A stretch of DNA of 56,799 nucleotides from Lachnospiraceae bacterium (GTDB lineage Bacteria; Bacillota; Clostridia; Lachnospirales; Lachnospiraceae): positions 1 to 56,799 of the forward strand of contig JAFYCS010000033.1 in assembly GCA_017539565.1 (NCBI GenBank), given 5' to 3'. Below the pieces are notes generated by a model. The model was not told the DNA's origin and ran no database searches. It saw only the letters and a program-made list of their open reading frames with translations. Positions within the stretch are counted from its first letter, which is position 1, and each line of letters opens with the position of its first letter. The translations under genes and the position numbers were made by a program. This document shows, in pieces, positions 1-56,799 of the stretch.

Positions 1-49
1 CAGAGGACTGAAAATCCTCGTGTCACTGGTTCGATTCCGGTTCTGGGCA
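1..49 (+). tRNA. tRNA-Phe (GAA), 3' part only
   Basis: The window opens inside a tRNA gene. The anticodon arm is complete: stem GAGGA (3-7) pairs with TCCTC (15-19) around the loop CTGAAAA, giving anticodon GAA for phenylalanine. The T arm pairs ACTGG with CCGGT around TTCGATT, and the 3' acceptor strand TCTGGGC is followed by discriminator A. CCA is not encoded. The D arm and 5' acceptor strand lie upstream of the window. tRNA 3' ends are frequent integration sites, which matters for the accessory genes just downstream. Confidence 0.93.
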
Positions 50-52
50 CTT

Positions 53-77
53 AAACATCCGATTGGGTGTTTTTTTA
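53..77 (+). terminator. Intrinsic terminator after tRNA-Phe
   Basis: AAACATCC pairs with GGGTGTTT (one G-U pair) around a GATT loop and runs into a T tract. It starts four bases after the tRNA, so it most likely ends the tRNA transcript and isolates the islet that follows. Confidence 0.8.
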
Positions 78-127
78 TTTCTAAATTACACAACGTTCTC
101 CCCCAATCGCTTCGCGATCGAAATTTA

Positions 128-156
128 TTGACTTAATTCGCTGATTCCTTTAGAAT
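128..156 (+). promoter_or_regulatory. Sigma-A promoter of the RT islet
   Basis: TTGACT (128-133) and TAGAAT (151-156) are separated by 17 bases, upstream of the 160-residue gene. There is no clear terminator between that gene and the RNA/RT that follow, so this promoter could drive the whole islet. A small hairpin (ATCGC-TTC-GCGAT, about 105-117) lies just upstream. Confidence 0.6.
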
Positions 157-199
157 TATATTTGCACTGTTGTAATGATAATTTCAAAGGAGAAATATT

Positions 200-682
200 A
201 TGGGATTATTTGACAGTATAGTAAAGCTGGCAAAAAGTGTCAGCGACAGCGTAGCGGATGCCACTTCTGAAGTTTCTGCAAATACGCAGGAATATCATGA
301 AGAGACCAGGCGTCTTGATATGCAGGCTGAAGCAGACGGACGTCCTTTTGATGTAAAGTTTAATGAGATAATCGCATCAATGCCCGGATGTAACGTTGAT
401 CTTGAGGTTTCACCGGATTTTCTTGAGGCTCAGGCAGGCCGTCAGATATATGCACGTGGCGGAAACCGCTGCCCGGCTGATAATTTTACCTATGTGCTTA
501 CATATAACGGTAAACAGGTTTATATCCGTCTCTGGAAATCATACGCTTCTTATGATCATGCTGCTAACAGGGCAGTTGGGATATACTGTATGCAGATGGG
601 GATGAAAGTGCTTGACTTCTTTGATTATATGCCTAACGGCATAAACTATATGAGAGACCGAATAATGCAGGCTTTCGCATAA
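200..682 (+). CDS. Unknown 160-residue protein upstream of the RNA/reverse transcriptase pair
   Basis: I do not recognise this family. The ATG follows an AAAGGAG ribosome-binding site. The N-terminus (MGLFDSIVKLAKSVSDSV) can form an amphipathic helix, followed by a charged polar stretch to about residue 50. The remainder looks like a compact mixed alpha/beta domain with aromatic residues (YVLTYNGKQVYIRLWKSY) and a helical C-terminus. There is no signal peptide or membrane segment. The stop lies 15 bases before the structured RNA, and the gene shares an apparent promoter with it, so it may be a partner or effector of the RT. That link is inference from position only; it could also be an independent hypothetical gene. 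Confidence 0.75.
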   Translation: MGLFDSIVKLAKSVSDSVADATSEVSANTQEYHEETRRLDMQAEADGRPFDVKFNEIIASMPGCNVDLEVSPDFLEAQAGRQIYARGGNRCPADNFTYVLTYNGKQVYIRLWKSYASYDHAANRAVGIYCMQMGMKVLDFFDYMPNGINYMRDRIMQAFA

Positions 683-697
683 TAATATCTGTTAAAT

Positions 698-837
698 AAG
701 GAAAGAGAAATGTGATATATCACGCCTGCGGCGGATGCAGCGCGGCATTTAAAAAGGCCTTGCAGGCGGCCATGCCGGCGTACCATCCAGTAGAAATAAG
801 CATGCTTAATTTCTTTCAAAGCGTTTTCTCTTTCCTT
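698..837 (+). ncRNA. Candidate RT-associated structured RNA (retron/DRT-like)
   Basis: A perfect 13-bp inverted repeat, AAGGAAAGAGAAA (698-710) with TTTCTCTTTCCTT (825-837), encloses a GC-rich structured core. This resembles the a1/a2 arms of retron RNAs or the outer stem of DRT-associated RNAs. Inside are a 12-nt palindrome GTGATATATCAC (712-723); CGCCTGC (723-729) pairing with GCAGGCG (762-768); CGGCAT (743-748) able to pair with ATGCCG (772-777), which would cross the previous helix as a pseudoknot; and a hairpin at 792-814 with a CATG loop. The right arm runs into six T residues, so it could also act as a terminator with a very large loop. The RT start codon lies 17 bases beyond. Whether it is template, primer or processed RNA cannot be told from sequence. 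Confidence 0.6.
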
Positions 838-854
838 TTTTATTGTCTTTTTAT

Positions 855-2072
855 ATGGATATCATTGATGAATTATCACAAAAGGATAAATGGGAAGAAT
901 TCCTAAACTACAGGCAGAGCAGCCGGCGTATGTCGAAGGAGGAAACACAACGCTGGAGGGATTTTATTGATTCTGGAAAATTTTTCAGCGCTGCATCTTT
1001 GATATCGGAAGAACAATTCGTTCCTCCCATTCCATTAAGGATGGAGGTAAATAAGACCGGGAGCAGCAAAAAGCGAATTGTTTATTCTTATCCTGATGAT
1101 TTCAGCAGGATACTTAAATTCATCTGCTATGCTCTTTACCGGTATGACTCTTTTTTCTCAGACAACTGCTTTGCATTCCGGCCGGATCTGAGTGCCGGGG
1201 ATGCATTGCCACTTATCAATAAAACGGTAAGGGAGAGCCATGTTTACAGTCTCAAGGCCGATATCAGTGATTATTTCAATTCCATAGACACAGGAAAGCT
1301 CATAAGCCGTCTTGATTTTCTGAAGAAAGATGATCAAAGGCTTTATTCTCTATTCAATAAGATGCTTACGGCTGATAAGGCAAAAAATCCGGACGGAAGT
1401 ATTATTGAACTGAAGCGTGGTGCTATGGCAGGTATTCCTGTGGCACCATTCTTTGCAAATGTTTATCTTACTGATACAGACAGGTTCTTTGAGGGAAAGA
1501 ACCTTCTTTATATGCGTTATTCCGATGATATCCTGATCTGTGCCGACAGCAGGGAGGAGCTTGAGTCGGCAAAGGAACAACTGTTTAAAAGACTCAAGGA
1601 TGACGGACTCACCCTTAACCAAAACAAACTGAATACCTATGAGCCGGGAGAGCCTATAGAATATCTTGGATTTGCGATCTCCGAAAATTGCATTGACCTT
1701 GCAAAGATGACAAAGACCAAGCTGAAAGATAAGATCAGACGTAAAGCCCATGCCCTTCGCAGATGGTGCATCAGTAAAAAACTCCCGCCGGAGCGCGGGG
1801 CCAAAGGTTTTATCACAGCCATGAACCATAAGCTTTATGTGCGTTCAGAAGATGATGCTTTTTCCTGGAGCAGATGGTTTTTTCCGAATATCACCACGGA
1901 CAAGAGTTTAAAGGAACTTGATGAATATATGCAGCAATATGTCCGCTGGTGTGTCAGTGGCAGGCATTACAAGGGAAATTACCGTATAAGCTATGAAGAT
2001 ATGAAAAACTGGGGCTATAAAAGTCTGGTACACGAATACCATTCGGGACGTAAAACATACGGCAGACATTGA
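855..2072 (+). CDS. Stand-alone reverse transcriptase, unknown-group/DRT-like
   Basis: RNA-dependent DNA polymerase of 405 residues. Visible RT blocks are KKRIVYSYPDDFSRILKF (fingers), KADISDYFNSID with catalytic D136, GAMAGIPVAPFFANVYL (motif B'), MRYSDDILI with catalytic D224 and D225, and EYLGF (motif 7). A thumb and C-terminal region contains WSRWFFP and YRISYEDMKNWGYKSLVHEY. It lacks the intron maturase X/HNH modules, the DGR-type motif and the retron VTG motif, so it fits none of these well. A TTG at 843 is in frame but ATG 855 is preferred; neither has a clear ribosome-binding site, so translation may depend on upstream translation or RNA processing. Its neighbours suggest phage defence, but that is inference. 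The exact RT clade is not determined. Confidence 0.88.
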   Translation: MDIIDELSQKDKWEEFLNYRQSSRRMSKEETQRWRDFIDSGKFFSAASLISEEQFVPPIPLRMEVNKTGSSKKRIVYSYPDDFSRILKFICYALYRYDSFFSDNCFAFRPDLSAGDALPLINKTVRESHVYSLKADISDYFNSIDTGKLISRLDFLKKDDQRLYSLFNKMLTADKAKNPDGSIIELKRGAMAGIPVAPFFANVYLTDTDRFFEGKNLLYMRYSDDILICADSREELESAKEQLFKRLKDDGLTLNQNKLNTYEPGEPIEYLGFAISENCIDLAKMTKTKLKDKIRRKAHALRRWCISKKLPPERGAKGFITAMNHKLYVRSEDDAFSWSRWFFPNITTDKSLKELDEYMQQYVRWCVSGRHYKGNYRISYEDMKNWGYKSLVHEYHSGRKTYGRH

Positions 2073-2090
2073 AATTTCACTATTATTTCT

Positions 2091-2119
2091 TTGCATAGAA
2101 TGTGCTGATATGCTATACT
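2091..2119 (+). promoter_or_regulatory. Promoter of the paaK operon
   Basis: TTGCAT (2091-2096), 17-base spacer, then TATACT (2114-2119) preceded by TGC, an extended -10. It starts 18 bases after the RT stop and so marks the right edge of the RT islet. Confidence 0.75.
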
Positions 2120-2153
2120 TTTTACAAAATCTTTCAATATGGAGGTAAAACCG

Positions 2154-3455
2154 TTGAAGCGTTATTTTCAGGAAGAGATTGAATGTGCTTCAGAGGAAAA
2201 ACTACGGGAAATACAGAACAAAAAACTTGTGGAGCAGGTAAAGCACGTTTGGGATAATGTGCCTTATTATCGTAAGAAAATGGAGGAAAAGGGAGTCACA
2301 CCCGATGACATCAAGTCAGTGGATGATCTTCACAAGCTGCCTTTTCTCTCTAAGTATGATCTGAGGGATTCATATCCCTATGGTCTGCTGGGGGTGCCCA
2401 AAAAAGATGTGGTGCGTATCCATTCCACCAGCGGAACGACCGGTAAACGCGTGGTTGCATATTATACACAGGGTGATCTGGACCTGTGGGAAGAGTGCTG
2501 TGCAAGAGCTATTGTTGCGGCCGGCGGCAGCGAAGAAGATGTAGTTCAGGTTTCATACGGTTACGGCCTTTTTACAGGCGGACTGGGACTGCACGGCGGT
2601 TCACAGAAAGTGGGATGTATGACGGTTCCGGCATCTTCGGGAAATACTGAGCGCCAGATCATGTTCATACGCGACCTTAACGCAACAATAATCTGCTGCA
2701 CCCCTTCTTATGCGGCATATCTTGGCGAGAGTATGAAGGAGATGGGGCTTACTCCCGATGATATTCCTTTAAAGGCAGGTATTTTCGGTGCAGAAGCCTG
2801 GAGTGAGGAAATGCGCCGTGATATCCAGAATACCCTGGGCATCAAGGCATTTGATATTTACGGTCTTACCGAGCTTTCCGGTCCCGGTGTTGCATTCGAA
2901 TGCAGCGAGCAGAACGGAATGCATATCAATGAGGATCATTTTATAGCAGAGATAATCGATCCCGACACGGAGGAAGTACTTCCTGAGGGATCCCAGGGTG
3001 AGCTGGTATTTACCGCTATCGATAAGAAAGCTTTCCCCATGCTCCGTTATCGTACCCGTGATATCTGCACGCTGACCCGTGGAAAGTGCAGCTGCGGACG
3101 TACATTTATCAAGATGGCTAAGCCCAAGGGACGTACCGACGATATGCTCATCATCCGTGGTGTTAACGTATTCCCGAGCCAGATAGAGACTGTACTCCTT
3201 GAGCATGGCTATCAGGCAAATTACCAGATAATTGTCGGACGTGAGAACAATACAGATACTCTGGATGTACATGTTGAGATGACACCTGAGATGTTCACCG
3301 ACGATATCAAGGAAATCAACAAGCGTCAGGCGGATCTGGTCAAGGGGCTGCTGAGCATGCTGGGTATCAAGGCAAAGGTTACTCTTGTTGCACCCAAGAG
3401 CATAACCCGCAGCGAAGGCAAGGCTGTCAGGGTTATCGATAACAGAAAGATATAA
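2154..3455 (+). CDS. paaK: Phenylacetate-CoA ligase family protein
   Basis: AMP-forming acyl-CoA ligase that activates an aryl acetate (phenylacetate or a related aromatic acid) with ATP and CoA in the cytoplasm. The P-loop-like motif HSTSGTTGKRVVAYYT, the acidic EAWSEEM block, DIYGLTELSGPG and the C-terminal GRTDDMLIIRGVNVFP hinge are all present, and the 433-residue length is normal for PaaK. The start is placed at TTG 2154 because GGAGGT (2141-2146) lies seven bases upstream; the in-frame ATG at 2139 overlaps that site and has none of its own. The ACT-domain gene follows after 20 bases, a common PaaK pairing in Firmicutes. The true substrate cannot be read from sequence. Confidence 0.92.
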   Translation: MKRYFQEEIECASEEKLREIQNKKLVEQVKHVWDNVPYYRKKMEEKGVTPDDIKSVDDLHKLPFLSKYDLRDSYPYGLLGVPKKDVVRIHSTSGTTGKRVVAYYTQGDLDLWEECCARAIVAAGGSEEDVVQVSYGYGLFTGGLGLHGGSQKVGCMTVPASSGNTERQIMFIRDLNATIICCTPSYAAYLGESMKEMGLTPDDIPLKAGIFGAEAWSEEMRRDIQNTLGIKAFDIYGLTELSGPGVAFECSEQNGMHINEDHFIAEIIDPDTEEVLPEGSQGELVFTAIDKKAFPMLRYRTRDICTLTRGKCSCGRTFIKMAKPKGRTDDMLIIRGVNVFPSQIETVLLEHGYQANYQIIVGRENNTDTLDVHVEMTPEMFTDDIKEINKRQADLVKGLLSMLGIKAKVTLVAPKSITRSEGKAVRVIDNRKI

Positions 3456-3475
3456 GAATACAGGAGGGTTACGAT

Positions 3476-3910
3476 ATGAGTGTAAAACAGATTTCCATTT
3501 TTCTTGAGAACAAGACCGGCAGACTCGATGAAATGACGGATATACTTGGAAAGAATAACATAAATATGCGTGCCGTATCTCTGGCCGAGACGGACGGTTT
3601 CGGCATCGTAAGGATCATTGTTGATGATCCTTACAGTGCAACTACGGTGCTTAAGGACGCCGGATATATCAACAGGCTGACCAGCGTTGTTATAGTTGAG
3701 GTACCTAATACTCCGGGCGGCCTTAATAAGGTCCTTAAAGTGTTTACAGAGGCTTCTATCAATCTGGAGTACATTTATGCGCTGTCAGCAGGCAAAGAGC
3801 CTCAGAAGGCATATATGATATTCCGCGTGAGCGATCATAAGACTGCAGAAGCAGCGCTCACCCGCGCAGGTATCAGGGTCCTGACCCAGGAAGATATAAC
3901 AGAATTATAA
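3476..3910 (+). CDS. Tandem ACT-domain protein
   Basis: A 144-residue protein made of two ACT domains (about 1-70 and 71-144), each with the beta-alpha-beta-beta-alpha-beta pattern and a glycine turn (LENKTGRLDEM; VPNTPGGLNKVL). ACT domains bind amino acids or similar small ligands and regulate enzymes. A strong AGGAGG precedes the ATG. Co-transcription with paaK suggests it senses an aromatic amino acid or its product and tunes the ligase. There is no catalytic domain, so it is a free-standing regulatory subunit. The ligand is unknown. Confidence 0.88.
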   Translation: MSVKQISIFLENKTGRLDEMTDILGKNNINMRAVSLAETDGFGIVRIIVDDPYSATTVLKDAGYINRLTSVVIVEVPNTPGGLNKVLKVFTEASINLEYIYALSAGKEPQKAYMIFRVSDHKTAEAALTRAGIRVLTQEDITEL

Positions 3911-3924
3911 ATAATGAGATAGTT

Positions 3925-3970
3925 TCTGCCCGTAGATCCGGATCACCAGTGTGAGCCGGGAACGGGCAGA
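3925..3970 (+). other. Intergenic hairpin before the sirtuin gene
   Basis: TCTGCCCGT (3925-3933) pairs perfectly with ACGGGCAGA (3962-3970), and inside it CCGG (3938-3941) can pair with CCGG (3956-3959). No T tract follows, so it is not a standard terminator. It could be a leader or mRNA-stability hairpin between the ACT and sirtuin genes. Confidence 0.4.
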
Positions 3971-4007
3971 TCTGCATTTCGGTATACGGTTTATTCAGGA
4001 GGCGGGT

Positions 4008-4751
4008 ATGGAAATAGATATCAATAAACTTCAGGAGCTTATAGACGGTTCGGATAACATCGTATTTTTCGGAGGTGCAGGCGTTTCTACGGAAAGCGGC
4101 ATTAAGGATTTCCGCAGCGTAGACGGTCTGTATCATATGAAGTTTAAGTATCCTCCGGAAACCATGCTGTCACACAGTTTCTATGTTACCCACAAAGAGG
4201 AGTTCTTTGATTTTTACAAAGACAAACTGTTGGAATGTACCTGTGGAGCTGATCCTGCAAAGCCCAATGCTGCTCATCTTGCACTGGCAAAGCTTGAAGA
4301 GATCGGCAAGCTCAAGGCAGTGATCACACAGAACATCGACGGATTGCATCAGGCAGCGGGAAGTAAAACGGTATACGAACTTCACGGCAGTGTTCTCCGC
4401 AATTACTGCGAAAGCTGTGGAAAAAGTTTTGAGGCTTCATATCTGTATAAAGCCGATGGTGTTCCCAAGTGTGATAAATGCGGAGGGGATATAAAGCCAG
4501 ATGTTGTGCTGTATGAAGAAGGCCTGGATAATACGACCATGACCAACGCTATAATGGCGATATCGCAGGCAGATATGCTGATAATAGGGGGAACCAGTTT
4601 AGTGGTTTATCCTGCGGCAGGGCTTATCGATTATTACCGCGGAAAGAAGCTGGTACTTATTAATTATGATGCCACTGCACGAGACAGTGTGGCGGATTAT
4701 TCAATACATGGAAAGATAGGTGAGATATTCTCACAGTTAAAGATAGGATGA
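4008..4751 (+). CDS. NAD-dependent protein deacylase (sirtuin)
   Basis: A canonical class-II/III sirtuin of 247 residues that removes acyl groups from lysines using NAD+. It has the NAD loop GGAGVSTESGIKDFRS, TQNIDGLHQAAG, the catalytic histidine H126 in ELHGSV, four zinc cysteines (C134, C137, C155, C158), and GTSLVVYP. ATG 4008 is chosen because AGGAGG lies just upstream; an in-frame upstream ATG at 3951 has no such site. The stop overlaps the next start (ATGA), so it is co-translated with the ATP-grasp gene. A second, degenerate copy with the same histidine and cysteine numbering lies at 51709-52446. Confidence 0.93.
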   Translation: MEIDINKLQELIDGSDNIVFFGGAGVSTESGIKDFRSVDGLYHMKFKYPPETMLSHSFYVTHKEEFFDFYKDKLLECTCGADPAKPNAAHLALAKLEEIGKLKAVITQNIDGLHQAAGSKTVYELHGSVLRNYCESCGKSFEASYLYKADGVPKCDKCGGDIKPDVVLYEEGLDNTTMTNAIMAISQADMLIIGGTSLVVYPAAGLIDYYRGKKLVLINYDATARDSVADYSIHGKIGEIFSQLKIG

Positions 4752-5629
4752 AGGGTTGGTTAGTAGTTAATCATTTCGTACAGAGTGATAAATTTGAGGA
4801 GCTGTTCAATATGCTTGAGGAAGCAGCAGCTCAGTTTGGTGTGCATCTGACACGTATGACCAATTCATCGACATGGCTCAGACTGGCACGCTGCGGATAT
4901 GCACTCAGGGATAAGCCTGATTTTGTTTTGTTCTGGGATAAGGACATCCGCCTGGCATACGAGTTGGAAAGACAGGGGCTCAGACTGTTTAACCCGGCTC
5001 AGGCCATAGGCTTTTGCGATGACAAGACCCTTACCTGGATAAGGTGTTCCCAGACCGGACTCAGGCAGCCGTTCAGTATCATTTCACCCAAGAAGTTTCA
5101 TAATGATGGTCTTGTGGATGATGATCTCTTTACGGTTATAAAAGACAGGGTGGGTTATCCCTGTGTCCTGAAGGAGGCATTCGGTTCTTTTGGGCAGCAG
5201 GTAAGACTTGCAGAAGATGAGGAAGAGCTGCGTATGCTGATAAGGGAATGCGGAGACAGGCCTTATCTTATACAGGAATATATTTCATCTTCTGAAGGCA
5301 GGGATCTGCGTGTTCAGGTCGTAGGAGGCAGAGTTGTGGCAGCGATGCGCCGTGAGAACAAAGAGGATTTCCGTGCAAATCTTACAAACGGCGGCCACGC
5401 TACAGACTATACCGATAAGCTTAGTGAAGAACAGAAAAACATGGCCATCGAAGCATGCAGGATACTGGGGTTAGACTTTGCCGGTGTGGATATACTTTTC
5501 GGCTGGGATGAAGAACCGGTGTTGTGCGAGGTTAATTCAAATGCTCATTTTAAGAACCTTTTTGATTGCACCGGTGTAAATGTAGCAGATGAGATCATGG
5601 CTCATATAGTAAAAACGATCAGAGGATAG
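4748..5629 (+). CDS. RimK-like ATP-grasp ligase (first copy)
   Basis: A 293-residue ATP-grasp enzyme expected to join an amino acid or similar group to a carboxylate via an acyl-phosphate. The N-terminal pre-ATP-grasp domain covers about 1-95. The ATP-binding region has YPCVLKEAFGSFGQQV, the acidic loop LIQEYISSSEGRDLRVQVVG, and the metal-binding end FAGVDILF...LCEVNSNAHF. These are shared with RimK and lysine-biosynthesis LysX-type ligases. It overlaps the sirtuin stop by four bases and is followed 14 bases later by an esterase. The substrate is unknown. Only modest similarity is visible to the second copy at 6502-7320, so the two are not a recent duplication. Confidence 0.87.
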   Translation: MKGWLVVNHFVQSDKFEELFNMLEEAAAQFGVHLTRMTNSSTWLRLARCGYALRDKPDFVLFWDKDIRLAYELERQGLRLFNPAQAIGFCDDKTLTWIRCSQTGLRQPFSIISPKKFHNDGLVDDDLFTVIKDRVGYPCVLKEAFGSFGQQVRLAEDEEELRMLIRECGDRPYLIQEYISSSEGRDLRVQVVGGRVVAAMRRENKEDFRANLTNGGHATDYTDKLSEEQKNMAIEACRILGLDFAGVDILFGWDEEPVLCEVNSNAHFKNLFDCTGVNVADEIMAHIVKTIRG

Positions 5630-5643
5630 GGGTAAAATATAGT

Positions 5644-6495
5644 ATGGAATATGTATATGAAATGCCTGAGGAGATGCTTAAGGAATGCGACAGGAAAGGA
5701 TCTGTAGAACGCTTCGAGTATGATTCCTTTACATATGATGAGGGTGATTCCCAGCCGATACATAAAGGCGCATGGGTCTACCTGCCCTGCGGATATGATC
5801 CGGCTGAGAAGTATAATATACTGTATCTTATGCATGGCGGTAATTTTATGGAGGAGTGGTGGTTCAAGCTCTTTCCTGATACGGTAACGATACTTGACAA
5901 TATGATGGCTAAGGGTATATGTAAGCCCTGTATCATTGTTACACCCACCTTTTACCGCGGAGAGTTTGATAAGGAAGGTACCAACGAAGACAGAACGTGG
6001 CAGTTTTATCAGGAACTGCGTAAGGATCTTATACCGGCTGTTGAGAAGAAATACTCCACATACTGCGGAGGAGACGTGTCGGATGAAAATCTGATAAAGA
6101 CCAGGGAACACAGGGCTTTTGCGGGACTGTCCATGGGATCTATGACTACATACCGTTCGGCATTATACAAAAACTTTGATATCTTTTCCTGGTACGGACC
6201 TTTTTCGGGCTGCTGCGGACCTTTCGGTGATCATGATAAGGAAGTTAAGCTCATATGCTCTACACTTGAAGAGGGCGATAAGAAGGGATATAAACTGGAT
6301 TATATGTTCTGCGGCAACGGCACGGACGATATGGCTTTTGCAGAACACAAGGATATAATGGAAAAAGCTGTTGCGGCAAGCCCTTATCTACAGCCCGGAA
6401 AGAATTATGATTTCTATATAATCCCCGGCGGGGTACATGATATGAAGGCGTGGCAGCTGCATCTTTATCATGCGCTGCAGGTTTTCTTTGTATAG
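5644..6495 (+). CDS. Esterase, alpha/beta hydrolase of the EsterD/CE1 type
   Basis: A 283-residue cytoplasmic serine esterase. Visible features are the oxyanion segment ILYLMHGGNFMEEWW, the nucleophile elbow GLSMGS, and a C-terminal histidine in GGVHDMKAWQLHLYHAL. The fold and motifs match the feruloyl/acetyl-xylan esterase (CE1) and esterase D families, often used to strip acyl groups from plant cell-wall sugars. There is no signal peptide, so it would act on imported oligosaccharides. It ends the sirtuin operon and converges on the minus-strand ATP-grasp gene with a six-base gap and no visible terminator. Confidence 0.87.
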   Translation: MEYVYEMPEEMLKECDRKGSVERFEYDSFTYDEGDSQPIHKGAWVYLPCGYDPAEKYNILYLMHGGNFMEEWWFKLFPDTVTILDNMMAKGICKPCIIVTPTFYRGEFDKEGTNEDRTWQFYQELRKDLIPAVEKKYSTYCGGDVSDENLIKTREHRAFAGLSMGSMTTYRSALYKNFDIFSWYGPFSGCCGPFGDHDKEVKLICSTLEEGDKKGYKLDYMFCGNGTDDMAFAEHKDIMEKAVAASPYLQPGKNYDFYIIPGGVHDMKAWQLHLYHALQVFFV

Positions 6496-6501
6496 GAATT
6501 A

Positions 6502-7320
6502 TTATAAGTTATCACAGATGTGATCCATAAAAAGCTTCACTACGTCAATGTCCGTATAGCGGTACAGCATACGGCTTCCGACCACGTCTTCAAGTTCATT
6601 GAAGACAGGCCTGCCCTTATGGTAGATAAGGTCGATGCCGGCGTGGCCGATGGACAGGCGTGAGAGGAGCTTTTTTATTATATCTGATTCATCGGGAGTC
6701 AGTTCGGAAATCTCCGCGTTACCGCCAAGGGAGTAATTGCTGCGGAAATCATTGTCACTGGTACGAAGCATGCAGGCGGTAACTTTGTTGCCGACGATAT
6801 ATACTCTTTTATCCCGGCCCGGAGTATCACAGAACTCCTGGTATAACACCTGCCTGCCGGTAAGGGCGGCAGAGGCGGCTGAAAGTTCTTCATCGTTATG
6901 GATAAGAAATACCTCGTTCCCGCCGTGCCCGTCCACAGTCTTCATTACATAGGGGTAGACGGAAGGAGGAGAGGAAAAGCTCTTCATTACCGGGATACCG
7001 GCTTCTTCCACGTAGCGTAAGGCTTTTAGCTTATCATTGCCCAGCTCTGCGATAAGGGAATTATTATAGACTCTGAAACCGGCATTTTCCAGATGGCGGG
7101 TGAGAGCGGCGTCCCGGGAGCGGTTGATAAAAACGGTATCCGGAGGAAAAACCTTCAGATCACCGTAATGTTCATTGAAATCGGTAACGCCGCAGCCCGG
7201 AGCTCCCGTTATAATGAGGGAGAAATCCAAACCACGGCGTTTGCATTCATTTTTGTAAAGCTCTATATATTCAAAGTTTTTATCAGCGTCTGCGGGCTGA
7301 TAGATAAGGATCAGTTTCAT
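6502..7320 (-). CDS. RimK-like ATP-grasp ligase downstream of the pilin gene (second copy)
   Basis: A 272-residue ATP-grasp protein. The order of elements is a pre-ATP-grasp domain (about 1-95), PYVMKTVDGHGGNEVFLI for ATP binding, VLYQEFCDTPGRDKRVYIVG, NYSLGGNAEISELT, then GHAGIDLIYHKGRPVFNELED with the metal-binding acidic residues. The family makes peptide-like bonds to carboxylates. Its ATG lies six bases after the pilin stop with no ribosome-binding site of its own, so it is probably translationally coupled to the pilin and under the same cyclic-di-GMP riboswitch. That suggests modification of the pilin or a surface product, though no such partnership is established. Confidence 0.87.
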   Translation of the reverse strand: MKLILIYQPADADKNFEYIELYKNECKRRGLDFSLIITGAPGCGVTDFNEHYGDLKVFPPDTVFINRSRDAALTRHLENAGFRVYNNSLIAELGNDKLKALRYVEEAGIPVMKSFSSPPSVYPYVMKTVDGHGGNEVFLIHNDEELSAASAALTGRQVLYQEFCDTPGRDKRVYIVGNKVTACMLRTSDNDFRSNYSLGGNAEISELTPDESDIIKKLLSRLSIGHAGIDLIYHKGRPVFNELEDVVGSRMLYRYTDIDVVKLFMDHICDNL

Positions 7321-7326
7321 ATGTGC

Positions 7327-8016
7327 TTACAGTGATCCGCCTCTTCCGTTTGCATTAGTGGCTTCAAATGCACGATTAGTCATATATCTTGGATCATAAT
7401 CAGGATATAAGCGGTAATAAACGAAACCGTTTGTGATACCTTCACCATCGGTACCGGCTCTGACGGGACATACCCACACTTCAATGCGTCCGTCACCTTC
7501 GCGTTTAAGAATTCTGTATTGTCCTATATTATGCTTTCTGTAAAAGATGTTGATATCATATTGAGCAAGCTCATCTACATAAGCGTCATATAATAGTTTA
7601 TGTGCATTTGCACCATACGGATCACGAAGTACTCCGTTGCGGAAATTTCCTTCTGTACCGGAGTAGGTTATATCACCCTCTCTTGTAAGTGTCCATTCAA
7701 AACCGTTGTATACTTTGTAGTTCTGACCGGTATGATGATCTAAAACATTAAAATATACGCTGTTCTGGCCACTTTTTCCTATTTGTTCCCATTGTTTACA
7801 ACATTCGGGATCAAGAGCAATAACTCTTTCCAGGGCTGTTCCCAAAACACGTGCCATTTCAAGGTCTCTGGTTTTTCTCGCCTTATCAAGATATTCGAGG
7901 AAGTTGGGAACGATGATCGCAACAAGTAAAGCCATAATGGCTATGATTATGATAAGTTCAACGAGTGAAAAACCTTTATTATCAGACTTGATCTTTTTGA
8001 CTAAATATTTCTTCAT
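7327..8016 (-). CDS. Type IV pilin-like (prepilin) protein
   Basis: A 229-residue prepilin. A short basic leader ends in KG|FSLVELIIIIAIMALL, the prepilin peptidase/N-methylation site with the conserved Glu at +5, followed by a hydrophobic helix and an amphipathic helix (about 20-60). The C-terminal domain contains LRDPYGANAH, reminiscent of major pseudopilins, and ends in a glycine-rich GRGGSL tail. ATG 8016 is chosen over an upstream in-frame GTG because AAGGAAGG sits correctly only for the ATG. No assembly ATPase, peptidase or platform gene lies in the window, so the export machinery must be elsewhere. A cyclic-di-GMP riboswitch precedes it. Confidence 0.92.
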   Translation of the reverse strand: MKKYLVKKIKSDNKGFSLVELIIIIAIMALLVAIIVPNFLEYLDKARKTRDLEMARVLGTALERVIALDPECCKQWEQIGKSGQNSVYFNVLDHHTGQNYKVYNGFEWTLTREGDITYSGTEGNFRNGVLRDPYGANAHKLLYDAYVDELAQYDINIFYRKHNIGQYRILKREGDGRIEVWVCPVRAGTDGEGITNGFVYYRLYPDYDPRYMTNRAFEATNANGRGGSL

Positions 8017-8062
8017 AATTGTCACCTTCCTTGGTAGCTGGTCAGAAGAAGAAACCGGGACA

Positions 8063-8131
8063 ATTGTAGCTGGCTGCCATTTTACAGGCCCTTTAGCTTT
8101 GCGTCACAGAATTTCTTCTGTTTTGCCTATG
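8063..8131 (-). promoter_or_regulatory. Cyclic-di-GMP class I (GEMM) riboswitch
   Basis: On the minus strand the GEMM hallmarks appear in order: TAGGCAAA; a hairpin ACAGAA-GAAA-TTCTGT with a GNRA tetraloop; the core GACGCAAAGCTA; GGGCC; and ATGGCAGCCAGC. The outer P1 helix looks weak, perhaps only TAG with CTA. It ends about 47 bases before the pilin start. AATTGTC just after the aptamer (plus-strand 8059-8065) is complementary to GACAATT covering the pilin start (8017-8023), suggesting control of translation initiation. A small hairpin GGCA-TGCC (8139-8151) lies upstream. Cyclic-di-GMP control of type IV pili is established in Clostridia. Confidence 0.87.
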
Positions 8132-8302
8132 TTTTTAAGGCACTCATTGCCTTTGTTACATAATTGTACAATATATATCGGAAAAATACCATACTTTTTG
8201 AAGAGATTTATGCATGATTCATGTCATTTTTTATAAGAAAAAATATGCAGATTACCATATGTTGTGGCAGAGAAAAAAAGGACCACTAATCGAAAAAAAA
8301 GC

Positions 8303-8331
8303 TTGCAATGTATCTGGGCACATGTTATTAT
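8303..8331 (+). promoter_or_regulatory. Promoter of rpsF-ssb-rpsR
   Basis: TTGCAA (8303-8308), 17-base spacer, TATTAT (8326-8331) preceded by TGT, an extended -10. It diverges from the pilin transcript; the bases 8132-8302 between them hold only AT-rich sequence, with no gene seen. Confidence 0.75.
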
Positions 8332-8357
8332 GAAACTCCGTGAAATATCCTTGCTCC

Positions 8358-8387
8358 TGATAAACAGGGGCCATTCGGCCTGTATCA
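8358..8387 (+). promoter_or_regulatory. Leader hairpin of the rpsF operon
   Basis: TGAT/ATCA, ACAG/CTGT and GCC/GGC stack, with small bulges, around an ATTC loop in the 5' leader of rpsF. S6:S18 autoregulatory RNA structures in rpsF leaders are known in many bacteria; this could be one, but the diagnostic bulged CCG arrangement is not clear to me. Confidence 0.4.
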
Positions 8388-8421
8388 TAGCAGGTCAGAC
8401 CATAAGGAGGTAAAGAGTAGC

Positions 8422-8712
8422 ATGAACAAGTACGAATTAGCCGTTGTTGTCAGCGCTAAAGTCGAAGAGGAAGAGAGAAATGCTACCGTCGAGAAATGCA
8501 AGAGCTATGTCGAAAGATATGGCGGCGTGATCTCTGATGTAGAGGACGGCGGTAAGAAGAAGCTTGCTTACGAGATTCAGGACATGAGCGAAGCTTATTA
8601 CTATTTCATCCACTTTGAAGCGGACAGCACCGCACCTGCAGAGATTGAAAACAAAGTTCGTCTCAGGGAAGATGTGCTCCGTTATTTATGCGTTCGACAA
8701 GACGAGGCATAA
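8422..8712 (+). CDS. rpsF: Ribosomal protein bS6
   Basis: A 96-residue protein matching bS6, the small-subunit protein that binds 16S rRNA together with bS18. It opens with MNKYELAVVVSAKVEEEERN and has the conserved GGKKKLAYEI and AYYYFIHFEA strands. AGGAGG precedes the ATG. It is first in the classic rpsF-ssb-rpsR operon with normal length. The acidic C-terminal RQDEA lacks a long glutamate tail, which is of interest because two RimK-like ligases lie nearby, although RimK-type tailing of S6 is known from proteobacteria. Confidence 0.97.
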   Translation: MNKYELAVVVSAKVEEEERNATVEKCKSYVERYGGVISDVEDGGKKKLAYEIQDMSEAYYYFIHFEADSTAPAEIENKVRLREDVLRYLCVRQDEA

Positions 8713-8731
8713 AGAAAAGGGGATTTGAAAA

Positions 8732-9193
8732 ATGAATAAAGTAATATTAATGGGTCGTCTCACAAAAGACCCGGACGTTAGATATTCACAGAACAGCGAT
8801 TCACCCATGGCAGTGGCAAGATACACGCTTGCGGTAGACAGAAGGTTTAACCGCGGTAACGGTTCTAACGGTGATCAGACAGCAGATTTTATCAACTGTG
8901 TGGCATTCGGAAAGAGCGGAGAGTTTGCCGAAAAGTATCTGCATAAGGGAACAAAGATAGCTGTTACAGGCCGCATCCAGACCGGAAGCTATACCAATAA
9001 GGATGGCCAGAAGGTTTATACTACTGACGTAGTTGTAGAAGATCAGGAATTTGCTGAGAGCAAGAATGCTAACGGAGGCGGAAACGGCGGCAGCGTAAGC
9101 TACGGAAATGCCGGCCCCGCACCTGATGCAGTAGATGACGGTTTTATGAATATCGCTGAAGGCATTGATGACGAGATGCCGTTTGGGTCCTGA
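8732..9193 (+). CDS. ssb: Single-stranded DNA-binding protein
   Basis: A 153-residue SSB. The N-terminal OB fold spans about 1-105 (MNKVILMGRLTKDPDVRYSQ; TADFINCVAFGKSGEFAEKY; KGTKIAVTGRIQTGSYTNKDG), followed by a Gly/Asn-rich linker and the acidic tip DDEMPFGS used to recruit replication and repair partners. It lies between rpsF and rpsR, its usual position in Firmicutes, and protects ssDNA in replication, repair and recombination. Confidence 0.96.
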   Translation: MNKVILMGRLTKDPDVRYSQNSDSPMAVARYTLAVDRRFNRGNGSNGDQTADFINCVAFGKSGEFAEKYLHKGTKIAVTGRIQTGSYTNKDGQKVYTTDVVVEDQEFAESKNANGGGNGGSVSYGNAGPAPDAVDDGFMNIAEGIDDEMPFGS

Positions 9194-9227
9194 TGTGAGG
9201 TTTTGCAGATAAACAGGAGGAAAGATC

Positions 9228-9497
9228 ATGGCATTTAACAGAGAGTCTGATAAGGGCGATGCACCCAGGAGAAGAATGGGCACAGGCATCCGCAGACGTA
9301 AAAAGGTTTGTGTTTTTTGTGGCAAAGATAATGAGATAAGCTACAAGGATCCCGCAAAGCTTAAGAAATATGTGTCTGAGCGTGGAAAGATCCTGCCCAG
9401 ACGTGTTACCGGCTGCTGTGCAAAGCATCAGCGTGCGCTGACCCTGGCCATCAAGCGTGCCCGTCACATTGCACTTATGCCTTACGTGACAGACTAA
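9228..9497 (+). CDS. rpsR: Ribosomal protein bS18
   Basis: An 89-residue bS18 with the basic core [14 protein letters not shown], the [19 protein letters not shown] signature and [20 protein letters not shown]. Four cysteines (CVFC and GCC) form a zinc-binding C+ version of the protein. AGGAGG precedes the ATG. It is last in the rpsF operon and is followed by a strong terminator. Confidence 0.96.
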
Positions 9498-9541
9498 CCG
9501 GTATTTGAGAAGGCAGTAATTAAATAAGGATTTTCACAGAC

Positions 9542-9576
9542 AGACCGCTCCGGAGATGATCCGGAGCGGTCTTTTA
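9542..9576 (+). terminator. Terminator of the rpsF operon
   Basis: A perfect 13-bp stem, AGACCGCTCCGGA with TCCGGAGCGGTCT, closes a GATGA loop and runs into TTTTATT. It could act in both directions, as the minus-strand esterase ends at 9599. Confidence 0.93.
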
Positions 9577-9598
9577 TTGTTATATTGAATTACTGGGT

Positions 9599-10606
9599 TT
9601 ACAGGAAACGCTCGAACCAGATACGCGAGAGCATGAGCCAGGTATGCACGTCCTCAAAAAGATTTACCACGGGTTCCGGTTTCCGGTCTGCAGGAGCATC
9701 TTTGGGAGGCTGCATTGGAGAATTGTCAGAAAAGAACTGCTGCATAAGCTCTGCGTGGCGTTTTTCGTTCATATTTACCGCGGTTCCGTCCTTGACGCGT
9801 TTAAGAGCGAAACCAAGCTGTTCACAGATATATTCGCCTCCGTGCCATCCTGCGAACATCTCGTCACTGGCTACGGACAGCCCATGGCCACCCTTGGGGA
9901 AAACATACTGGGCATAAGGAACGCCTTTTTCCTTTAGGGCTTTTGCAAACAGGTATATGTTTTCCACGGGGACCAGATCATCTTCTACGGTCTGCCAGAG
10001 GAAACAGGGAGGAGTATTCTCTTTAACCTGCTTTTCAAGCGAGAAATATTCGAGTTCCTCTGCAGTGGGTTCATAACCCAGCAGTGCCTGCATGGAATAT
10101 ATATGAGTATATTTTCCGGATGTGATCACCGGATAACCGAAGATTGCAGCATCCGGCCTGTTTGATAAGGCGTTCAGCTCGGGATCCGGATCGGTGATAT
10201 CATCAAAATGTGTACAGAGACTCGCGCATACGTGTCCGCCTGCGGAAAACCCGCATATAAGAAGCTTGTCGGCATATATGTTATATTCTGCCGCACCTTT
10301 TCTGATAAGCCTTACAGCTCTGGAAATATCCTCCATGGGCTGGCGTTTTAAGGGGACACACATAGTGATGTCGTTAGTGTAAGTCAGAACAAAGACATTC
10401 AGCCCCATGCGGTAGTATTCCATTGCAGGAAGTACACCTTCGTGCGGGGCCAGCATGCAGTAACCACCTCCGGGTACTACTACCATACACTTACGGAGTG
10501 TGGAATCCTCATCGTGAAGGTAGGCATGCACATTTGGCATAAAACCATATGCTGCTTCGTAGGTATATTCCTGTGGTTTCCACAGATCAAGACGAAATTC
10601 TTTCAC
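9599..10606 (-). CDS. Alpha/beta hydrolase, acetyl/feruloyl esterase-like
   Basis: A 335-residue serine hydrolase. It has the oxyanion motif VVVPGGGYCMLAPHEG, the nucleophile elbow CGFSAGGHVCASL, an acidic residue in QTVEDDLVPVE and the catalytic histidine in PKGGHGLSVAS. This pattern is typical of the BD-FAE/acetyl esterase group active on acylated xylan fragments or small esters. There is no signal peptide, so it is cytoplasmic. The GTG start follows AAGGAG. About 50 C-terminal residues extend beyond the hydrolase core. It is transcribed alone, divergently from the YfhO gene. Confidence 0.85.
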   Translation of the reverse strand: MKEFRLDLWKPQEYTYEAAYGFMPNVHAYLHDEDSTLRKCMVVVPGGGYCMLAPHEGVLPAMEYYRMGLNVFVLTYTNDITMCVPLKRQPMEDISRAVRLIRKGAAEYNIYADKLLICGFSAGGHVCASLCTHFDDITDPDPELNALSNRPDAAIFGYPVITSGKYTHIYSMQALLGYEPTAEELEYFSLEKQVKENTPPCFLWQTVEDDLVPVENIYLFAKALKEKGVPYAQYVFPKGGHGLSVASDEMFAGWHGGEYICEQLGFALKRVKDGTAVNMNEKRHAELMQQFFSDNSPMQPPKDAPADRKPEPVVNLFEDVHTWLMLSRIWFERFL

Positions 10607-10714
10607 GGGATATCTCCTTATATTCTGTATTCCTGTTTACATATTATATAATAGGTGGCAGTGGGTTGTAAACTGTGATAAAATACCGTAAGCAGAGCAG
10701 AAAGGCGGATTTTG

Positions 10715-13111
10715 TTGACGAAAGCAGGCATGAGCAGAAAGAATAAAGATGAAATTCAGGGAGAAAACGGCCGCAGGGAATGTCTGCTGCTTTTGGCGGC
10801 GGTTATCGTAACCGGGCTCATATGCTATGCAATTCATGGAGCCTGGCCTTTCGGCAGTCTGGTACTTGAAGGGGATGACGGATACAGGCAGCATATTCCC
10901 GAGCTGTATTACCTGTGGGATATGCTCCACGGAAAAGCAGGATTTACGTTTGACTGGTATACCTCATTCGGGGTCTCTCCTGTAGGATCTTTTATCCATT
11001 TCGGTATATTCAGTCCGCTTAATATAGTATATCTTTTCATACCACGCAGTGCGGTTATCTGTTCGGTGAACATCATGACTCTTCTGCGGCTGGTGTTACT
11101 GGCATTTTCATTCAGATACGCATTAAAGAAGTTTACTGACGGAAAACTGCCTTCCTGCGTGATAATACTCTTATCCCTTGCATACGCATTCAACAGCTGG
11201 TCCATACATTATCTGTATTTTTCACAGTGGATAGATGTCGCGATATTACTGCCTGTCCTTGTCAGTGAAGCTGTGGAGCTTATGAAGGGGATACGCAAAC
11301 TGCCGTATATAATATCTCTGGCAGTGGCGTTACTTATATGTATACAGCAGGATTATATGCTCGTATTATTCTTTGTTTTCTTTATTGCACTCTTTCTCAT
11401 TTTCTCCGATATGGAAAAGCAGGAGAAGGGAAGGGCGGTTATAAGGCTTGGTATATACAGTGTTGCGGCGGCATGTATAAGCTGCATTATCCTTCTTACG
11501 GCAGCAGTGCTGGTCGGAGACACTGCCAGGGTATCGGGAAATATCATATATCAGATAAAGCAGATACTGCGGTCCAATGCGTCACCGGATCATACATATG
11601 ATAAGGAAAAGCTCCTGTTGATGGTTTCCTGCGTTGTATACAGTATCATAGCAGCGGTGATGATACTGATAAGACTGATCCTGAAAAAGGACATAAAGCG
11701 TAAGATGACGGGCTGTATTATATTTTCCCTGATGCTGATACTTCCTCTTTTTGCAGAGAGTATTCATTATTTCTGGCAGGGCGGTGAGTATATCTGTTTT
11801 CCTCTACGGAACGGGTATATGCCGGTGTTCGTTTTGCTCATGCTGACAGCCATGCTCTTTGAAGATATCCGTTTGCCCAAGACCTTAAAAAAGACAGCGG
11901 CTTCAGTCATAGCGACGGTGGCAGCGGTGATCATCCTTATCCCCGTAGGTACATATCGTATGAAAAGAGCGGAACTGGGATACGGAAAAAGCAAGAGCGG
12001 ATTATACGAAACGGAGAATGCACTGTATACATTGTTTAAAGGCAGCGATCCTGCGGAACGTTTTATCGATAAAAGGGGCAGGCTGCAGCTGAACTATACT
12101 CTTGTTTCCCGTGTATCTGCACAGGAGAACTGGATCCACATAATCCCGGCTTTATGCCAGAGCGAATGTGATGCTTTTGGATACAGGCATGATGGCTCGG
12201 CATTGTACGGGAAAGGCGGTACGGTATTCTCGGATGCTGTTCTGGGGGCCCGCTATGCACTGGCGGGTAAAAATGCGGATGAGCGCTTGTACAGACCTTA
12301 TGCAGAGGCCGGCGGGGTACAGATAAGCGAGTGTCTCTACAGGGCGCCTTTCGGTTTCTTTCTCAATAATGTGAGTACAGAGCTGTTTGACCGTACGGCA
12401 TTGGAGATACAGAATGATCTGGCGTATAATATATGGGGAGAAGAGCTGTTTACACTGACAGGGTGTAACTCCGGTGAGACTGTAGTCCTTCATCCGGAAG
12501 GCGATATCATACTGTATTTTGAAAATGCCACACAGACCGATGCCCAGCTTAAAGTCGGAGGAGAAAGCGTAAACGCTCCCGTGCAGCAGATCAGTTATAT
12601 AGGGATCTTTAGCGGGGAGACAGAGATAAGCAGTACGGAAACAGGAACCCTTGCATATTGCAGCGTAGACGCCCTGTTTGATAAGCAGTATGATGAATGC
12701 ATAAGCGATCTGAAAATGCAGGGTAGCAGTTTGAGCTGCAGAGTAGATTATGACGGAGGGAAAAGATATCTCTTTCTTCCGGTGAATAATATGAGGGGAT
12801 GGGAATGTACCCTTAACGGAAAGAAGGCGGAAACATTAAGTGTATACGGAGGTTTTATGGCGGTAGTATTCCCGGATGAAGCAGGGGAATACGAGCTCAT
12901 GCTTAAGTATCATCCGCCGTATCAGCCGGTCGGTATTATAATATGCGTTGCAGCTGTAGTTTTTCTGATCGCTGACAGACGATTTAATATTTTGGATAAG
13001 ATAGCGGATTCACCGCTTGCAAAGATATCATGCCCCGTATATCTGGCCGGAGCGGCATTATTGTTTGCATTGATATATATTGCGGACATTGCGCTGCTCA
13101 TAATCTTATAG
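10715..13111 (+). CDS. YfhO-family polytopic membrane protein
   Basis: About 798 residues, with a dozen hydrophobic segments in the first 420, a large soluble region and one or two C-terminal helices. The GDDGYRQHIPELYYLWDML motif and GWECTLNGKKAE near the end are characteristic of YfhO proteins, thought to be GT-C-type glycosyltransferases that decorate cell-wall polymers such as lipoteichoic acid. The start is uncertain: TTG 10715 is spaced best from AAGGCGG, while TTG 10712 and ATG 10730 are alternatives. It is followed by a lipoprotein gene and then a polyprenyl-phosphate glycosyltransferase (own promoter), consistent with envelope glycan modification. Confidence 0.85.
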   Translation: MTKAGMSRKNKDEIQGENGRRECLLLLAAVIVTGLICYAIHGAWPFGSLVLEGDDGYRQHIPELYYLWDMLHGKAGFTFDWYTSFGVSPVGSFIHFGIFSPLNIVYLFIPRSAVICSVNIMTLLRLVLLAFSFRYALKKFTDGKLPSCVIILLSLAYAFNSWSIHYLYFSQWIDVAILLPVLVSEAVELMKGIRKLPYIISLAVALLICIQQDYMLVLFFVFFIALFLIFSDMEKQEKGRAVIRLGIYSVAAACISCIILLTAAVLVGDTARVSGNIIYQIKQILRSNASPDHTYDKEKLLLMVSCVVYSIIAAVMILIRLILKKDIKRKMTGCIIFSLMLILPLFAESIHYFWQGGEYICFPLRNGYMPVFVLLMLTAMLFEDIRLPKTLKKTAASVIATVAAVIILIPVGTYRMKRAELGYGKSKSGLYETENALYTLFKGSDPAERFIDKRGRLQLNYTLVSRVSAQENWIHIIPALCQSECDAFGYRHDGSALYGKGGTVFSDAVLGARYALAGKNADERLYRPYAEAGGVQISECLYRAPFGFFLNNVSTELFDRTALEIQNDLAYNIWGEELFTLTGCNSGETVVLHPEGDIILYFENATQTDAQLKVGGESVNAPVQQISYIGIFSGETEISSTETGTLAYCSVDALFDKQYDECISDLKMQGSSLSCRVDYDGGKRYLFLPVNNMRGWECTLNGKKAETLSVYGGFMAVVFPDEAGEYELMLKYHPPYQPVGIIICVAAVVFLIADRRFNILDKIADSPLAKISCPVYLAGAALLFALIYIADIALLIIL

Positions 13112-13128
13112 GGAAGGAGAATGTGATC

Positions 13129-13956
13129 ATGAAAAAAAGAATAAATGTAGTGGTTATATTGGCGGCCTTATCCCTGTGTGCCTGTGGCAAAGAACCGGTA
13201 GAACTCGATATGAGTGCAAAAGCCGAATATATACAAAGAGTCAAGCCCGAAGAGACGGCTTCTGACGGAAAAGTGATATTAAAGGGAAGTGATGACGGTG
13301 TTAATGATCATGGGATCGGAAGTGTAACCGTGACTGCGCTCCCCAAGGATGTCTTCCTGGAAACTATGCCTGAGGGGGCGGAGTACTATGAGGATTTGAT
13401 AAGGAACCGTTTAACCATTGCGAATACCGAAAACGGGCTTGCACTGATACATTTCGATTCCGACGCCCTGCCGGAGCTTCTGGTAATAGACGGTAATTAC
13501 CATTATGGGGACGGAAAGCTCTATTCCATAGGACAGGACGGACGGCCCTATCTTATGCTTAAGTTTATTCCCACATCGGGATCGGTTTCATACCGTCCGT
13601 ATTCCTGTATATATAAAGAGGAATTTGGCGGACAGGGATGGTTTATGTCTCTGTTCCTTAAGTATGACGGAGGTAATGTGAGTGTGCTGGAAGCCGTAAA
13701 TTATGACGGTAACGATATTTCGGACAGTGATGACGGTACTCTGGCTCCTATAAAGTATTATCGCAATGTCCATGTTTCCGAAAGCCTTAAGATAGTCCTG
13801 GCAGATCCGATGAACGTTATTGGTGTTGCCGACCGCATCGAAAGCGGATATGATTTTGAAACTGAAAAGGCAATGGAGATAGATGCCTCTGCGTATTATG
13901 AACTGATCAGGTCATATGACGGTGACGGTATGGTGAATGTGAGCCTGCAGCGCTGA
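13129..13956 (+). CDS. Predicted lipoprotein, unknown function
   Basis: A 275-residue exported lipoprotein. The N-terminus has a short basic stretch, a hydrophobic core and a lipobox ending LSLCACGK, the cysteine being lipidated. The mature part is soluble with repeated beta-strand-like segments and no enzyme motif I recognise. The ATG is chosen from the AAGGAG just upstream. It lies 17 bases after the YfhO gene and is probably co-transcribed with it, suggesting a role at the cell surface. Confidence 0.82.
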   Translation: MKKRINVVVILAALSLCACGKEPVELDMSAKAEYIQRVKPEETASDGKVILKGSDDGVNDHGIGSVTVTALPKDVFLETMPEGAEYYEDLIRNRLTIANTENGLALIHFDSDALPELLVIDGNYHYGDGKLYSIGQDGRPYLMLKFIPTSGSVSYRPYSCIYKEEFGGQGWFMSLFLKYDGGNVSVLEAVNYDGNDISDSDDGTLAPIKYYRNVHVSESLKIVLADPMNVIGVADRIESGYDFETEKAMEIDASAYYELIRSYDGDGMVNVSLQR

Positions 13957-13965
13957 TGCAGGAGT

Positions 13966-13994
13966 TTGACCACGTAGTCAAGGCATGATAGAAT
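13966..13994 (+). promoter_or_regulatory. Promoter of the glycosyltransferase gene
   Basis: TTGACC (13966-13971), 17-base spacer, TAGAAT (13989-13994) preceded by TGA, an extended -10. The start codon is 25 bases downstream. Confidence 0.75.
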
Positions 13995-14019
13995 ACGTGA
14001 ATAAAAGGTGGAGATATAA

Positions 14020-14958
14020 GTGAAACGTATCGAGATAGTTGTTCCGTGTTACAATGAGGAGCCGTGTGTAGCTCCGTTATATGATGAAGTAGAAAAGACC
14101 TTTGCCGGTATAAAGGATTATGACTGGTCTCTTCTTTATGTAAATGACGGCAGCACTGACGGGACACTTAAGGAACTTGAACAATTGAAGAGTTCAAAAG
14201 GCGATAAGGTACAGTATATCTCTTTTGCAAGGAATTTCGGTAAGGAATCTGCAATATATGCAGGGCTGAAAAACAGTACCGGTGAATTAGTGGTACTGAT
14301 GGATGCCGATCTGCAGCATCCGCCGGCTATGCTGCCTGAGATGATAAAGGGCATCGAGGAAGGGTATGACTGCTGTGGTGCCAGACGTGTGAGTCGCAAG
14401 GGCGAGCCTGTGATCAGGAGTGCATTTTCCAAGTTGTTCTACAGTATCATAAACAATGTAACGGAAATGAAGCTGGTACAGGGCGGATCGGATTTCCGCA
14501 TGATGACGCGCCAGATGGTGGATTCCATGCTGATGCTGACAGAGAGAGAGCGTTTTTCGAAAGGTATCATGAGCTGGGTAGGCTTCGATACCAAATGGAT
14601 ACCGTATGAGAATGTGGAGCGCCTGGCCGGAACGAGCAAATGGAATTTCTTCGGGCTGGTAAAATACGCCTGGAGCGGCTTTATAGCTTTTGCCACTGCC
14701 CCGCTGCGGGCCGTGATATACCTGGGGTCCATAATAGTTCTTATATCCGCCATATATGCGATCTATCTTGTGGTGATGGCCATAAGCCATCCCGAACAGA
14801 ACGGTTCCGGTTTCGGTACCATCGCTCTGCTGATCCTTTTTATCGGCGGCGTTATCATCACCCTTCTGGGTGTCATCGGTGAGTACATCGCCCGCATCTA
14901 CATCGAGCTCAAACACAGGCCCATCTACATCGAGAAGATCAATACCCTCAAAAAGTGA
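14020..14958 (+). CDS. Family 2 glycosyltransferase, polyprenyl-phosphate sugar transferase
   Basis: A 312-residue DPM1/GtrB-type enzyme that moves a sugar from a nucleotide donor to undecaprenyl phosphate. The GT-A domain has VVPCYNEEPCVAPLY, VNDGSTDGT, MDADLQHPP (metal-binding DAD) and QGGSDFRMM; two membrane helices at about 225-290 anchor it. The GTG start follows AAAGGTGG. The stop codon lies inside the left inverted repeat of the foldback element at 14955-15277. It probably supplies lipid-linked sugar for surface polymers, perhaps to the YfhO-type protein upstream. Confidence 0.92.
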   Translation: MKRIEIVVPCYNEEPCVAPLYDEVEKTFAGIKDYDWSLLYVNDGSTDGTLKELEQLKSSKGDKVQYISFARNFGKESAIYAGLKNSTGELVVLMDADLQHPPAMLPEMIKGIEEGYDCCGARRVSRKGEPVIRSAFSKLFYSIINNVTEMKLVQGGSDFRMMTRQMVDSMLMLTERERFSKGIMSWVGFDTKWIPYENVERLAGTSKWNFFGLVKYAWSGFIAFATAPLRAVIYLGSIIVLISAIYAIYLVVMAISHPEQNGSGFGTIALLILFIGGVIITLLGVIGEYIARIYIELKHRPIYIEKINTLKK

Positions 14959-15277
14959 CGACACGGGGACGGGCCTGCTGTCCTCATACTTTCCTTTATG
15001 GCGTAGCGCCTCAGGCATGATCACAGACACGCTCGATTCCGTCGCTAAGAGGCTCTAAGAAGCTGCCCAAGGTATTCTATACCGTCCGAAACCGGTCGAT
15101 ATTCGGAATCCATTCCTCATATCTCCCTTGCTCAGCCATCCGGGCTTCGCATTTCTGGTTTATTCAGCAGCTTCAAGAGCCTCTAAGCTTCTCCATAGGC
15201 GGTCTGTGCTTCATGCCTGACTGCTCTACGCCTATATATAACATGTGAAGACAGGAGGACCGTCCCCGCGTCCTCAC
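14955..15277. repeat. 323-bp non-coding foldback element (MITE-like)
   Basis: The ends are 32-nt inverted repeats (14955-14986 and 15246-15277) that match at 27 of 32 positions and contain a CGGGGACGG core. The symmetry continues inward: GGCGTAG...TCAGGCATGA...CACAGAC and TTAGAGGCTCT...AAGCTGC-like blocks recur in inverted order, so arms of about 112 nt flank a loop of about 100 nt. There is no ORF. It starts exactly at the glycosyltransferase stop codon. The same core recurs at 30788-30816, and shorter pieces flank the islet at 21370-21997. It could be a miniature inverted-repeat element or a structured RNA. Confidence 0.7.
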
Positions 15278-15315
15278 CCGCGTCTTCACGTCCTTAACGT
15301 CGTCTCCGATAGCTC

Positions 15316-15345
15316 TTGACTTTATCGGCATGTTCGCTTTATAAT
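15316..15345 (+). promoter_or_regulatory. Promoter of ileS
   Basis: TTGACT (15316-15321), 18-base spacer, consensus TATAAT (15340-15345). It lies just right of the foldback element and about 115 bases before the ileS start. Confidence 0.85.
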
Positions 15346-15371
15346 CTACGCTTATAAGACAAAACGAGCCA

Positions 15372-15424
15372 AAAATTATCCGGCCTGGGAAAGGGGCGGG
15401 TGGTTTTTCGTTTCTTCTTTTATT
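15372..15424 (+). promoter_or_regulatory. Possible attenuator in the ileS leader
   Basis: AAAATTATCCG (15372-15382) pairs with CGGGTGGTTTT (15397-15407), including three G-U pairs, followed by U-rich sequence up to TTTTATTT. This looks like a terminator placed between promoter and gene. The roughly 105-nt leader is too short for a standard T-box and lacks its specifier stem and GGGTGGNACCGCG box, although GGGTGG is present. Confidence 0.4.
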
Positions 15425-15459
15425 TAGGAGAACGGAAATAAATACGGGAGGAAAGATTT

Positions 15460-18400
15460 ATGTACAAGAAGGTAGCCAAGGATCAGAATTTCGTGGCAAG
15501 GGAAAAAGAGATCGAGCAGTTCTGGAAAGATAAGGATATTTTCAAGAAGAGCATATCCGAGCGCGAAGGATGCCCGACCTACATGTTTTACGACGGGCCT
15601 CCTACGGCCAACGGCAAGCCCCATATAGGGCATGTGCTTACCCGTGTCATTAAGGATATGATCCCCAGATACCGGACCATGAAGGGCTATAAGGTGCCCC
15701 GTAAGGCCGGCTGGGATACTCACGGACTGCCTGTTGAGATAGAAGTGGAGAAGATGCTGGGCCTTGACGGCAAGGACCAGATCGAGGCATACGGCCTTGA
15801 ACCCTTTATAAAGAAATGTAAGGAAAGCGTCTGGAAATACAAGGGCATGTGGGAGGATTTTTCCGGTACCGTCGGTTTCTGGGCTGATATGGATGATCCT
15901 TACGTAACCTATGATGATAACTATATCGAGAGCGTATGGTGGGCACTTAAGGAGATCTGGAACAAGGATCTGCTTTATAAGGGTTTTAAGATCGTGCCTT
16001 ACTGTCCCCGCTGCGGTACCCCTCTTTCCGCACAGGAAGTGGCTCAGGGCTACAAGGATGTAAAGGAACGCTCCGCTATCGTTCGCTTTAAGTGCTTGGG
16101 CGAGGATGCATATATACTGGCATGGACTACCACACCCTGGACCCTGCCTTCAAACGTGGCTCTCTGCGTTAACCCTAACGAGACCTACTGCAAGGTAAAG
16201 GCAGTTGACGGCAACACCTACTATATGGCAAAAGCTCTGCTGGGCACCGTGCTGGACCAGCTTCTTACCAAAGAAGATAAGGAAGCCGGCAAGGCCTCCT
16301 ATGAGATACTTGAGGAATACAAGGGCACAGACCTTGAGAAGAAGGAATACGAGCCTTTATACGACTGCGCAAAGGCATCCGCCGATAAGCAGAAGAAAAA
16401 GGGCTTCTATGTAGTATGCGACGAATACGTTACCATGACAGACGGTACCGGTATCGTTCATATAGCTCCCGCCTTTGGTGAAGACGATGCGAACGTGGGC
16501 CGCAAGTACGATCTGCCTTTCGTTCAGATGGTGGATGAGAGCGGCCACATGAAGGAAGAGACTCCTTTTGCCGGCATGCGCTGCAAGCCTACCGAGAAGG
16601 AGATAAAGGCCGGCGCAGTAAGCGCAGACCCCGAGGTGCTCAAGGAACTTTCCGCAAGAAAGCTTCTCTTTGCGGCACCCAAGTTTGAGCACAGCTATCC
16701 TCACTGCTGGCGCTGCGACACTCCGCTGCTTTACTATGCACGTGAGAGCTGGTACATAAAGATGACTGCGGTGAAGGAAAACATGATCCGCAATAACAAT
16801 AAGATCAACTGGATCCCCGAGTCCATCGGCAAGGGCCGTTTCGGCGACTGGCTGGAGAACCTTCAGGACTGGGCTATAAGCCGTAACCGTTACTGGGGCA
16901 CCCCGCTCAATATCTGGGAGTGCGAATGCGGCGAGTTCCATTCCGTAGGCAGCCGTGCAGAACTGGCAGAGCTTAGCGGCGATCCAAAGGCTGCAGAGGT
17001 AGAGCTTCACAGACCTTATATCGACGAAGTGACCTTCCCCTGCCCCAAGTGCGGAAAGACCATGCACCGCGTACCCGAAGTTATCGACTGCTGGTTCGAT
17101 TCGGGCGCTATGCCTTATGCGCAGCATCACTATCCTTTCGAGAATAAGGAGCTGTTCGAGGCGCAGTATCCCGCGCAGTTCATATCCGAGGCAGTGGACC
17201 AGACCCGTGGATGGTTCTATTCGCTGCTGGCTGAATCGACCCTGCTCTTTGACAGCCCCTGCTACCAGAACGTAATAGTGCTGGGCCATGTGCAGGATGA
17301 GAACGGCCAGAAGATGAGCAAGTCCAAGGGCAACGCCGTTGATCCTTTCGATGCGCTCGAGAAGCACGGAGCAGATGCTATCCGCTGGTATTTCTACATC
17401 AACTCCGCGCCCTGGCTGCCCAACCGCTTCCACGACGGAGCCGTTACCGAAGGCCAGAGAAAGTTCATGGATACCCTCTGGAATACCTATGCATTCTGGG
17501 TACTCTATGCAGAGATAGACCAGTTCGACGCAACCAAATATACGCTTGATTACGATAAGCTGCCCGTTATGGACAGATGGCTGCTCTCACGCTTAAATAC
17601 CGTAGTGGGCGAGGTTGATTCCGACCTTAATGATTATAAGATCCCCGAGGCTGCAAGAGCTCTGGATCAGTTCGTTGATGAGATGAGCAACTGGTACGTG
17701 CGTCGCGGACGCGAGCGTTTCTGGGCAAGCGGCATGGAGCAGGACAAGATCAATGCTTACATGACCCTCTACACCGCGCTTGTCACCATAGCAAAGACCG
17801 CAGCGCCCATGATACCTTTCATGGCAGAGCAGATCTATCAGAACCTGGTAGTGAGCATCGATCCTTCCGCAAAGGAAAGTATACATCTGTGCGACTTCCC
17901 TGTTGTTAAGCAGGAGTGGATCGACAAGGATCTGGAAGCTGCAATGGATGCGGTACTCAAGGTTAAGACCATCGGTCTGGCTGCAAGAAATGCAGCGAAC
18001 ATCAAGAGCCGCCAGCCTATAGGAAAGATGTATGTTAAGGCGCCTTTCACCATGGAAGCCAATTTTGCAGACGTGGTAAAGGACGAGCTTAATGTGAAGG
18101 AGATCATCTTTACCGATGATGTGAGAGAGTTCACCTCTTATACCTTCAAGCCCCAGCTTAAGACCGTGGGACCCAAGTACGGCAAGCAGCTTAAGGGCAT
18201 TCAGGAATATCTGGCATCCGTAGACGGCAACGCCGCAATGGATACCTTAAAGAGCGAAGGTGCGCTCAAGTTTGACGTAAACGGAACGGAAGTGTCACTG
18301 GCAGAAGAAGACCTGCTGATAAGCATAGCCCAGAAGGAAGGCTTTGAAGCATCCGCAGACGGCGATGTGACCGTTGTGATGGATACCAACTTAAGCGAAG

Positions 18401-18660
18401 AGCTTATCGAGGAAGGCTTTGTGAACGAGCTGATAAGCAAGTTCCAGAACATGCGTAAGGACAGCGGCTTTGAGGTTATGGACCGCATCAACGTATATGT
18501 CAGCGGAAATGAGCGTATCGAAGCTATAATGAAGAAGAACGAAGAAGCCATGGCTACCAAGCTGCTGGCAGATTCCATCGAATACGACAAGGCAAATGCC
18601 GCAGCAGCCGAATACACCATCAACGGTGAAAAGGTAACGCTGGGCGTGGAGAAAGTCTGA
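15460..18660 (+). CDS. ileS: Isoleucyl-tRNA synthetase
   Basis: A 1066-residue class I synthetase that charges tRNA-Ile, with editing of mischarged valine. The catalytic motifs are [15 protein letters not shown] (HIGH) and [14 protein letters not shown] (KMSKS). The CP1 editing domain contains [13 protein letters not shown] and [26 protein letters not shown] is present. The length and domain order fit the longer (eukaryote-like) IleRS form, and the anticodon-binding region follows from about residue 690. GGGAGG precedes the ATG. mnmG follows after 13 bases. Confidence 0.97.
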
Positions 18661-18673
18661 AACAGTTATTGAA

Positions 18674-20605
18674 ATGAGTGTATGTACTAAGAATACCATA
18701 CATGAATGTGTGGATGTATGCGTCATAGGAGCCGGCCATGCCGGCTGTGAGGCGGCCCTGGCCTGTGCAAGGCTGGGGCTTAGTACTGTTATATTCACCG
18801 TGAGCGTGGATTCCATAGCGCTGATGCCCTGCAACCCCAATGTGGGCGGATCTTCAAAGGGGCATCTGGTGCGTGAGCTGGATGCGCTGGGCGGTGAGAT
18901 GGGCAAGGTCATCGACAAGACCTTTATCCAGTCCAAGATGCTTAACCGCTCAAAAGGCCCTGCCGTGCATTCGCTGCGCGCCCAGGCCGATAAGGCGGAG
19001 TATACCCGCGAGATGCGAAAGCACCTTGAGCATCAGGATAATCTGATAATAAAGCAGGGCGAGGTCTGCGAGATCGAGACCGAAGATACCCCCGAAGGAA
19101 AGCGCATCAGGGGCGTTCGCAGCTATACAGGCGCTTTTTACGAATGCAAGGCGCTGATAATCTGCACGGGAACATATTTAAGCGCCCGCTGCCTGTGCGG
19201 CGAGGCCATTACTTATACCGGGCCAAACGGCCTGCAGGCGGCTACGCATCTTTCGCAGTCGCTTAGGGATAACGGCGTGGAGCTCAGGCGTTTTAAGACC
19301 GGCACACCTGCCCGCATGGACAGGCGCAGCCTGGATCTTTCAAAGATGGAGCCGCAGCATGGTGATACGCCTGTTGTTCCGTTTTCGTTTTCTACGGATC
19401 CGGAAAGCGTGCAGAAAGAACAGGCCGACTGTTATCTGACCTATACCAACGAAAAAACCCATGAGATAATAAGGGCTAATCTGGACCGCTCGCCCATATA
19501 CGCGGGCGTGATAGAGGGCACCGGCCCCAGGTACTGTCCGTCCATAGAGGATAAGGTGGTGAAGTTTCCGGAGAAGGAGCGCCATCAGGTATTCATCGAG
19601 CCCGAAGGGCTTCATACCGATGAGATGTATGTGGGCGGCATGAGCAGCTCATTGCCCGAAGACGTGCAGCTGGCGATGTACCGCACCGTGCCCGGCATGG
19701 AGAACTGCCGCATAGTGCGCAACGCCTACGCCATCGAATACGACTGCCTCTCATCCGGGCAGCTTAAATTATCGCTTGAGCTAAAGGCCATAAAGGGCGT
19801 ATTCTGCGCCGGACAGTTCAATGGCAGCAGCGGCTACGAAGAAGCTGCGGCCCAGGGACTGATGGCCGGCATAAACGCCGCAAATATGATAAGGGGCAGG
19901 GAGCCTCTTGTATTGGACCGCTCGGAAGCCTATATAGGTGTGCTCATCGACGATCTGGTGAATAAGGAGAATAACGAGCCTTACCGCATGATGACCAGCA
20001 GGGCGGAGTACCGTCTGCTGCTGCGCCAGGATAATGCGGATTTAAGACTGCGCCATTACGGTTATGAAGTGGGCCTTATAAGCGCGGAGGACGACGAAAA
20101 GGTAAGCTTAAAGCAGAGCTTTATCGACAGCGAGGTGCAGCGACTGCACGAAAGCTCCGTGGGTGCAAACAACGCCGTTCAGGAATTCCTGGAAGGCATG
20201 GGCAGCGCAACGGTCAAGAAGAATACTTCCCTGGCAGAGTTGATATGCCGTCCCGAGCTTGATTACAAGCTGATAGCGCAGCTTGATCCGGAGCGCCCGG
20301 CTAAGCCTGAGGGCTTTAGCGACAGGCTTTATGAGGACGCGGTAAACCAGATAGACATAAATATCAAATACGAGGGATATATCCGCCGGCAGCAGGCGCA
20401 GGTGGAAGGCTTTAAAAAGATGGAGAGCCGCCGTATCCCTGCAGATATCGATTATGATGACGTAAAGAGCCTGCGTCTTGAAGCAAGGCAGAAGCTTAAG
20501 CTTTTCAGGCCCGAGAGCGTGGGCCAGGCTTCCCGCATAAGCGGCGTGAGCCCCGCCGATGTATCCGTGCTGCTGGTATATATCGAGGCCCGCAGCAGAA
20601 AGTGA
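18674..20605 (+). CDS. mnmG: tRNA uridine-5-carboxymethylaminomethyl modification enzyme MnmG
   Basis: A 643-residue FAD protein that, with MnmE, modifies U34 of certain tRNAs. It has the dinucleotide fold [35 protein letters not shown], the FAD region [19 protein letters not shown] and the C-terminal [15 protein letters not shown]. The length is normal. It is separated from ileS by 13 bases, an unusual pairing since mnmG more often sits beside mnmE near the origin. There is no obvious ribosome-binding site, which suggests translational coupling to ileS. Confidence 0.95.
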
Positions 20606-20629
20606 ACCATGAGGTTCGTCCCCATGGTT
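20605..20629 (+). terminator. Weak hairpin after mnmG
   Basis: AACCATG (20605-20611) pairs with CATGGTT (20623-20629), with GG/CC pairing inside, overlapping the last base of the mnmG stop and followed by TTTCCC. The T tract is short, so it may be only partly terminating. Confidence 0.45.
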
Positions 20630-20654
20630 TTCCCAAATAGTTAAGGTTAGCATA

Positions 20655-21215
20655 ATGACGCCCAGCAGTATCGCTTATTGGACATTTGAGGAAGATATAC
20701 CGTATCTTGCCGTGATCGCTGTATTTGCGGTCTTTTTTGTGTTGGCGATGATAATTGAAAGAAAAAGGAGCGGCTGGAAGAAATTCCGGTATGCTCTTGC
20801 CGTTGCGGGACTGGTGGCCTGGATAGTGCTGATACTGATGCTCACCATCATATACCGCAGGGATAACGGATACAGGACTTATAACTTTGATCTGCTGCGG
20901 ACCTATAAGCGCATCATAAACGGCAGCGACCGCACCTTTAAGGATGTGGGCTACAATATGCTGATGCTTTTGCCGATGGGACTCTTCATCCCCATCATTT
21001 GGGATAAAGTGAAGTTTATCCATGTGCTGCTGATATGCGGCGGATTCTCAATGTGCATAGAGATAACGCAGTTCATCACATGCCGCGGCAGCTTAGAGCT
21101 GGGCGATCTGCTGCATAACACGATGGGAGCGCTGATCGGCTACTGGATATGCGCGGCGGTTAAAAGAATTGTTGGTCGTACACAAGGGTCACAAGACGAT
21201 CTTCCCACCTTTTAA
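20655..21215 (+). CDS. VanZ-like membrane protein
   Basis: A 186-residue protein with four or five membrane helices and the VanZ-family pattern: NLIPFxxY-like TYNFDLLRTYK, NMLMLLPMGLFIPIIW and EITQFITCRGSLELGDLLHNTMGALIGYWI. VanZ homologues are linked to teicoplanin tolerance but are widespread with unknown roles. The C-terminal codons (GSQDDLPTF) lie inside a long hairpin repeat (21188-21282), so the natural end of the protein may have been altered by repeat insertion. Confidence 0.87.
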   Translation: MTPSSIAYWTFEEDIPYLAVIAVFAVFFVLAMIIERKRSGWKKFRYALAVAGLVAWIVLILMLTIIYRRDNGYRTYNFDLLRTYKRIINGSDRTFKDVGYNMLMLLPMGLFIPIIWDKVKFIHVLLICGGFSMCIEITQFITCRGSLELGDLLHNTMGALIGYWICAAVKRIVGRTQGSQDDLPTF

Positions 21216-21282
21216 GCGGCATCAGGTACCTCCCGCGTTGCGGGTCCCTCCTGATACCAAAAGGCGGGCCCCTTCTTGTGAC
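21188..21282. repeat. 95-nt long hairpin overlapping the VanZ 3' end
   Basis: Nested arms: GTCACAAG (21188-21195) with CTTGTGAC (21275-21282); CCCACCTTTT with AAAAGGCGGG (one mismatch); GGCATCAGG with CCTGATACC (one mismatch); and CCCGC with GCGGG around a three-base loop. The VanZ stop codon lies at 21213-21215, within the left arm. No T tract follows. Confidence 0.7.
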
Positions 21283-21284
21283 TT

Positions 21285-21316
21285 TGTCATTCTGAGGGCG
21301 AAGCCCGAAGAATCTT
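21285..21316. repeat. Dispersed TGTCATTCTGAG...GAAGAATCT hairpin repeat, copy 1
   Basis: Starts TGTCATTCTGAG and ends CGAAGAATCTT; ATTCT pairs with AGAAT. Further copies lie at 39011-39043 and 44385-44417, and a partial one at 35014-35034. Confidence 0.7.
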
Positions 21317-21338
21317 GCGGCGTCAGCCGCATTTTGTT
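21317..21338 (+). terminator. Candidate terminator downstream of the VanZ gene
   Basis: GCGGC-GTCA-GCCGC hairpin followed by ATTTTGTT. It directly abuts the dispersed repeat and could end the ileS-mnmG-VanZ transcript. Confidence 0.5.
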
Positions 21339-21379
21339 ATAATAAATGTTTAGTATTTACTGACCCCCCGGGGGACGGG

Positions 21380-21550
21380 GGGAGTGGTAAAAAAGAGGAT
21401 TATGAGGAGAAATCGGAAATAGTGAGAATAAAAGGAACAAAGATCATTACTTTAGCTCTTGGAGATGAAGACAATATAGCAGTTCCTTTGTACAAGAATT
21501 ATAATGGTATGCTTGTTAAGGAACAAAGAACTATATTTTGGGAAAAATAA
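21380..21550 (+). pseudogene. 3' remnant of an unknown gene in an AT-rich islet
   Basis: This frame is open for more than 55 codons and ends at TAA 21548-21550. Its product would read ...KKEDYEEKSEIVRIKG then TKIITLALGDEDNIAVPLYK and end in QRTIFWEK, which looks protein-like. It has no credible start: GTG 21422 lacks a well-placed ribosome-binding site. The frame continues into the GGGGGACGGGG repeat, suggesting that the 5' part was replaced by the repeat. The next gene starts one base after the stop. Confidence 0.4.
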
Positions 21551-21551
21551 C

Positions 21552-21944
21552 ATGAGTGAACACTATATAAAAAAGACAATTGTCCTTTTGATTGGCGCTT
21601 TGGTAATGATTTTGTTTAGCGTAGGTATTTATATATTTATCAATTCAGACTACTTTAAGAGCAGAAAAGTTGTAGATACTGATTGGATGATAGGGAAAAC
21701 AATTGATGAAATTGCACATAGATATTCATATCCACCGGATTCATTAGAAGCATATATGGTGGATCATACTCCATATGTATTGTGTGCACGCGAGATTTTT
21801 TTATATGACTCATGGGATGGAATGCAAGGGCAATATATGTATTATGTTCTTTTAGATGATAATGGTAAAGTGGTAGATGTTAAGATAGATATTTTTGGAG
21901 GAGATTTGCCGCCAGAAGAATATGACTATAATGATAGATGGTAG
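21552..21944 (+). CDS. Small unknown membrane-anchored protein
   Basis: A 130-residue protein with one N-terminal membrane helix (TIVLLIGALVMILFSVGIYIF) and an extracytoplasmic domain ending in an acidic, aromatic tail. I do not recognise the family. The segment WMIGKTIDEIAHRYSYPPDS, followed by a strand-rich region with VLLDDNGKVVDVKIDIFGG, resembles small exported BLIP/SmpA-like folds, but weakly. ATG 21552 is preferred to the in-frame ATG at 21504, which would overlap the upstream remnant. It is clearly more AT-rich than its neighbours and lies between inverted GGGGGACRGGG copies, which suggests acquisition. Confidence 0.65.
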   Translation: MSEHYIKKTIVLLIGALVMILFSVGIYIFINSDYFKSRKVVDTDWMIGKTIDEIAHRYSYPPDSLEAYMVDHTPYVLCAREIFLYDSWDGMQGQYMYYVLLDDNGKVVDVKIDIFGGDLPPEEYDYNDRW

Positions 21945-22036
21945 GTTGTTTAACTATAGACTAAAAAAGCGAATTTCATCACAGAACCCTGTCCCCCATG
22001 TTTAAAATGAGGCACACAGTGAAAGGATTGTAAAAA

Positions 22037-23719
22037 ATGATCATAGGTATCGACCTGGGAACGACTAACTCCCTGGTAGCATATTACGGCGATGACGGCC
22101 CTCATATCATACCGAACCGCTTAGGCGGCAGGCTCACCCCTTCGGTAGTGAGCGTGGAGGGCGAACATATATATGTAGGCGACGTTGCGAAGGAGCGCAT
22201 GCTCACGCACCCCGAGGACAGCGCAGCTGTATTTAAGCGCACCATGGGTACGGATGCGAAGTACCGCTTAAGCGGCAGGCTTTTCCGTTCGGAGGAGCTG
22301 TCTTCCTTCATACTGCGCTCTTTAAAAGAGGATGCGGAGGCTTTCCTGGGGGAGGAGATCACCGAGGCTGTTATAAGCGTGCCCGCATATTTTAATGATG
22401 CCCGCAGAAAGGCTACCAAGCATGCCGGCGAGCTGGCAGGGCTTAAGGTGGAGCGTATCATCAGCGAGCCTACGGCAGCAGCTGTGGCATACGGCTTATA
22501 CGATATGCAGGATGATGCAAAGGTGCTGGTATTCGACCTTGGCGGCGGTACCTTTGATGTGTCAATACTTGAACTCTCCGGTACCATACTGGAAGTGCGC
22601 GCCGTGGCAGGCGATAACTATCTGGGCGGCGAGGATTTTACGGCTGTCATAGAAGATATGTGGTATAAGAAGGCTGAAGTTGACAGGGACGTCCTTGACG
22701 AAAAAACGCTGCGTCATGTGCATAAGCAGGCTGAAAACTGCAAGCTTACCATTGATAAAGACAGAATGGTGGATATGAGCTGTATCATTGATAATGAGGA
22801 GAAGACAGCGCAGATCAGGCTTGATGAGTTTGAGAAGAACTGTGAAGAGCTGCTGGAGCGTATACGTATCCCGGTAAGAAAGAGCCTGTCCGATGCCAAG
22901 CTCAAGCTCTCCGAGATAGATAAAGTTGTAATGGTGGGTGGTGCCACCCGTCTGCCACTGGTAAGACGCCTGGTGGGAAGGCTTTTCAGAAGCCTGCCGG
23001 ATACCACTGTCAATCCCGACGAGGCTATAGCAATAGGTGCGGCCATCCAGGCGGCCATGAAGGAAAGACGTGAGAGCATACGTGAAGTCATCCTTACGGA
23101 TGTGTGTCCTTTCACCTTAAGTACCGAAGTAAGCATAGAGCGTGAGGGCGGCGGCTTCGAGAGCGGCCATGTATGCCCCATAATAGAGCGTAATACCGTT
23201 ATTCCCGCCAGCCGTACGGAAACCCTTTATCCTCTTTATGATAACCAGAAGAGTATAAGGGTAAAGGTGCTGCAGGGCGAGAGCCGTTTTGCGGAAAACA
23301 ACTTAAACCTTGGCGAACTGGAGATACCTCTTCCCAAGCGTAAGAAGGATGAGAACAGCGTAGACGTGACTTATACTTATGATATCAATTCTATCTTGGA
23401 AGTACAGGTCCGTGTGAACTTAACCGGCGAGGTGACCAAACAGATCTTAAAGGGCCGCGACGTAGATATGACCGATGAAGAGATAGCAGCCCGTATGGAA
23501 GAGTTGGCTTATCTTAAGATACCGCCCCGCGAGCAGGAAAAGAACAAGCTTCTGCTGGTAAAGGGGGAGCGTCTCTATGAAGAGAACTTCGGTGAAGACC
23601 GCCAGGTGATCGAACACTATATAAGGAAATTCGAACAGGCACTGAATTCCCAGGATCCCAAGCGCATCGATGCCGCAAGGGATGAATTCAGGGAATTCTT
23701 AGAGGAGTGGGATAAATGA
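22037..23719 (+). CDS. Hsp70-family chaperone, HscC-like
   Basis: A 560-residue Hsp70. The ATPase domain has IGIDLGTTNSLVAYY, AVISVPAYFNDARRKAT, LVFDLGGGTFDVSILEL and VVMVGGATRLPLVRRLV. The substrate-binding domain follows from about 365, with a short C-terminal lid. It is shorter than DnaK, lacks the EEVD-like acidic tail and fits the HscC group. No CIRCE element is visible upstream. The stop overlaps the start of hslO by four bases, and a large J-domain protein follows, so this is probably a dedicated Hsp70-J pair separate from the housekeeping DnaK system. Confidence 0.9.
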   Translation: MIIGIDLGTTNSLVAYYGDDGPHIIPNRLGGRLTPSVVSVEGEHIYVGDVAKERMLTHPEDSAAVFKRTMGTDAKYRLSGRLFRSEELSSFILRSLKEDAEAFLGEEITEAVISVPAYFNDARRKATKHAGELAGLKVERIISEPTAAAVAYGLYDMQDDAKVLVFDLGGGTFDVSILELSGTILEVRAVAGDNYLGGEDFTAVIEDMWYKKAEVDRDVLDEKTLRHVHKQAENCKLTIDKDRMVDMSCIIDNEEKTAQIRLDEFEKNCEELLERIRIPVRKSLSDAKLKLSEIDKVVMVGGATRLPLVRRLVGRLFRSLPDTTVNPDEAIAIGAAIQAAMKERRESIREVILTDVCPFTLSTEVSIEREGGGFESGHVCPIIERNTVIPASRTETLYPLYDNQKSIRVKVLQGESRFAENNLNLGELEIPLPKRKKDENSVDVTYTYDINSILEVQVRVNLTGEVTKQILKGRDVDMTDEEIAARMEELAYLKIPPREQEKNKLLLVKGERLYEENFGEDRQVIEHYIRKFEQALNSQDPKRIDAARDEFREFLEEWDK

Positions 23720-24582
23720 GTGACAGACTGATACACGGACTGTCCTTTAACAAGGAACTTCGTTTTATAGCTGCATATACCAAAGATACTGTTGAAGAAG
23801 CAAGGAAGATCCATAATACCTCGCCTCTGTGCAGTGCTGCTCTTGGCAGATTGCTTACAGCCGGTGCCATGATGGGCAGCATGTGTAAGAATGAAGATGA
23901 CCTTATCACATTAAAGATAGACGGAGACGGTCCCGTAAAGCAGATGACCGTCAGCGCTGATGCAAAGGCAAGAGTCCGCGGCCTTATGTATGATCCTTCA
24001 GTCGAGCTGCCTTTAAAAGCTAACGGCCACCTTGATGTGGGCGGCGGCGTAGGAGCGGGCATGCTTACTGTGATGAAGGACCTGGGCCTTAAGGAACCAT
24101 ATATAGGTCAGACACCGCTTACTACAGGTGAGATAGGCGATGACATTACATATTATTTCGCGGCCAGTGAACAGACACCCTCAGCCGTAGGTCTTGGTGT
24201 GCTGGTAGATAAAGACGGAAGCATAAAGCATGCCGGAGGGTTCATTATCCAGCTGATGCCTTTTGCATCGGAGGAAACTATAAGCCATCTGGAAGAGACC
24301 CTGGCAAATATGAACTCGGTAACGGACCACTTTGAAAAGGGGGAGAGCCTTGAAAATCTTATCCGCGGCCTTATCGGTGACTTCGAGATCGAAGGCGAAC
24401 TCACTCCGCAGTACCATTGCGGCTGTAACCGAGACCGTGTCACCAAAGCCCTGATAAGCCTTGGCCGCGACGAGCTGGATAAAATGATCGGTGAAGGCAA
24501 GCCGGTAACGCTGCACTGCGATTTCTGTAATAAGGACTATACTTTTGAGATAGATGAATTGAAAAATATTCTTAGTCAATAA
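23716..24582 (+). CDS. hslO: Redox-regulated chaperone Hsp33
   Basis: A 288-residue holdase that becomes active when its zinc cysteines are oxidised. The N-terminal domain carries ALGRLLTAGAMMGSM and GDGPVKQMTVSADAKARVRG. The C-terminal zinc centre has CGCNRDRV and CDFCNKDYTF, giving the four expected cysteines. Its start overlaps the Hsp70 stop (ATGA), so the two are translationally coupled. This puts an oxidative-stress holdase and an Hsp70 refolding machine in one operon. Confidence 0.95.
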   Translation: MSDRLIHGLSFNKELRFIAAYTKDTVEEARKIHNTSPLCSAALGRLLTAGAMMGSMCKNEDDLITLKIDGDGPVKQMTVSADAKARVRGLMYDPSVELPLKANGHLDVGGGVGAGMLTVMKDLGLKEPYIGQTPLTTGEIGDDITYYFAASEQTPSAVGLGVLVDKDGSIKHAGGFIIQLMPFASEETISHLEETLANMNSVTDHFEKGESLENLIRGLIGDFEIEGELTPQYHCGCNRDRVTKALISLGRDELDKMIGEGKPVTLHCDFCNKDYTFEIDELKNILSQ

Positions 24583-24638
24583 TCAGAAAGACGCAGTCAA
24601 AAGAAGGCTAAGAACAAAACAATTGAACGAAGACTATG

Positions 24639-24718
24639 TGTCCGGCAGAGCATACGAATTTAGTGCGGAGGCACAGCGAAGGCAGACTGTACGTATGATC
24701 ACCGGACAATAGGGAGAG
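24639..24718 (+). other. 80-nt multi-helix RNA element before the J-TPR gene
   Basis: TGTCCGG (24639-24645) pairs with CCGGACA (24712-24718); CATACG (24651-24656) with CGTATG (24702-24707); and GTGC-GGAG-GCAC forms an inner hairpin (24663-24674). There is no T tract, and it ends six bases before the J-TPR start, so it probably surrounds or controls the ribosome-binding site GGGAGAGAG. It does not match a riboswitch class I know. Confidence 0.5.
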
Positions 24719-24724
24719 AGAATC

Positions 24725-27700
24725 ATGACCATCGACCAGGCCTGGAAAACGTTGCAGATGGAGCCCACGGAAGACGAGGCTGCCATCAAAAAACAGTATA
24801 AGACACTGCTGCCGCAGCATAACCCCGAGGATGACCCCGAGGGTTTTAAAAATCTGCGCGAAGCCTATGAGCTGGCTCTTCATCCCCCGAAGGAGGAGCA
24901 TGAGGATGAGCCCGATGACGATATAGCGCGCTGGCTGAAAAAGGTCGAGGCGGTATATAAGGATATGTATCTGCGCCGGGATACGTCGCAGTGGAAAGAG
25001 CTGCTGGCAGATCCGCTGTGCCAGGGGCTTGATACGGCATACGATACCAGGGAGAGACTGCTGGTGTTCATAATGAGCCATCAGTATCTGCCGAAGCCCG
25101 TATGGAAACTTTTAAACGAAACCTTCCGATTTACGGAAGAAAAAGAAGATCTTCTTGAGAAATTTCCCGAGAACTTTCTGGATTATGTGATATATCAGGT
25201 TGATAATGATACCTTCGGTGATTATGAGCTGTTCAGCGCAAAAGACGATGCAGAGCAGGATTACGATGGTTATATCAATCTGTTTTATGATATAAACCGT
25301 CTTATTACCGGACTTGATAATGATATGGAGCAGGAGCGCGTAGAGGGAGGATATTCCGATATGCGTGATGGTCCCGCAGTTTTCCTTGACGGTAAACAGA
25401 TACTTGAGCGTAATAAGGATCTGGATGAAACAAGATGTAAGATCCGAGAAAAGTTTGAAGAACTGCGTTCAAAGGGTGTGTACCATCCGTATGAGGATGT
25501 AGAGGATCTGCGGCTGACGATGCTGGAGGAGAATAAGGAACTTCCGGATGGCCGCAGCATTGATGCAGTGGCGCGTGATCTGGCAGCCGGATATGATGAT
25601 GCTTATGTATACAGGGTATGCGGGGAAGCATTGTCCGTGTGTGATGACTGGGACGGTGCACTTGAATACTGGAATAAGGCCCTTGAGAAGATACCCGATC
25701 ATGCGATGGTACATTACAATCTGGCGCGTTACCAGCAGCATATCGGTGATTATGACAAGGCCGAGAATATAATACGTGATCATATACAGCATCTGAACGG
25801 ATCACCCAAGGTAAAGAATTTCTTCATGAAGGTCCAGTATTCCCGTGAAGGACAGTTCCTTGAGAGGCTTGAAAAGGATCCGGAGGATCTGGATGCATGG
25901 GTAGAACTGTGTTGGAGCCGCTTCCATAGTGATCGTATCAAGGAAACCCTTGAAATGCTGGATCAGAAGACTTTTGTTCCCGGCACATCCGAATATTATG
26001 ATTATGTTGATATGAAGGGCCGCTGCCTTCTGGAACTGGAAGATTATGAAGGCGCACTGGAATACTTAAAAGAGTGGGAGAAGGCTCTTGAAGAACTGCC
26101 TGATGACGGCAGCGAAAAGTATAAGAAGAGAAAGAAGACACTGGGATATCAGCGCTTTGTATTTGCGGAGTGCTATGGTTATCTGGCTATACACCGTAAA
26201 GATCCCTCACTGTATGATACGGCGATCGAATATATAAGCAAGGCGATCGAAGTTGAATGGGATGAGTCCATGCTCCTGCCTTACCGTGATCTGCTTCAGA
26301 GACTGCGTCTGCGTTCCGGAAGGTATAAGGAAGTTGTGGATGACTGCGATGAGCAGATAAGGAAGGATAAGAATAACCTGCCGGCATACATGCGGCGCCA
26401 GGAGGCTTATTTCAAACTGCGTGACGGACAGGGCGTGGTGGATGATTACCATTCCATCATGGCGCTTTATAAGGATTATCACCGTCCGTATCTTCTGGCT
26501 CTCAGGGTGTTCATAATATATAAGCAGTATGAGGATGCTGCTGCGGTGCTTAAGACTGCCGCAGATAATAATGTCAGTCATCCCGCGCTTTCACTCGAGG
26601 AGATAAGGCTTATGCATGAAAGAGGCCTTGGCGATAATGTGGAGCTTTTCTGGAAAAAGGCCAGGGCACTGATGGATGAGGTTAAGGACGCTGAGCCTCC
26701 CAAACCCGAAGCATACGAGGATGAAGTGGTCACCGAAGATATGGTAAGCTTCGAGATGGCAAGAGTATTGACGGAAGAAGATAAGCTGGATGAAGCTCTC
26801 GGAATAGTGACGGGTTGTATAGAGAAAGGGACCACGCTCCGTAATATCTATATGCTGCGCGCTAATCTGATGCGCATGATGAAGAGATATGATGAAGCCA
26901 TAGGCTTCTATAAGGAGATAGCAGAAAAAGAGCCCGATAACCTTTCGCCGCTCTATTATCTTGGTGAATGTTACAGGGCTACCGAAGGCGACGATGAGAC
27001 CGCGATCTCCTGGTATAAGAAGATCCTTGAGATCGATCCCGAAGAGGACAGGGCTGTATATGAACTGGCACGCTGCTATCAGCGCCGTTATGAAAAATAC
27101 GAAGCACTTAAGGATTATCAGGCTTCAAAAGAATATTTCGATAAACTGGTGGAGTTGAATCCCTCACCTTTCGTAATGGCTGCACGTGCGGATCTTCTTA
27201 CACACAGCGGTGATCTGGATGCTGCCATAAGCGATCTGAACGAAGCTTTGGAAAAGAGCGAAGGCGAAGAGGATGATGCATATGATGATTCCTACCGCTT
27301 ATACAGGACCGGTGATATGCATTTTCTGATGGGGCGTATAGATCAGGCAGAGAAGATATTCAGAGAATGTCTGGAAAAATACGGCTCCATACAGACAGCG
27401 CCTATCTTCCAGATGGCCGATACATTAGGTACCAGGGGACAGTGGGATGAAGCCGTAAAGATCCTTGAGAAATACCTTGATGATTATAAGGACAGGGGTA
27501 ATTACCTGAATAAACTTGCGGAGATGTATATCAGCTGCGGTGAAGAAGAGAAGGCCAATGATCTTTATGATAAGATGCACGAGATAAAGTATCTTAATGA
27601 CTGGCAGATATACGATGCAAAGTTTGAGACTATGATGCAGATACATCCTCAGGATTTTGATGATTTATTCCCTGAGTTTGACCGCCGGATGCGTGAACAT

Positions 27701-28384
27701 CTGGGAGTAAAGTGGGTACATTTACACCTTATGCCCGATGTCTGGTATAACAAGGAAAAGCCTGATGAGATGAAGGATCTGGCCAGGTACTTCCACAGGG
27801 TAGGGGATAAGCTGCTTTATGCCAGAAAGTTAAATAAAGCATACAAGTATCTGCTGAACGCCAGTCTTCTGAAAAAGAAGCTGGGAATGAGCAGGATAGG
27901 CTTGTTCCGCAGTCTTGCAATATGCTGTAAGCTGGCTTCTTTAAAACCGTTTAACGGTGTGACTAACTTAGGCAACTGGAAGTGGAGGGCTGAATTATAC
28001 GCTGATGCAGAGATAAGAGACTGCATAAAGGCCAAGAATCCTCCCAAGCATATAAAAGAGATGCAGGGTGAGAATATGGAAACGGAGGAATATTATCTTA
28101 AGTCCCAGCCCGCAGACAATGCGATCCGTTACGAGCGTCTGGCGTTAATGTATCTTATGAAAGGTGATACAGCCAAATGTGAGGAGTATCTGAAGCATAT
28201 TGATGACGGATGTTTCTGCTTATCCTGCCGCTATCAGGAATGTTATGACAGGCTGATAGTACTGGGGTATATGGCAGAGATAAACGGTGATAAGGCCAAG
28301 GCGAAAGAATGCTTTGCCAAGGCCGTCGCCATATGTCCCACGGATCTGGAAAACACTATGGGATTGTGGGCAAATAGTCAGTAA
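24725..28384 (+). CDS. J-domain protein with long TPR array
   Basis: 1219 residues. The N-terminus is a J domain (about 1-58) with helix II/III sequence KKQYKTLLPQHNPEDD and FKNLREAYELA. The diagnostic HPD tripeptide, which stimulates Hsp70 ATPase, is replaced by H32-N33-P34, followed by ED. A helical linker follows to about 290, then roughly 15-20 TPR-like repeats (for example LEYWNKALEKIPDHAMVHYN; AISWYKKILEIDPEEDRAVY). There is no signal peptide or membrane helix. The gene follows the Hsp70 and Hsp33 genes and probably encodes a scaffold or substrate-loading partner of that Hsp70. It is acidic overall. The substrate is unknown. Confidence 0.88.
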   Translation: MTIDQAWKTLQMEPTEDEAAIKKQYKTLLPQHNPEDDPEGFKNLREAYELALHPPKEEHEDEPDDDIARWLKKVEAVYKDMYLRRDTSQWKELLADPLCQGLDTAYDTRERLLVFIMSHQYLPKPVWKLLNETFRFTEEKEDLLEKFPENFLDYVIYQVDNDTFGDYELFSAKDDAEQDYDGYINLFYDINRLITGLDNDMEQERVEGGYSDMRDGPAVFLDGKQILERNKDLDETRCKIREKFEELRSKGVYHPYEDVEDLRLTMLEENKELPDGRSIDAVARDLAAGYDDAYVYRVCGEALSVCDDWDGALEYWNKALEKIPDHAMVHYNLARYQQHIGDYDKAENIIRDHIQHLNGSPKVKNFFMKVQYSREGQFLERLEKDPEDLDAWVELCWSRFHSDRIKETLEMLDQKTFVPGTSEYYDYVDMKGRCLLELEDYEGALEYLKEWEKALEELPDDGSEKYKKRKKTLGYQRFVFAECYGYLAIHRKDPSLYDTAIEYISKAIEVEWDESMLLPYRDLLQRLRLRSGRYKEVVDDCDEQIRKDKNNLPAYMRRQEAYFKLRDGQGVVDDYHSIMALYKDYHRPYLLALRVFIIYKQYEDAAAVLKTAADNNVSHPALSLEEIRLMHERGLGDNVELFWKKARALMDEVKDAEPPKPEAYEDEVVTEDMVSFEMARVLTEEDKLDEALGIVTGCIEKGTTLRNIYMLRANLMRMMKRYDEAIGFYKEIAEKEPDNLSPLYYLGECYRATEGDDETAISWYKKILEIDPEEDRAVYELARCYQRRYEKYEALKDYQASKEYFDKLVELNPSPFVMAARADLLTHSGDLDAAISDLNEALEKSEGEEDDAYDDSYRLYRTGDMHFLMGRIDQAEKIFRECLEKYGSIQTAPIFQMADTLGTRGQWDEAVKILEKYLDDYKDRGNYLNKLAEMYISCGEEEKANDLYDKMHEIKYLNDWQIYDAKFETMMQIHPQDFDDLFPEFDRRMREHLGVKWVHLHLMPDVWYNKEKPDEMKDLARYFHRVGDKLLYARKLNKAYKYLLNASLLKKKLGMSRIGLFRSLAICCKLASLKPFNGVTNLGNWKWRAELYADAEIRDCIKAKNPPKHIKEMQGENMETEEYYLKSQPADNAIRYERLALMYLMKGDTAKCEEYLKHIDDGCFCLSCRYQECYDRLIVLGYMAEINGDKAKAKECFAKAVAICPTDLENTMGLWANSQ

Positions 28385-28387
28385 AGC

Positions 28388-28416
28388 TATGCAAAGACAG
28401 GGTTTTGCAGTATAAT
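28388..28416 (+). promoter_or_regulatory. Promoter of the aconitase-family gene
   Basis: Consensus TATAAT (28411-28416) with a weak -35, TATGCA (28388-28393), at 17-base spacing. Confidence 0.6.
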
Positions 28417-28456
28417 GCGTAACATTGATATTTATTAAGAAAGAGAGGAAACATTT

Positions 28457-30730
28457 ATGGTAAAGCTGTACGAAGGCGGAGCATTTCTTGCAGGCGGTAA
28501 ACTCTTCACCGATGAAAAGGCTGCAGCCGCAGAATGCGGAAAGGAAGTCAGTGCCGCAGAGGCAAAGAAAGGGACCATCGCATACGGGATATTGACCGGG
28601 CACAATAAGTCCGGTAACGATAAGAAATTGAATATCCGTTTTGACAAGCTCACTTCTCATGATATTACTTTTGTGGGCATCATCCAGACTGCAAGGGCAT
28701 CAGGACTTAAGAAGTTCCCCATGCCTTATGTGCTGACCAACTGCCATAATTCACTCTGTGCGGTAGGCGGTACCATAAATGAGGACGATCATGTATTCGG
28801 TCTGTCATGTGCTAAGCGTTACGGCGGCGTTTACGTTCCGCCTCACATGGCTGTCATCCATCAGTTTGCAAGAGAGATGCTGGCAACCGGCGGCGGAATG
28901 ATCTTAGGATCCGATTCCCACACACGTTACGGTGCACTTGGTACCATGGCTGTGGGTGAGGGTGGTCCCGAGCTGGTTAAGCAGCTTTTGAACCAGACCT
29001 ATGATATAGATATGCCCGATGTGGTGGCTGTTTATCTTAAGGGCGAGCCTGCAAGGGGCGTAGGTCCCCAGGATGTGGCCCTGGCTATTATCGGCGCAGT
29101 ATTCAAAAACGGCTACGTAAAGAACAAGGTAATGGAGTTCGTAGGTCCCGGCGTGGCTAAGCTCTCTGCCGATTTCCGTATCGGCGTGGACGTAATGACC
29201 ACCGAGACCACCTGCCTTTCTTCTATCTGGCAGACAGACGAAGAGATAAAGGAATTCTATGATATACACGGACGCAGCGCCGACTATAAGGAGCTTGCAC
29301 CTGCGGATGTAGCATATTACGACGGAGTGGTAGAGGTTGATCTTTCTGCCGTAAAGCCCATGATCGCCCTGCCTTTCCATCCTTCAAACGCATACACCAT
29401 AGAGGAGCTCAATGCAAATCTTGATGATATACTTGCAGACTGCGAGGCAAAGGGCAAGGTAAGTCTTGACGGTGCCGTAGACTTTAAGCTCCGTAACAAG
29501 ATCCACAACGGAAAGCTTCTTGTGGACCAGGGTATCATCGCAGGCTGTGCAGGCGGCGGTTTCGAAAACATCTGCGCTGCAGCAGACATAATGGATGGCG
29601 CAAATATCGGATCCGATGAATTCAACTTAAGCGTATATCCCGCATCCGTGCCCGTTTACATGGAGCTTATCAAGAACGGTGCGGCTGTCAAGCTGTTAAA
29701 GACAGGTGCCATCATAAAGACGGCATTCTGCGGTCCCTGCTTCGGTGCCGGCGATACACCTGCAAATAACGAATTTTCCATTCGTCACTCCACCAGGAAC
29801 TTCCCTAACCGTGAAGGTTCCAAGCTTCAGAGCGGCCAGATAGCTTCCGTTGCACTTATGGATGCACGTTCCATTGCAGCCACCGCTGCAAATAAGGGTT
29901 ATCTTACTCCCGCTACGGAAGTGCCCGAGAAGATCGGTAAATACAAGTATTTCTTTGATAAGAGCATATATGAGAACCGCGTCTTTGATTCAAAGGGCGT
30001 TGCCGATGAGAGTGTAGAGGTCAAGTTCGGCCCCAACATCAAGGACTGGCCGGCAATGGTGGCACTTACCGATAACCTGCTGCTTAAGGTAGTAAGTGAG
30101 ATCCACGATCCTGTTACCACCACCGATGAATTGATCCCTTCAGGTGAGACTTCATCCTACAGAAGTAATCCTTTAGGTCTTGCAGAGTTCGCACTTTCCA
30201 GAAAGGATCCCGCATATGTGGGCCGTGCGAAAGAGGTTTATGCTCAGGAAGAGAAGAGACGCAAGGATGTGCCGCTTAACGAGATGAGCGATGAAGTGGC
30301 TGAGGCTGTTAAGGCAGTATGGAAGCAGTTCCCCGATGTCACCAGCGCAAACTGCGGTATCGGATCTACCATCTTTGCCGTTAAACCCGGTGACGGATCT
30401 GCCCGTGAGCAGGCTGCGAGCTGCCAGAAGGTTCTGGGTGGCTGGGCGAACATTGCCAATGAATATGCTACCAAGCGTTACCGTTCGAACCTTATCAACT
30501 GGGGTATGCTTCCTTTCGTGATACCTGAAGGTGAGCTGCCGTTTAAGAACCTGGATTACATTTTCCTGCCCGGCATAAGAAAAGCCGTAGAGGAAAAGGC
30601 TGATGTCATTAAGGCATACGTAATAGCCGGCGGGGACTTAAAAGAATTTGACTTAAAGCTTGGTGCCCTTACGGATACCGAAAGGGAGATAATACTTAAG
30701 GGTTGCCTGATCAATTATAACAGGGTATAA
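28457..30730 (+). CDS. Aconitase-family hydratase
   Basis: A 757-residue iron-sulfur hydro-lyase of the aconitase superfamily. The motifs are [35 protein letters not shown], a cysteine in [14 protein letters not shown] and the paired cluster cysteines in [12 protein letters not shown], followed by a swivel-like C-terminal domain ([11 protein letters not shown]). Clostridia commonly carry this form, annotated simply as hydratase; it may serve as aconitase in glutamate synthesis or act on another tricarboxylate. It has its own promoter and terminator. Confidence 0.88.
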
Positions 30731-30742
30731 TACAGCATCATA

Positions 30743-30787
30743 GGCCGCAACGGGGTGGTCCATACCCCGGGGCGGCTTTTTATTTTT
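30743..30787 (+). terminator. Terminator after the aconitase-family gene
   Basis: GCCGC pairs with GCGGC outside an inner GGGGT...ACCCC stem, followed by TTTTTATTTTT. Confidence 0.9.
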
Positions 30788-30816
30788 GAGGACAAAGGGA
30801 CTGTCCCCGTGTCCTC
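30788..30816. repeat. 29-bp palindromic repeat with GGGGAC core
   Basis: GAGGACA-AAGGGAC-T-GTCCCC-GTGTCCTC is nearly symmetrical and matches the terminal repeats of the element at 14955-15277. It sits between the terminator and the symporter ribosome-binding site. Confidence 0.75.
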
Positions 30817-30842
30817 AGATTTTAACAGGGAGGGAAAAGCTT

Positions 30843-32402
30843 ATGGAAAAAATCGCAGAATTCAACGACGTCATTAATACCTTTGTCTGGACTAAGGTGG
30901 GCGTGTGGCTGCTCATAGCCACCGGTCTTCTTATGACCGTACTCACGGGTTTCTTTCAGGTGACCCGCATAGGCCACTGGATGAAGAAGACTATAGGAAG
31001 CCTTTTTGACAAAAAGGTTACCGGACATACAGGGGAGAAAGCTTCCATATCCCAGTTCCAGGCGCTGTGTACCGCGCTTGCAGCTACCGTCGGTGTCGGT
31101 AATATAGCCGGCGTTTCCGCAGCCATCATCACAGGAGGCCCGGGAGCTGTATTCTGGATGTGGATCGCGGCATTCTTCGGTATGATGACCAATTATTCAG
31201 AGAATATCCTGGGTATCTATTTCCGCCGAAAGAATCACAATGACGAGTGGTCCGGCGGCGCCATGTACTATCTGCAGGACGGCCTTGGCGGCTATAAGGG
31301 TATGAAGGGTGTAGGTAAGGCACTGGCAGTGATCTTTGCCATCTGTGCAGCCCTGGCTTCTTTCGGTATAGGCAACATGGGCCAGATCAACAAGATAGTC
31401 ATCAACTTTACTTCGGCTTTTGATATCAAGCTCCTTTCATCTGTAGTGCTTTATTCTTCAGGGGATAAGGACGTATCACTGTATATGCTGATCGTCGGTA
31501 TCGTGCTCATGATACTCGTGGGTATAGTGGTCATAGGCGGTCTGCAGCGTATCGCCATAGTTGCGGAAAAGATCATTCCTTTCATGGTGGTCATGTATGT
31601 AATTGGTTCTCTGATCATAATCTTTACACACATCAGTCATATCGGTACGGCTTTCGGCCATATCTTCAGTATGGCATTTACACCCAAGGCTGCATGGGGC
31701 GGTGCTGCAGGCGTGGCATTCTCCACTATCATAACCCAGGGCTGCAAGAGAGGTGTGTTCTCTAACGAGGCAGGTCTTGGATCATCCGTTATGGTGCATT
31801 CAAATTCAAACGTCAAGGAACCCGTTAAGCAAGGCCTCTGGGGTATATTTGAGGTATTCGCCGATACCATCATCGTATGTACCATGACTGCTCTGGTTAT
31901 CCTTACTTCCGGTGTTATCGATCTGGACAAGGGTGTGACCGAATACAGCGACGCAACCCTGGTGGCAGAAGCGTTCAATACTATCTTCAAGATCGGCAAC
32001 ATTGAGTACGGCCGTTATTTCATAGCCATTGCTATACTGCTCTTTGCATTCACCACAGTACTTGGCTGGTCTCATTACGGCACCAAGGCAGTAGAATATC
32101 TTGCAGGAAAGAATGCACCTGTAGTTACTAAGATATACAAGGTGATCTTCGTGCTGATGATAATTTCCGGTGCTCTTATGACCAGTTCCATAGCATGGGA
32201 TATCTCCGATACCTTTAACGGCCTCATGATGATCCCCAACCTTATCGGTGTGGTGGCAATGAGTCCCCTGGTAATGAAGCTGACTAAGAACTATGTACAG
32301 CGCCGTATCAAGGGCGAGAAGAACGTTGAACCCCTTCTTTCCTATGATCCCAAGATACAGGAAGAGAACGCAGAAGCCATAACAAAGACAGGTGAGGATT
32401 AA
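30843..32402 (+). CDS. Alanine/glycine:cation symporter (AGCS family)
   Basis: A 519-residue membrane transporter with about 11 helices that imports alanine or glycine with sodium. Signatures include LCTALAATVGVGNIAGVSAA, GGPGAVFWMWIAAFFGM, NYSENILGIYFR and SNEAGLGSSVMVHSNS. The start is ATG 30843, after AGGGAGGG; the longer open frame upstream runs through the palindromic repeat and is not coding. It is a single-gene unit. Confidence 0.93.
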   Translation: MEKIAEFNDVINTFVWTKVGVWLLIATGLLMTVLTGFFQVTRIGHWMKKTIGSLFDKKVTGHTGEKASISQFQALCTALAATVGVGNIAGVSAAIITGGPGAVFWMWIAAFFGMMTNYSENILGIYFRRKNHNDEWSGGAMYYLQDGLGGYKGMKGVGKALAVIFAICAALASFGIGNMGQINKIVINFTSAFDIKLLSSVVLYSSGDKDVSLYMLIVGIVLMILVGIVVIGGLQRIAIVAEKIIPFMVVMYVIGSLIIIFTHISHIGTAFGHIFSMAFTPKAAWGGAAGVAFSTIITQGCKRGVFSNEAGLGSSVMVHSNSNVKEPVKQGLWGIFEVFADTIIVCTMTALVILTSGVIDLDKGVTEYSDATLVAEAFNTIFKIGNIEYGRYFIAIAILLFAFTTVLGWSHYGTKAVEYLAGKNAPVVTKIYKVIFVLMIISGALMTSSIAWDISDTFNGLMMIPNLIGVVAMSPLVMKLTKNYVQRRIKGEKNVEPLLSYDPKIQEENAEAITKTGED

Positions 32403-32410
32403 TAAAAAAC

Positions 32411-32439
32411 TTTATTTTTCCTTGAAAATATTGTATAAT
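32411..32439 (+). promoter_or_regulatory. Promoter of glgP
   Basis: Consensus TATAAT (32434-32439) with a poor -35, TTTATT, 17 bases upstream, in an AT-rich stretch. The leader continues to the ribosome-binding site AGGAGG. Confidence 0.5.
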
Positions 32440-32488
32440 ACCAGCATTGGTGTGATCATACACTATCAATAAACAGGAGGTAGTATAT

Positions 32489-34999
32489 ATGGCAGCAAAG
32501 AAGAGTGTAACGGCTACCACATCCGAATCGGGAGCCACTATCAGGGACAGTTTTGACAAGGAGCTGTTTAAGCGCAGCGTGCTTTATAATATCAAGACGC
32601 TTTACCGCAAGACCCTTGAGGAGGCTTCACCCCAGCAGATTTTCCAGGCTGTATCCTATGCTATCAAGGATCAGGTCGTGGATATGTGGCTGGAGACCCA
32701 GAAGCAGTATGAGAAGAAAGACCCCAAGACCGTTTATTATCTGTCAATGGAGTTCCTTATGGGACGCGCCATGGGCAATATGATGATAAACATGAAAGCT
32801 TATAAGGCAGTGGACGAAGCCCTCAAGGAGCTGGGACTTGATCTTAACGTGGTTGAGGATCAGGAACCCGATGCAGCGCTTGGTAACGGTGGTCTGGGAC
32901 GTCTGGCAGCCTGCTTCCTTGATTCACTTGCTACACTTGGCTATGCTGCATACGGCTGCGGCATCCGTTATCGCTACGGTATGTTCAAGCAGAAGATAAA
33001 GGATGGTTATCAGGTGGAGGCACCCGATAACTGGCTTAAGGACGGCAATCCCTTTGAACTGCGCCGTCCCGAATATGCAAAGGAAGTCCGTTTCGGAGGA
33101 TACGTAAACGTACGTACCGACGAGAACGGCCGTAATAATTATTATCAGGAAGGCTATCAGGCAGTAAAGGCGGTTCCTTACGATCTGCCCATAGTCGGCT
33201 ACGGTAACGGCATCGTAAATACCCTCCGTATCTGGGATGCAGAGCCTATTGATGTGTTCCGTCTGGATTCCTTCGATAAGGGCGATTACCAGAAAGCTGT
33301 TGAGCAGGAGAACCTGGCACGTAACATCGTTGAGGTGCTCTATCCTAATGATAACCACTATGCCGGCAAGGAGCTGCGCTTAAAACAGCAGTACTTCTTC
33401 ATCAGCGCATCCGTACAGGAAGCTGTTGCAAAGTATATGCGCCAGCATGATGATATCCGCAAGTTTTATGAGAAGGTTACCTTCCAGCTTAACGATACCC
33501 ACCCTACCGTGGCTATCGCAGAGCTCATGCGTATACTGATGGATGAGTATTATCTTACCTGGGACGAAGCATGGGAAGTTACCACAAAGACCTGTGCTTA
33601 TACCAACCATACCATTATGGCTGAGGCACTTGAGAAGTGGCCTATCGAGCTGTTCTCACGTCTGCTGCCCAGGATCTATCAGATAATCGAAGAGATCAAC
33701 CGCCGCTTCATCCTTGATATAGAGAGAAAGTTCCCCGGTAACCAGGAGAAGATCCGCAAGATGGCTATCGTATATGACGGACAGGTCAAGATGGCGCATC
33801 TGGCTATCTGCGCCGGCTACTCCGTAAACGGTGTGGCACGTCTGCATACCGAGATCTTAAAGAAGCAGGAGCTTAAGGATTTCTACGAGATGTTCCCGGA
33901 GAAGTTCAACAACAAGACAAACGGTATCACCCAGAGACGTTTCCTGCTGCACGGCAATCCGCTGCTGGCAGACTGGGTTACCGACCATATCGGTGATGAG
34001 TGGATCACCGATCTTTCCAAGATAAAGAAGCTTAAGGTAGATGCGGATGATGAGAAGGCGCAGCAGGAGTTCATGAACATAAAGTACCAGAACAAGGTAC
34101 GTCTGGCTGCATATATAAAGGAGCACAACGGCGTGGAAGTGGATCCCCGCTCTATCTTCGATGTGCAGGTAAAGCGTCTGCATGAGTATAAGAGACAGCT
34201 CTTAAATATCCTGCATGTAATGTATCTGTATAATGAGCTTAAGGAGCATCCCGATATGGACTTCTTCCCCCGTACCTTTATCTTCGGTGCGAAGGCGGCA
34301 GCAGGCTATATGAATGCAAAGCTCACCATTAAGCTGATCAATTCCGTGGCTGATGTGGTAAACAATGATCCGGCTATCAACGGCAAGATCAAGGTTGTCT
34401 TCATCGAGGACTACCGTGTGTCCAATGCGGAGATAATCTTTGCGGCATCCGATGTCAGCGAGCAGATCTCCACAGCCAGCAAGGAAGCATCCGGTACCGG
34501 TAACATGAAGTTCATGCTTAACGGTGCACTTACCATCGGTACCATGGACGGTGCTAACGTAGAGATAGTTGAAGAGGTTGGTGAGGAGAACGCATTCATC
34601 TTCGGTCTTTCCTCTGATGAAGTAATACAGTTTGAGAACTACGGCGGATACAATCCCATGGATATATTCAACAGCGATCCCGATATCCGTAAAGTGCTTA
34701 TGCAGCTTATCAACGGCAGCTTTGCACCCCAGGATCCGGATCTGTTCCGTCCGCTGTACAACTCACTGCTCAATACGCAGAATACTTCAAGGGCTGATAC
34801 CTACTTCATTCTTAAGGACTTCAAGGCATATGCCGAAGCCCAGAAGAAGGTTGAAGCAGCTTACAAGGATGAGAAGGGCTGGGCAAGATCGGCGATCCTC
34901 AACACCGCATGCTCCGGCAAGTTTACTTCCGACCGTACCATCCAGGAGTATGTTGATGACATCTGGCATCTTGACAAAGTAAACTTAAAGAAGAAATAA
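32489..34999 (+). CDS. glgP: Glycogen/maltodextrin phosphorylase
   Basis: An 836-residue GT35 enzyme that releases glucose-1-phosphate from alpha-1,4-glucans using pyridoxal phosphate. LGNGGLGRLAACFLDSLATL and the PLP-lysine signature EASGTGNMKFMLNGALTIGT are intact, as are QLNDTHPTVAI and VKRLHEYKRQLLNI. AGGAGG precedes the ATG. A GH31 alpha-glycosidase follows after a repeat, consistent with intracellular storage or maltodextrin breakdown. Confidence 0.96.
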   Translation: MAAKKSVTATTSESGATIRDSFDKELFKRSVLYNIKTLYRKTLEEASPQQIFQAVSYAIKDQVVDMWLETQKQYEKKDPKTVYYLSMEFLMGRAMGNMMINMKAYKAVDEALKELGLDLNVVEDQEPDAALGNGGLGRLAACFLDSLATLGYAAYGCGIRYRYGMFKQKIKDGYQVEAPDNWLKDGNPFELRRPEYAKEVRFGGYVNVRTDENGRNNYYQEGYQAVKAVPYDLPIVGYGNGIVNTLRIWDAEPIDVFRLDSFDKGDYQKAVEQENLARNIVEVLYPNDNHYAGKELRLKQQYFFISASVQEAVAKYMRQHDDIRKFYEKVTFQLNDTHPTVAIAELMRILMDEYYLTWDEAWEVTTKTCAYTNHTIMAEALEKWPIELFSRLLPRIYQIIEEINRRFILDIERKFPGNQEKIRKMAIVYDGQVKMAHLAICAGYSVNGVARLHTEILKKQELKDFYEMFPEKFNNKTNGITQRRFLLHGNPLLADWVTDHIGDEWITDLSKIKKLKVDADDEKAQQEFMNIKYQNKVRLAAYIKEHNGVEVDPRSIFDVQVKRLHEYKRQLLNILHVMYLYNELKEHPDMDFFPRTFIFGAKAAAGYMNAKLTIKLINSVADVVNNDPAINGKIKVVFIEDYRVSNAEIIFAASDVSEQISTASKEASGTGNMKFMLNGALTIGTMDGANVEIVEEVGEENAFIFGLSSDEVIQFENYGGYNPMDIFNSDPDIRKVLMQLINGSFAPQDPDLFRPLYNSLLNTQNTSRADTYFILKDFKAYAEAQKKVEAAYKDEKGWARSAILNTACSGKFTSDRTIQEYVDDIWHLDKVNLKKK

Positions 35000-35012
35000 A
35001 AATACGGAGTGT

Positions 35013-35097
35013 TCTGTCACCCTGAGCGTAGCGAAAAAGTGAGGCAGGAAATCTATGATTTCCGAAGCCGAACTTTCCTACTTGGGGATCCTGACAG
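35013..35097. repeat. Composite hairpin repeat between glgP and GH31
   Basis: Starts as the dispersed repeat (TGTCACCCTGAGCG then TAGCGAA, 35014-35034) but continues into a different structure: GGAAATC-TAT-GATTTCC forms a hairpin, and CTGTCA (35013-35018) pairs with TGACAG (35092-35097) to close the unit. Confidence 0.6.
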
Positions 35098-35145
35098 AGT
35101 GGTATTCTTTCACAGAACAAAATTTTGTCATCCCGGAGGTTACAT

Positions 35146-37134
35146 ATGATATTTACAGAAAAGGATAACGCACTCATAGTCTGTGCAGCTAATGAGACCC
35201 TGCGCATAGAGCCCTGGGGGAAGAATGCTCTCAGGGTAAGGGCTACCGTTCTTCCGGAGTTTTCCGCAAATGACAAAGCCCTGACGGAGCCGGTCAAGAG
35301 CACAAAGAGCAAAATAAAGATCGGCAAAAAGATAAGCAGTATCACCAACGGTCATATACGCGCCGAGGTGAATGAAAGCGGCATGATCGCTTTCTTTAAA
35401 GACAATGAGCGCGTGCTGTATGAATACAACAGATGCTACGGTACCCCTCTTACCAAAGAGAGCCGCTGCCTTAAGTATGTCGCCAGGGAGTTTGTGGGAC
35501 TGGCATCAGACAGCTATAAGCTAACCGCGCGCTTTGAGCGTAACGAAGGCGAGAGGATATACGGAATGGGCCAGTACCAGCAGCCCTATCTGGACCTTAA
35601 AGGCTGTACTCTGGAGCTTTCACAGCGCAATTCACAGGTAGCGATCCCCTTTGCGCTTTCGAATAAGGGCTACGGTTTCCTCTGGAATAACCCTGCTACG
35701 GGCCGCGTGGCTTTCGGACGCAATCTTACCGAGTGGGTAGCGGATGAGACGGATGAGCTGGATTACTGGATCACAGTAGACTATACTCCCGCAAAGATAG
35801 TTGAGAATTATACGGCTGTTGTGGGACGTGCGCCGGTACTGTCATCCGACCTTTTGGGCTTCTGGCAGTGCAAGCTGCGTTACCGTACGCCGGAAGAAGT
35901 GCTCTCTGTAGTACGTAAGTACAAGGAGCTTAATATTCACCTTGACATTATCATCATCGACTTCTTTCACTGGCCTTATCAGGGCAGCTACCGTTTTGAT
36001 GAGAAATACTGGCCTGAGGATGAGCTCAAGGCTATGGTGGACGAGATCCACAGCTATGGCACAAAGATCATTGTAAGCGTCTGGCCTTCGGTTGACAAGA
36101 GATCCGAGAATTATCAGGAGATGGCGGATCTGGGATATCTTACAAGGACCGACCGCGGGACCATCGAGACCTATGATTATCAGGGTGAATGCGCTACGAT
36201 AGATGTTTTCAATCCTGCGGCAAGAGAGTATCTCTGGAACAAGCTTAAAGAGAATTACAAGAGACTGGGCATAGACTATTTCTGGCTTGATAATGCGGAG
36301 CCCGACAGTGCGGTCTACCAGTTCGACAATATGCGTTATTATACCGGGCGCAGCGCCAAGGTGGGTCTTGAATATCCCAAGAACTATCTTAAGGTTGTAT
36401 CGGAAGGTGCAGTGAATGACGGCGAAAAGATACCCATATCACTTATCCGCAGCGCATGGGTGGGCAGCCAGAAATACGGCCCCGTTTTGTGGAGCGGCGA
36501 TGTGCCGTCTACCTTTGAAGCATTCCGTGACCAGCTTGCAGGCGGACTCAATGCAGGTATAGCAGGTATTCCCTGGTGGAATACGGATATAGGCGGGTTC
36601 ATGACGGATGATGTAAATGATCCCGAGTTTAAGGAGCTTTTGATGCGCTGGTTCGCATTCGGCGTGTTCAGCCCTGTTATGCGTCTTCACGGAGACCGCG
36701 GGCCTTACGATATTCCCCCTCTGGATAACAGGGATTTCGGCGGCGGTTATCTGCATACAGGTCAGGATAACGAGATATGGAGCTACGGCAAGGAAGAGCA
36801 GAAGATAATGACGAAGTACATCCGTCTTCGTGAGAGCTTAAAGCCCTATATCGCAGGACTTATGAAGGAAGCACACAAGAACGGTTCACCCGTGATCCGT
36901 ACCATGTTCTACGAGTTTCCTGAAGATGAGAAGTGCTGGGAATGCGAGGACCAGTACATGTTCGGACCCGATTATCTGGTAGCGCCGGTATTTGAATATG
37001 GTGCAAGAGAGCGCAGCGTCTACCTGCCCGAAGGCAAATGGGAGAACATCTTCACAAAGAAGACCCTTGCCGGCGGAAAGAGTGTCACGGTGGCAGCACC
37101 GATAGACCAGATACCGGTATTTAAGAAGGTATAA
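35146..37134 (+). CDS. GH31 alpha-glycosidase (alpha-xylosidase or alpha-glucosidase)
   Basis: A 662-residue family 31 retaining glycosidase. The N-terminal beta-sandwich has ERIYGMGQYQQPYLDLKG; the barrel has IIIIDFFHWPYQGSYRFD, the nucleophile Asp in YFWLDNAEPD, the acid/base Asp region LWSGDVPSTFEAF and MRLHGDRGPYD. There is no signal peptide, so it acts on imported oligosaccharides. ATG 35146 follows CGGAGG; the longer frame at 35125 has no ribosome-binding site. The WPYQGSYRFD region suggests alpha-xylosidase-like specificity, but this is not certain. The stop abuts the next ATG with no gap. Confidence 0.92.
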   Translation: MIFTEKDNALIVCAANETLRIEPWGKNALRVRATVLPEFSANDKALTEPVKSTKSKIKIGKKISSITNGHIRAEVNESGMIAFFKDNERVLYEYNRCYGTPLTKESRCLKYVAREFVGLASDSYKLTARFERNEGERIYGMGQYQQPYLDLKGCTLELSQRNSQVAIPFALSNKGYGFLWNNPATGRVAFGRNLTEWVADETDELDYWITVDYTPAKIVENYTAVVGRAPVLSSDLLGFWQCKLRYRTPEEVLSVVRKYKELNIHLDIIIIDFFHWPYQGSYRFDEKYWPEDELKAMVDEIHSYGTKIIVSVWPSVDKRSENYQEMADLGYLTRTDRGTIETYDYQGECATIDVFNPAAREYLWNKLKENYKRLGIDYFWLDNAEPDSAVYQFDNMRYYTGRSAKVGLEYPKNYLKVVSEGAVNDGEKIPISLIRSAWVGSQKYGPVLWSGDVPSTFEAFRDQLAGGLNAGIAGIPWWNTDIGGFMTDDVNDPEFKELLMRWFAFGVFSPVMRLHGDRGPYDIPPLDNRDFGGGYLHTGQDNEIWSYGKEEQKIMTKYIRLRESLKPYIAGLMKEAHKNGSPVIRTMFYEFPEDEKCWECEDQYMFGPDYLVAPVFEYGARERSVYLPEGKWENIFTKKTLAGGKSVTVAAPIDQIPVFKKV

Positions 37135-37938
37135 ATGTTCGGATACGTCCAGATCCGCAAACCGGAACTAAAAGTTAAGGATTACGAGCTTTATCATAGT
37201 TTCTACTGCGGGTTGTGCCACGAATTAAAAGAAAGACACGGCATAAAGGGACAGATAACCCTGACTTACGACTGTACTTTCCTGGTGATGCTGTTAAGCT
37301 CACTGTACGAACTGGAAGTTGAGAAGAAGACGTGCCGCTGCATAGTTCATCCTGCTAAGAAACATGCGCTCAGCATTACCGATGCGTCGCGTTACTGTGC
37401 AGACATGAATGTATTATTGTCATGGTATCATTTTAAAGATGACCATGAAGATGAAAAGAGTATTAAGGCTGCGGGGGGACTTGCGCTCTACCGCAGCGAT
37501 TTTTTAAAGATAAAGAAAGAGTATGCCTGTCAGTGCCGTGGCATAGCAAAAGCCATGAAAGAACTGGCAGCAGTGGAAAAGACGGCTGCAGCAGACGCAT
37601 TGGATAGGGGCGCTTCATGTTTCGGATCACTGATGATGAGCCTCTTTGCATATAAGCCGGGCGATATCTTTGAACATGATCTGAAGGGAATGGCCTATCA
37701 TCTGGGGCGTTTCATATATATCATGGATGCCTGGGATGACAGGGAAGAGGATCTTAAGAAAGGACGATACAATCCCTTAAGAGGGGATGAAGATATAGAA
37801 AGGCTGCTTTTTGACGAAATGGCTAAATGCAGTTATTATTTTGAAAAGCTGCCCTGCCTGCAGTATGGGGATATTCTAAGGAATATATTATACGCGGGCG
37901 TATGGAATAAATATGACAGAAAAACGAAAGGACAGTAA
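37135..37938 (+). CDS. DUF5685-family protein
   Basis: A 267-residue protein opening MFGYVQIRKPELKVKDYELY followed by a YCGLCHELK motif, the typical start of DUF5685. It has several conserved cysteines (CGLC; CRC; CQCRG) and DAWDDREEDLKKGRYNPL, an acidic pattern recalling isoprenoid-synthase-like helical folds. The function is unknown. The ATG directly follows the GH31 stop, and the stop overlaps the J-protein ATG by one base. The DUF5685/J-domain pair recurs in Clostridia, which suggests a functional link. Confidence 0.85.
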   Translation: MFGYVQIRKPELKVKDYELYHSFYCGLCHELKERHGIKGQITLTYDCTFLVMLLSSLYELEVEKKTCRCIVHPAKKHALSITDASRYCADMNVLLSWYHFKDDHEDEKSIKAAGGLALYRSDFLKIKKEYACQCRGIAKAMKELAAVEKTAAADALDRGASCFGSLMMSLFAYKPGDIFEHDLKGMAYHLGRFIYIMDAWDDREEDLKKGRYNPLRGDEDIERLLFDEMAKCSYYFEKLPCLQYGDILRNILYAGVWNKYDRKTKGQ

Positions 37939-38465
37939 TGAAAGACTCATATGAGGTACTGGGTATTTATCATACAGCCAGTGACGATGAAGTAAAACAG
38001 GCCTATAAAGAGATGTTACGTAAGTATCATCCGGATAACTACGTAGGTAGCAATAATCCACTGGCTCCACTTGCGGAAGAGAAGTTTAAGGAAGCCCAGG
38101 AAGCGTACAACGATATAATGAAGGCCCGTGCGCAGGGTTATTACGGACCACTTGGAGACAGCAGTAACGGTAACGGGGAGTATCAGCAGCCTTTTAACCG
38201 AGGCAATTACGGTCAGCCCGGGCAGAACGGATATAACGGTGCCCAGGGTCAGCCGGGATATGGTGGTCAGCAGGGCCAGAACGGATATAACAACCAGTAC
38301 CAGCAGCCCTATCAGCAGAATTATCAGCAGCAGGGCAACTATTACGGACGCCCCGCGAACTACAACGGATACGACGGCTGCGGTACCGGAAATCTCTGCT
38401 GTGACCTGTGGTGCGCCGATACCCTTTGCGAATGCATGGGCGGTGATATCTGCGGCTGCTTATGA
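37938..38465 (+). CDS. Short J-domain protein with Q/N/G-rich middle and Cys-rich tail
   Basis: 175 residues. Residues 1-70 form a J domain with an intact HPD at 31-33 (LRKYHPDNY), so it can stimulate an Hsp70. Residues about 75-150 are low complexity, with repeats of GQNGYN, QQPYQQ and NYQQQGNYYG. The tail carries many cysteines in CCDLWCADTLCECMGGD, possibly a metal site or membrane-proximal motif. It overlaps the DUF5685 stop and the next gene's start (TATGA), so the three genes are tightly coupled. The low-complexity region could promote self-association. Confidence 0.9.
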   Translation: MKDSYEVLGIYHTASDDEVKQAYKEMLRKYHPDNYVGSNNPLAPLAEEKFKEAQEAYNDIMKARAQGYYGPLGDSSNGNGEYQQPFNRGNYGQPGQNGYNGAQGQPGYGGQQGQNGYNNQYQQPYQQNYQQQGNYYGRPANYNGYDGCGTGNLCCDLWCADTLCECMGGDICGCL

Positions 38466-39010
38466 AAAAGACGCGTGCCATTGCCCTGTCCGGACTCTTT
38501 ACCGCCCTTGCAGTGATAGGGATGATACTGGCAGATACTATACTGATCAAGAGTTCTCTTTTCTGCCTTTTGGTCGCTGCATTCCTCTGTGGCTATTCGG
38601 CATATGTAAACGGAGCGGCATACGGTGCAGGGACGGTTGTGGCGTCGTTTCTTCTGGGGCTTTTGCTGGCACCCGGTAAGCTGCATTGTTTCGTGTTTCT
38701 GGGAATGGCGATATACGTTCTCCTGTGCCATATGCTTGAGATGAAGAGTGTGGGAGAAAAACCTGTAAAAAAATGGGTGGCTTTTCTCATAAGATTTGCG
38801 GCATGGACAGTCTTTCTTGCTGCAGCGGTCGTGGCATATACATTATTTATCGGAGATCTTAAAGAGCTTCTCACCGGGATATTACCGGAGCAGATACCCG
38901 ATATATTTATCATATTGATACTGACTTTGATCGGAGAGGTATGCGGCCTGCTGATCGATCCCGCATACAAACAATTTATACACATCATGGACAGACATAT
39001 ACAGTTTTAG
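38462..39010 (+). CDS. Polytopic membrane protein, possibly ECF-type S component
   Basis: 182 residues with about five or six hydrophobic helices. The start, MKKTRAIALSGLFTALAVIG, resembles the N-terminal alanine-rich helix of ECF transporter substrate-binding (S) subunits and related DUF families. No ligand-specific motif is visible and no ECF ATPase genes are nearby. It overlaps the J-protein stop by four bases. Confidence 0.75.
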   Translation: MKKTRAIALSGLFTALAVIGMILADTILIKSSLFCLLVAAFLCGYSAYVNGAAYGAGTVVASFLLGLLLAPGKLHCFVFLGMAIYVLLCHMLEMKSVGEKPVKKWVAFLIRFAAWTVFLAAAVVAYTLFIGDLKELLTGILPEQIPDIFIILILTLIGEVCGLLIDPAYKQFIHIMDRHIQF

Positions 39011-39043
39011 TGTCATCCTGAGGAGCATAGCGACGAAGGATCC
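39011..39043. repeat. Dispersed hairpin repeat, copy 2 (before trxA)
   Basis: Starts TGTCATCCTGAGGAG and ends GACGAAGGATCC. ATCCT pairs with AGGAT where copies 1 and 3 have ATTCT with AGAAT: a compensatory change. It begins one base after the membrane-protein stop and ends just before the trxA ribosome-binding site TAAGGAGG. Confidence 0.8.
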
Positions 39044-39067
39044 AATTATTTTAAGGAGGTAAACAAA

Positions 39068-39382
39068 ATGGCAGTTATCACTTTGACATCGGCAAACTTT
39101 GAAGAAGAGGTTTTAAAGAGCGACGTACCTGTACTGGTAGACTTTTGGGCAAGCTGGTGCGGCCCCTGCAGGATGCTGGGTCCCATGGTAGAACAGGTTG
39201 CAGATGAGTCTGACGGATCATTTAAAGTAGGCAAGCTTAATGTGGATGACGAGGGAGACCTTGCTGAAAAATACGGTATCATGAACATCCCGGCACTCAA
39301 GGTATTTAAGGGCGGCGAGATCGTTAAGGAATCAGTAGGCCTCATTCCTAAAGACAAGATCAAGGAACTGCTTTCTGTATAA
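39068..39382 (+). CDS. trxA: Thioredoxin
   Basis: A 104-residue thioredoxin with the active site DFWASWCGPCRMLGP and the cis-proline loop MNIPALKVF. It reduces protein disulfides in the cytoplasm. TAAGGAGG precedes the ATG. Its reductase gene follows after 12 bases, so the two form a functional unit. Confidence 0.96.
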   Translation: MAVITLTSANFEEEVLKSDVPVLVDFWASWCGPCRMLGPMVEQVADESDGSFKVGKLNVDDEGDLAEKYGIMNIPALKVFKGGEIVKESVGLIPKDKIKELLSV

Positions 39383-39394
39383 CGGAGGTGATAT

Positions 39395-40294
39395 ATGGCT
39401 GATATAGTTATCATAGGTGCCGGAACAGCCGGCCTTTCCGCAGCGATATATGCATTAAGGGCCGGAAAGAGTGTGATCATCTTTGAGCAGCTGGCATACG
39501 GCGGGCAGATAATCAACACACCTGAAGTGGAAAATTATCCCGGGATAAAGAGCATATCCGGTTTTGATTTTGCCCAGGGCCTGTATGAACAGGCTGTAGC
39601 GCTGGGAGCAGAGCTTAAGTTTGAGCAGGTCACAGGCATTGAAGACGGTGCGGTCAAGAAGGTTAAGACCTCCGGTGGGGAATATGAATGCGGAGCCATC
39701 ATACTGGCTACAGGGGCAAAAAACCGTCCCCTGGGACTGGATCGCGAGCAGGAGCTCATAGGCAGCGGTATATCCTATTGCGCTACCTGTGACGGGGCCT
39801 TCTTTAAGGGCAGGGCAGTTGCAGTAAACGGCGGCGGCAATACCGCGCTTGAAGATGCGCTGTTCTTATCCAATTACTGCAGCAAAGTGTATCTTATACA
39901 CCGCCGTGATGAATTCCGCGGTGAGGCCAAGCAGGTTGAAAAGCTTAAAACCAAGGAAAATATAGAGTTTGTCCTTAATTCTACCATTACGGAACTCGTT
40001 GGTGATGATGAGCTTAGCGGCGTTAAGGTACTTGATAAAGTCAGCGGTGAAAGCAGACTCATCGAGGTAGACGGCCTGTTCATAGCTATCGGCCAGATGC
40101 CTGAGAATGCCGCATTTGCGCCCCTCATCACTCTGGACGGGGCAGGCTATATCGTAGCCGGTGAAGATTGTAAGACTAACGTGGAAGGCATATTCGCTGC
40201 GGGTGACTGCAGGACCAAGACAGTGCGCCAGCTGACTACGGCAGCAGCTGACGGAGCAGTGGCAGCCCTGGCAGCCTGCGCATATATAGACTGA
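39395..40294 (+). CDS. trxB: Thioredoxin-disulfide reductase
   Basis: A 299-residue flavoprotein using NAD(P)H to reduce thioredoxin. It has the FAD fold VIIGAGTAGLSAAIYALRAG, the redox site SYCATCDGAFF, the NAD(P)H fold AVNGGGNTALEDALFL, and a C-terminal FAD motif EGIFAAGDCRTKTVRQL. The second glycine motif reads GGGNTALEDA and a HRRDEFR follows, favouring NADPH. It is directly after trxA and four bases before ispE. Confidence 0.94.
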   Translation: MADIVIIGAGTAGLSAAIYALRAGKSVIIFEQLAYGGQIINTPEVENYPGIKSISGFDFAQGLYEQAVALGAELKFEQVTGIEDGAVKKVKTSGGEYECGAIILATGAKNRPLGLDREQELIGSGISYCATCDGAFFKGRAVAVNGGGNTALEDALFLSNYCSKVYLIHRRDEFRGEAKQVEKLKTKENIEFVLNSTITELVGDDELSGVKVLDKVSGESRLIEVDGLFIAIGQMPENAAFAPLITLDGAGYIVAGEDCKTNVEGIFAAGDCRTKTVRQLTTAAADGAVAALAACAYID

Positions 40295-40297
40295 GCT

Positions 40298-41200
40298 ATG
40301 GAAGAAGTAAGTGTCAAGGCATACGCAAAGATAAACCTGACCCTGGATATCACGGGCAGGCGAGAAGACGGATATCATCTGCTGCGCAGTATCATGCAGC
40401 AGATATCCGTTTTTGATACTGTTGAGTTAAAGAAGGCTGACAAGATAAGCCTTGAGCTTATTGCGGACGGAGGATCCGGCTGCAGTCATGAGGTGGTACC
40501 GGCAGACGGGCGCAACATAGCATGGAAGGCTGCGGAGCTTATCCTTAAGGAAGCCGGCATCAGCAGTGGTGTGGAGATCATACTGCATAAGAACATACCG
40601 GCGGCAGCAGGGCTGGCAGGCGGCAGTACGGATGCTGCTGCGGTACTTAAAGGGATAAATAAGCTCTATGGCCTTGGATATGACGCAGATAAGCTTTGTG
40701 CATTGGGAGTCAGGCTTGGGGCTGATGTACCTTTCTGTATAAAGGGCGGCACCGCGATGGCGGAAGGCATAGGGGACAAGCTGGGCATACTGCCTGCTCC
40801 CGATAAGGCCGAAATACTGCTGTTCAAGCTCCCTATGGAAGTCTCCACAAAAGAAGTATATCAGGCTTATGATGCCCTTGAGGTGACGCAGAGGGAAGAT
40901 AAAAGCGGCAGACTTGAGGAGCTGCTGAAGAACGGCAGCGCCGGTCCGGCAGCAGTGGCATCATGCCTTATGAATGTTCTGGCGGAGGTTACGGAAGTGC
41001 AGCATCCCGTGATAAAGGATATAAGGACCGATATGTTAGAACAGGGTGCCGTGGGGGCGCTTATGAGCGGATCGGGCCCGTCGGTCTTCGGCATATTTAC
41101 TGACGGTAATAAAGCGCAGGAAGCGCTTGAAAATATGAAAAAGAGCTATCCCGATGCATTTGGCACGGTATGCAGCTTTGTGAACGGTGGAGAAGAATGA
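40298..41200 (+). CDS. ispE: 4-(cytidine 5'-diphospho)-2-C-methyl-D-erythritol kinase
   Basis: A 300-residue GHMP kinase of the MEP isoprenoid pathway. Motifs are VKAYAKINLTLDITGRREDGYH, the ATP loop IPAAAGLAGGSTDAAAVLKG, and MSGSGPSVFGIF. The length is normal. The stop overlaps the next gene by four bases. Confidence 0.95.
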   Translation: MEEVSVKAYAKINLTLDITGRREDGYHLLRSIMQQISVFDTVELKKADKISLELIADGGSGCSHEVVPADGRNIAWKAAELILKEAGISSGVEIILHKNIPAAAGLAGGSTDAAAVLKGINKLYGLGYDADKLCALGVRLGADVPFCIKGGTAMAEGIGDKLGILPAPDKAEILLFKLPMEVSTKEVYQAYDALEVTQREDKSGRLEELLKNGSAGPAAVASCLMNVLAEVTEVQHPVIKDIRTDMLEQGAVGALMSGSGPSVFGIFTDGNKAQEALENMKKSYPDAFGTVCSFVNGGEE

Positions 41201-41649
41201 CAAAAGATATACTGATCTCTATAAAAGGGCTCCAGTTTGAGGATCCTGCGAGCAAACATCATGAAAATGTGGAACTTATAGTTCCCGGTACTTATTATGA
41301 GAAGAACGGTACCAAATATCTTATCTATGAAGAGGATGTGGAAGGTATGCCGGAGAAGATCCGTACCATGATGAAACTGCGTCCCGAAAGAGTGGAACTG
41401 TCAAAGACCGGCGCAATGGCGGTTTCCATGGTATTTGAAAAGGGGCAGAAGAACTTAAGTCGTTACAACACCCCTTTCGGAGGCCTTATGGTAGGCCTTG
41501 ATACTACAGACATAAACATCTCAGAAAACGAAGACGATATCACTGTGGATATCGTCTATCATCTTGATCTGAATTATGAATACTTTGCAGACTGCCGCGT
41601 AGCCATAAAGGCATGTTCAAAGGAGATGGGGCAGACCATGTTTATTTGA
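41197..41649 (+). CDS. DUF1934 family protein
   Basis: A 150-residue predicted beta-barrel (calycin-like) protein. GTYYEKNGTKYLIYEE, SMVFEKGQKNLSRYNTPFGG and VDIVYHLDLNYEYFADCRV match the YwiB/DUF1934 family, found mainly in Firmicutes and of unknown function. ATG 41197 overlaps the ispE stop, indicating translational coupling. Its last eight bases overlap the convergent minus-strand gene. Confidence 0.88.
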   Translation: MTKDILISIKGLQFEDPASKHHENVELIVPGTYYEKNGTKYLIYEEDVEGMPEKIRTMMKLRPERVELSKTGAMAVSMVFEKGQKNLSRYNTPFGGLMVGLDTTDINISENEDDITVDIVYHLDLNYEYFADCRVAIKACSKEMGQTMFI

Positions 41650-42118
41650 TGGGCTTTGCTCCTGCCTTTTCCTGAGCTTTCTCAACCAGCTCTTTGAATT
41701 TGCTCTTCTTTTTCTGTTCCTTCTGGATCTGGGTTCCGTGTATACCCTTTACACTCATAAGGTACATACCGGAGATCTCAGCCTTAACTTCTTTCTTTAC
41801 GGGAACCTGGTCAAAGATCTTCTCATCACAGAACATGGTAAGTATCTGGGGGCCGATCTTTACTTTTACCAGAGGCGTCTTTACGTTACGGGCCATTTTT
41901 GGCATCTGTGACATTACCGATTCGGGAAGTTTGGCGTCTTTAAGCTTCATACGCTTCTTGTCAATGACCAGCAGCGATACCGTCTGCTTATTGGCTTCCA
42001 TCATCTCCTGCTGTTCAGCCTGCTGTTTCTGAAGCTTCTTTCCTGCGAAATATAACAGTACCAGCAGTCCGATGACCACTACCAGGACTATTATCAAAAC
42101 TATCAACCATGTAGGCAT
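41642..42118 (-). CDS. Membrane-anchored unknown protein
   Basis: 158 residues: one N-terminal membrane helix (WLIVLIIVLVVVIGLLVLLYF), a Lys/Gln-rich coiled stretch, then a soluble strand-rich domain (SLLVIDKKRMKLKDAKLP; KVKIGPQILTMFCDE) and a basic tail. I do not recognise the family beyond small Firmicutes membrane proteins. AAGGAG precedes the ATG on the minus strand. It converges on and overlaps the DUF1934 gene by eight bases. Confidence 0.78.
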   Translation of the reverse strand: MPTWLIVLIIVLVVVIGLLVLLYFAGKKLQKQQAEQQEMMEANKQTVSLLVIDKKRMKLKDAKLPESVMSQMPKMARNVKTPLVKVKIGPQILTMFCDEKIFDQVPVKKEVKAEISGMYLMSVKGIHGTQIQKEQKKKSKFKELVEKAQEKAGAKPIK

Positions 42119-42191
42119 ATCTGTGTCTCCTTAATGTAATTTGCCGCCTTGTCAGCACGACTTTCTGCATTCTATCACACTTTTCAAATGC

Positions 42192-42219
42192 TTGCAATAT
42201 GTACAGTTTCTGCTAAAAT
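42192..42219 (+). promoter_or_regulatory. Promoter of the 42255 operon
   Basis: TTGCAA (42192-42197), 16-base spacer, TAAAAT (42214-42219) preceded by TGC, an extended -10. Confidence 0.65.
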
Positions 42220-42254
42220 ATTATTATCTATGTTTAATTTACGGAGGTTAGAAG

Positions 42255-42515
42255 ATGGACTCAATAGAATTTCGTTATGACACACAGCTCCTCATCGACG
42301 GAGATGATCTGGATGAGGATGAGATAAACGATTATATCACTCAGAATTTTGTGGGGGATTGCCTGCTGGCAGTAGGCGGTGACGGGGATCCGATCAAGAT
42401 CCATTATCACACCAATGAGCCCTGGAAGGTATTGGAATACTGCCGCAGCCTGGGTGAGATCTATGATATTGTCGTAGAGGATATGGACAGACAGGCGAGA
42501 GGTCTTCAGGGCTGA
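42255..42515 (+). CDS. Small protein resembling the C-terminal FakA/DAK2-associated domain
   Basis: 86 residues. GDCLLAVGGDGDPIKIHYHT followed by NEPWKVLEYCRSLGEIYDI closely resembles the C-terminal part of the fatty-acid kinase subunit FakA, where a GDDDLIKxHxHTNDP motif occurs. Here it stands alone, without the DAK2 kinase domain. A strong ACGGAGG and extended -10 promoter argue that it is a real gene rather than debris. Its stop overlaps the next ATG. It could bind FakB-like proteins or have a structural role; no function is established. Confidence 0.75.
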   Translation: MDSIEFRYDTQLLIDGDDLDEDEINDYITQNFVGDCLLAVGGDGDPIKIHYHTNEPWKVLEYCRSLGEIYDIVVEDMDRQARGLQG

Positions 42516-43609
42516 TGAGCATGGAAAGCTTGGTAGCTCTTGTTCCGGCATATTGTCCGGAAGAGAGCATGATAGAATCTGTAAAAGCATTAAGCAATGA
42601 GTTTCCTGCTGTAGTGATCGTGGATGATGGCTGCTCTGACAAGTATTTGCCCATCTTTGATGCGGTACGTGACCTGCCCGGAGTAGTTATACTTAAACAT
42701 CCGGAAAACAGGGGAAAGGGCTGTGCATTAAAGACCGGTTTTAAGTATGTGCTGGAGCATTTCCCGGAAGCAAAAGGCGTTGTTACGCTCGATGCGGACG
42801 GGCAGCATACAGTGAAGGACACCCTGCGCTGCTGCGAAAAATTCCTTGAGAACCCGGGCAGTATAGTATTCGGATGCAGGGATTTTGAATCCGATGAGAA
42901 GATACCTCCCCGCAGCCGTTTCGGAAACAGGCTGACCAGCAGGCTTATGAAGTTTTTCTGCGATATTAAGCTTTCCGATACGCAGACAGGCCTCCGCGTT
43001 CACTCCATGAGCTATATGAAAGAGCTTATAGAAGTTGAAGGTGAACGTTACGAGTATGAGATGAATGTTATCTTTAAACTAAAGGATATGGATGTTCCTT
43101 TTGTGGAAGTGCCCATAGAGGTCATCTATCTGGATAATAATTCAAGCTCACATTTTAATCCGATAAAGGATTCCATCAAGATATATAAGGTATTTTTGAA
43201 ATTCTGTATATCTTCTTTCGGATCGTTTTTGATAGATATCGCCATCTTTACTGCGATATGCAAGCTGATAGGGGCTTTTGCGGATAAGGAAAGTCTGGTG
43301 TATGCCTATGAGATATATATTGCTACGGCAATAGCCAGGGTATGTTCCGGGATCTTTAATTACAATTTTAACAGATGGATATTTAAGTCTAAGAGCAAGG
43401 TCAGCTCCAGCGGTCCCAAATATCTGGTGGTATGGCTTATTCAGATGTGTATCTCAGCAATATGCGTGGATAATCTGGTTAAGCTTATCGGTGGTGAGAA
43501 TACATTGACCAAGAGCCTGACCAAATTCGCAGTGGATATGATATTGTTCTTTATAAGCTATAAAGTTCAGCAACTGTGGGTTTTCAAAAGTAAAAAGGAG
43601 AAGGATTAA
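42515..43609 (+). CDS. Family 2 glycosyltransferase fused to a GtrA-like membrane domain
   Basis: 364 residues. The N-terminal GT-A domain (about 1-220) has ALVPAYCPEESMIESVKAL, VDDGCSDKY, HPENRGKGCALKTGFKYV and TLDADGQH. The C-terminal region (about 230-360) has four membrane helices of the GtrA type (FGSFLIDIAIFTAICKLIG; FNYNFNRWIFKS). It would transfer sugar to polyprenyl phosphate and help flip the product. Such fusions are known. It overlaps the stop of the small FakA-C-like gene, and mtnN follows after two bases. Confidence 0.9.
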   Translation: MSMESLVALVPAYCPEESMIESVKALSNEFPAVVIVDDGCSDKYLPIFDAVRDLPGVVILKHPENRGKGCALKTGFKYVLEHFPEAKGVVTLDADGQHTVKDTLRCCEKFLENPGSIVFGCRDFESDEKIPPRSRFGNRLTSRLMKFFCDIKLSDTQTGLRVHSMSYMKELIEVEGERYEYEMNVIFKLKDMDVPFVEVPIEVIYLDNNSSSHFNPIKDSIKIYKVFLKFCISSFGSFLIDIAIFTAICKLIGAFADKESLVYAYEIYIATAIARVCSGIFNYNFNRWIFKSKSKVSSSGPKYLVVWLIQMCISAICVDNLVKLIGGENTLTKSLTKFAVDMILFFISYKVQQLWVFKSKKEKD

Positions 43610-43611
43610 GC

Positions 43612-44331
43612 ATGATAGGCATAATTTGTGCTATGCAGGAAGAGCTTAAGGAGATCAAAGCCGGTATGGAGCCCGATGGTGAGCTCAATTATTCCGGCAT
43701 TGATTTTTATTTGGGCCGACTTGAGGGACAGGAGATAGTATGCGCTGTATGCGGCGTAGGCAAGGTTTTTGCAGCTATATGCGCACAGACAATGATACTC
43801 AAATTCCACCCCTCACTTATCATAAATGTGGGAGTGGCAGGGTCGCTTTCAAAGAGCCTGGGAGTGGCGGATATAGTGATAGCACGCCAGCTGGTACAGC
43901 ATGATATGGATGTTACCGCATTGGGAGTGCCCCGTGGACAGATACTTGGCAGTGATATAAGATATATCCCCACATCGGAGGAAGTGCGCGATGCACTATT
44001 CTCTTCCATAATGATGCTCAATGCCGAAGGGGCATTTGGTAAAAAGGAGGTAAAGGCTCTGCAGGGAACCATCGCTTCAGGTGATCAGTTCATTTCTTCC
44101 AAGGGCCAGAAGCAGCTGATTGTGGAGGAATTTGACGCCATCGCCTGCGAGATGGAAGGAGCTTCCATTGCCCAGGTATGCTATGTCAACAAACTGCCGT
44201 TCTGTGTATTACGTGCCATCTCCGATTCTGCGGATGCCGATGCCAAGATGGATTATCCCGCGTTTGTAGAGCTGGCTGCAGCAAACAGTGCAAAGGTTAT
44301 AAAACGCTTTTTACAGAGCAGGGGAGAGTAA
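43612..44331 (+). CDS. mtnN: 5'-methylthioadenosine/S-adenosylhomocysteine nucleosidase
   Basis: A 239-residue enzyme that releases adenine from methylthioadenosine and SAH, part of methionine salvage and AI-2 precursor formation. GIICAMQEELKEI holds the catalytic Glu near residue 10; CEMEGASIAQVC and RAISDSAD hold the purine-binding and catalytic acids. The length is normal. AAAAAGGAGAAGG lies upstream. Confidence 0.94.
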   Translation: MIGIICAMQEELKEIKAGMEPDGELNYSGIDFYLGRLEGQEIVCAVCGVGKVFAAICAQTMILKFHPSLIINVGVAGSLSKSLGVADIVIARQLVQHDMDVTALGVPRGQILGSDIRYIPTSEEVRDALFSSIMMLNAEGAFGKKEVKALQGTIASGDQFISSKGQKQLIVEEFDAIACEMEGASIAQVCYVNKLPFCVLRAISDSADADAKMDYPAFVELAAANSAKVIKRFLQSRGE

Positions 44332-44384
44332 ATAAAATTATTCTGAGAGTGCAGATCAGAGGCACTCTGAGTAGCGTAGGTTAG

Positions 44385-44417
44385 TGTCATTCTGAGGAGC
44401 GCAGCGACGAAGAATCT
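44385..44417. repeat. Dispersed hairpin repeat, copy 3 (before the surface protease)
   Basis: Starts TGTCATTCTGAGGAG and ends GACGAAGAATCT; ATTCT pairs with AGAAT. It is followed directly by TTTTAAGGAGG and the start codon. A separate hairpin, AGAGTGC (44346-44352) with GCACTCT (44362-44368), lies upstream and may end mtnN transcription, though it has no T tract. Confidence 0.8.
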
Positions 44418-44431
44418 TTTAAGGAGGTCTT

Positions 44432-47400
44432 ATGAGAAAATACAGTAAATTTAACCGTATCATGTCGTTTATAATGAGCTTGAGCTTAGTGTCCGGCGAT
44501 ATCATGCCGGCCCTGGCAGCAGGTGATGATGCTCCGGAGGGTGAGGTAAATATAGTAAGTGTAGATGAAGTCACACTGACTGAAGATGAACCTGATGTGG
44601 ACGCAGAGGAGGAAGATTTCGTATTCGTTCCGGGGTATGTTCCCATGCCCGGGAAAGAGCCTGTATCTGTTGTGGCTGATGGAATAGATTACAGGCAGAT
44701 AGAAAACGGTATCTCATACACAGATGGTGAGTATTCTGTAGATTACGCAAAAGCCACTGACAGTGCTTATCCCTGTTCATATACCCAGGAAGATGAGCTG
44801 CGGACATTTCTCACTACAAACTATCCTGAAGTGAGAAATCAGAATCCATATGGTTCATGCTGGGCACATTCTGCAATGGGCCTGGCAGAGTTCTATGCGA
44901 TAAAGCATGGCCTGGCTGATAAAGATGTTGATTACAGTGAGCTTCATCTCGTGAATTATACATATCATCAGGGGACTCCTTCTATTGCAGGTGATACCGG
45001 CGATACAGTCAGATATAATCCGTCAAAAGACAGCGTGAACGCATCTTCATCCGAAAGGAATATTTTGAACGCCGGCGGTAATCTCGAATTTGCTGCACAG
45101 ACGCTGATGCGGCAGAGGGGAGTGGTTTTAGAAAGCGATGCCCCGTATTCGGACGCTGCCAATATAATACCGACCGGTACAAGTTCACTCCCTGAAAGAA
45201 AAGACGCCGTATATTTAAGAAATGCCATGGAGATCAGCTTTGAAAATCAGGATCTTATCAAAGAGTATATAGTAAATAACGGTTTGGTAGGTGTATCGAT
45301 ACTGGCTGATGACAGGTATTATAATACAGCCAATAACAGTTTTTACTGTAATACCAGTAATAATACAAATCATGCCGTAAGCCTTGTCGGATGGGATGAT
45401 AATTTTCCCAAGAATAAATTTAACAGTGCTGCTCCGCAAAACGGAGCGTGGCTTGTAAGAAACAGCTGGAATTCCCCCTATTCCGATGTTTTTAGCTTTC
45501 AGGAGTATTTCTGGATTTCCTATTATGATAAAAGTCTTACAGATCCGGATATAAACGGTTATGAAAAAACGGCATGGACATATGAACTCATGCCTTCTTC
45601 CGAATTCCCGGGAAATTCATATTATTATGATTCGCAGATACATTTGAACAGTTATCTTGGATATCAGAATATCACATATACGTATAGCGCAAATATATAT
45701 AAAGCATCCGCGGGAACAGATAAAGAGAGCCTGGATGCCGTGACTTTTGCTGCAAGCAAAATTAAACCGGAAGGAACGGAATACGAGATCTCTGTATATA
45801 CGAATGTGGATCCGGCAAAGGGCCCGACATCGGGAACCAAGAGGAGCGCAGCAACAACTGATGGAACTATCTATTTAGACGGATATTATACGGTAGATCT
45901 GAAAGAGGCCGTAGAGATAGAAGCCGATGAGTATTTTTCCGTTATAATCAGACGTAATGATGCTAAGACAGTATGTTATGAAGCGGAATATGTGTATAGC
46001 AGTGACAGATATATGAACAATGGAGTTTCCTTTACCGCAGATGCTCAAAGCCGGCAGAGTTTTTATTCGCCTAATGGAAGTGCATGGAATGATGCTGCGG
46101 AGAACAACTGTGGTAACTTTGTTATCGGAGCCCTTACCTCAGAAGTATCGCAGGCCGGAGTAAGCTTATCAAAAACAAGTCTTTCACTTACATCATCTGC
46201 CCCGGAAGCAACGCTTATTGCAACTGTTAAAGATGAAGATGGAAAAACAGTCAATGATGCGGTTGTAACCTGGGAAAGTTCAGATGATACTGTTGCAACT
46301 GTTGATAATACCGGTAAAGTAAGTGCTGTAGCAGACGGAACAGCCGGTATTACTGCTGTGAGCGGTAAGTATAAAGCTTCCTGTACCGTAACGGTAAAGT
46401 TTTCGCAGGCGGCAAAGCCTGTTGCGGATAAAACAAACAACAGTGTATTATCCGCAGGCGATACAATAAGCCTGAGCAGTACTACTACAGGGGCAAAGAT
46501 ATACTATACGCTTAATGGTGATACGCCTTCAGACTCATCGGATCTTTATGAAGGCGGTATCGTGATAGGAAAAGAATTTGCCGGCGGGAGTGTTACACTT
46601 AAAGCTGTTTCATATGCCGACTATTACAAGCCAAGCGCGGTTGCTTCTTATACCTATACAGTCGAAGGATCAAAAGAAGGGATCAGTCTTTCTCAAACAA
46701 AGCTGACACTTTCTTCTGATAATCTTTCTGCAAAACTTACTGCGTCTGTTACCGATGAAGAGGGAAAAGAAGATGATACTGCTGTCGTAACATGGAGTGT
46801 AGCCGACGAGGATATAGTTACGATAGATAAAACAACAGGTAAGAGTATCACTATAACGGCAGTAGCGGAAGGAAAGACAACTGTAACGGCCGTAAGCGGC
46901 GATTTTGAAGAAAAATGTGATGTTACGGTGGTATTTTCCAAAGCAGCGGCCCCGGTGGCAGATAAAGCAGAGGGCAGTGAACTTGCCATAGGGGAAGTTA
47001 TCAGATTAAGCTGCAATACGAAAGATGCGGAGATCTATTATACACTTAACGGAAAAACACCTTCGAAGTCATCTGCCAAATATAGCAGCGGAATAGAAAT
47101 AGGGATTGAACATGCCGGTAAGAATATCACGCTTAAGGCGATCGCTTATGCAGATCATTATAAAGCCAGTGATGTTGCAAGCTTTGAATATACAGTTGAA
47201 GAGAGTAAAGTGGGAGTCAACCTTTCCCAAAAGAAAGTTACTCTTTCATCAAATGTTCCTGCAGCAGTGATCAAGGCAAAAGTGTTAAAGGAAGATAATA
47301 CGGAAGATACTGAAGCGGCGATCAGTTGGAATATCGCAGATGATTCCGTGGCGACGATCGATAAAGTAAGCGGAAACAGTATTACCGTTACGGCGGTGGC

Positions 47401-49978
47401 AAACGGGTCGACTGTCATTACAGCGACGAGTGGGGAGTACGCGAGCGTATGTGAAGTAAAAGTAGAATTATCGGAAGCTGCTAAGCCTGTTGCCGATAAG
47501 ACCGAATCAAAGCTTTATGTAGGAGATCTTATTTCGGTAAGCTGTGCGACAGTTGGAGCTAAGATCTATTATACAGATGACGGAACGCATCCCGATGAGG
47601 GTTCAAATCTTTATGCCGGAACCATAAAAGTTACTTCGGATATGGTTAAGAAAGACAGCAATATTTATAAGTTCCGGGCATATGCGGATCATTATTTACC
47701 CAGTGAGATCTTAGTATATGAATTTACCGCAGAGAGCAGGGCGGGGATCGTATTATCGGCGGAAAAGCTGTCGCTTACATCTCAAAACCCGGAAGCCACT
47801 CTTACGGCTAAGGTATATACCGAGGAGGGAGAAGAGGATCATACAGCGGAGGTTATCTGGAGCAGTACTGATACGAAGGTTGCGACTGTCAGTGAAGGGG
47901 TGATAAGTGCTGTAGGAAGCGGGTCAGCGAATATTATTGCAAAAAGCGGATCTCTTTCGGCAGATTGTGCGGTATCGGTAGAATTCACAAAACTGGCATC
48001 ACCGGTGGCAGATAAGGCTGATGGTTCAATGCTTAAGCTTGGATCAACACTGAAGCTGAGCTGCACGGACAGTTTTGCTGAAATCTATTATACACTGGAT
48101 GGGAATGAACCGGATAAGACTTCGTTAAAATATACCGGACCTATAGAGATAGGAGCGGAATACGCCGCAAAGGAAATAGTACTTAAGACTGTGGCAATTG
48201 CGAAGAATTATACGGACAGTGATGTGGCAAGTTATAACTATACCGTAGAAGACAAATCTTACATTGAGCTTTCAGAGATAAAAGTTTCTTTTACGAAAGC
48301 GGGAGAAACAAAAGATGTTAAAGCGACCGTTTATGATGCGGCAGGCAATGTGAGTGAAAATGCCGCAGTTGTATGGAGCAGTTCAGATGAGTCTGTAGTA
48401 ACGGTTAGCAGTGGCAGTATTACGGCTGTGGCTGATGGCGAGGCCGTGATCAAAGCAGTCTGCGGCAGGCTGTCTGCCATGTGTGAAGTCAAAGTCTATC
48501 TTGGTGAGAGGGAAGCATCTGTTCCCACTACAATCTATGTAGTACCGGAAAACATTGAATTTGAAGAAGCCGGCGAAACTATGCAGATCAGGGTGGCTGT
48601 TGAAGATCAGTACGGGCTTGTTATGGATGATCCGACTGTCAGTTTTGAAAGCAGTAACAAGAGGGTTGCAACGGTGGACGATAAAGGACTGGTTACTGCG
48701 ATTGCAGCCGGTAAGACGACAGTTACCGTAAAGAGCGGTAACGCTAAGGCCAAATGTACGGTAAGTGTAGCACAAAAGGAAGTAACGATTGATGATTTCA
48801 GATCGGCATTCGATACAGTTCCCGATCTGTCACAGGAGACTCTTTATCTTGTAGTGGGGCAGAAATTTGATCTGCACTACCCTTCATGGAATTATACATG
48901 TTCCGATAAGTCGTTCAGTATTTCCAAGAAGGGAATACTCAAGGCAAAGAAGGCGGGATCCGGCCAGATTGCTTCTGATGACGGTTCCATACGATACGAT
49001 ATACAGATAATCAAGCCTGAGCTGAGCAATAAAAACCTTCAGGTTAAAACCGGGGAAACGCAGCAGCTTACGATAAAAGGAATAGATGATAACTATCCCG
49101 TGGCATGGTACAGTTCCGCACCCGGTATTGCAACAGTGGATGATGGTGAGATATATGCCATATCAAAGGGAAGTGCGAAGATAATCGCTGTTGTAAACGG
49201 TAAGGAATATTCCTGCAAGGTTACCGTTAAAGATACCAAAGCACTGAAGTTTACTTCGGCAACGACGGAAATTGAGCTTTCACCCATGCAGAGTATAAAT
49301 ACAAAGATAAAGGGAGCGTGGACCTCAGACAGTGATATGTACCCCGTAAGCAATGGTAAGACTACAGCGTATACTGACACTATCGTATATATTACGGCAT
49401 CGGGAAAGATCACTGGCATCGGATCAGGTACAACTGTACTTACCGCTCCTAACGGAAGGCAATTTACTGTCAGTGTATCCGATCCCGTAGAGCAGGTACA
49501 GTATATTGCATCAGGCAAGAAGAAGACACTGAAATTCGCTTCGGTTAAGAATACAAAAGCTGAAGACTGGTCAACCGGAGATTCCCAGGTTGCAGATGTA
49601 AATAATAAAGGGGTTGTTAATGCTTTGTCGGTAGGAGAGACGGAGATAAGCTGTACGTATAATCCTTACGGTATAGAGGGAGCAGGATTTACATATTCAG
49701 CCATGGTCTATGTTGAGAATCCCGGGATCGATCTGCCGTCTTCCAAAGCAAATGCCTATAAAGTAGATGCTAAACAGGGAGACAGGATTGCTATAGATTT
49801 TTACAGCGATGATATTTACGGCATATATCAGCCTGTGATCTTTAAGAGCAGTAAACCGACGGTGGCTTTTGTGGATGAGTATGGCATCATACGTGCGGGT
49901 GATCCCGGTAGTGCTAAGCTATCAACTAAGATCAACGGTAAGACGATAACGATCAAGGTTAATGTTTCCGGAAACTGA
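44432..49978 (+). CDS. Secreted papain-like protease with Big2 and chitobiase-C-like repeats
   Basis: 1848 residues with a signal peptide (about 1-30, ending PALAAGD). A C1-type cysteine protease domain (about 120-365) has Cys143 in NPYGSCWAHS, His314 in NHAVSLVGW and Asn344 in WLVRNSWNS. A lectin-like beta domain follows (about 370-565). Then Big2 Ig-like domains alternate four times with CHB_HEX_C-like domains: Big2 near 572, 747, 925 and 1102; the others near 659, 839, 1016 and 1187, each starting PVADK and holding AKIYYT or AEIYYT. Further Big2 domains run from about 1274 to the end. No LPXTG or SLH anchor is visible, so it may be released or held by the Ig domains. It probably acts in surface adhesion and protein digestion. 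Confidence 0.9.
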   Translation: MRKYSKFNRIMSFIMSLSLVSGDIMPALAAGDDAPEGEVNIVSVDEVTLTEDEPDVDAEEEDFVFVPGYVPMPGKEPVSVVADGIDYRQIENGISYTDGEYSVDYAKATDSAYPCSYTQEDELRTFLTTNYPEVRNQNPYGSCWAHSAMGLAEFYAIKHGLADKDVDYSELHLVNYTYHQGTPSIAGDTGDTVRYNPSKDSVNASSSERNILNAGGNLEFAAQTLMRQRGVVLESDAPYSDAANIIPTGTSSLPERKDAVYLRNAMEISFENQDLIKEYIVNNGLVGVSILADDRYYNTANNSFYCNTSNNTNHAVSLVGWDDNFPKNKFNSAAPQNGAWLVRNSWNSPYSDVFSFQEYFWISYYDKSLTDPDINGYEKTAWTYELMPSSEFPGNSYYYDSQIHLNSYLGYQNITYTYSANIYKASAGTDKESLDAVTFAASKIKPEGTEYEISVYTNVDPAKGPTSGTKRSAATTDGTIYLDGYYTVDLKEAVEIEADEYFSVIIRRNDAKTVCYEAEYVYSSDRYMNNGVSFTADAQSRQSFYSPNGSAWNDAAENNCGNFVIGALTSEVSQAGVSLSKTSLSLTSSAPEATLIATVKDEDGKTVNDAVVTWESSDDTVATVDNTGKVSAVADGTAGITAVSGKYKASCTVTVKFSQAAKPVADKTNNSVLSAGDTISLSSTTTGAKIYYTLNGDTPSDSSDLYEGGIVIGKEFAGGSVTLKAVSYADYYKPSAVASYTYTVEGSKEGISLSQTKLTLSSDNLSAKLTASVTDEEGKEDDTAVVTWSVADEDIVTIDKTTGKSITITAVAEGKTTVTAVSGDFEEKCDVTVVFSKAAAPVADKAEGSELAIGEVIRLSCNTKDAEIYYTLNGKTPSKSSAKYSSGIEIGIEHAGKNITLKAIAYADHYKASDVASFEYTVEESKVGVNLSQKKVTLSSNVPAAVIKAKVLKEDNTEDTEAAISWNIADDSVATIDKVSGNSITVTAVANGSTVITATSGEYASVCEVKVELSEAAKPVADKTESKLYVGDLISVSCATVGAKIYYTDDGTHPDEGSNLYAGTIKVTSDMVKKDSNIYKFRAYADHYLPSEILVYEFTAESRAGIVLSAEKLSLTSQNPEATLTAKVYTEEGEEDHTAEVIWSSTDTKVATVSEGVISAVGSGSANIIAKSGSLSADCAVSVEFTKLASPVADKADGSMLKLGSTLKLSCTDSFAEIYYTLDGNEPDKTSLKYTGPIEIGAEYAAKEIVLKTVAIAKNYTDSDVASYNYTVEDKSYIELSEIKVSFTKAGETKDVKATVYDAAGNVSENAAVVWSSSDESVVTVSSGSITAVADGEAVIKAVCGRLSAMCEVKVYLGEREASVPTTIYVVPENIEFEEAGETMQIRVAVEDQYGLVMDDPTVSFESSNKRVATVDDKGLVTAIAAGKTTVTVKSGNAKAKCTVSVAQKEVTIDDFRSAFDTVPDLSQETLYLVVGQKFDLHYPSWNYTCSDKSFSISKKGILKAKKAGSGQIASDDGSIRYDIQIIKPELSNKNLQVKTGETQQLTIKGIDDNYPVAWYSSAPGIATVDDGEIYAISKGSAKIIAVVNGKEYSCKVTVKDTKALKFTSATTEIELSPMQSINTKIKGAWTSDSDMYPVSNGKTTAYTDTIVYITASGKITGIGSGTTVLTAPNGRQFTVSVSDPVEQVQYIASGKKKTLKFASVKNTKAEDWSTGDSQVADVNNKGVVNALSVGETEISCTYNPYGIEGAGFTYSAMVYVENPGIDLPSSKANAYKVDAKQGDRIAIDFYSDDIYGIYQPVIFKSSKPTVAFVDEYGIIRAGDPGSAKLSTKINGKTITIKVNVSGN

Positions 49979-50012
49979 TATTTCCGGTTAAAGAGTATAA
50001 ACTCAAGAAAAC

Positions 50013-50041
50013 TGGCATTTATCCGAAAAATATGTTACAAT
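50013..50041 (+). promoter_or_regulatory. Promoter of the 50095 gene
   Basis: Extended -10 TGT-TACAAT (50033-50041) with a weak -35, TGGCAT, at 17-base spacing. Confidence 0.5.
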
Positions 50042-50094
50042 GAAATGTGCACCATACGTTTTGAAGACAGGGGATCTTTTTCGAGGGGCAGAAA

Positions 50095-51669
50095 ATGAAA
50101 AAGAAAAGAACTAAAAAACTGATAGCACCCGTACTTGTGCTGCTGGTCATGCTGGTAGCGGCCCCTGTTATTGCCGGGGCGGCTTCCAAGGTCAACGGCA
50201 AGAGCATTGTGACCAATAACATACATGATAATGACTATACCGGGCGCAAGCGTGTGGCTAACTGCTATGTTGTAGATAATGGGAATGCCACATTCAGCCG
50301 TGTGGAGAACATGGGTGACATAGTCCTTATAGAGACTTATAATTCGGGACTTACACTGCTGGGACAGCAGTTTATCGGCATGGAGCTGCCGGTATTCGGC
50401 GGGTTCTGGGGCGGATCCGTATACAATTATGTGATATTCGGCCAGGATAATCCCGAAAGGGATGATAATAAGGAAGTCCTGCGCCTGGTACGTTTTGACA
50501 AGGCATGGAACAGGCTGGGCTCCGTTTCCGTATACGGTGGAAATACCCTGTATCCTTTTTACGGATGTAATACCGATTTTACGGAATACGGTGATGCGGT
50601 ATATGTACGTATGGGCCATATGACATACGGCGGACAGCAGGCTGTTATGACCATGGCTGCCCGGAACAGTGATAATGCACTTTTACAGATACAGTGTGAT
50701 GTTGTAGGACCGTCTTACGGTACCTGCATAAACAGCGCTGCTACCTTTATAGAGGCCTGTGACGGTGAAGTGAGTACTGTTGATCACTGCCTGGGAGACC
50801 CGCATGCAATCCTGGCTTCCAAGTATACCATTCCTGCTGGAGGAGAGTTTGCATCCTGGTGTTATACGGCAGAGGCTTTGCACCTGCGCGGGACTGCAGG
50901 CTCTGAGACACCGGGCACCAGCATAGGCGGCTATGAAGTCTCCGGACAGTACAGGCTGATATTCGGTGTGACCGATCCTTATGACGGCAGCTCACCCAAC
51001 AGGAATATCTTTATAGCTACTGTACCCAAGAACAGTTATTATACGGATGAGGTACGTATAGCATATGCGACAGGCTATGCATACGGAGATATGGAATCCG
51101 CTATGACTCCTTATGTAGTCAAGATCAACAGCGATCAGTTTGTTGTGATCTGGGAGAACAAAGACGGTTATGCCGAGACAGAGACCGTCAACTGGATATT
51201 TGTTAACGGCTCCGGCCAGCTTACCAGCCAGGTTTATTCGATGACAGGCTGTCTGTCCGATTGCCAGCCCATATTGTTTAACGGAAAGATAGTATGGTAT
51301 ACGACCAATGCCGCAAAATGTACGGTTTATTCGTTTTCTGCGGCCAATTCCGGAGTGGCACCCAGCAGCACGGCAAGAGCTGCTATTGTTAATAAAGGTA
51401 TAGACTATTCAAAGGTTTACGATTTTGCATATTACATAAACCGCTATCCTGATATGCGTGTACTCTACGGGAACAATCCCGCAGGTGCACTGCAACACTT
51501 TGTCACCAATGGTATGGCAGAGGGCAGGCAGGGCTGTGAAAACTTCAATCCTATCGCTTATAAGAATAATTATGCTGATCTGAGAAACGCCTTCGGAAAC
51601 GACTGGAAGCAGTATTATCTGCACTTTATCAACTATGGATATTCGGAGGGTCGTGACGCAAGGCGATGA
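50095..51669 (+). CDS. Secreted protein with Lachnospiraceae-type C-terminal repeats
   Basis: A 524-residue exported protein with a signal peptide at about 1-30 (LVMLVAAPVIAGAA). The central domain (about 35-420) is strand-rich and aromatic, possibly a beta-propeller (GGFWGGSVYNYVIFGQDNPE; VYVRMGHMTYGG). Two C-terminal repeats of about 40 residues carry YYINRYPDMRVLYGNNPAGA with NGMAEGRQG, and YADLRNAFGNDWKQYYLHFI with YGYSEGRDA; this repeat type is common at the C-termini of Lachnospiraceae surface proteins and may bind the cell wall. It lies after the large protease but has its own promoter. Confidence 0.85.
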   Translation: MKKKRTKKLIAPVLVLLVMLVAAPVIAGAASKVNGKSIVTNNIHDNDYTGRKRVANCYVVDNGNATFSRVENMGDIVLIETYNSGLTLLGQQFIGMELPVFGGFWGGSVYNYVIFGQDNPERDDNKEVLRLVRFDKAWNRLGSVSVYGGNTLYPFYGCNTDFTEYGDAVYVRMGHMTYGGQQAVMTMAARNSDNALLQIQCDVVGPSYGTCINSAATFIEACDGEVSTVDHCLGDPHAILASKYTIPAGGEFASWCYTAEALHLRGTAGSETPGTSIGGYEVSGQYRLIFGVTDPYDGSSPNRNIFIATVPKNSYYTDEVRIAYATGYAYGDMESAMTPYVVKINSDQFVVIWENKDGYAETETVNWIFVNGSGQLTSQVYSMTGCLSDCQPILFNGKIVWYTTNAAKCTVYSFSAANSGVAPSSTARAAIVNKGIDYSKVYDFAYYINRYPDMRVLYGNNPAGALQHFVTNGMAEGRQGCENFNPIAYKNNYADLRNAFGNDWKQYYLHFINYGYSEGRDARR

Positions 51670-51708
51670 AAAGTCAGGGCTATGAGGGGGCCCGGAACGG
51701 AGGGGAGC

Positions 51709-52446
51709 ATGGCTGATCAGAGCGAATTAATCAGTAAAGTTAAAGAGATGATAGAAGAGTCTTCACGCATAGTTGTAATGTTAGGTGTGGGGGCTGTAAT
51801 AGAAAGCGGCGGAGAAAATCTATGGTCATCGCGTGAGTGCTACCGTATAGAAGATATCTATCATAAATCACCTGATGAGATGATGAGCGTAGGTTATTAC
51901 AGTGCACGAAGAGATAAATTCTTTGATTTTTACAAGCGCGAGATCATCGGCGTAGATCTTAAGCCGGCCGGATTATATGATGACCTTAAGAGGCTGCAGG
52001 CACGTGGGAAGATACATAAGATAATCACCCAGAGCTATTACGATCTGCATAATGTAGCAGGACTTGAAGATGTCGTGGAGCTGCATGGAAATATAAGACG
52101 TAATCATTGCAGTGAATGCGGCAAGGAGTTTCCGGTAGAGTATATCAAAGCTGCCAAAGGGGTGCCGCTGTGTGACGAATGCAAATCGGCAATACGTCCC
52201 GGTGTACTGCTTTTTGGAGAGACCATACATAACGATTTGATGACAGAGGCGGTAAACGCCTGTGAAGAGGCAGACCTGATACTTGTACTTGGTACAAATA
52301 TGTATGACAATATGGTCAAGTTCTGTACGGAAGATTACAAGAGTGACCGTGTGGTACTGATAACGAAGGAAGAACACTTTACCGACCGTTATGCGGATAT
52401 AGTGATACATGGTCGTGTAAGTGATATACTTCCGCAGGTTATGTGA
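51709..52446 (+). CDS. Degenerate sirtuin paralogue (probable pseudo-enzyme)
   Basis: A 245-residue Sir2-fold protein. The zinc cysteines (C134, C137, C155, C158) and the histidine H126 in ELHGNI are at exactly the same residue numbers as in the sirtuin at 4008. The NAD-binding elements are changed: GGAGVSTESGIKDFRS becomes LGVGAVIESGGENLWSS, TQNIDGLH becomes TQSYYDLH, and GTS becomes GTN. Loss of the conserved Asn, Asp and Arg makes ordinary deacylation unlikely. The reading frame is intact, so it is probably maintained for another role, such as ligand or protein binding. ATG 51709 follows GGAGGGG; an upstream in-frame ATG (51682) is weaker. Confidence 0.87.
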   Translation: MADQSELISKVKEMIEESSRIVVMLGVGAVIESGGENLWSSRECYRIEDIYHKSPDEMMSVGYYSARRDKFFDFYKREIIGVDLKPAGLYDDLKRLQARGKIHKIITQSYYDLHNVAGLEDVVELHGNIRRNHCSECGKEFPVEYIKAAKGVPLCDECKSAIRPGVLLFGETIHNDLMTEAVNACEEADLILVLGTNMYDNMVKFCTEDYKSDRVVLITKEEHFTDRYADIVIHGRVSDILPQVM

Positions 52447-52455
52447 GGTAATGTT

Positions 52456-53529
52456 ATGGCCGACGAACAGATCGTAAACGCACAGACAGAGGAACAGAAT
52501 GCGGATCCTATGGTACCCGGTACCTACCAGATCCGTAAGATCGCATCACGCTTAACGCCTATCGAGCTTCTTAAGATAGCGGAGCATCTTGCAGCAGAAG
52601 GGTATGATAAAAAACTTTTCAGCCTGCTTTCACGCGTATATACGGAGCATAAGGGCTTTGCATATAAGACTCAGGAAGGCGTAAAAGAACTGATCGACAG
52701 TATCGGAGCGTCCTCCATGCCTACAGAGCTTAAGATGCAGAGCTACACTTCGTTTGAAGTACCTGTTGAATACAGGCCTTCTGTTGAGACGGCCGAGCAG
52801 TGGGTGCGTAACTGCTCCGAAAAACGCAAGAATATAGCTGCGTTCTTCCTGGCTGCATACAAATACGGTGAAGATCTGTACTATCTTATCTGTGAAGACC
52901 GTGATCTTAATAAAACCTTTGTGGAAGCATCGCAGCCCGAGGAGATCCTCTTACTTTTTGAAAAGGTGATCGAAAAGGAAGATAAAGAGTTCATAACGGG
53001 CATGATCAGAAACGTAAAAGGCTATTATCACCGTGTGAAGTACAGGGATATGGAGACCGTAAAGCGTGTGACGCAGGAAGTCTTCGATTCCAGACAGGTA
53101 TTCTTTACATCAAAGATCCTGTTCTGCCTGGCATTTTATATCCCGGCAGAGTGCCTGCCTGCTGCAAAGGATCTGTATAAGACATTAAAGATCTCCATCA
53201 ATTACGAGGAGAAGATCACCAAGGATTTTGTAAAGCGTTATCATATAGATTTTGACCTGACGGAAGAAGCAATGTGCAGGTATTATCTTGGTAATAAAAA
53301 GAGTGATAATGAGAGAGTTCTGGTCGAAAAGTTTGCGGCCCACGTAGTGCTGGTTGAGGATGAGCAGATACGCAGGAAGCTTATTCACGGAGCTTTCAAG
53401 CGTGGCGGGCTTTTCCGTATGTATGCAGGATGTATGCAGGACGGCCGCGTTGATGAAGTAAAGCAGAAACGTTTTCATTACAGTGATGAACAGATCGCCT
53501 GGGTAAAAACACTTCCGGGACTGAAATAG
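52456..53529 (+). CDS. Unknown helical protein
   Basis: 357 residues, soluble and mainly helical, with no signal peptide or membrane segment. It contains IASRLTPIELLKIAEHLAAE and RRKLIHGAFKRGGLFRMYAG, but I recognise no family. Helical-repeat character is possible. It starts nine bases after the degenerate sirtuin and ends nine bases before guaA, so it is probably co-transcribed with both. The sirtuin partner may be its functional neighbour. Confidence 0.8.
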   Translation: MADEQIVNAQTEEQNADPMVPGTYQIRKIASRLTPIELLKIAEHLAAEGYDKKLFSLLSRVYTEHKGFAYKTQEGVKELIDSIGASSMPTELKMQSYTSFEVPVEYRPSVETAEQWVRNCSEKRKNIAAFFLAAYKYGEDLYYLICEDRDLNKTFVEASQPEEILLLFEKVIEKEDKEFITGMIRNVKGYYHRVKYRDMETVKRVTQEVFDSRQVFFTSKILFCLAFYIPAECLPAAKDLYKTLKISINYEEKITKDFVKRYHIDFDLTEEAMCRYYLGNKKSDNERVLVEKFAAHVVLVEDEQIRRKLIHGAFKRGGLFRMYAGCMQDGRVDEVKQKRFHYSDEQIAWVKTLPGLK

Positions 53530-53538
53530 GAGGAAACT

Positions 53539-55176
53539 ATGGAAAAAATAATCGTACTGGACTTCGGCGGTCAGTACAATCAGCTGATCGCCAGACGCAT
53601 AAGAGAATGCAATGTCTATTGCGAAGTCAAACCGTATACGATGCCGATGGAGGAGCTTATAGAAATGCGACCCAGCGGCATCATTTTTACTGGTGGTCCG
53701 AATAGTGTGTATGACGAAAAGTCGCCTCACTACGATCCTAAGATATTGGATCTGGGTATTCCCATTTTGGGTATATGCTACGGTTCCCAGCTGATAGCAT
53801 ATATGGGAGGGGGAAAGGTTGAAACGGCTCCCGTCAGCGAATACGGTCATACTGAGGTAGAAGTGGATACATCATCTTCCTTATTTGGAGGCGTATCCGA
53901 GAAAACCATAGTATGGATGAGCCATACCGATTATATCGCAAAGGCGCCTGAAGGCTACAGAGTCACCGCGCATTCAAAGGTTTGTCCTGTAGCAGCTATG
54001 GAGTGTGCAGAGAAGAAGATCTACGCTACCCAGTTCCATCCTGAGGTGCTCCACAGCCGTGAGGGTATGAAGATGCTCAGGCATTTTGCGATTGATATCT
54101 GCGGCTGCAAAGGTGAGTGGCGTATGGATTCCTTTGTGGAGAAGAGCATAGCAGAGCTTCGCGAAAAGATAGGTAATGGTAAAGTGCTCTGTGCACTGTC
54201 CGGAGGTGTGGATTCTTCCGTGGCTGCAGTAATGCTTTCCAAGGCAGTAGGCAAGCAGCTTACCTGTGTGTTCGTGGATCACGGACTGCTCAGAAAGAAT
54301 GAGGGTGACGAGGTTGAAGCTATATTCGGACCCAAGGGTGCATATGAACTTAACTTTATCCGTGTGAACGCGGCTGAACGTTATTACGAAAAGCTCAAGG
54401 GGGTTGAGGAACCTGAGCGCAAGAGAAAGATAATAGGTGAAGAGTTCATCCGTATCTTTGAGGAAGAGTCAAAGAAGATAGGTGCAGTTGATTATCTGGT
54501 GCAGGGAACCATATATCCCGATGTGATCGAAAGCGGCCTGGGTGATTCGGCTGTGATCAAGAGTCATCATAACGTGGGCGGACTTCCCGATGTAGTGGAT
54601 TTCAAAGAAATAATCGAGCCTCTCCGTATGCTTTTTAAGGATGAGGTACGTCGTGTGGGTTTGGAACTTGGTATTCCCGAGAATCTTGTATTCCGCCAGC
54701 CTTTCCCCGGACCGGGACTAGGTGTGCGTATAATCGGTGAAGTGACTGCAGAAAAGGTAAGAATAACCCAGGATGCCGATGCCATCTATCGTGAAGAGAT
54801 CGCAAAGGCTGTACAGGAGTGGCAGGATCAGCATGCAGGCAGATCTGATCTGGAATATGCCGTTACCGGACCCGACGGTAAGGTGGAGCTTCGCAGGCAC
54901 GGCCACGATGAGCTCCCGCCCTGGATGCCGGCACAGTATTTCGCAGCCCTTACCAACATGCGTTCCGTAGGTGTCATGGGTGACTTCCGTACATATGATT
55001 ACGCCGTTGCTTTACGTGCAGTCATTACCAGCGACTTCATGACTGCCGAGTGTTCAGACATACCCTTTGCCGTACTTCAGAGAGTCATGAACCGTATCGT
55101 AAACGAAGTGAAGGGTGTTAACCGCGTACTCTACGACCTTACGTCGAAGCCCCCCGGGACAATCGAATTAGAATAA
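53539..55176 (+). CDS. guaA: GMP synthase (glutamine-hydrolysing)
   Basis: 545 residues catalysing XMP to GMP with glutamine and ATP. The N-terminal amidotransferase domain has [15 protein letters not shown] with the nucleophile cysteine and QFHPEVLHS. The ATP pyrophosphatase domain has [16 protein letters not shown], and the C-terminal dimerisation domain has [14 protein letters not shown] and ends [18 protein letters not shown] precedes the ATG. It is the last gene before a long non-coding region. Confidence 0.97.
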
Positions 55177-55184
55177 TCCACATA

Positions 55185-55568
55185 TCATTGGGTAAAGCCG
55201 TTTAGTGCCTCCGGGGCAAACTTCTTTATCCTCACTCACTGACTTTTAATACTCACACAATCACATACCAGACAGACCTTATCTGACACCCCCAATGTCT
55301 AATAAGGTCTGTTTTTTATTGGATCTTATAGACACCCCCAGCCAGCCCTTAACATCTCTTAATGCAGTATCAGCGGGCATTTGAGGAGCTTTGGACGGAT
55401 GGGAAGAGGGCGTTTGGGGGAGATGAAAACAGACGGAAATTTGGATGGGACCGGAAGAGATTTTTAGCCGGGAAGGTAGAGATTTAGAGCTTAAATAGGA
55501 AAGATTTAATACAGGGGCGGAGGATAAGTGACTTTGCCCCGAGGAGGATAAAAGAGGTTACCCAATGA
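55185..55568. repeat. 384-bp non-coding block with symmetrical inverted ends
   Basis: TCATTGGGTAA (55185-55195) and CGGGGCAAA (55212-55220) recur inverted as TTTGCCCCG (55533-55541) and TTACCCAATGA (55558-55568), with 16 bases between the two blocks on both sides. TTATCC also recurs on each inner side. No ORF of note lies inside; a terminator occupies 55272-55319. The regularity suggests a miniature mobile element or a long-range RNA fold. Confidence 0.55.
55272..55319 (+). terminator. Terminator of guaA
   Basis: ACAGACCTTAT pairs perfectly with ATAAGGTCTGT across a 19-base loop, followed by TTTTTTATT. Confidence 0.9.
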
Positions 55569-55642
55569 CACCACAGTATCCAAGGGCAATACAGTTTAGC
55601 GTGTAAAAGGTAATCTGTTTTATCCAATAAGAATCATATAGT

Positions 55643-55693
55643 AACAGACCTTGAGAAGGAGTATAACAACCTTTCCAAGGTCTGTTTTGTTAT
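55643..55693 (+). terminator. Second, related terminator-like hairpin
   Basis: AACAGACCTTG (55643-55653) pairs with CAAGGTCTGTT (55676-55686), and AGAAGG with CCTTTC inside, followed by TTGTTATT. The stem sequence resembles the guaA terminator 370 bases upstream, so a separate short transcript may end here or the region may be duplicated. Confidence 0.75.
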
Positions 55694-55930
55694 TATCAAA
55701 TCCTTGTAGTATAAGCCGTTGATGGTTGTTGGGAGTACCCAATCCTTTGCTGTTTTAGGCAATAAGTATAACCAAATCCCGTTGTTGGGTATTAGAACTG
55801 GGATAAACATATTTACCCTTTAAAGGATAAAATGGGTTGCCTAGGAACATAGTAAAAATCTCCTAGCGGGTACAAAACAAAGGTCGAGGAAGATAAAAGA
55901 ACAAAGACTCTTCCTAATAAGCACAGAGAC

Positions 55931-56009
55931 GGAGCAAGGTAGGAAATCCTGCAAATGGCCGATAACTAACGGGGGCGTGACACGCTCCCGTTATATACCT
56001 TGATGCTCC
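55931..56009. other. Structured non-coding segment
   Basis: GGAGC-AAGGTA (55931-55941) pairs with TACCTT-GAT-GCTCC (55996-56009) around an inner near-perfect palindrome AACGGGGGCGTG/CACGCTCCCGTT (55968-55992). The rest of 55700-56361 holds no gene that I can see, only repeated ACCCAAT/TTGGGT words (for example near 55735 and 55785) and another palindrome at about 55811-55830. Confidence 0.45.
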
Positions 56010-56195
56010 TGGTTAATATGCGTTTTTATTGAAAACAAGTGCTATTTATAGTAGTATGTTATTTAGGGTTTTATACGGAATAGGGCAACAAAAGAAGGGA
56101 AACTGTTAGAAAATCTTGCAAATAGGATTGAATGTAAAGGCTTAGACAGAACAATGCTTAATCTTTGCCGGATTTTTTATCTGAAATATCCACAG

Positions 56196-56220
56196 ATTTG
56201 TGATTCACTGAATCACAAAT
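56196..56220. repeat. 25-nt perfect palindrome upstream of the GNAT gene
   Basis: ATTTGTGATTCA and TGAATCACAAAT mirror each other around one C. No T tract follows. It could be an operator or a cruciform site. Confidence 0.55.
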
Positions 56221-56361
56221 TCAAAATTGATCTCGAGCTGCTTGTGTAATTAGGATGAATATCTTCCAGTTTTATGTGCTATGGAGACAATAAAGGGATT
56301 TTAAAGAGAATCGGTCGTTTGTAAAAAAAATTGATAGATATATCAGGAGTCGGAGGATATT

Positions 56362-56799
56362 ATGTTAAGACTCAGACAGTATAAGGAAGCTGATGCCGAG
56401 ATAATCGAACAGTGGGTACAGGACAAGGATACCTTTATGAAATGGGGCGGGGAACTCTTCGGTGAGTTTCCGATTAATGGAGATATCATAGACGATGTAT
56501 ATAGGAATAAGAACGGCCTTTGCAAGGAAAAGGACAATTTCTATCCATGGGTCGCCTTTGATGAAAGCGGTATCGTCGGACACTTTATCATGAGATATCT
56601 TAACGGTGACAATAAGATACTGAGGTTTGGCTGGGTCATCGTTGACGGGAATATCCGCGGAAAAGGCTATGGCACAGAGATGCTCCGTCTTGGGATGAAA
56701 TATGCCTTTGAGATCCTTGGAGTAGAAAAGATCACGATCGGGGTTTTTGAGAATAATAGTCGTGCGCATGCATGTTATAAGAAAGTAGGATTTCATGAC
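56362..56799 (+). CDS. GNAT-family N-acetyltransferase (truncated by the window end)
   Basis: The frame is open from ATG 56362 to the window end, 146 codons, after CGGAGG. It begins MLRLRQYKEADAEIIEQWVQ. The acetyl-CoA motif is NIRGKGYGTEMLRLGMKYA, followed by GVFENNSRAHACYKKVGFHD, typical of RimJ/RimL-type GNAT enzymes that acetylate amines on proteins or small molecules. Only the last residues should be missing. The substrate is unknown. Confidence 0.88.
   Translation, partial: MLRLRQYKEADAEIIEQWVQDKDTFMKWGGELFGEFPINGDIIDDVYRNKNGLCKEKDNFYPWVAFDESGIVGHFIMRYLNGDNKILRFGWVIVDGNIRGKGYGTEMLRLGMKYAFEILGVEKITIGVFENNSRAHACYKKVGFHD

Follow-up and report, generated by a model that had tools for sequence, protein, structure and literature searches.

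The reverse transcriptase (RT) gene near the start of the Lachnospiraceae contig JAFYCS010000033.1 is part of a unit of three components: an RT of class UG26, the noncoding RNA RT-5 and, at three quarters of the assessable loci, a gene for a small partner protein. Comparison of loci across genomes shows that the three occur together as one unit. The window referred to below is the whole stretch of DNA analysed, 56,799 nt of this contig. The RT class (UG26), the RNA motif (RT-5) and sister clades of the partner (RTasCOG2852) are already in public libraries; new here is that these three catalogued items are tied into one unit, with an architecture for the RNA and a wider family for the partner. 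The initial annotation of the window had proposed an undescribed system, which holds for the assembly of the unit but not for UG26, RT-5 or RTasCOG2852. In the literature searched, outside of which the likely source papers for UG26 and RT-5 lie (reportedly Mestre 2022 and Weinberg 2017), no functional study of UG26 was found. The same search returned nothing on the RT-5 RNA or on DRT11-14, and no paper pairing COG2852 with a reverse transcriptase.

All components of the unit lie on the forward strand of the window. The 160-residue partner is encoded at 200-682 with AAAGGAG in front of it, the RT-5 RNA, extended to its closing stem P1, occupies 698-837, and the 405-residue RT is encoded at 855-2072, with the catalytic YSDD at 1518-1529 (residues 222-225). 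The ATG of the RT at 855 is 17 nt 3' of the inverted repeat that closes the RNA. A sigma-70-type promoter is predicted at 128-156 (+ strand) by its match to the consensus at 10/12 positions (-35 TTGACT, -10 TAGAAT, 17-nt spacer). With nine promoter-like sites in 50-2300 and 5.6 ± 2.4 in shuffled sequence, this site is plausible, not special, and it would probably drive the whole partner-RNA-RT unit. The promoter, the 160-residue gene and an RT with intact catalytic aspartates starting 17 nt after the repeat had all been recognized in the initial annotation, and each was recovered here. For both proteins dN/dS is low, at 0.07 in the case of the partner (window vs L002 and L004) and 0.055 in that of the RT (window vs L002, first 390 codons), with synonymous sites almost saturated. 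No Shine-Dalgarno sequence is evident before the RT start (836-857), and the U-rich tail of the RNA reaches almost to the start codon, so that the RT may be translated inefficiently or in a manner coupled to the RNA. The start of the contig (1-49) is inside a tRNA gene directly upstream of the unit (Rfam tRNA, 32 bits, 5' end cut), with a Phe-type anticodon GAA by eye.

By profile and phylogeny, the RT belongs to UG26, an "unknown group" RT class. The PADLOC model RT_UG26 (group DRT) matches it with an E-value of 1.9e-150 over model positions 1-397 of 398, and the RT is a full-length member in the same tree group that shows no difference from other UG26 RTs. Among the best 25 of 83 families, the next PADLOC models are a generic RT (2.1e-35), UG17 (1.7e-30) and UG27 (6e-28), and the Drt9 model (2.1e-25) ranks below a Cas1-RT model. 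The NCBIfam models Drt2, Drt3a, Drt3b, Drt4 and Drt5 scored far under their cut-offs. In a 33-row RT tree, 17 UG26 rows form one group (support 91/98, 90% of bootstraps), and UG26 with three UG26-like rows is split from group II, two phage RTs, UG17 and Drt2 (100/99), joining neither UG17 nor Drt2. This tree contains no rows of Drt9, DGR, Abi or named retrons; no Drt9 rows were found in 176 genomes or the controls, and DGRs were considered through profile scans only. The similarity of the RT to the profiles of UG17 and Drt9 carries little weight, as these profiles also pick up two phage RTs that fall on the group II branch (UG17 at 3.6e-47 and 4.1e-38).

The initial annotation had also set this RT apart from intron and retron enzymes, and this separation is upheld, for retrons by a single retron model and the VTG motif. 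Group II intron identity was rejected, since TIGR04416 gives 109 bits against a cut-off of 300, an Rfam scan of 1-5000 returned no intron RNA and the tree splits the RT from group II. Retron identity, in which the RNA would be an msr-msd and the RT would make branched RNA-DNA, is very improbable. An RT, an upstream structured RNA and an accessory gene do occur together as in retrons and a retron model is weakly matched, but that model (St85) reaches 54.8 bits where 235 are required, the RNA belongs to RT-5 and UG26 surpasses every other PADLOC model by more than 100 orders of magnitude (best 25 of 83 families). The VTG motif is a mark of retron RTs, and none was found in the window RT.

The RNA of the window is RT-5 (RF03026) by its match to the Rfam model at 720-828 (75.9 bits, cut-off 45.7, E 3.3e-14, model positions 1-104 of 104). 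A perfect 13-bp inverted repeat at 698-710 and 825-837, which spans 140 nt and forms stem P1, encloses it as had been described from the letters, and the fold of 683-854 reaches -54.1 kcal/mol vs -39.7 ± 3.8 in shuffles, with 0/200 as good. For covariation analysis, 38 RNAs were aligned with MAFFT and not fitted to the structure; one of 39 was dropped and RNAs found later were left out. In these 38 RNAs, the 42 named pairs are paired in 89.2% of cells, as compared to 71.8 ± 0.7 in shuffles and 42-51% when the structure model is slid along. The window sequence, the match to Rfam and an RNAalifold run over these same aligned RNAs all went into the model, which gives it an advantage over its slid versions. 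Changes on both sides were found in 36/42 pairs vs 28.5 ± 2.0 in shuffles.

One helix is a 6-bp pseudoknot (724-767), in which GCCTGC at 724-729 would pair with GCAGGC at 762-767 in the loop of P4. It is paired in 100% of cells in the 38 sequences, with changes on both sides in 6/6 pairs, for example GCCTGC/GCAGGC and ACCCAC/GTGGGT. Hairpin P2 (712-723) has two-sided changes in 4/4 pairs and 96.9% of cells paired, with gaps at two pairs in 11 sequences. P3 (733-736/785-788 and 740-747/773-781), capped by P4 (756-759/768-771), is placed at 733-788 by RNAalifold and covariation; RNAalifold alone recovered only P3, with 12 pairs. Hairpin P5 (792-814) has two-sided changes in 5/5 pairs and only 68.4% of cells paired, and appears less certain than the other helices. 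Between P5 and P1 lies a conserved segment, TTCAAAGCGT (815-824), which is unpaired in the model and is a candidate template. P1 itself is 77.9% paired in the MAFFT register. When the strands of P1 are taken from the same locus, they pair with a mean of -20.5 kcal/mol, as compared to -13.5 ± 0.6 when strands are swapped between loci (the lowest of 10000 permutations was -16.4). The strand of the own locus is best or tied in 11/38 rows, the strands of near relatives being interchangeable; L063, L066, L042 and L008 are exceptions with 7 to 24 better swaps each. The match to RF03026 as printed contains neither the pseudoknot nor P1, whereas both are supported in the window RNA and its relatives as covarying RT-5 helices, and they are new here.

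The position of P1 would also suit an RNA that is mainly a cis-acting leader, in which P1 and the T run would regulate RT expression as a terminator or attenuator, the RT itself having some other template or no template at all. TTTTTT directly follows the 3' strand of P1, and the RT starts 17 nt on without an evident Shine-Dalgarno sequence. Such a leader would hardly require a pseudoknot that is kept in 38/38 aligned sequences, and at one locus (L053) the RNA is upstream of the partner gene and not directly before the RT, which makes a leader role unlikely. A terminator scan did not list P1, and its 8-nt loop limit excludes P1 beforehand.

The linkage of the RNA to the RT was examined in two surveys. 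The first covered 98 genomes including the window's own, 35 of them from its genus, and found RT-5 in 18, of which 17 are among the 35. At 17 of the 18 RT-5 hits the RNA adjoins the RT, and the contig of the 18th ends after the RNA. In 397 genomes of the family, the UG26 profile has matches in 94 at 1e-30, and a score gap from 266 to 141 bits separates 39 UG26-type loci in 37 genomes from other RTs, which are group II by score and by the six that were placed in the tree. RT-5 was found at 35 of these 39 loci, at 32 over the Rfam cut-off and at three under it (G372, 35.0 bits; G132, 41.7 bits; G403, 33.0 bits). The UG26-type loci without RT-5 are one on a cut contig (G160) and three with distant RTs (L138-L140), which are the outgroup to the other tree rows with a branch support of 99/99. 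L138 (G264:C60) has a frame of 1281 aa at 1626-5468 with Radical_SAM_N2 and Radical_SAM (Pfam) and a UG26-like RT at its end; it is a fusion or two in-frame genes, without RT-5 and without the partner. L139 and L140 are RT-5-less UG26-like RTs, each beside an ABC exporter-like gene of ~711 aa (by eye) on opposite sides, which is possibly a different partner.

Across the phylum, two of 398 genomes match UG26 at 1e-55; one is the genome of the window and the other belongs to its family. Three named relatives are Lachnospiraceae MAGs. Among the genomes sampled, it is only in this family that the unit is common. Strict confinement to this family is doubtful, because UG26 RTs classed by myRT have been reported in marine cold-seep viruses, with no functional study of them in the available portion of that report (PMC10504277). 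Pattern scans of viral contigs, able to find close relatives only, found none; given the cold-seep report, phage carriage could nonetheless occur. Against phage records the RT has 29 matches, all below 60% identity, and against plasmid records at least 5000, all below 60% identity among those listed.

The partner gene was present at 36/48 assessable RT-5 loci of two surveys and absent at 12/48. The union of both surveys has 54 loci, with the partner present at 36, absent at 15 and not assessable at 3 (G005, G132 and G160), and the tally of 48 is this union without the non-assessable loci and without three loci lacking RT-5. L004 is a further locus outside the 54. L015/L032, a locus with the RNA but no RT at a contig end, was left out of the RNA alignment and the RT tree, a length limit removed L144 from the tree, and L064, L067 and L058 are duplicates. 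The usual gene order is partner, RNA, RT; L053 has the RNA (751-871), then the partner (909-1472), then the RT. In the 397 family genomes the partner profile has 29 matches, of which 27 are inside UG26 loci; of the other two, that of G160, a UG26 genome, is at the edge of a contig, and that of G190 has no RT nearby. Conservation of the RT, the structured RNA and the 160-residue gene as a unit, as proposed in the initial annotation, is thus borne out (RT-5 at 35/39 and partner at 36/48 loci), and the opposite pattern, RT relatives consistently without the RNA and the partner, is not what was found.

The history of the partner was traced on a 52-row RT tree (partner at 35 rows, none at 14, not assessable at 3). 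The partner labels change 10 times on this tree vs 14.6 in shuffles, with 0/500 as low. The simplest reading is that the partner is ancient in the unit and was then lost several times; near-copies also lower the change count. Partner and RT distances are correlated over 30 loci (r 0.88, 0/5000 permutations), and r is 0.52 among the 348 pairs with an RT distance above 0.5.

The partner has an N-terminal amphipathic segment, MGLFDSIVKLAKSVSDSV, a linker and a C-terminal domain at about residues 45-160 without an ExK motif. The window's partner has no Pfam, PADLOC or NCBIfam match at E ≤1 and no PHROGs match at 0.1, and the PADLOC RTasCOG2852 model does not match it at E up to 1. A profile built from 12 starting loci and iterated found the partner in 31/46 loci, including the window and RTasCOG2852-positive rows, and among further loci in 6/9 with an RT; a seventh match, L147, has no RT nearby. 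The RTasCOG2852 model matches 12/29 members of this family. By hhalign, window-type partners align to intermediate partners at E 1.9e-15 and the intermediates to COG2852-type partners at 2.4e-12, whereas the direct comparison of window-type with COG2852-type partners gives only 4.5e-4 (probability 33%). By these profile links the window partner joins the RTasCOG2852 family via intermediates, in the same place in the locus. The initial statement that it resembles no known effector is right as to direct library matches and has to be amended as to this family. The name RTasCOG2852 refers to COG2852, endonucleases of the very-short-patch-repair type. RTasCOG2852 proteins have VVEL as the strand-3 motif and a GWW insert, whereas the window partner has YIRLW and no GWW insert.

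An amphipathic N-terminal helix as a trait of the whole family was rejected; it reached p <0.05 in 12 of the 29 partners tested (mean z 1.5) and stands out clearly in no clade but that of the window. Of the 31 partners, L047 and L060 did not enter this test or the partner alignment. Both are unusual, L047 with a zinc-ribbon-like start and L060 as a 371-aa form. In L147 (G190:C3), a partner-like domain (E 3.3e-9) is part of a zinc-ribbon-like protein, and the surrounding 10 kb contain no RT; the partner domain may thus exist outside the system.

To model the fold, AlphaFold2 was run on the C-terminal 116 residues with four close sequences (pLDDT 80.8). The predicted order of helix-strand-(helix)-strand-strand-helix-strand-helix fits the alpha-beta-beta-beta-alpha-beta core of PD-(D/E)XK proteins. 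Against a library of viral models, the best match is an unnamed protein at E 2.4e-3, with none at 0.001 among the matches listed, and 9/50 listed matches have nuclease-type names (five VRR-NUC, two restriction enzymes, one nuclease and one DUF2726). A PDB search gave no convincing match, the best being an unrelated enzyme (E 0.049), a splicing endonuclease (0.11) and a VRR-NUC chain (0.5), and Foldseek with the full-length model gave nothing useful. The pooled partner profile aligns to DUF2726 at E 0.0012 in hhalign, with two decoys at 0.04 and 0.38; DUF559 (0.0078) was rejected as the nearest nuclease family. Profiles of single partner subfamilies reach 0.029-0.19, not clear of decoys at 0.049-0.8. 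The catalytic [ED]xK at strand 3 is found in 0/31 partners, with YIRLW in the window and VVELL-type motifs in others. The C-terminal domain is perhaps a PD-(D/E)XK-like fold that has lost its catalytic residues and with them catalysis, the evidence for the fold being weak.

The surroundings of the unit bear on whether it could have been domesticated for a non-defence function in this bacterial family. It is common in the genus (17/35 genomes), has housekeeping genes around it and was in part inherited at the same site, with three genes (by eye a ligase, an ACT and a SIR2-like gene) that likewise follow it in four genomes, and a profile scan of the 10 proteins neighbouring the window unit matched no defence model. 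These points are set against patchy presence, flanks that differ at most other loci inspected and repeated gain or loss of the partner on the RT tree, the pattern of a dispensable, exchanged cassette, and domestication is accordingly judged an improbable account. Larger ORFs beyond the neighbours of the unit resemble housekeeping genes by eye, and two SIR2/CobB-like ORFs (by eye) are at 3951-4751 and 51682-52446. A comparison with empty sites at the downstream ligase was tried and abandoned, as relatives have other upstream genes there and no clean empty site (19/29 loci).

The preferred reading, held with moderate confidence, is that the UG26 unit is an RNA-templated anti-phage ribonucleoprotein similar to DRT9 and DRT10; defence, cDNA and template are inferred. 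The RT class and the patchy distribution point to a role that is probably anti-phage. The RT and the RT-5 RNA would assemble into a ribonucleoprotein; P1 and the pseudoknot would hold the RNA, which would serve as scaffold and template, as in DRT2, DRT3a, DRT9 and DRT10. From a short unpaired stretch of this RNA the RT would synthesize repetitive cDNA, and it may itself provide the primer. The partner, with a putative catalytically dead nuclease-like fold and, in the window clade, an amphipathic start, may bind to the product or to the complex, serving as a sensor, a silencer or a membrane-active effector. Upon infection, synthesis of the cDNA would then cause the infected cell to stop growing or to die.

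In the sections available of the reports on Class 2 DRTs, those studied so far use a cis-encoded ncRNA as template for tandem-repeat cDNA (PMC13174585), and in DRT9 and DRT10 the RT itself serves as the primer (PMC12483538, PMC12632851). A cis ncRNA conserved with the RT is likewise found for UG26 (35/39), whose RT does not join UG17 or Drt2, and because of this conserved cis RNA a DRT9- or DRT10-like logic is the best guess. As far as those sections describe it, DRT10 (UG17, ncRNA and a SLATT protein) has in common with the window unit a cis ncRNA, a small partner gene and the three-part layout. After UG26, the DRT model that best matches the window RT is UG17, yet it is another RT class and not joined in the tree, and the window partner has no SLATT match in Pfam. 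DRT9 (UG28 and ncRNA) has in common an RT and an ncRNA, with weak RT similarity (E 2.1e-25); UG26, in contrast, has no invariant C-terminal tyrosines, and no poly-U template was identified in its RNA. The tail motif GYxSLVHEYY is common in UG26 RTs and its tyrosines vary (WW in L024, L025, L028 and L029), so that a C-terminal tyrosine as universal primer was rejected and protein priming would have no invariant Tyr candidate in that motif.

By position after P5, 815-824 is the best candidate for the template; in the available text on DRT10, the template is just after a stable stem-loop and has an A-B-A' pattern (PMC12632851, PMC12483538). Repeats flanking 815-824 score 3.39 vs 2.83 ± 0.15 in dinucleotide shuffles (0/500 as high). 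The A-B-A' pattern is not above a between-locus permutation (121/1000), so that a shared T-rich motif may explain the flanking repeats and a repeat template like that of DRT10 is no more than putative here. A bolder and doubtful form of the preferred reading is that UG26 with RT-5 is a telomerase-like repeat writer, in which P5 and the pseudoknot would bound a short template between P5 and P1. Putative realignment repeats are TTTC-AAAGCGT-TTTC in the window, CTTT-AATG-CTTT in L039 and ATTT-AAGG-ATTT in L054.

With the unit assembled, UG26, an RT class to which no function is assigned, becomes accessible to a specific test. If RNA-templated repeat synthesis is true of UG26, the comparison of DRTs with telomerase would extend to another class with a different partner. 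Should the unit be a repeat writer, each lineage would make its own tandem-repeat DNA, and the partner, as a catalytically dead nuclease fold, would read or bind this DNA and determine the fate of the cell.
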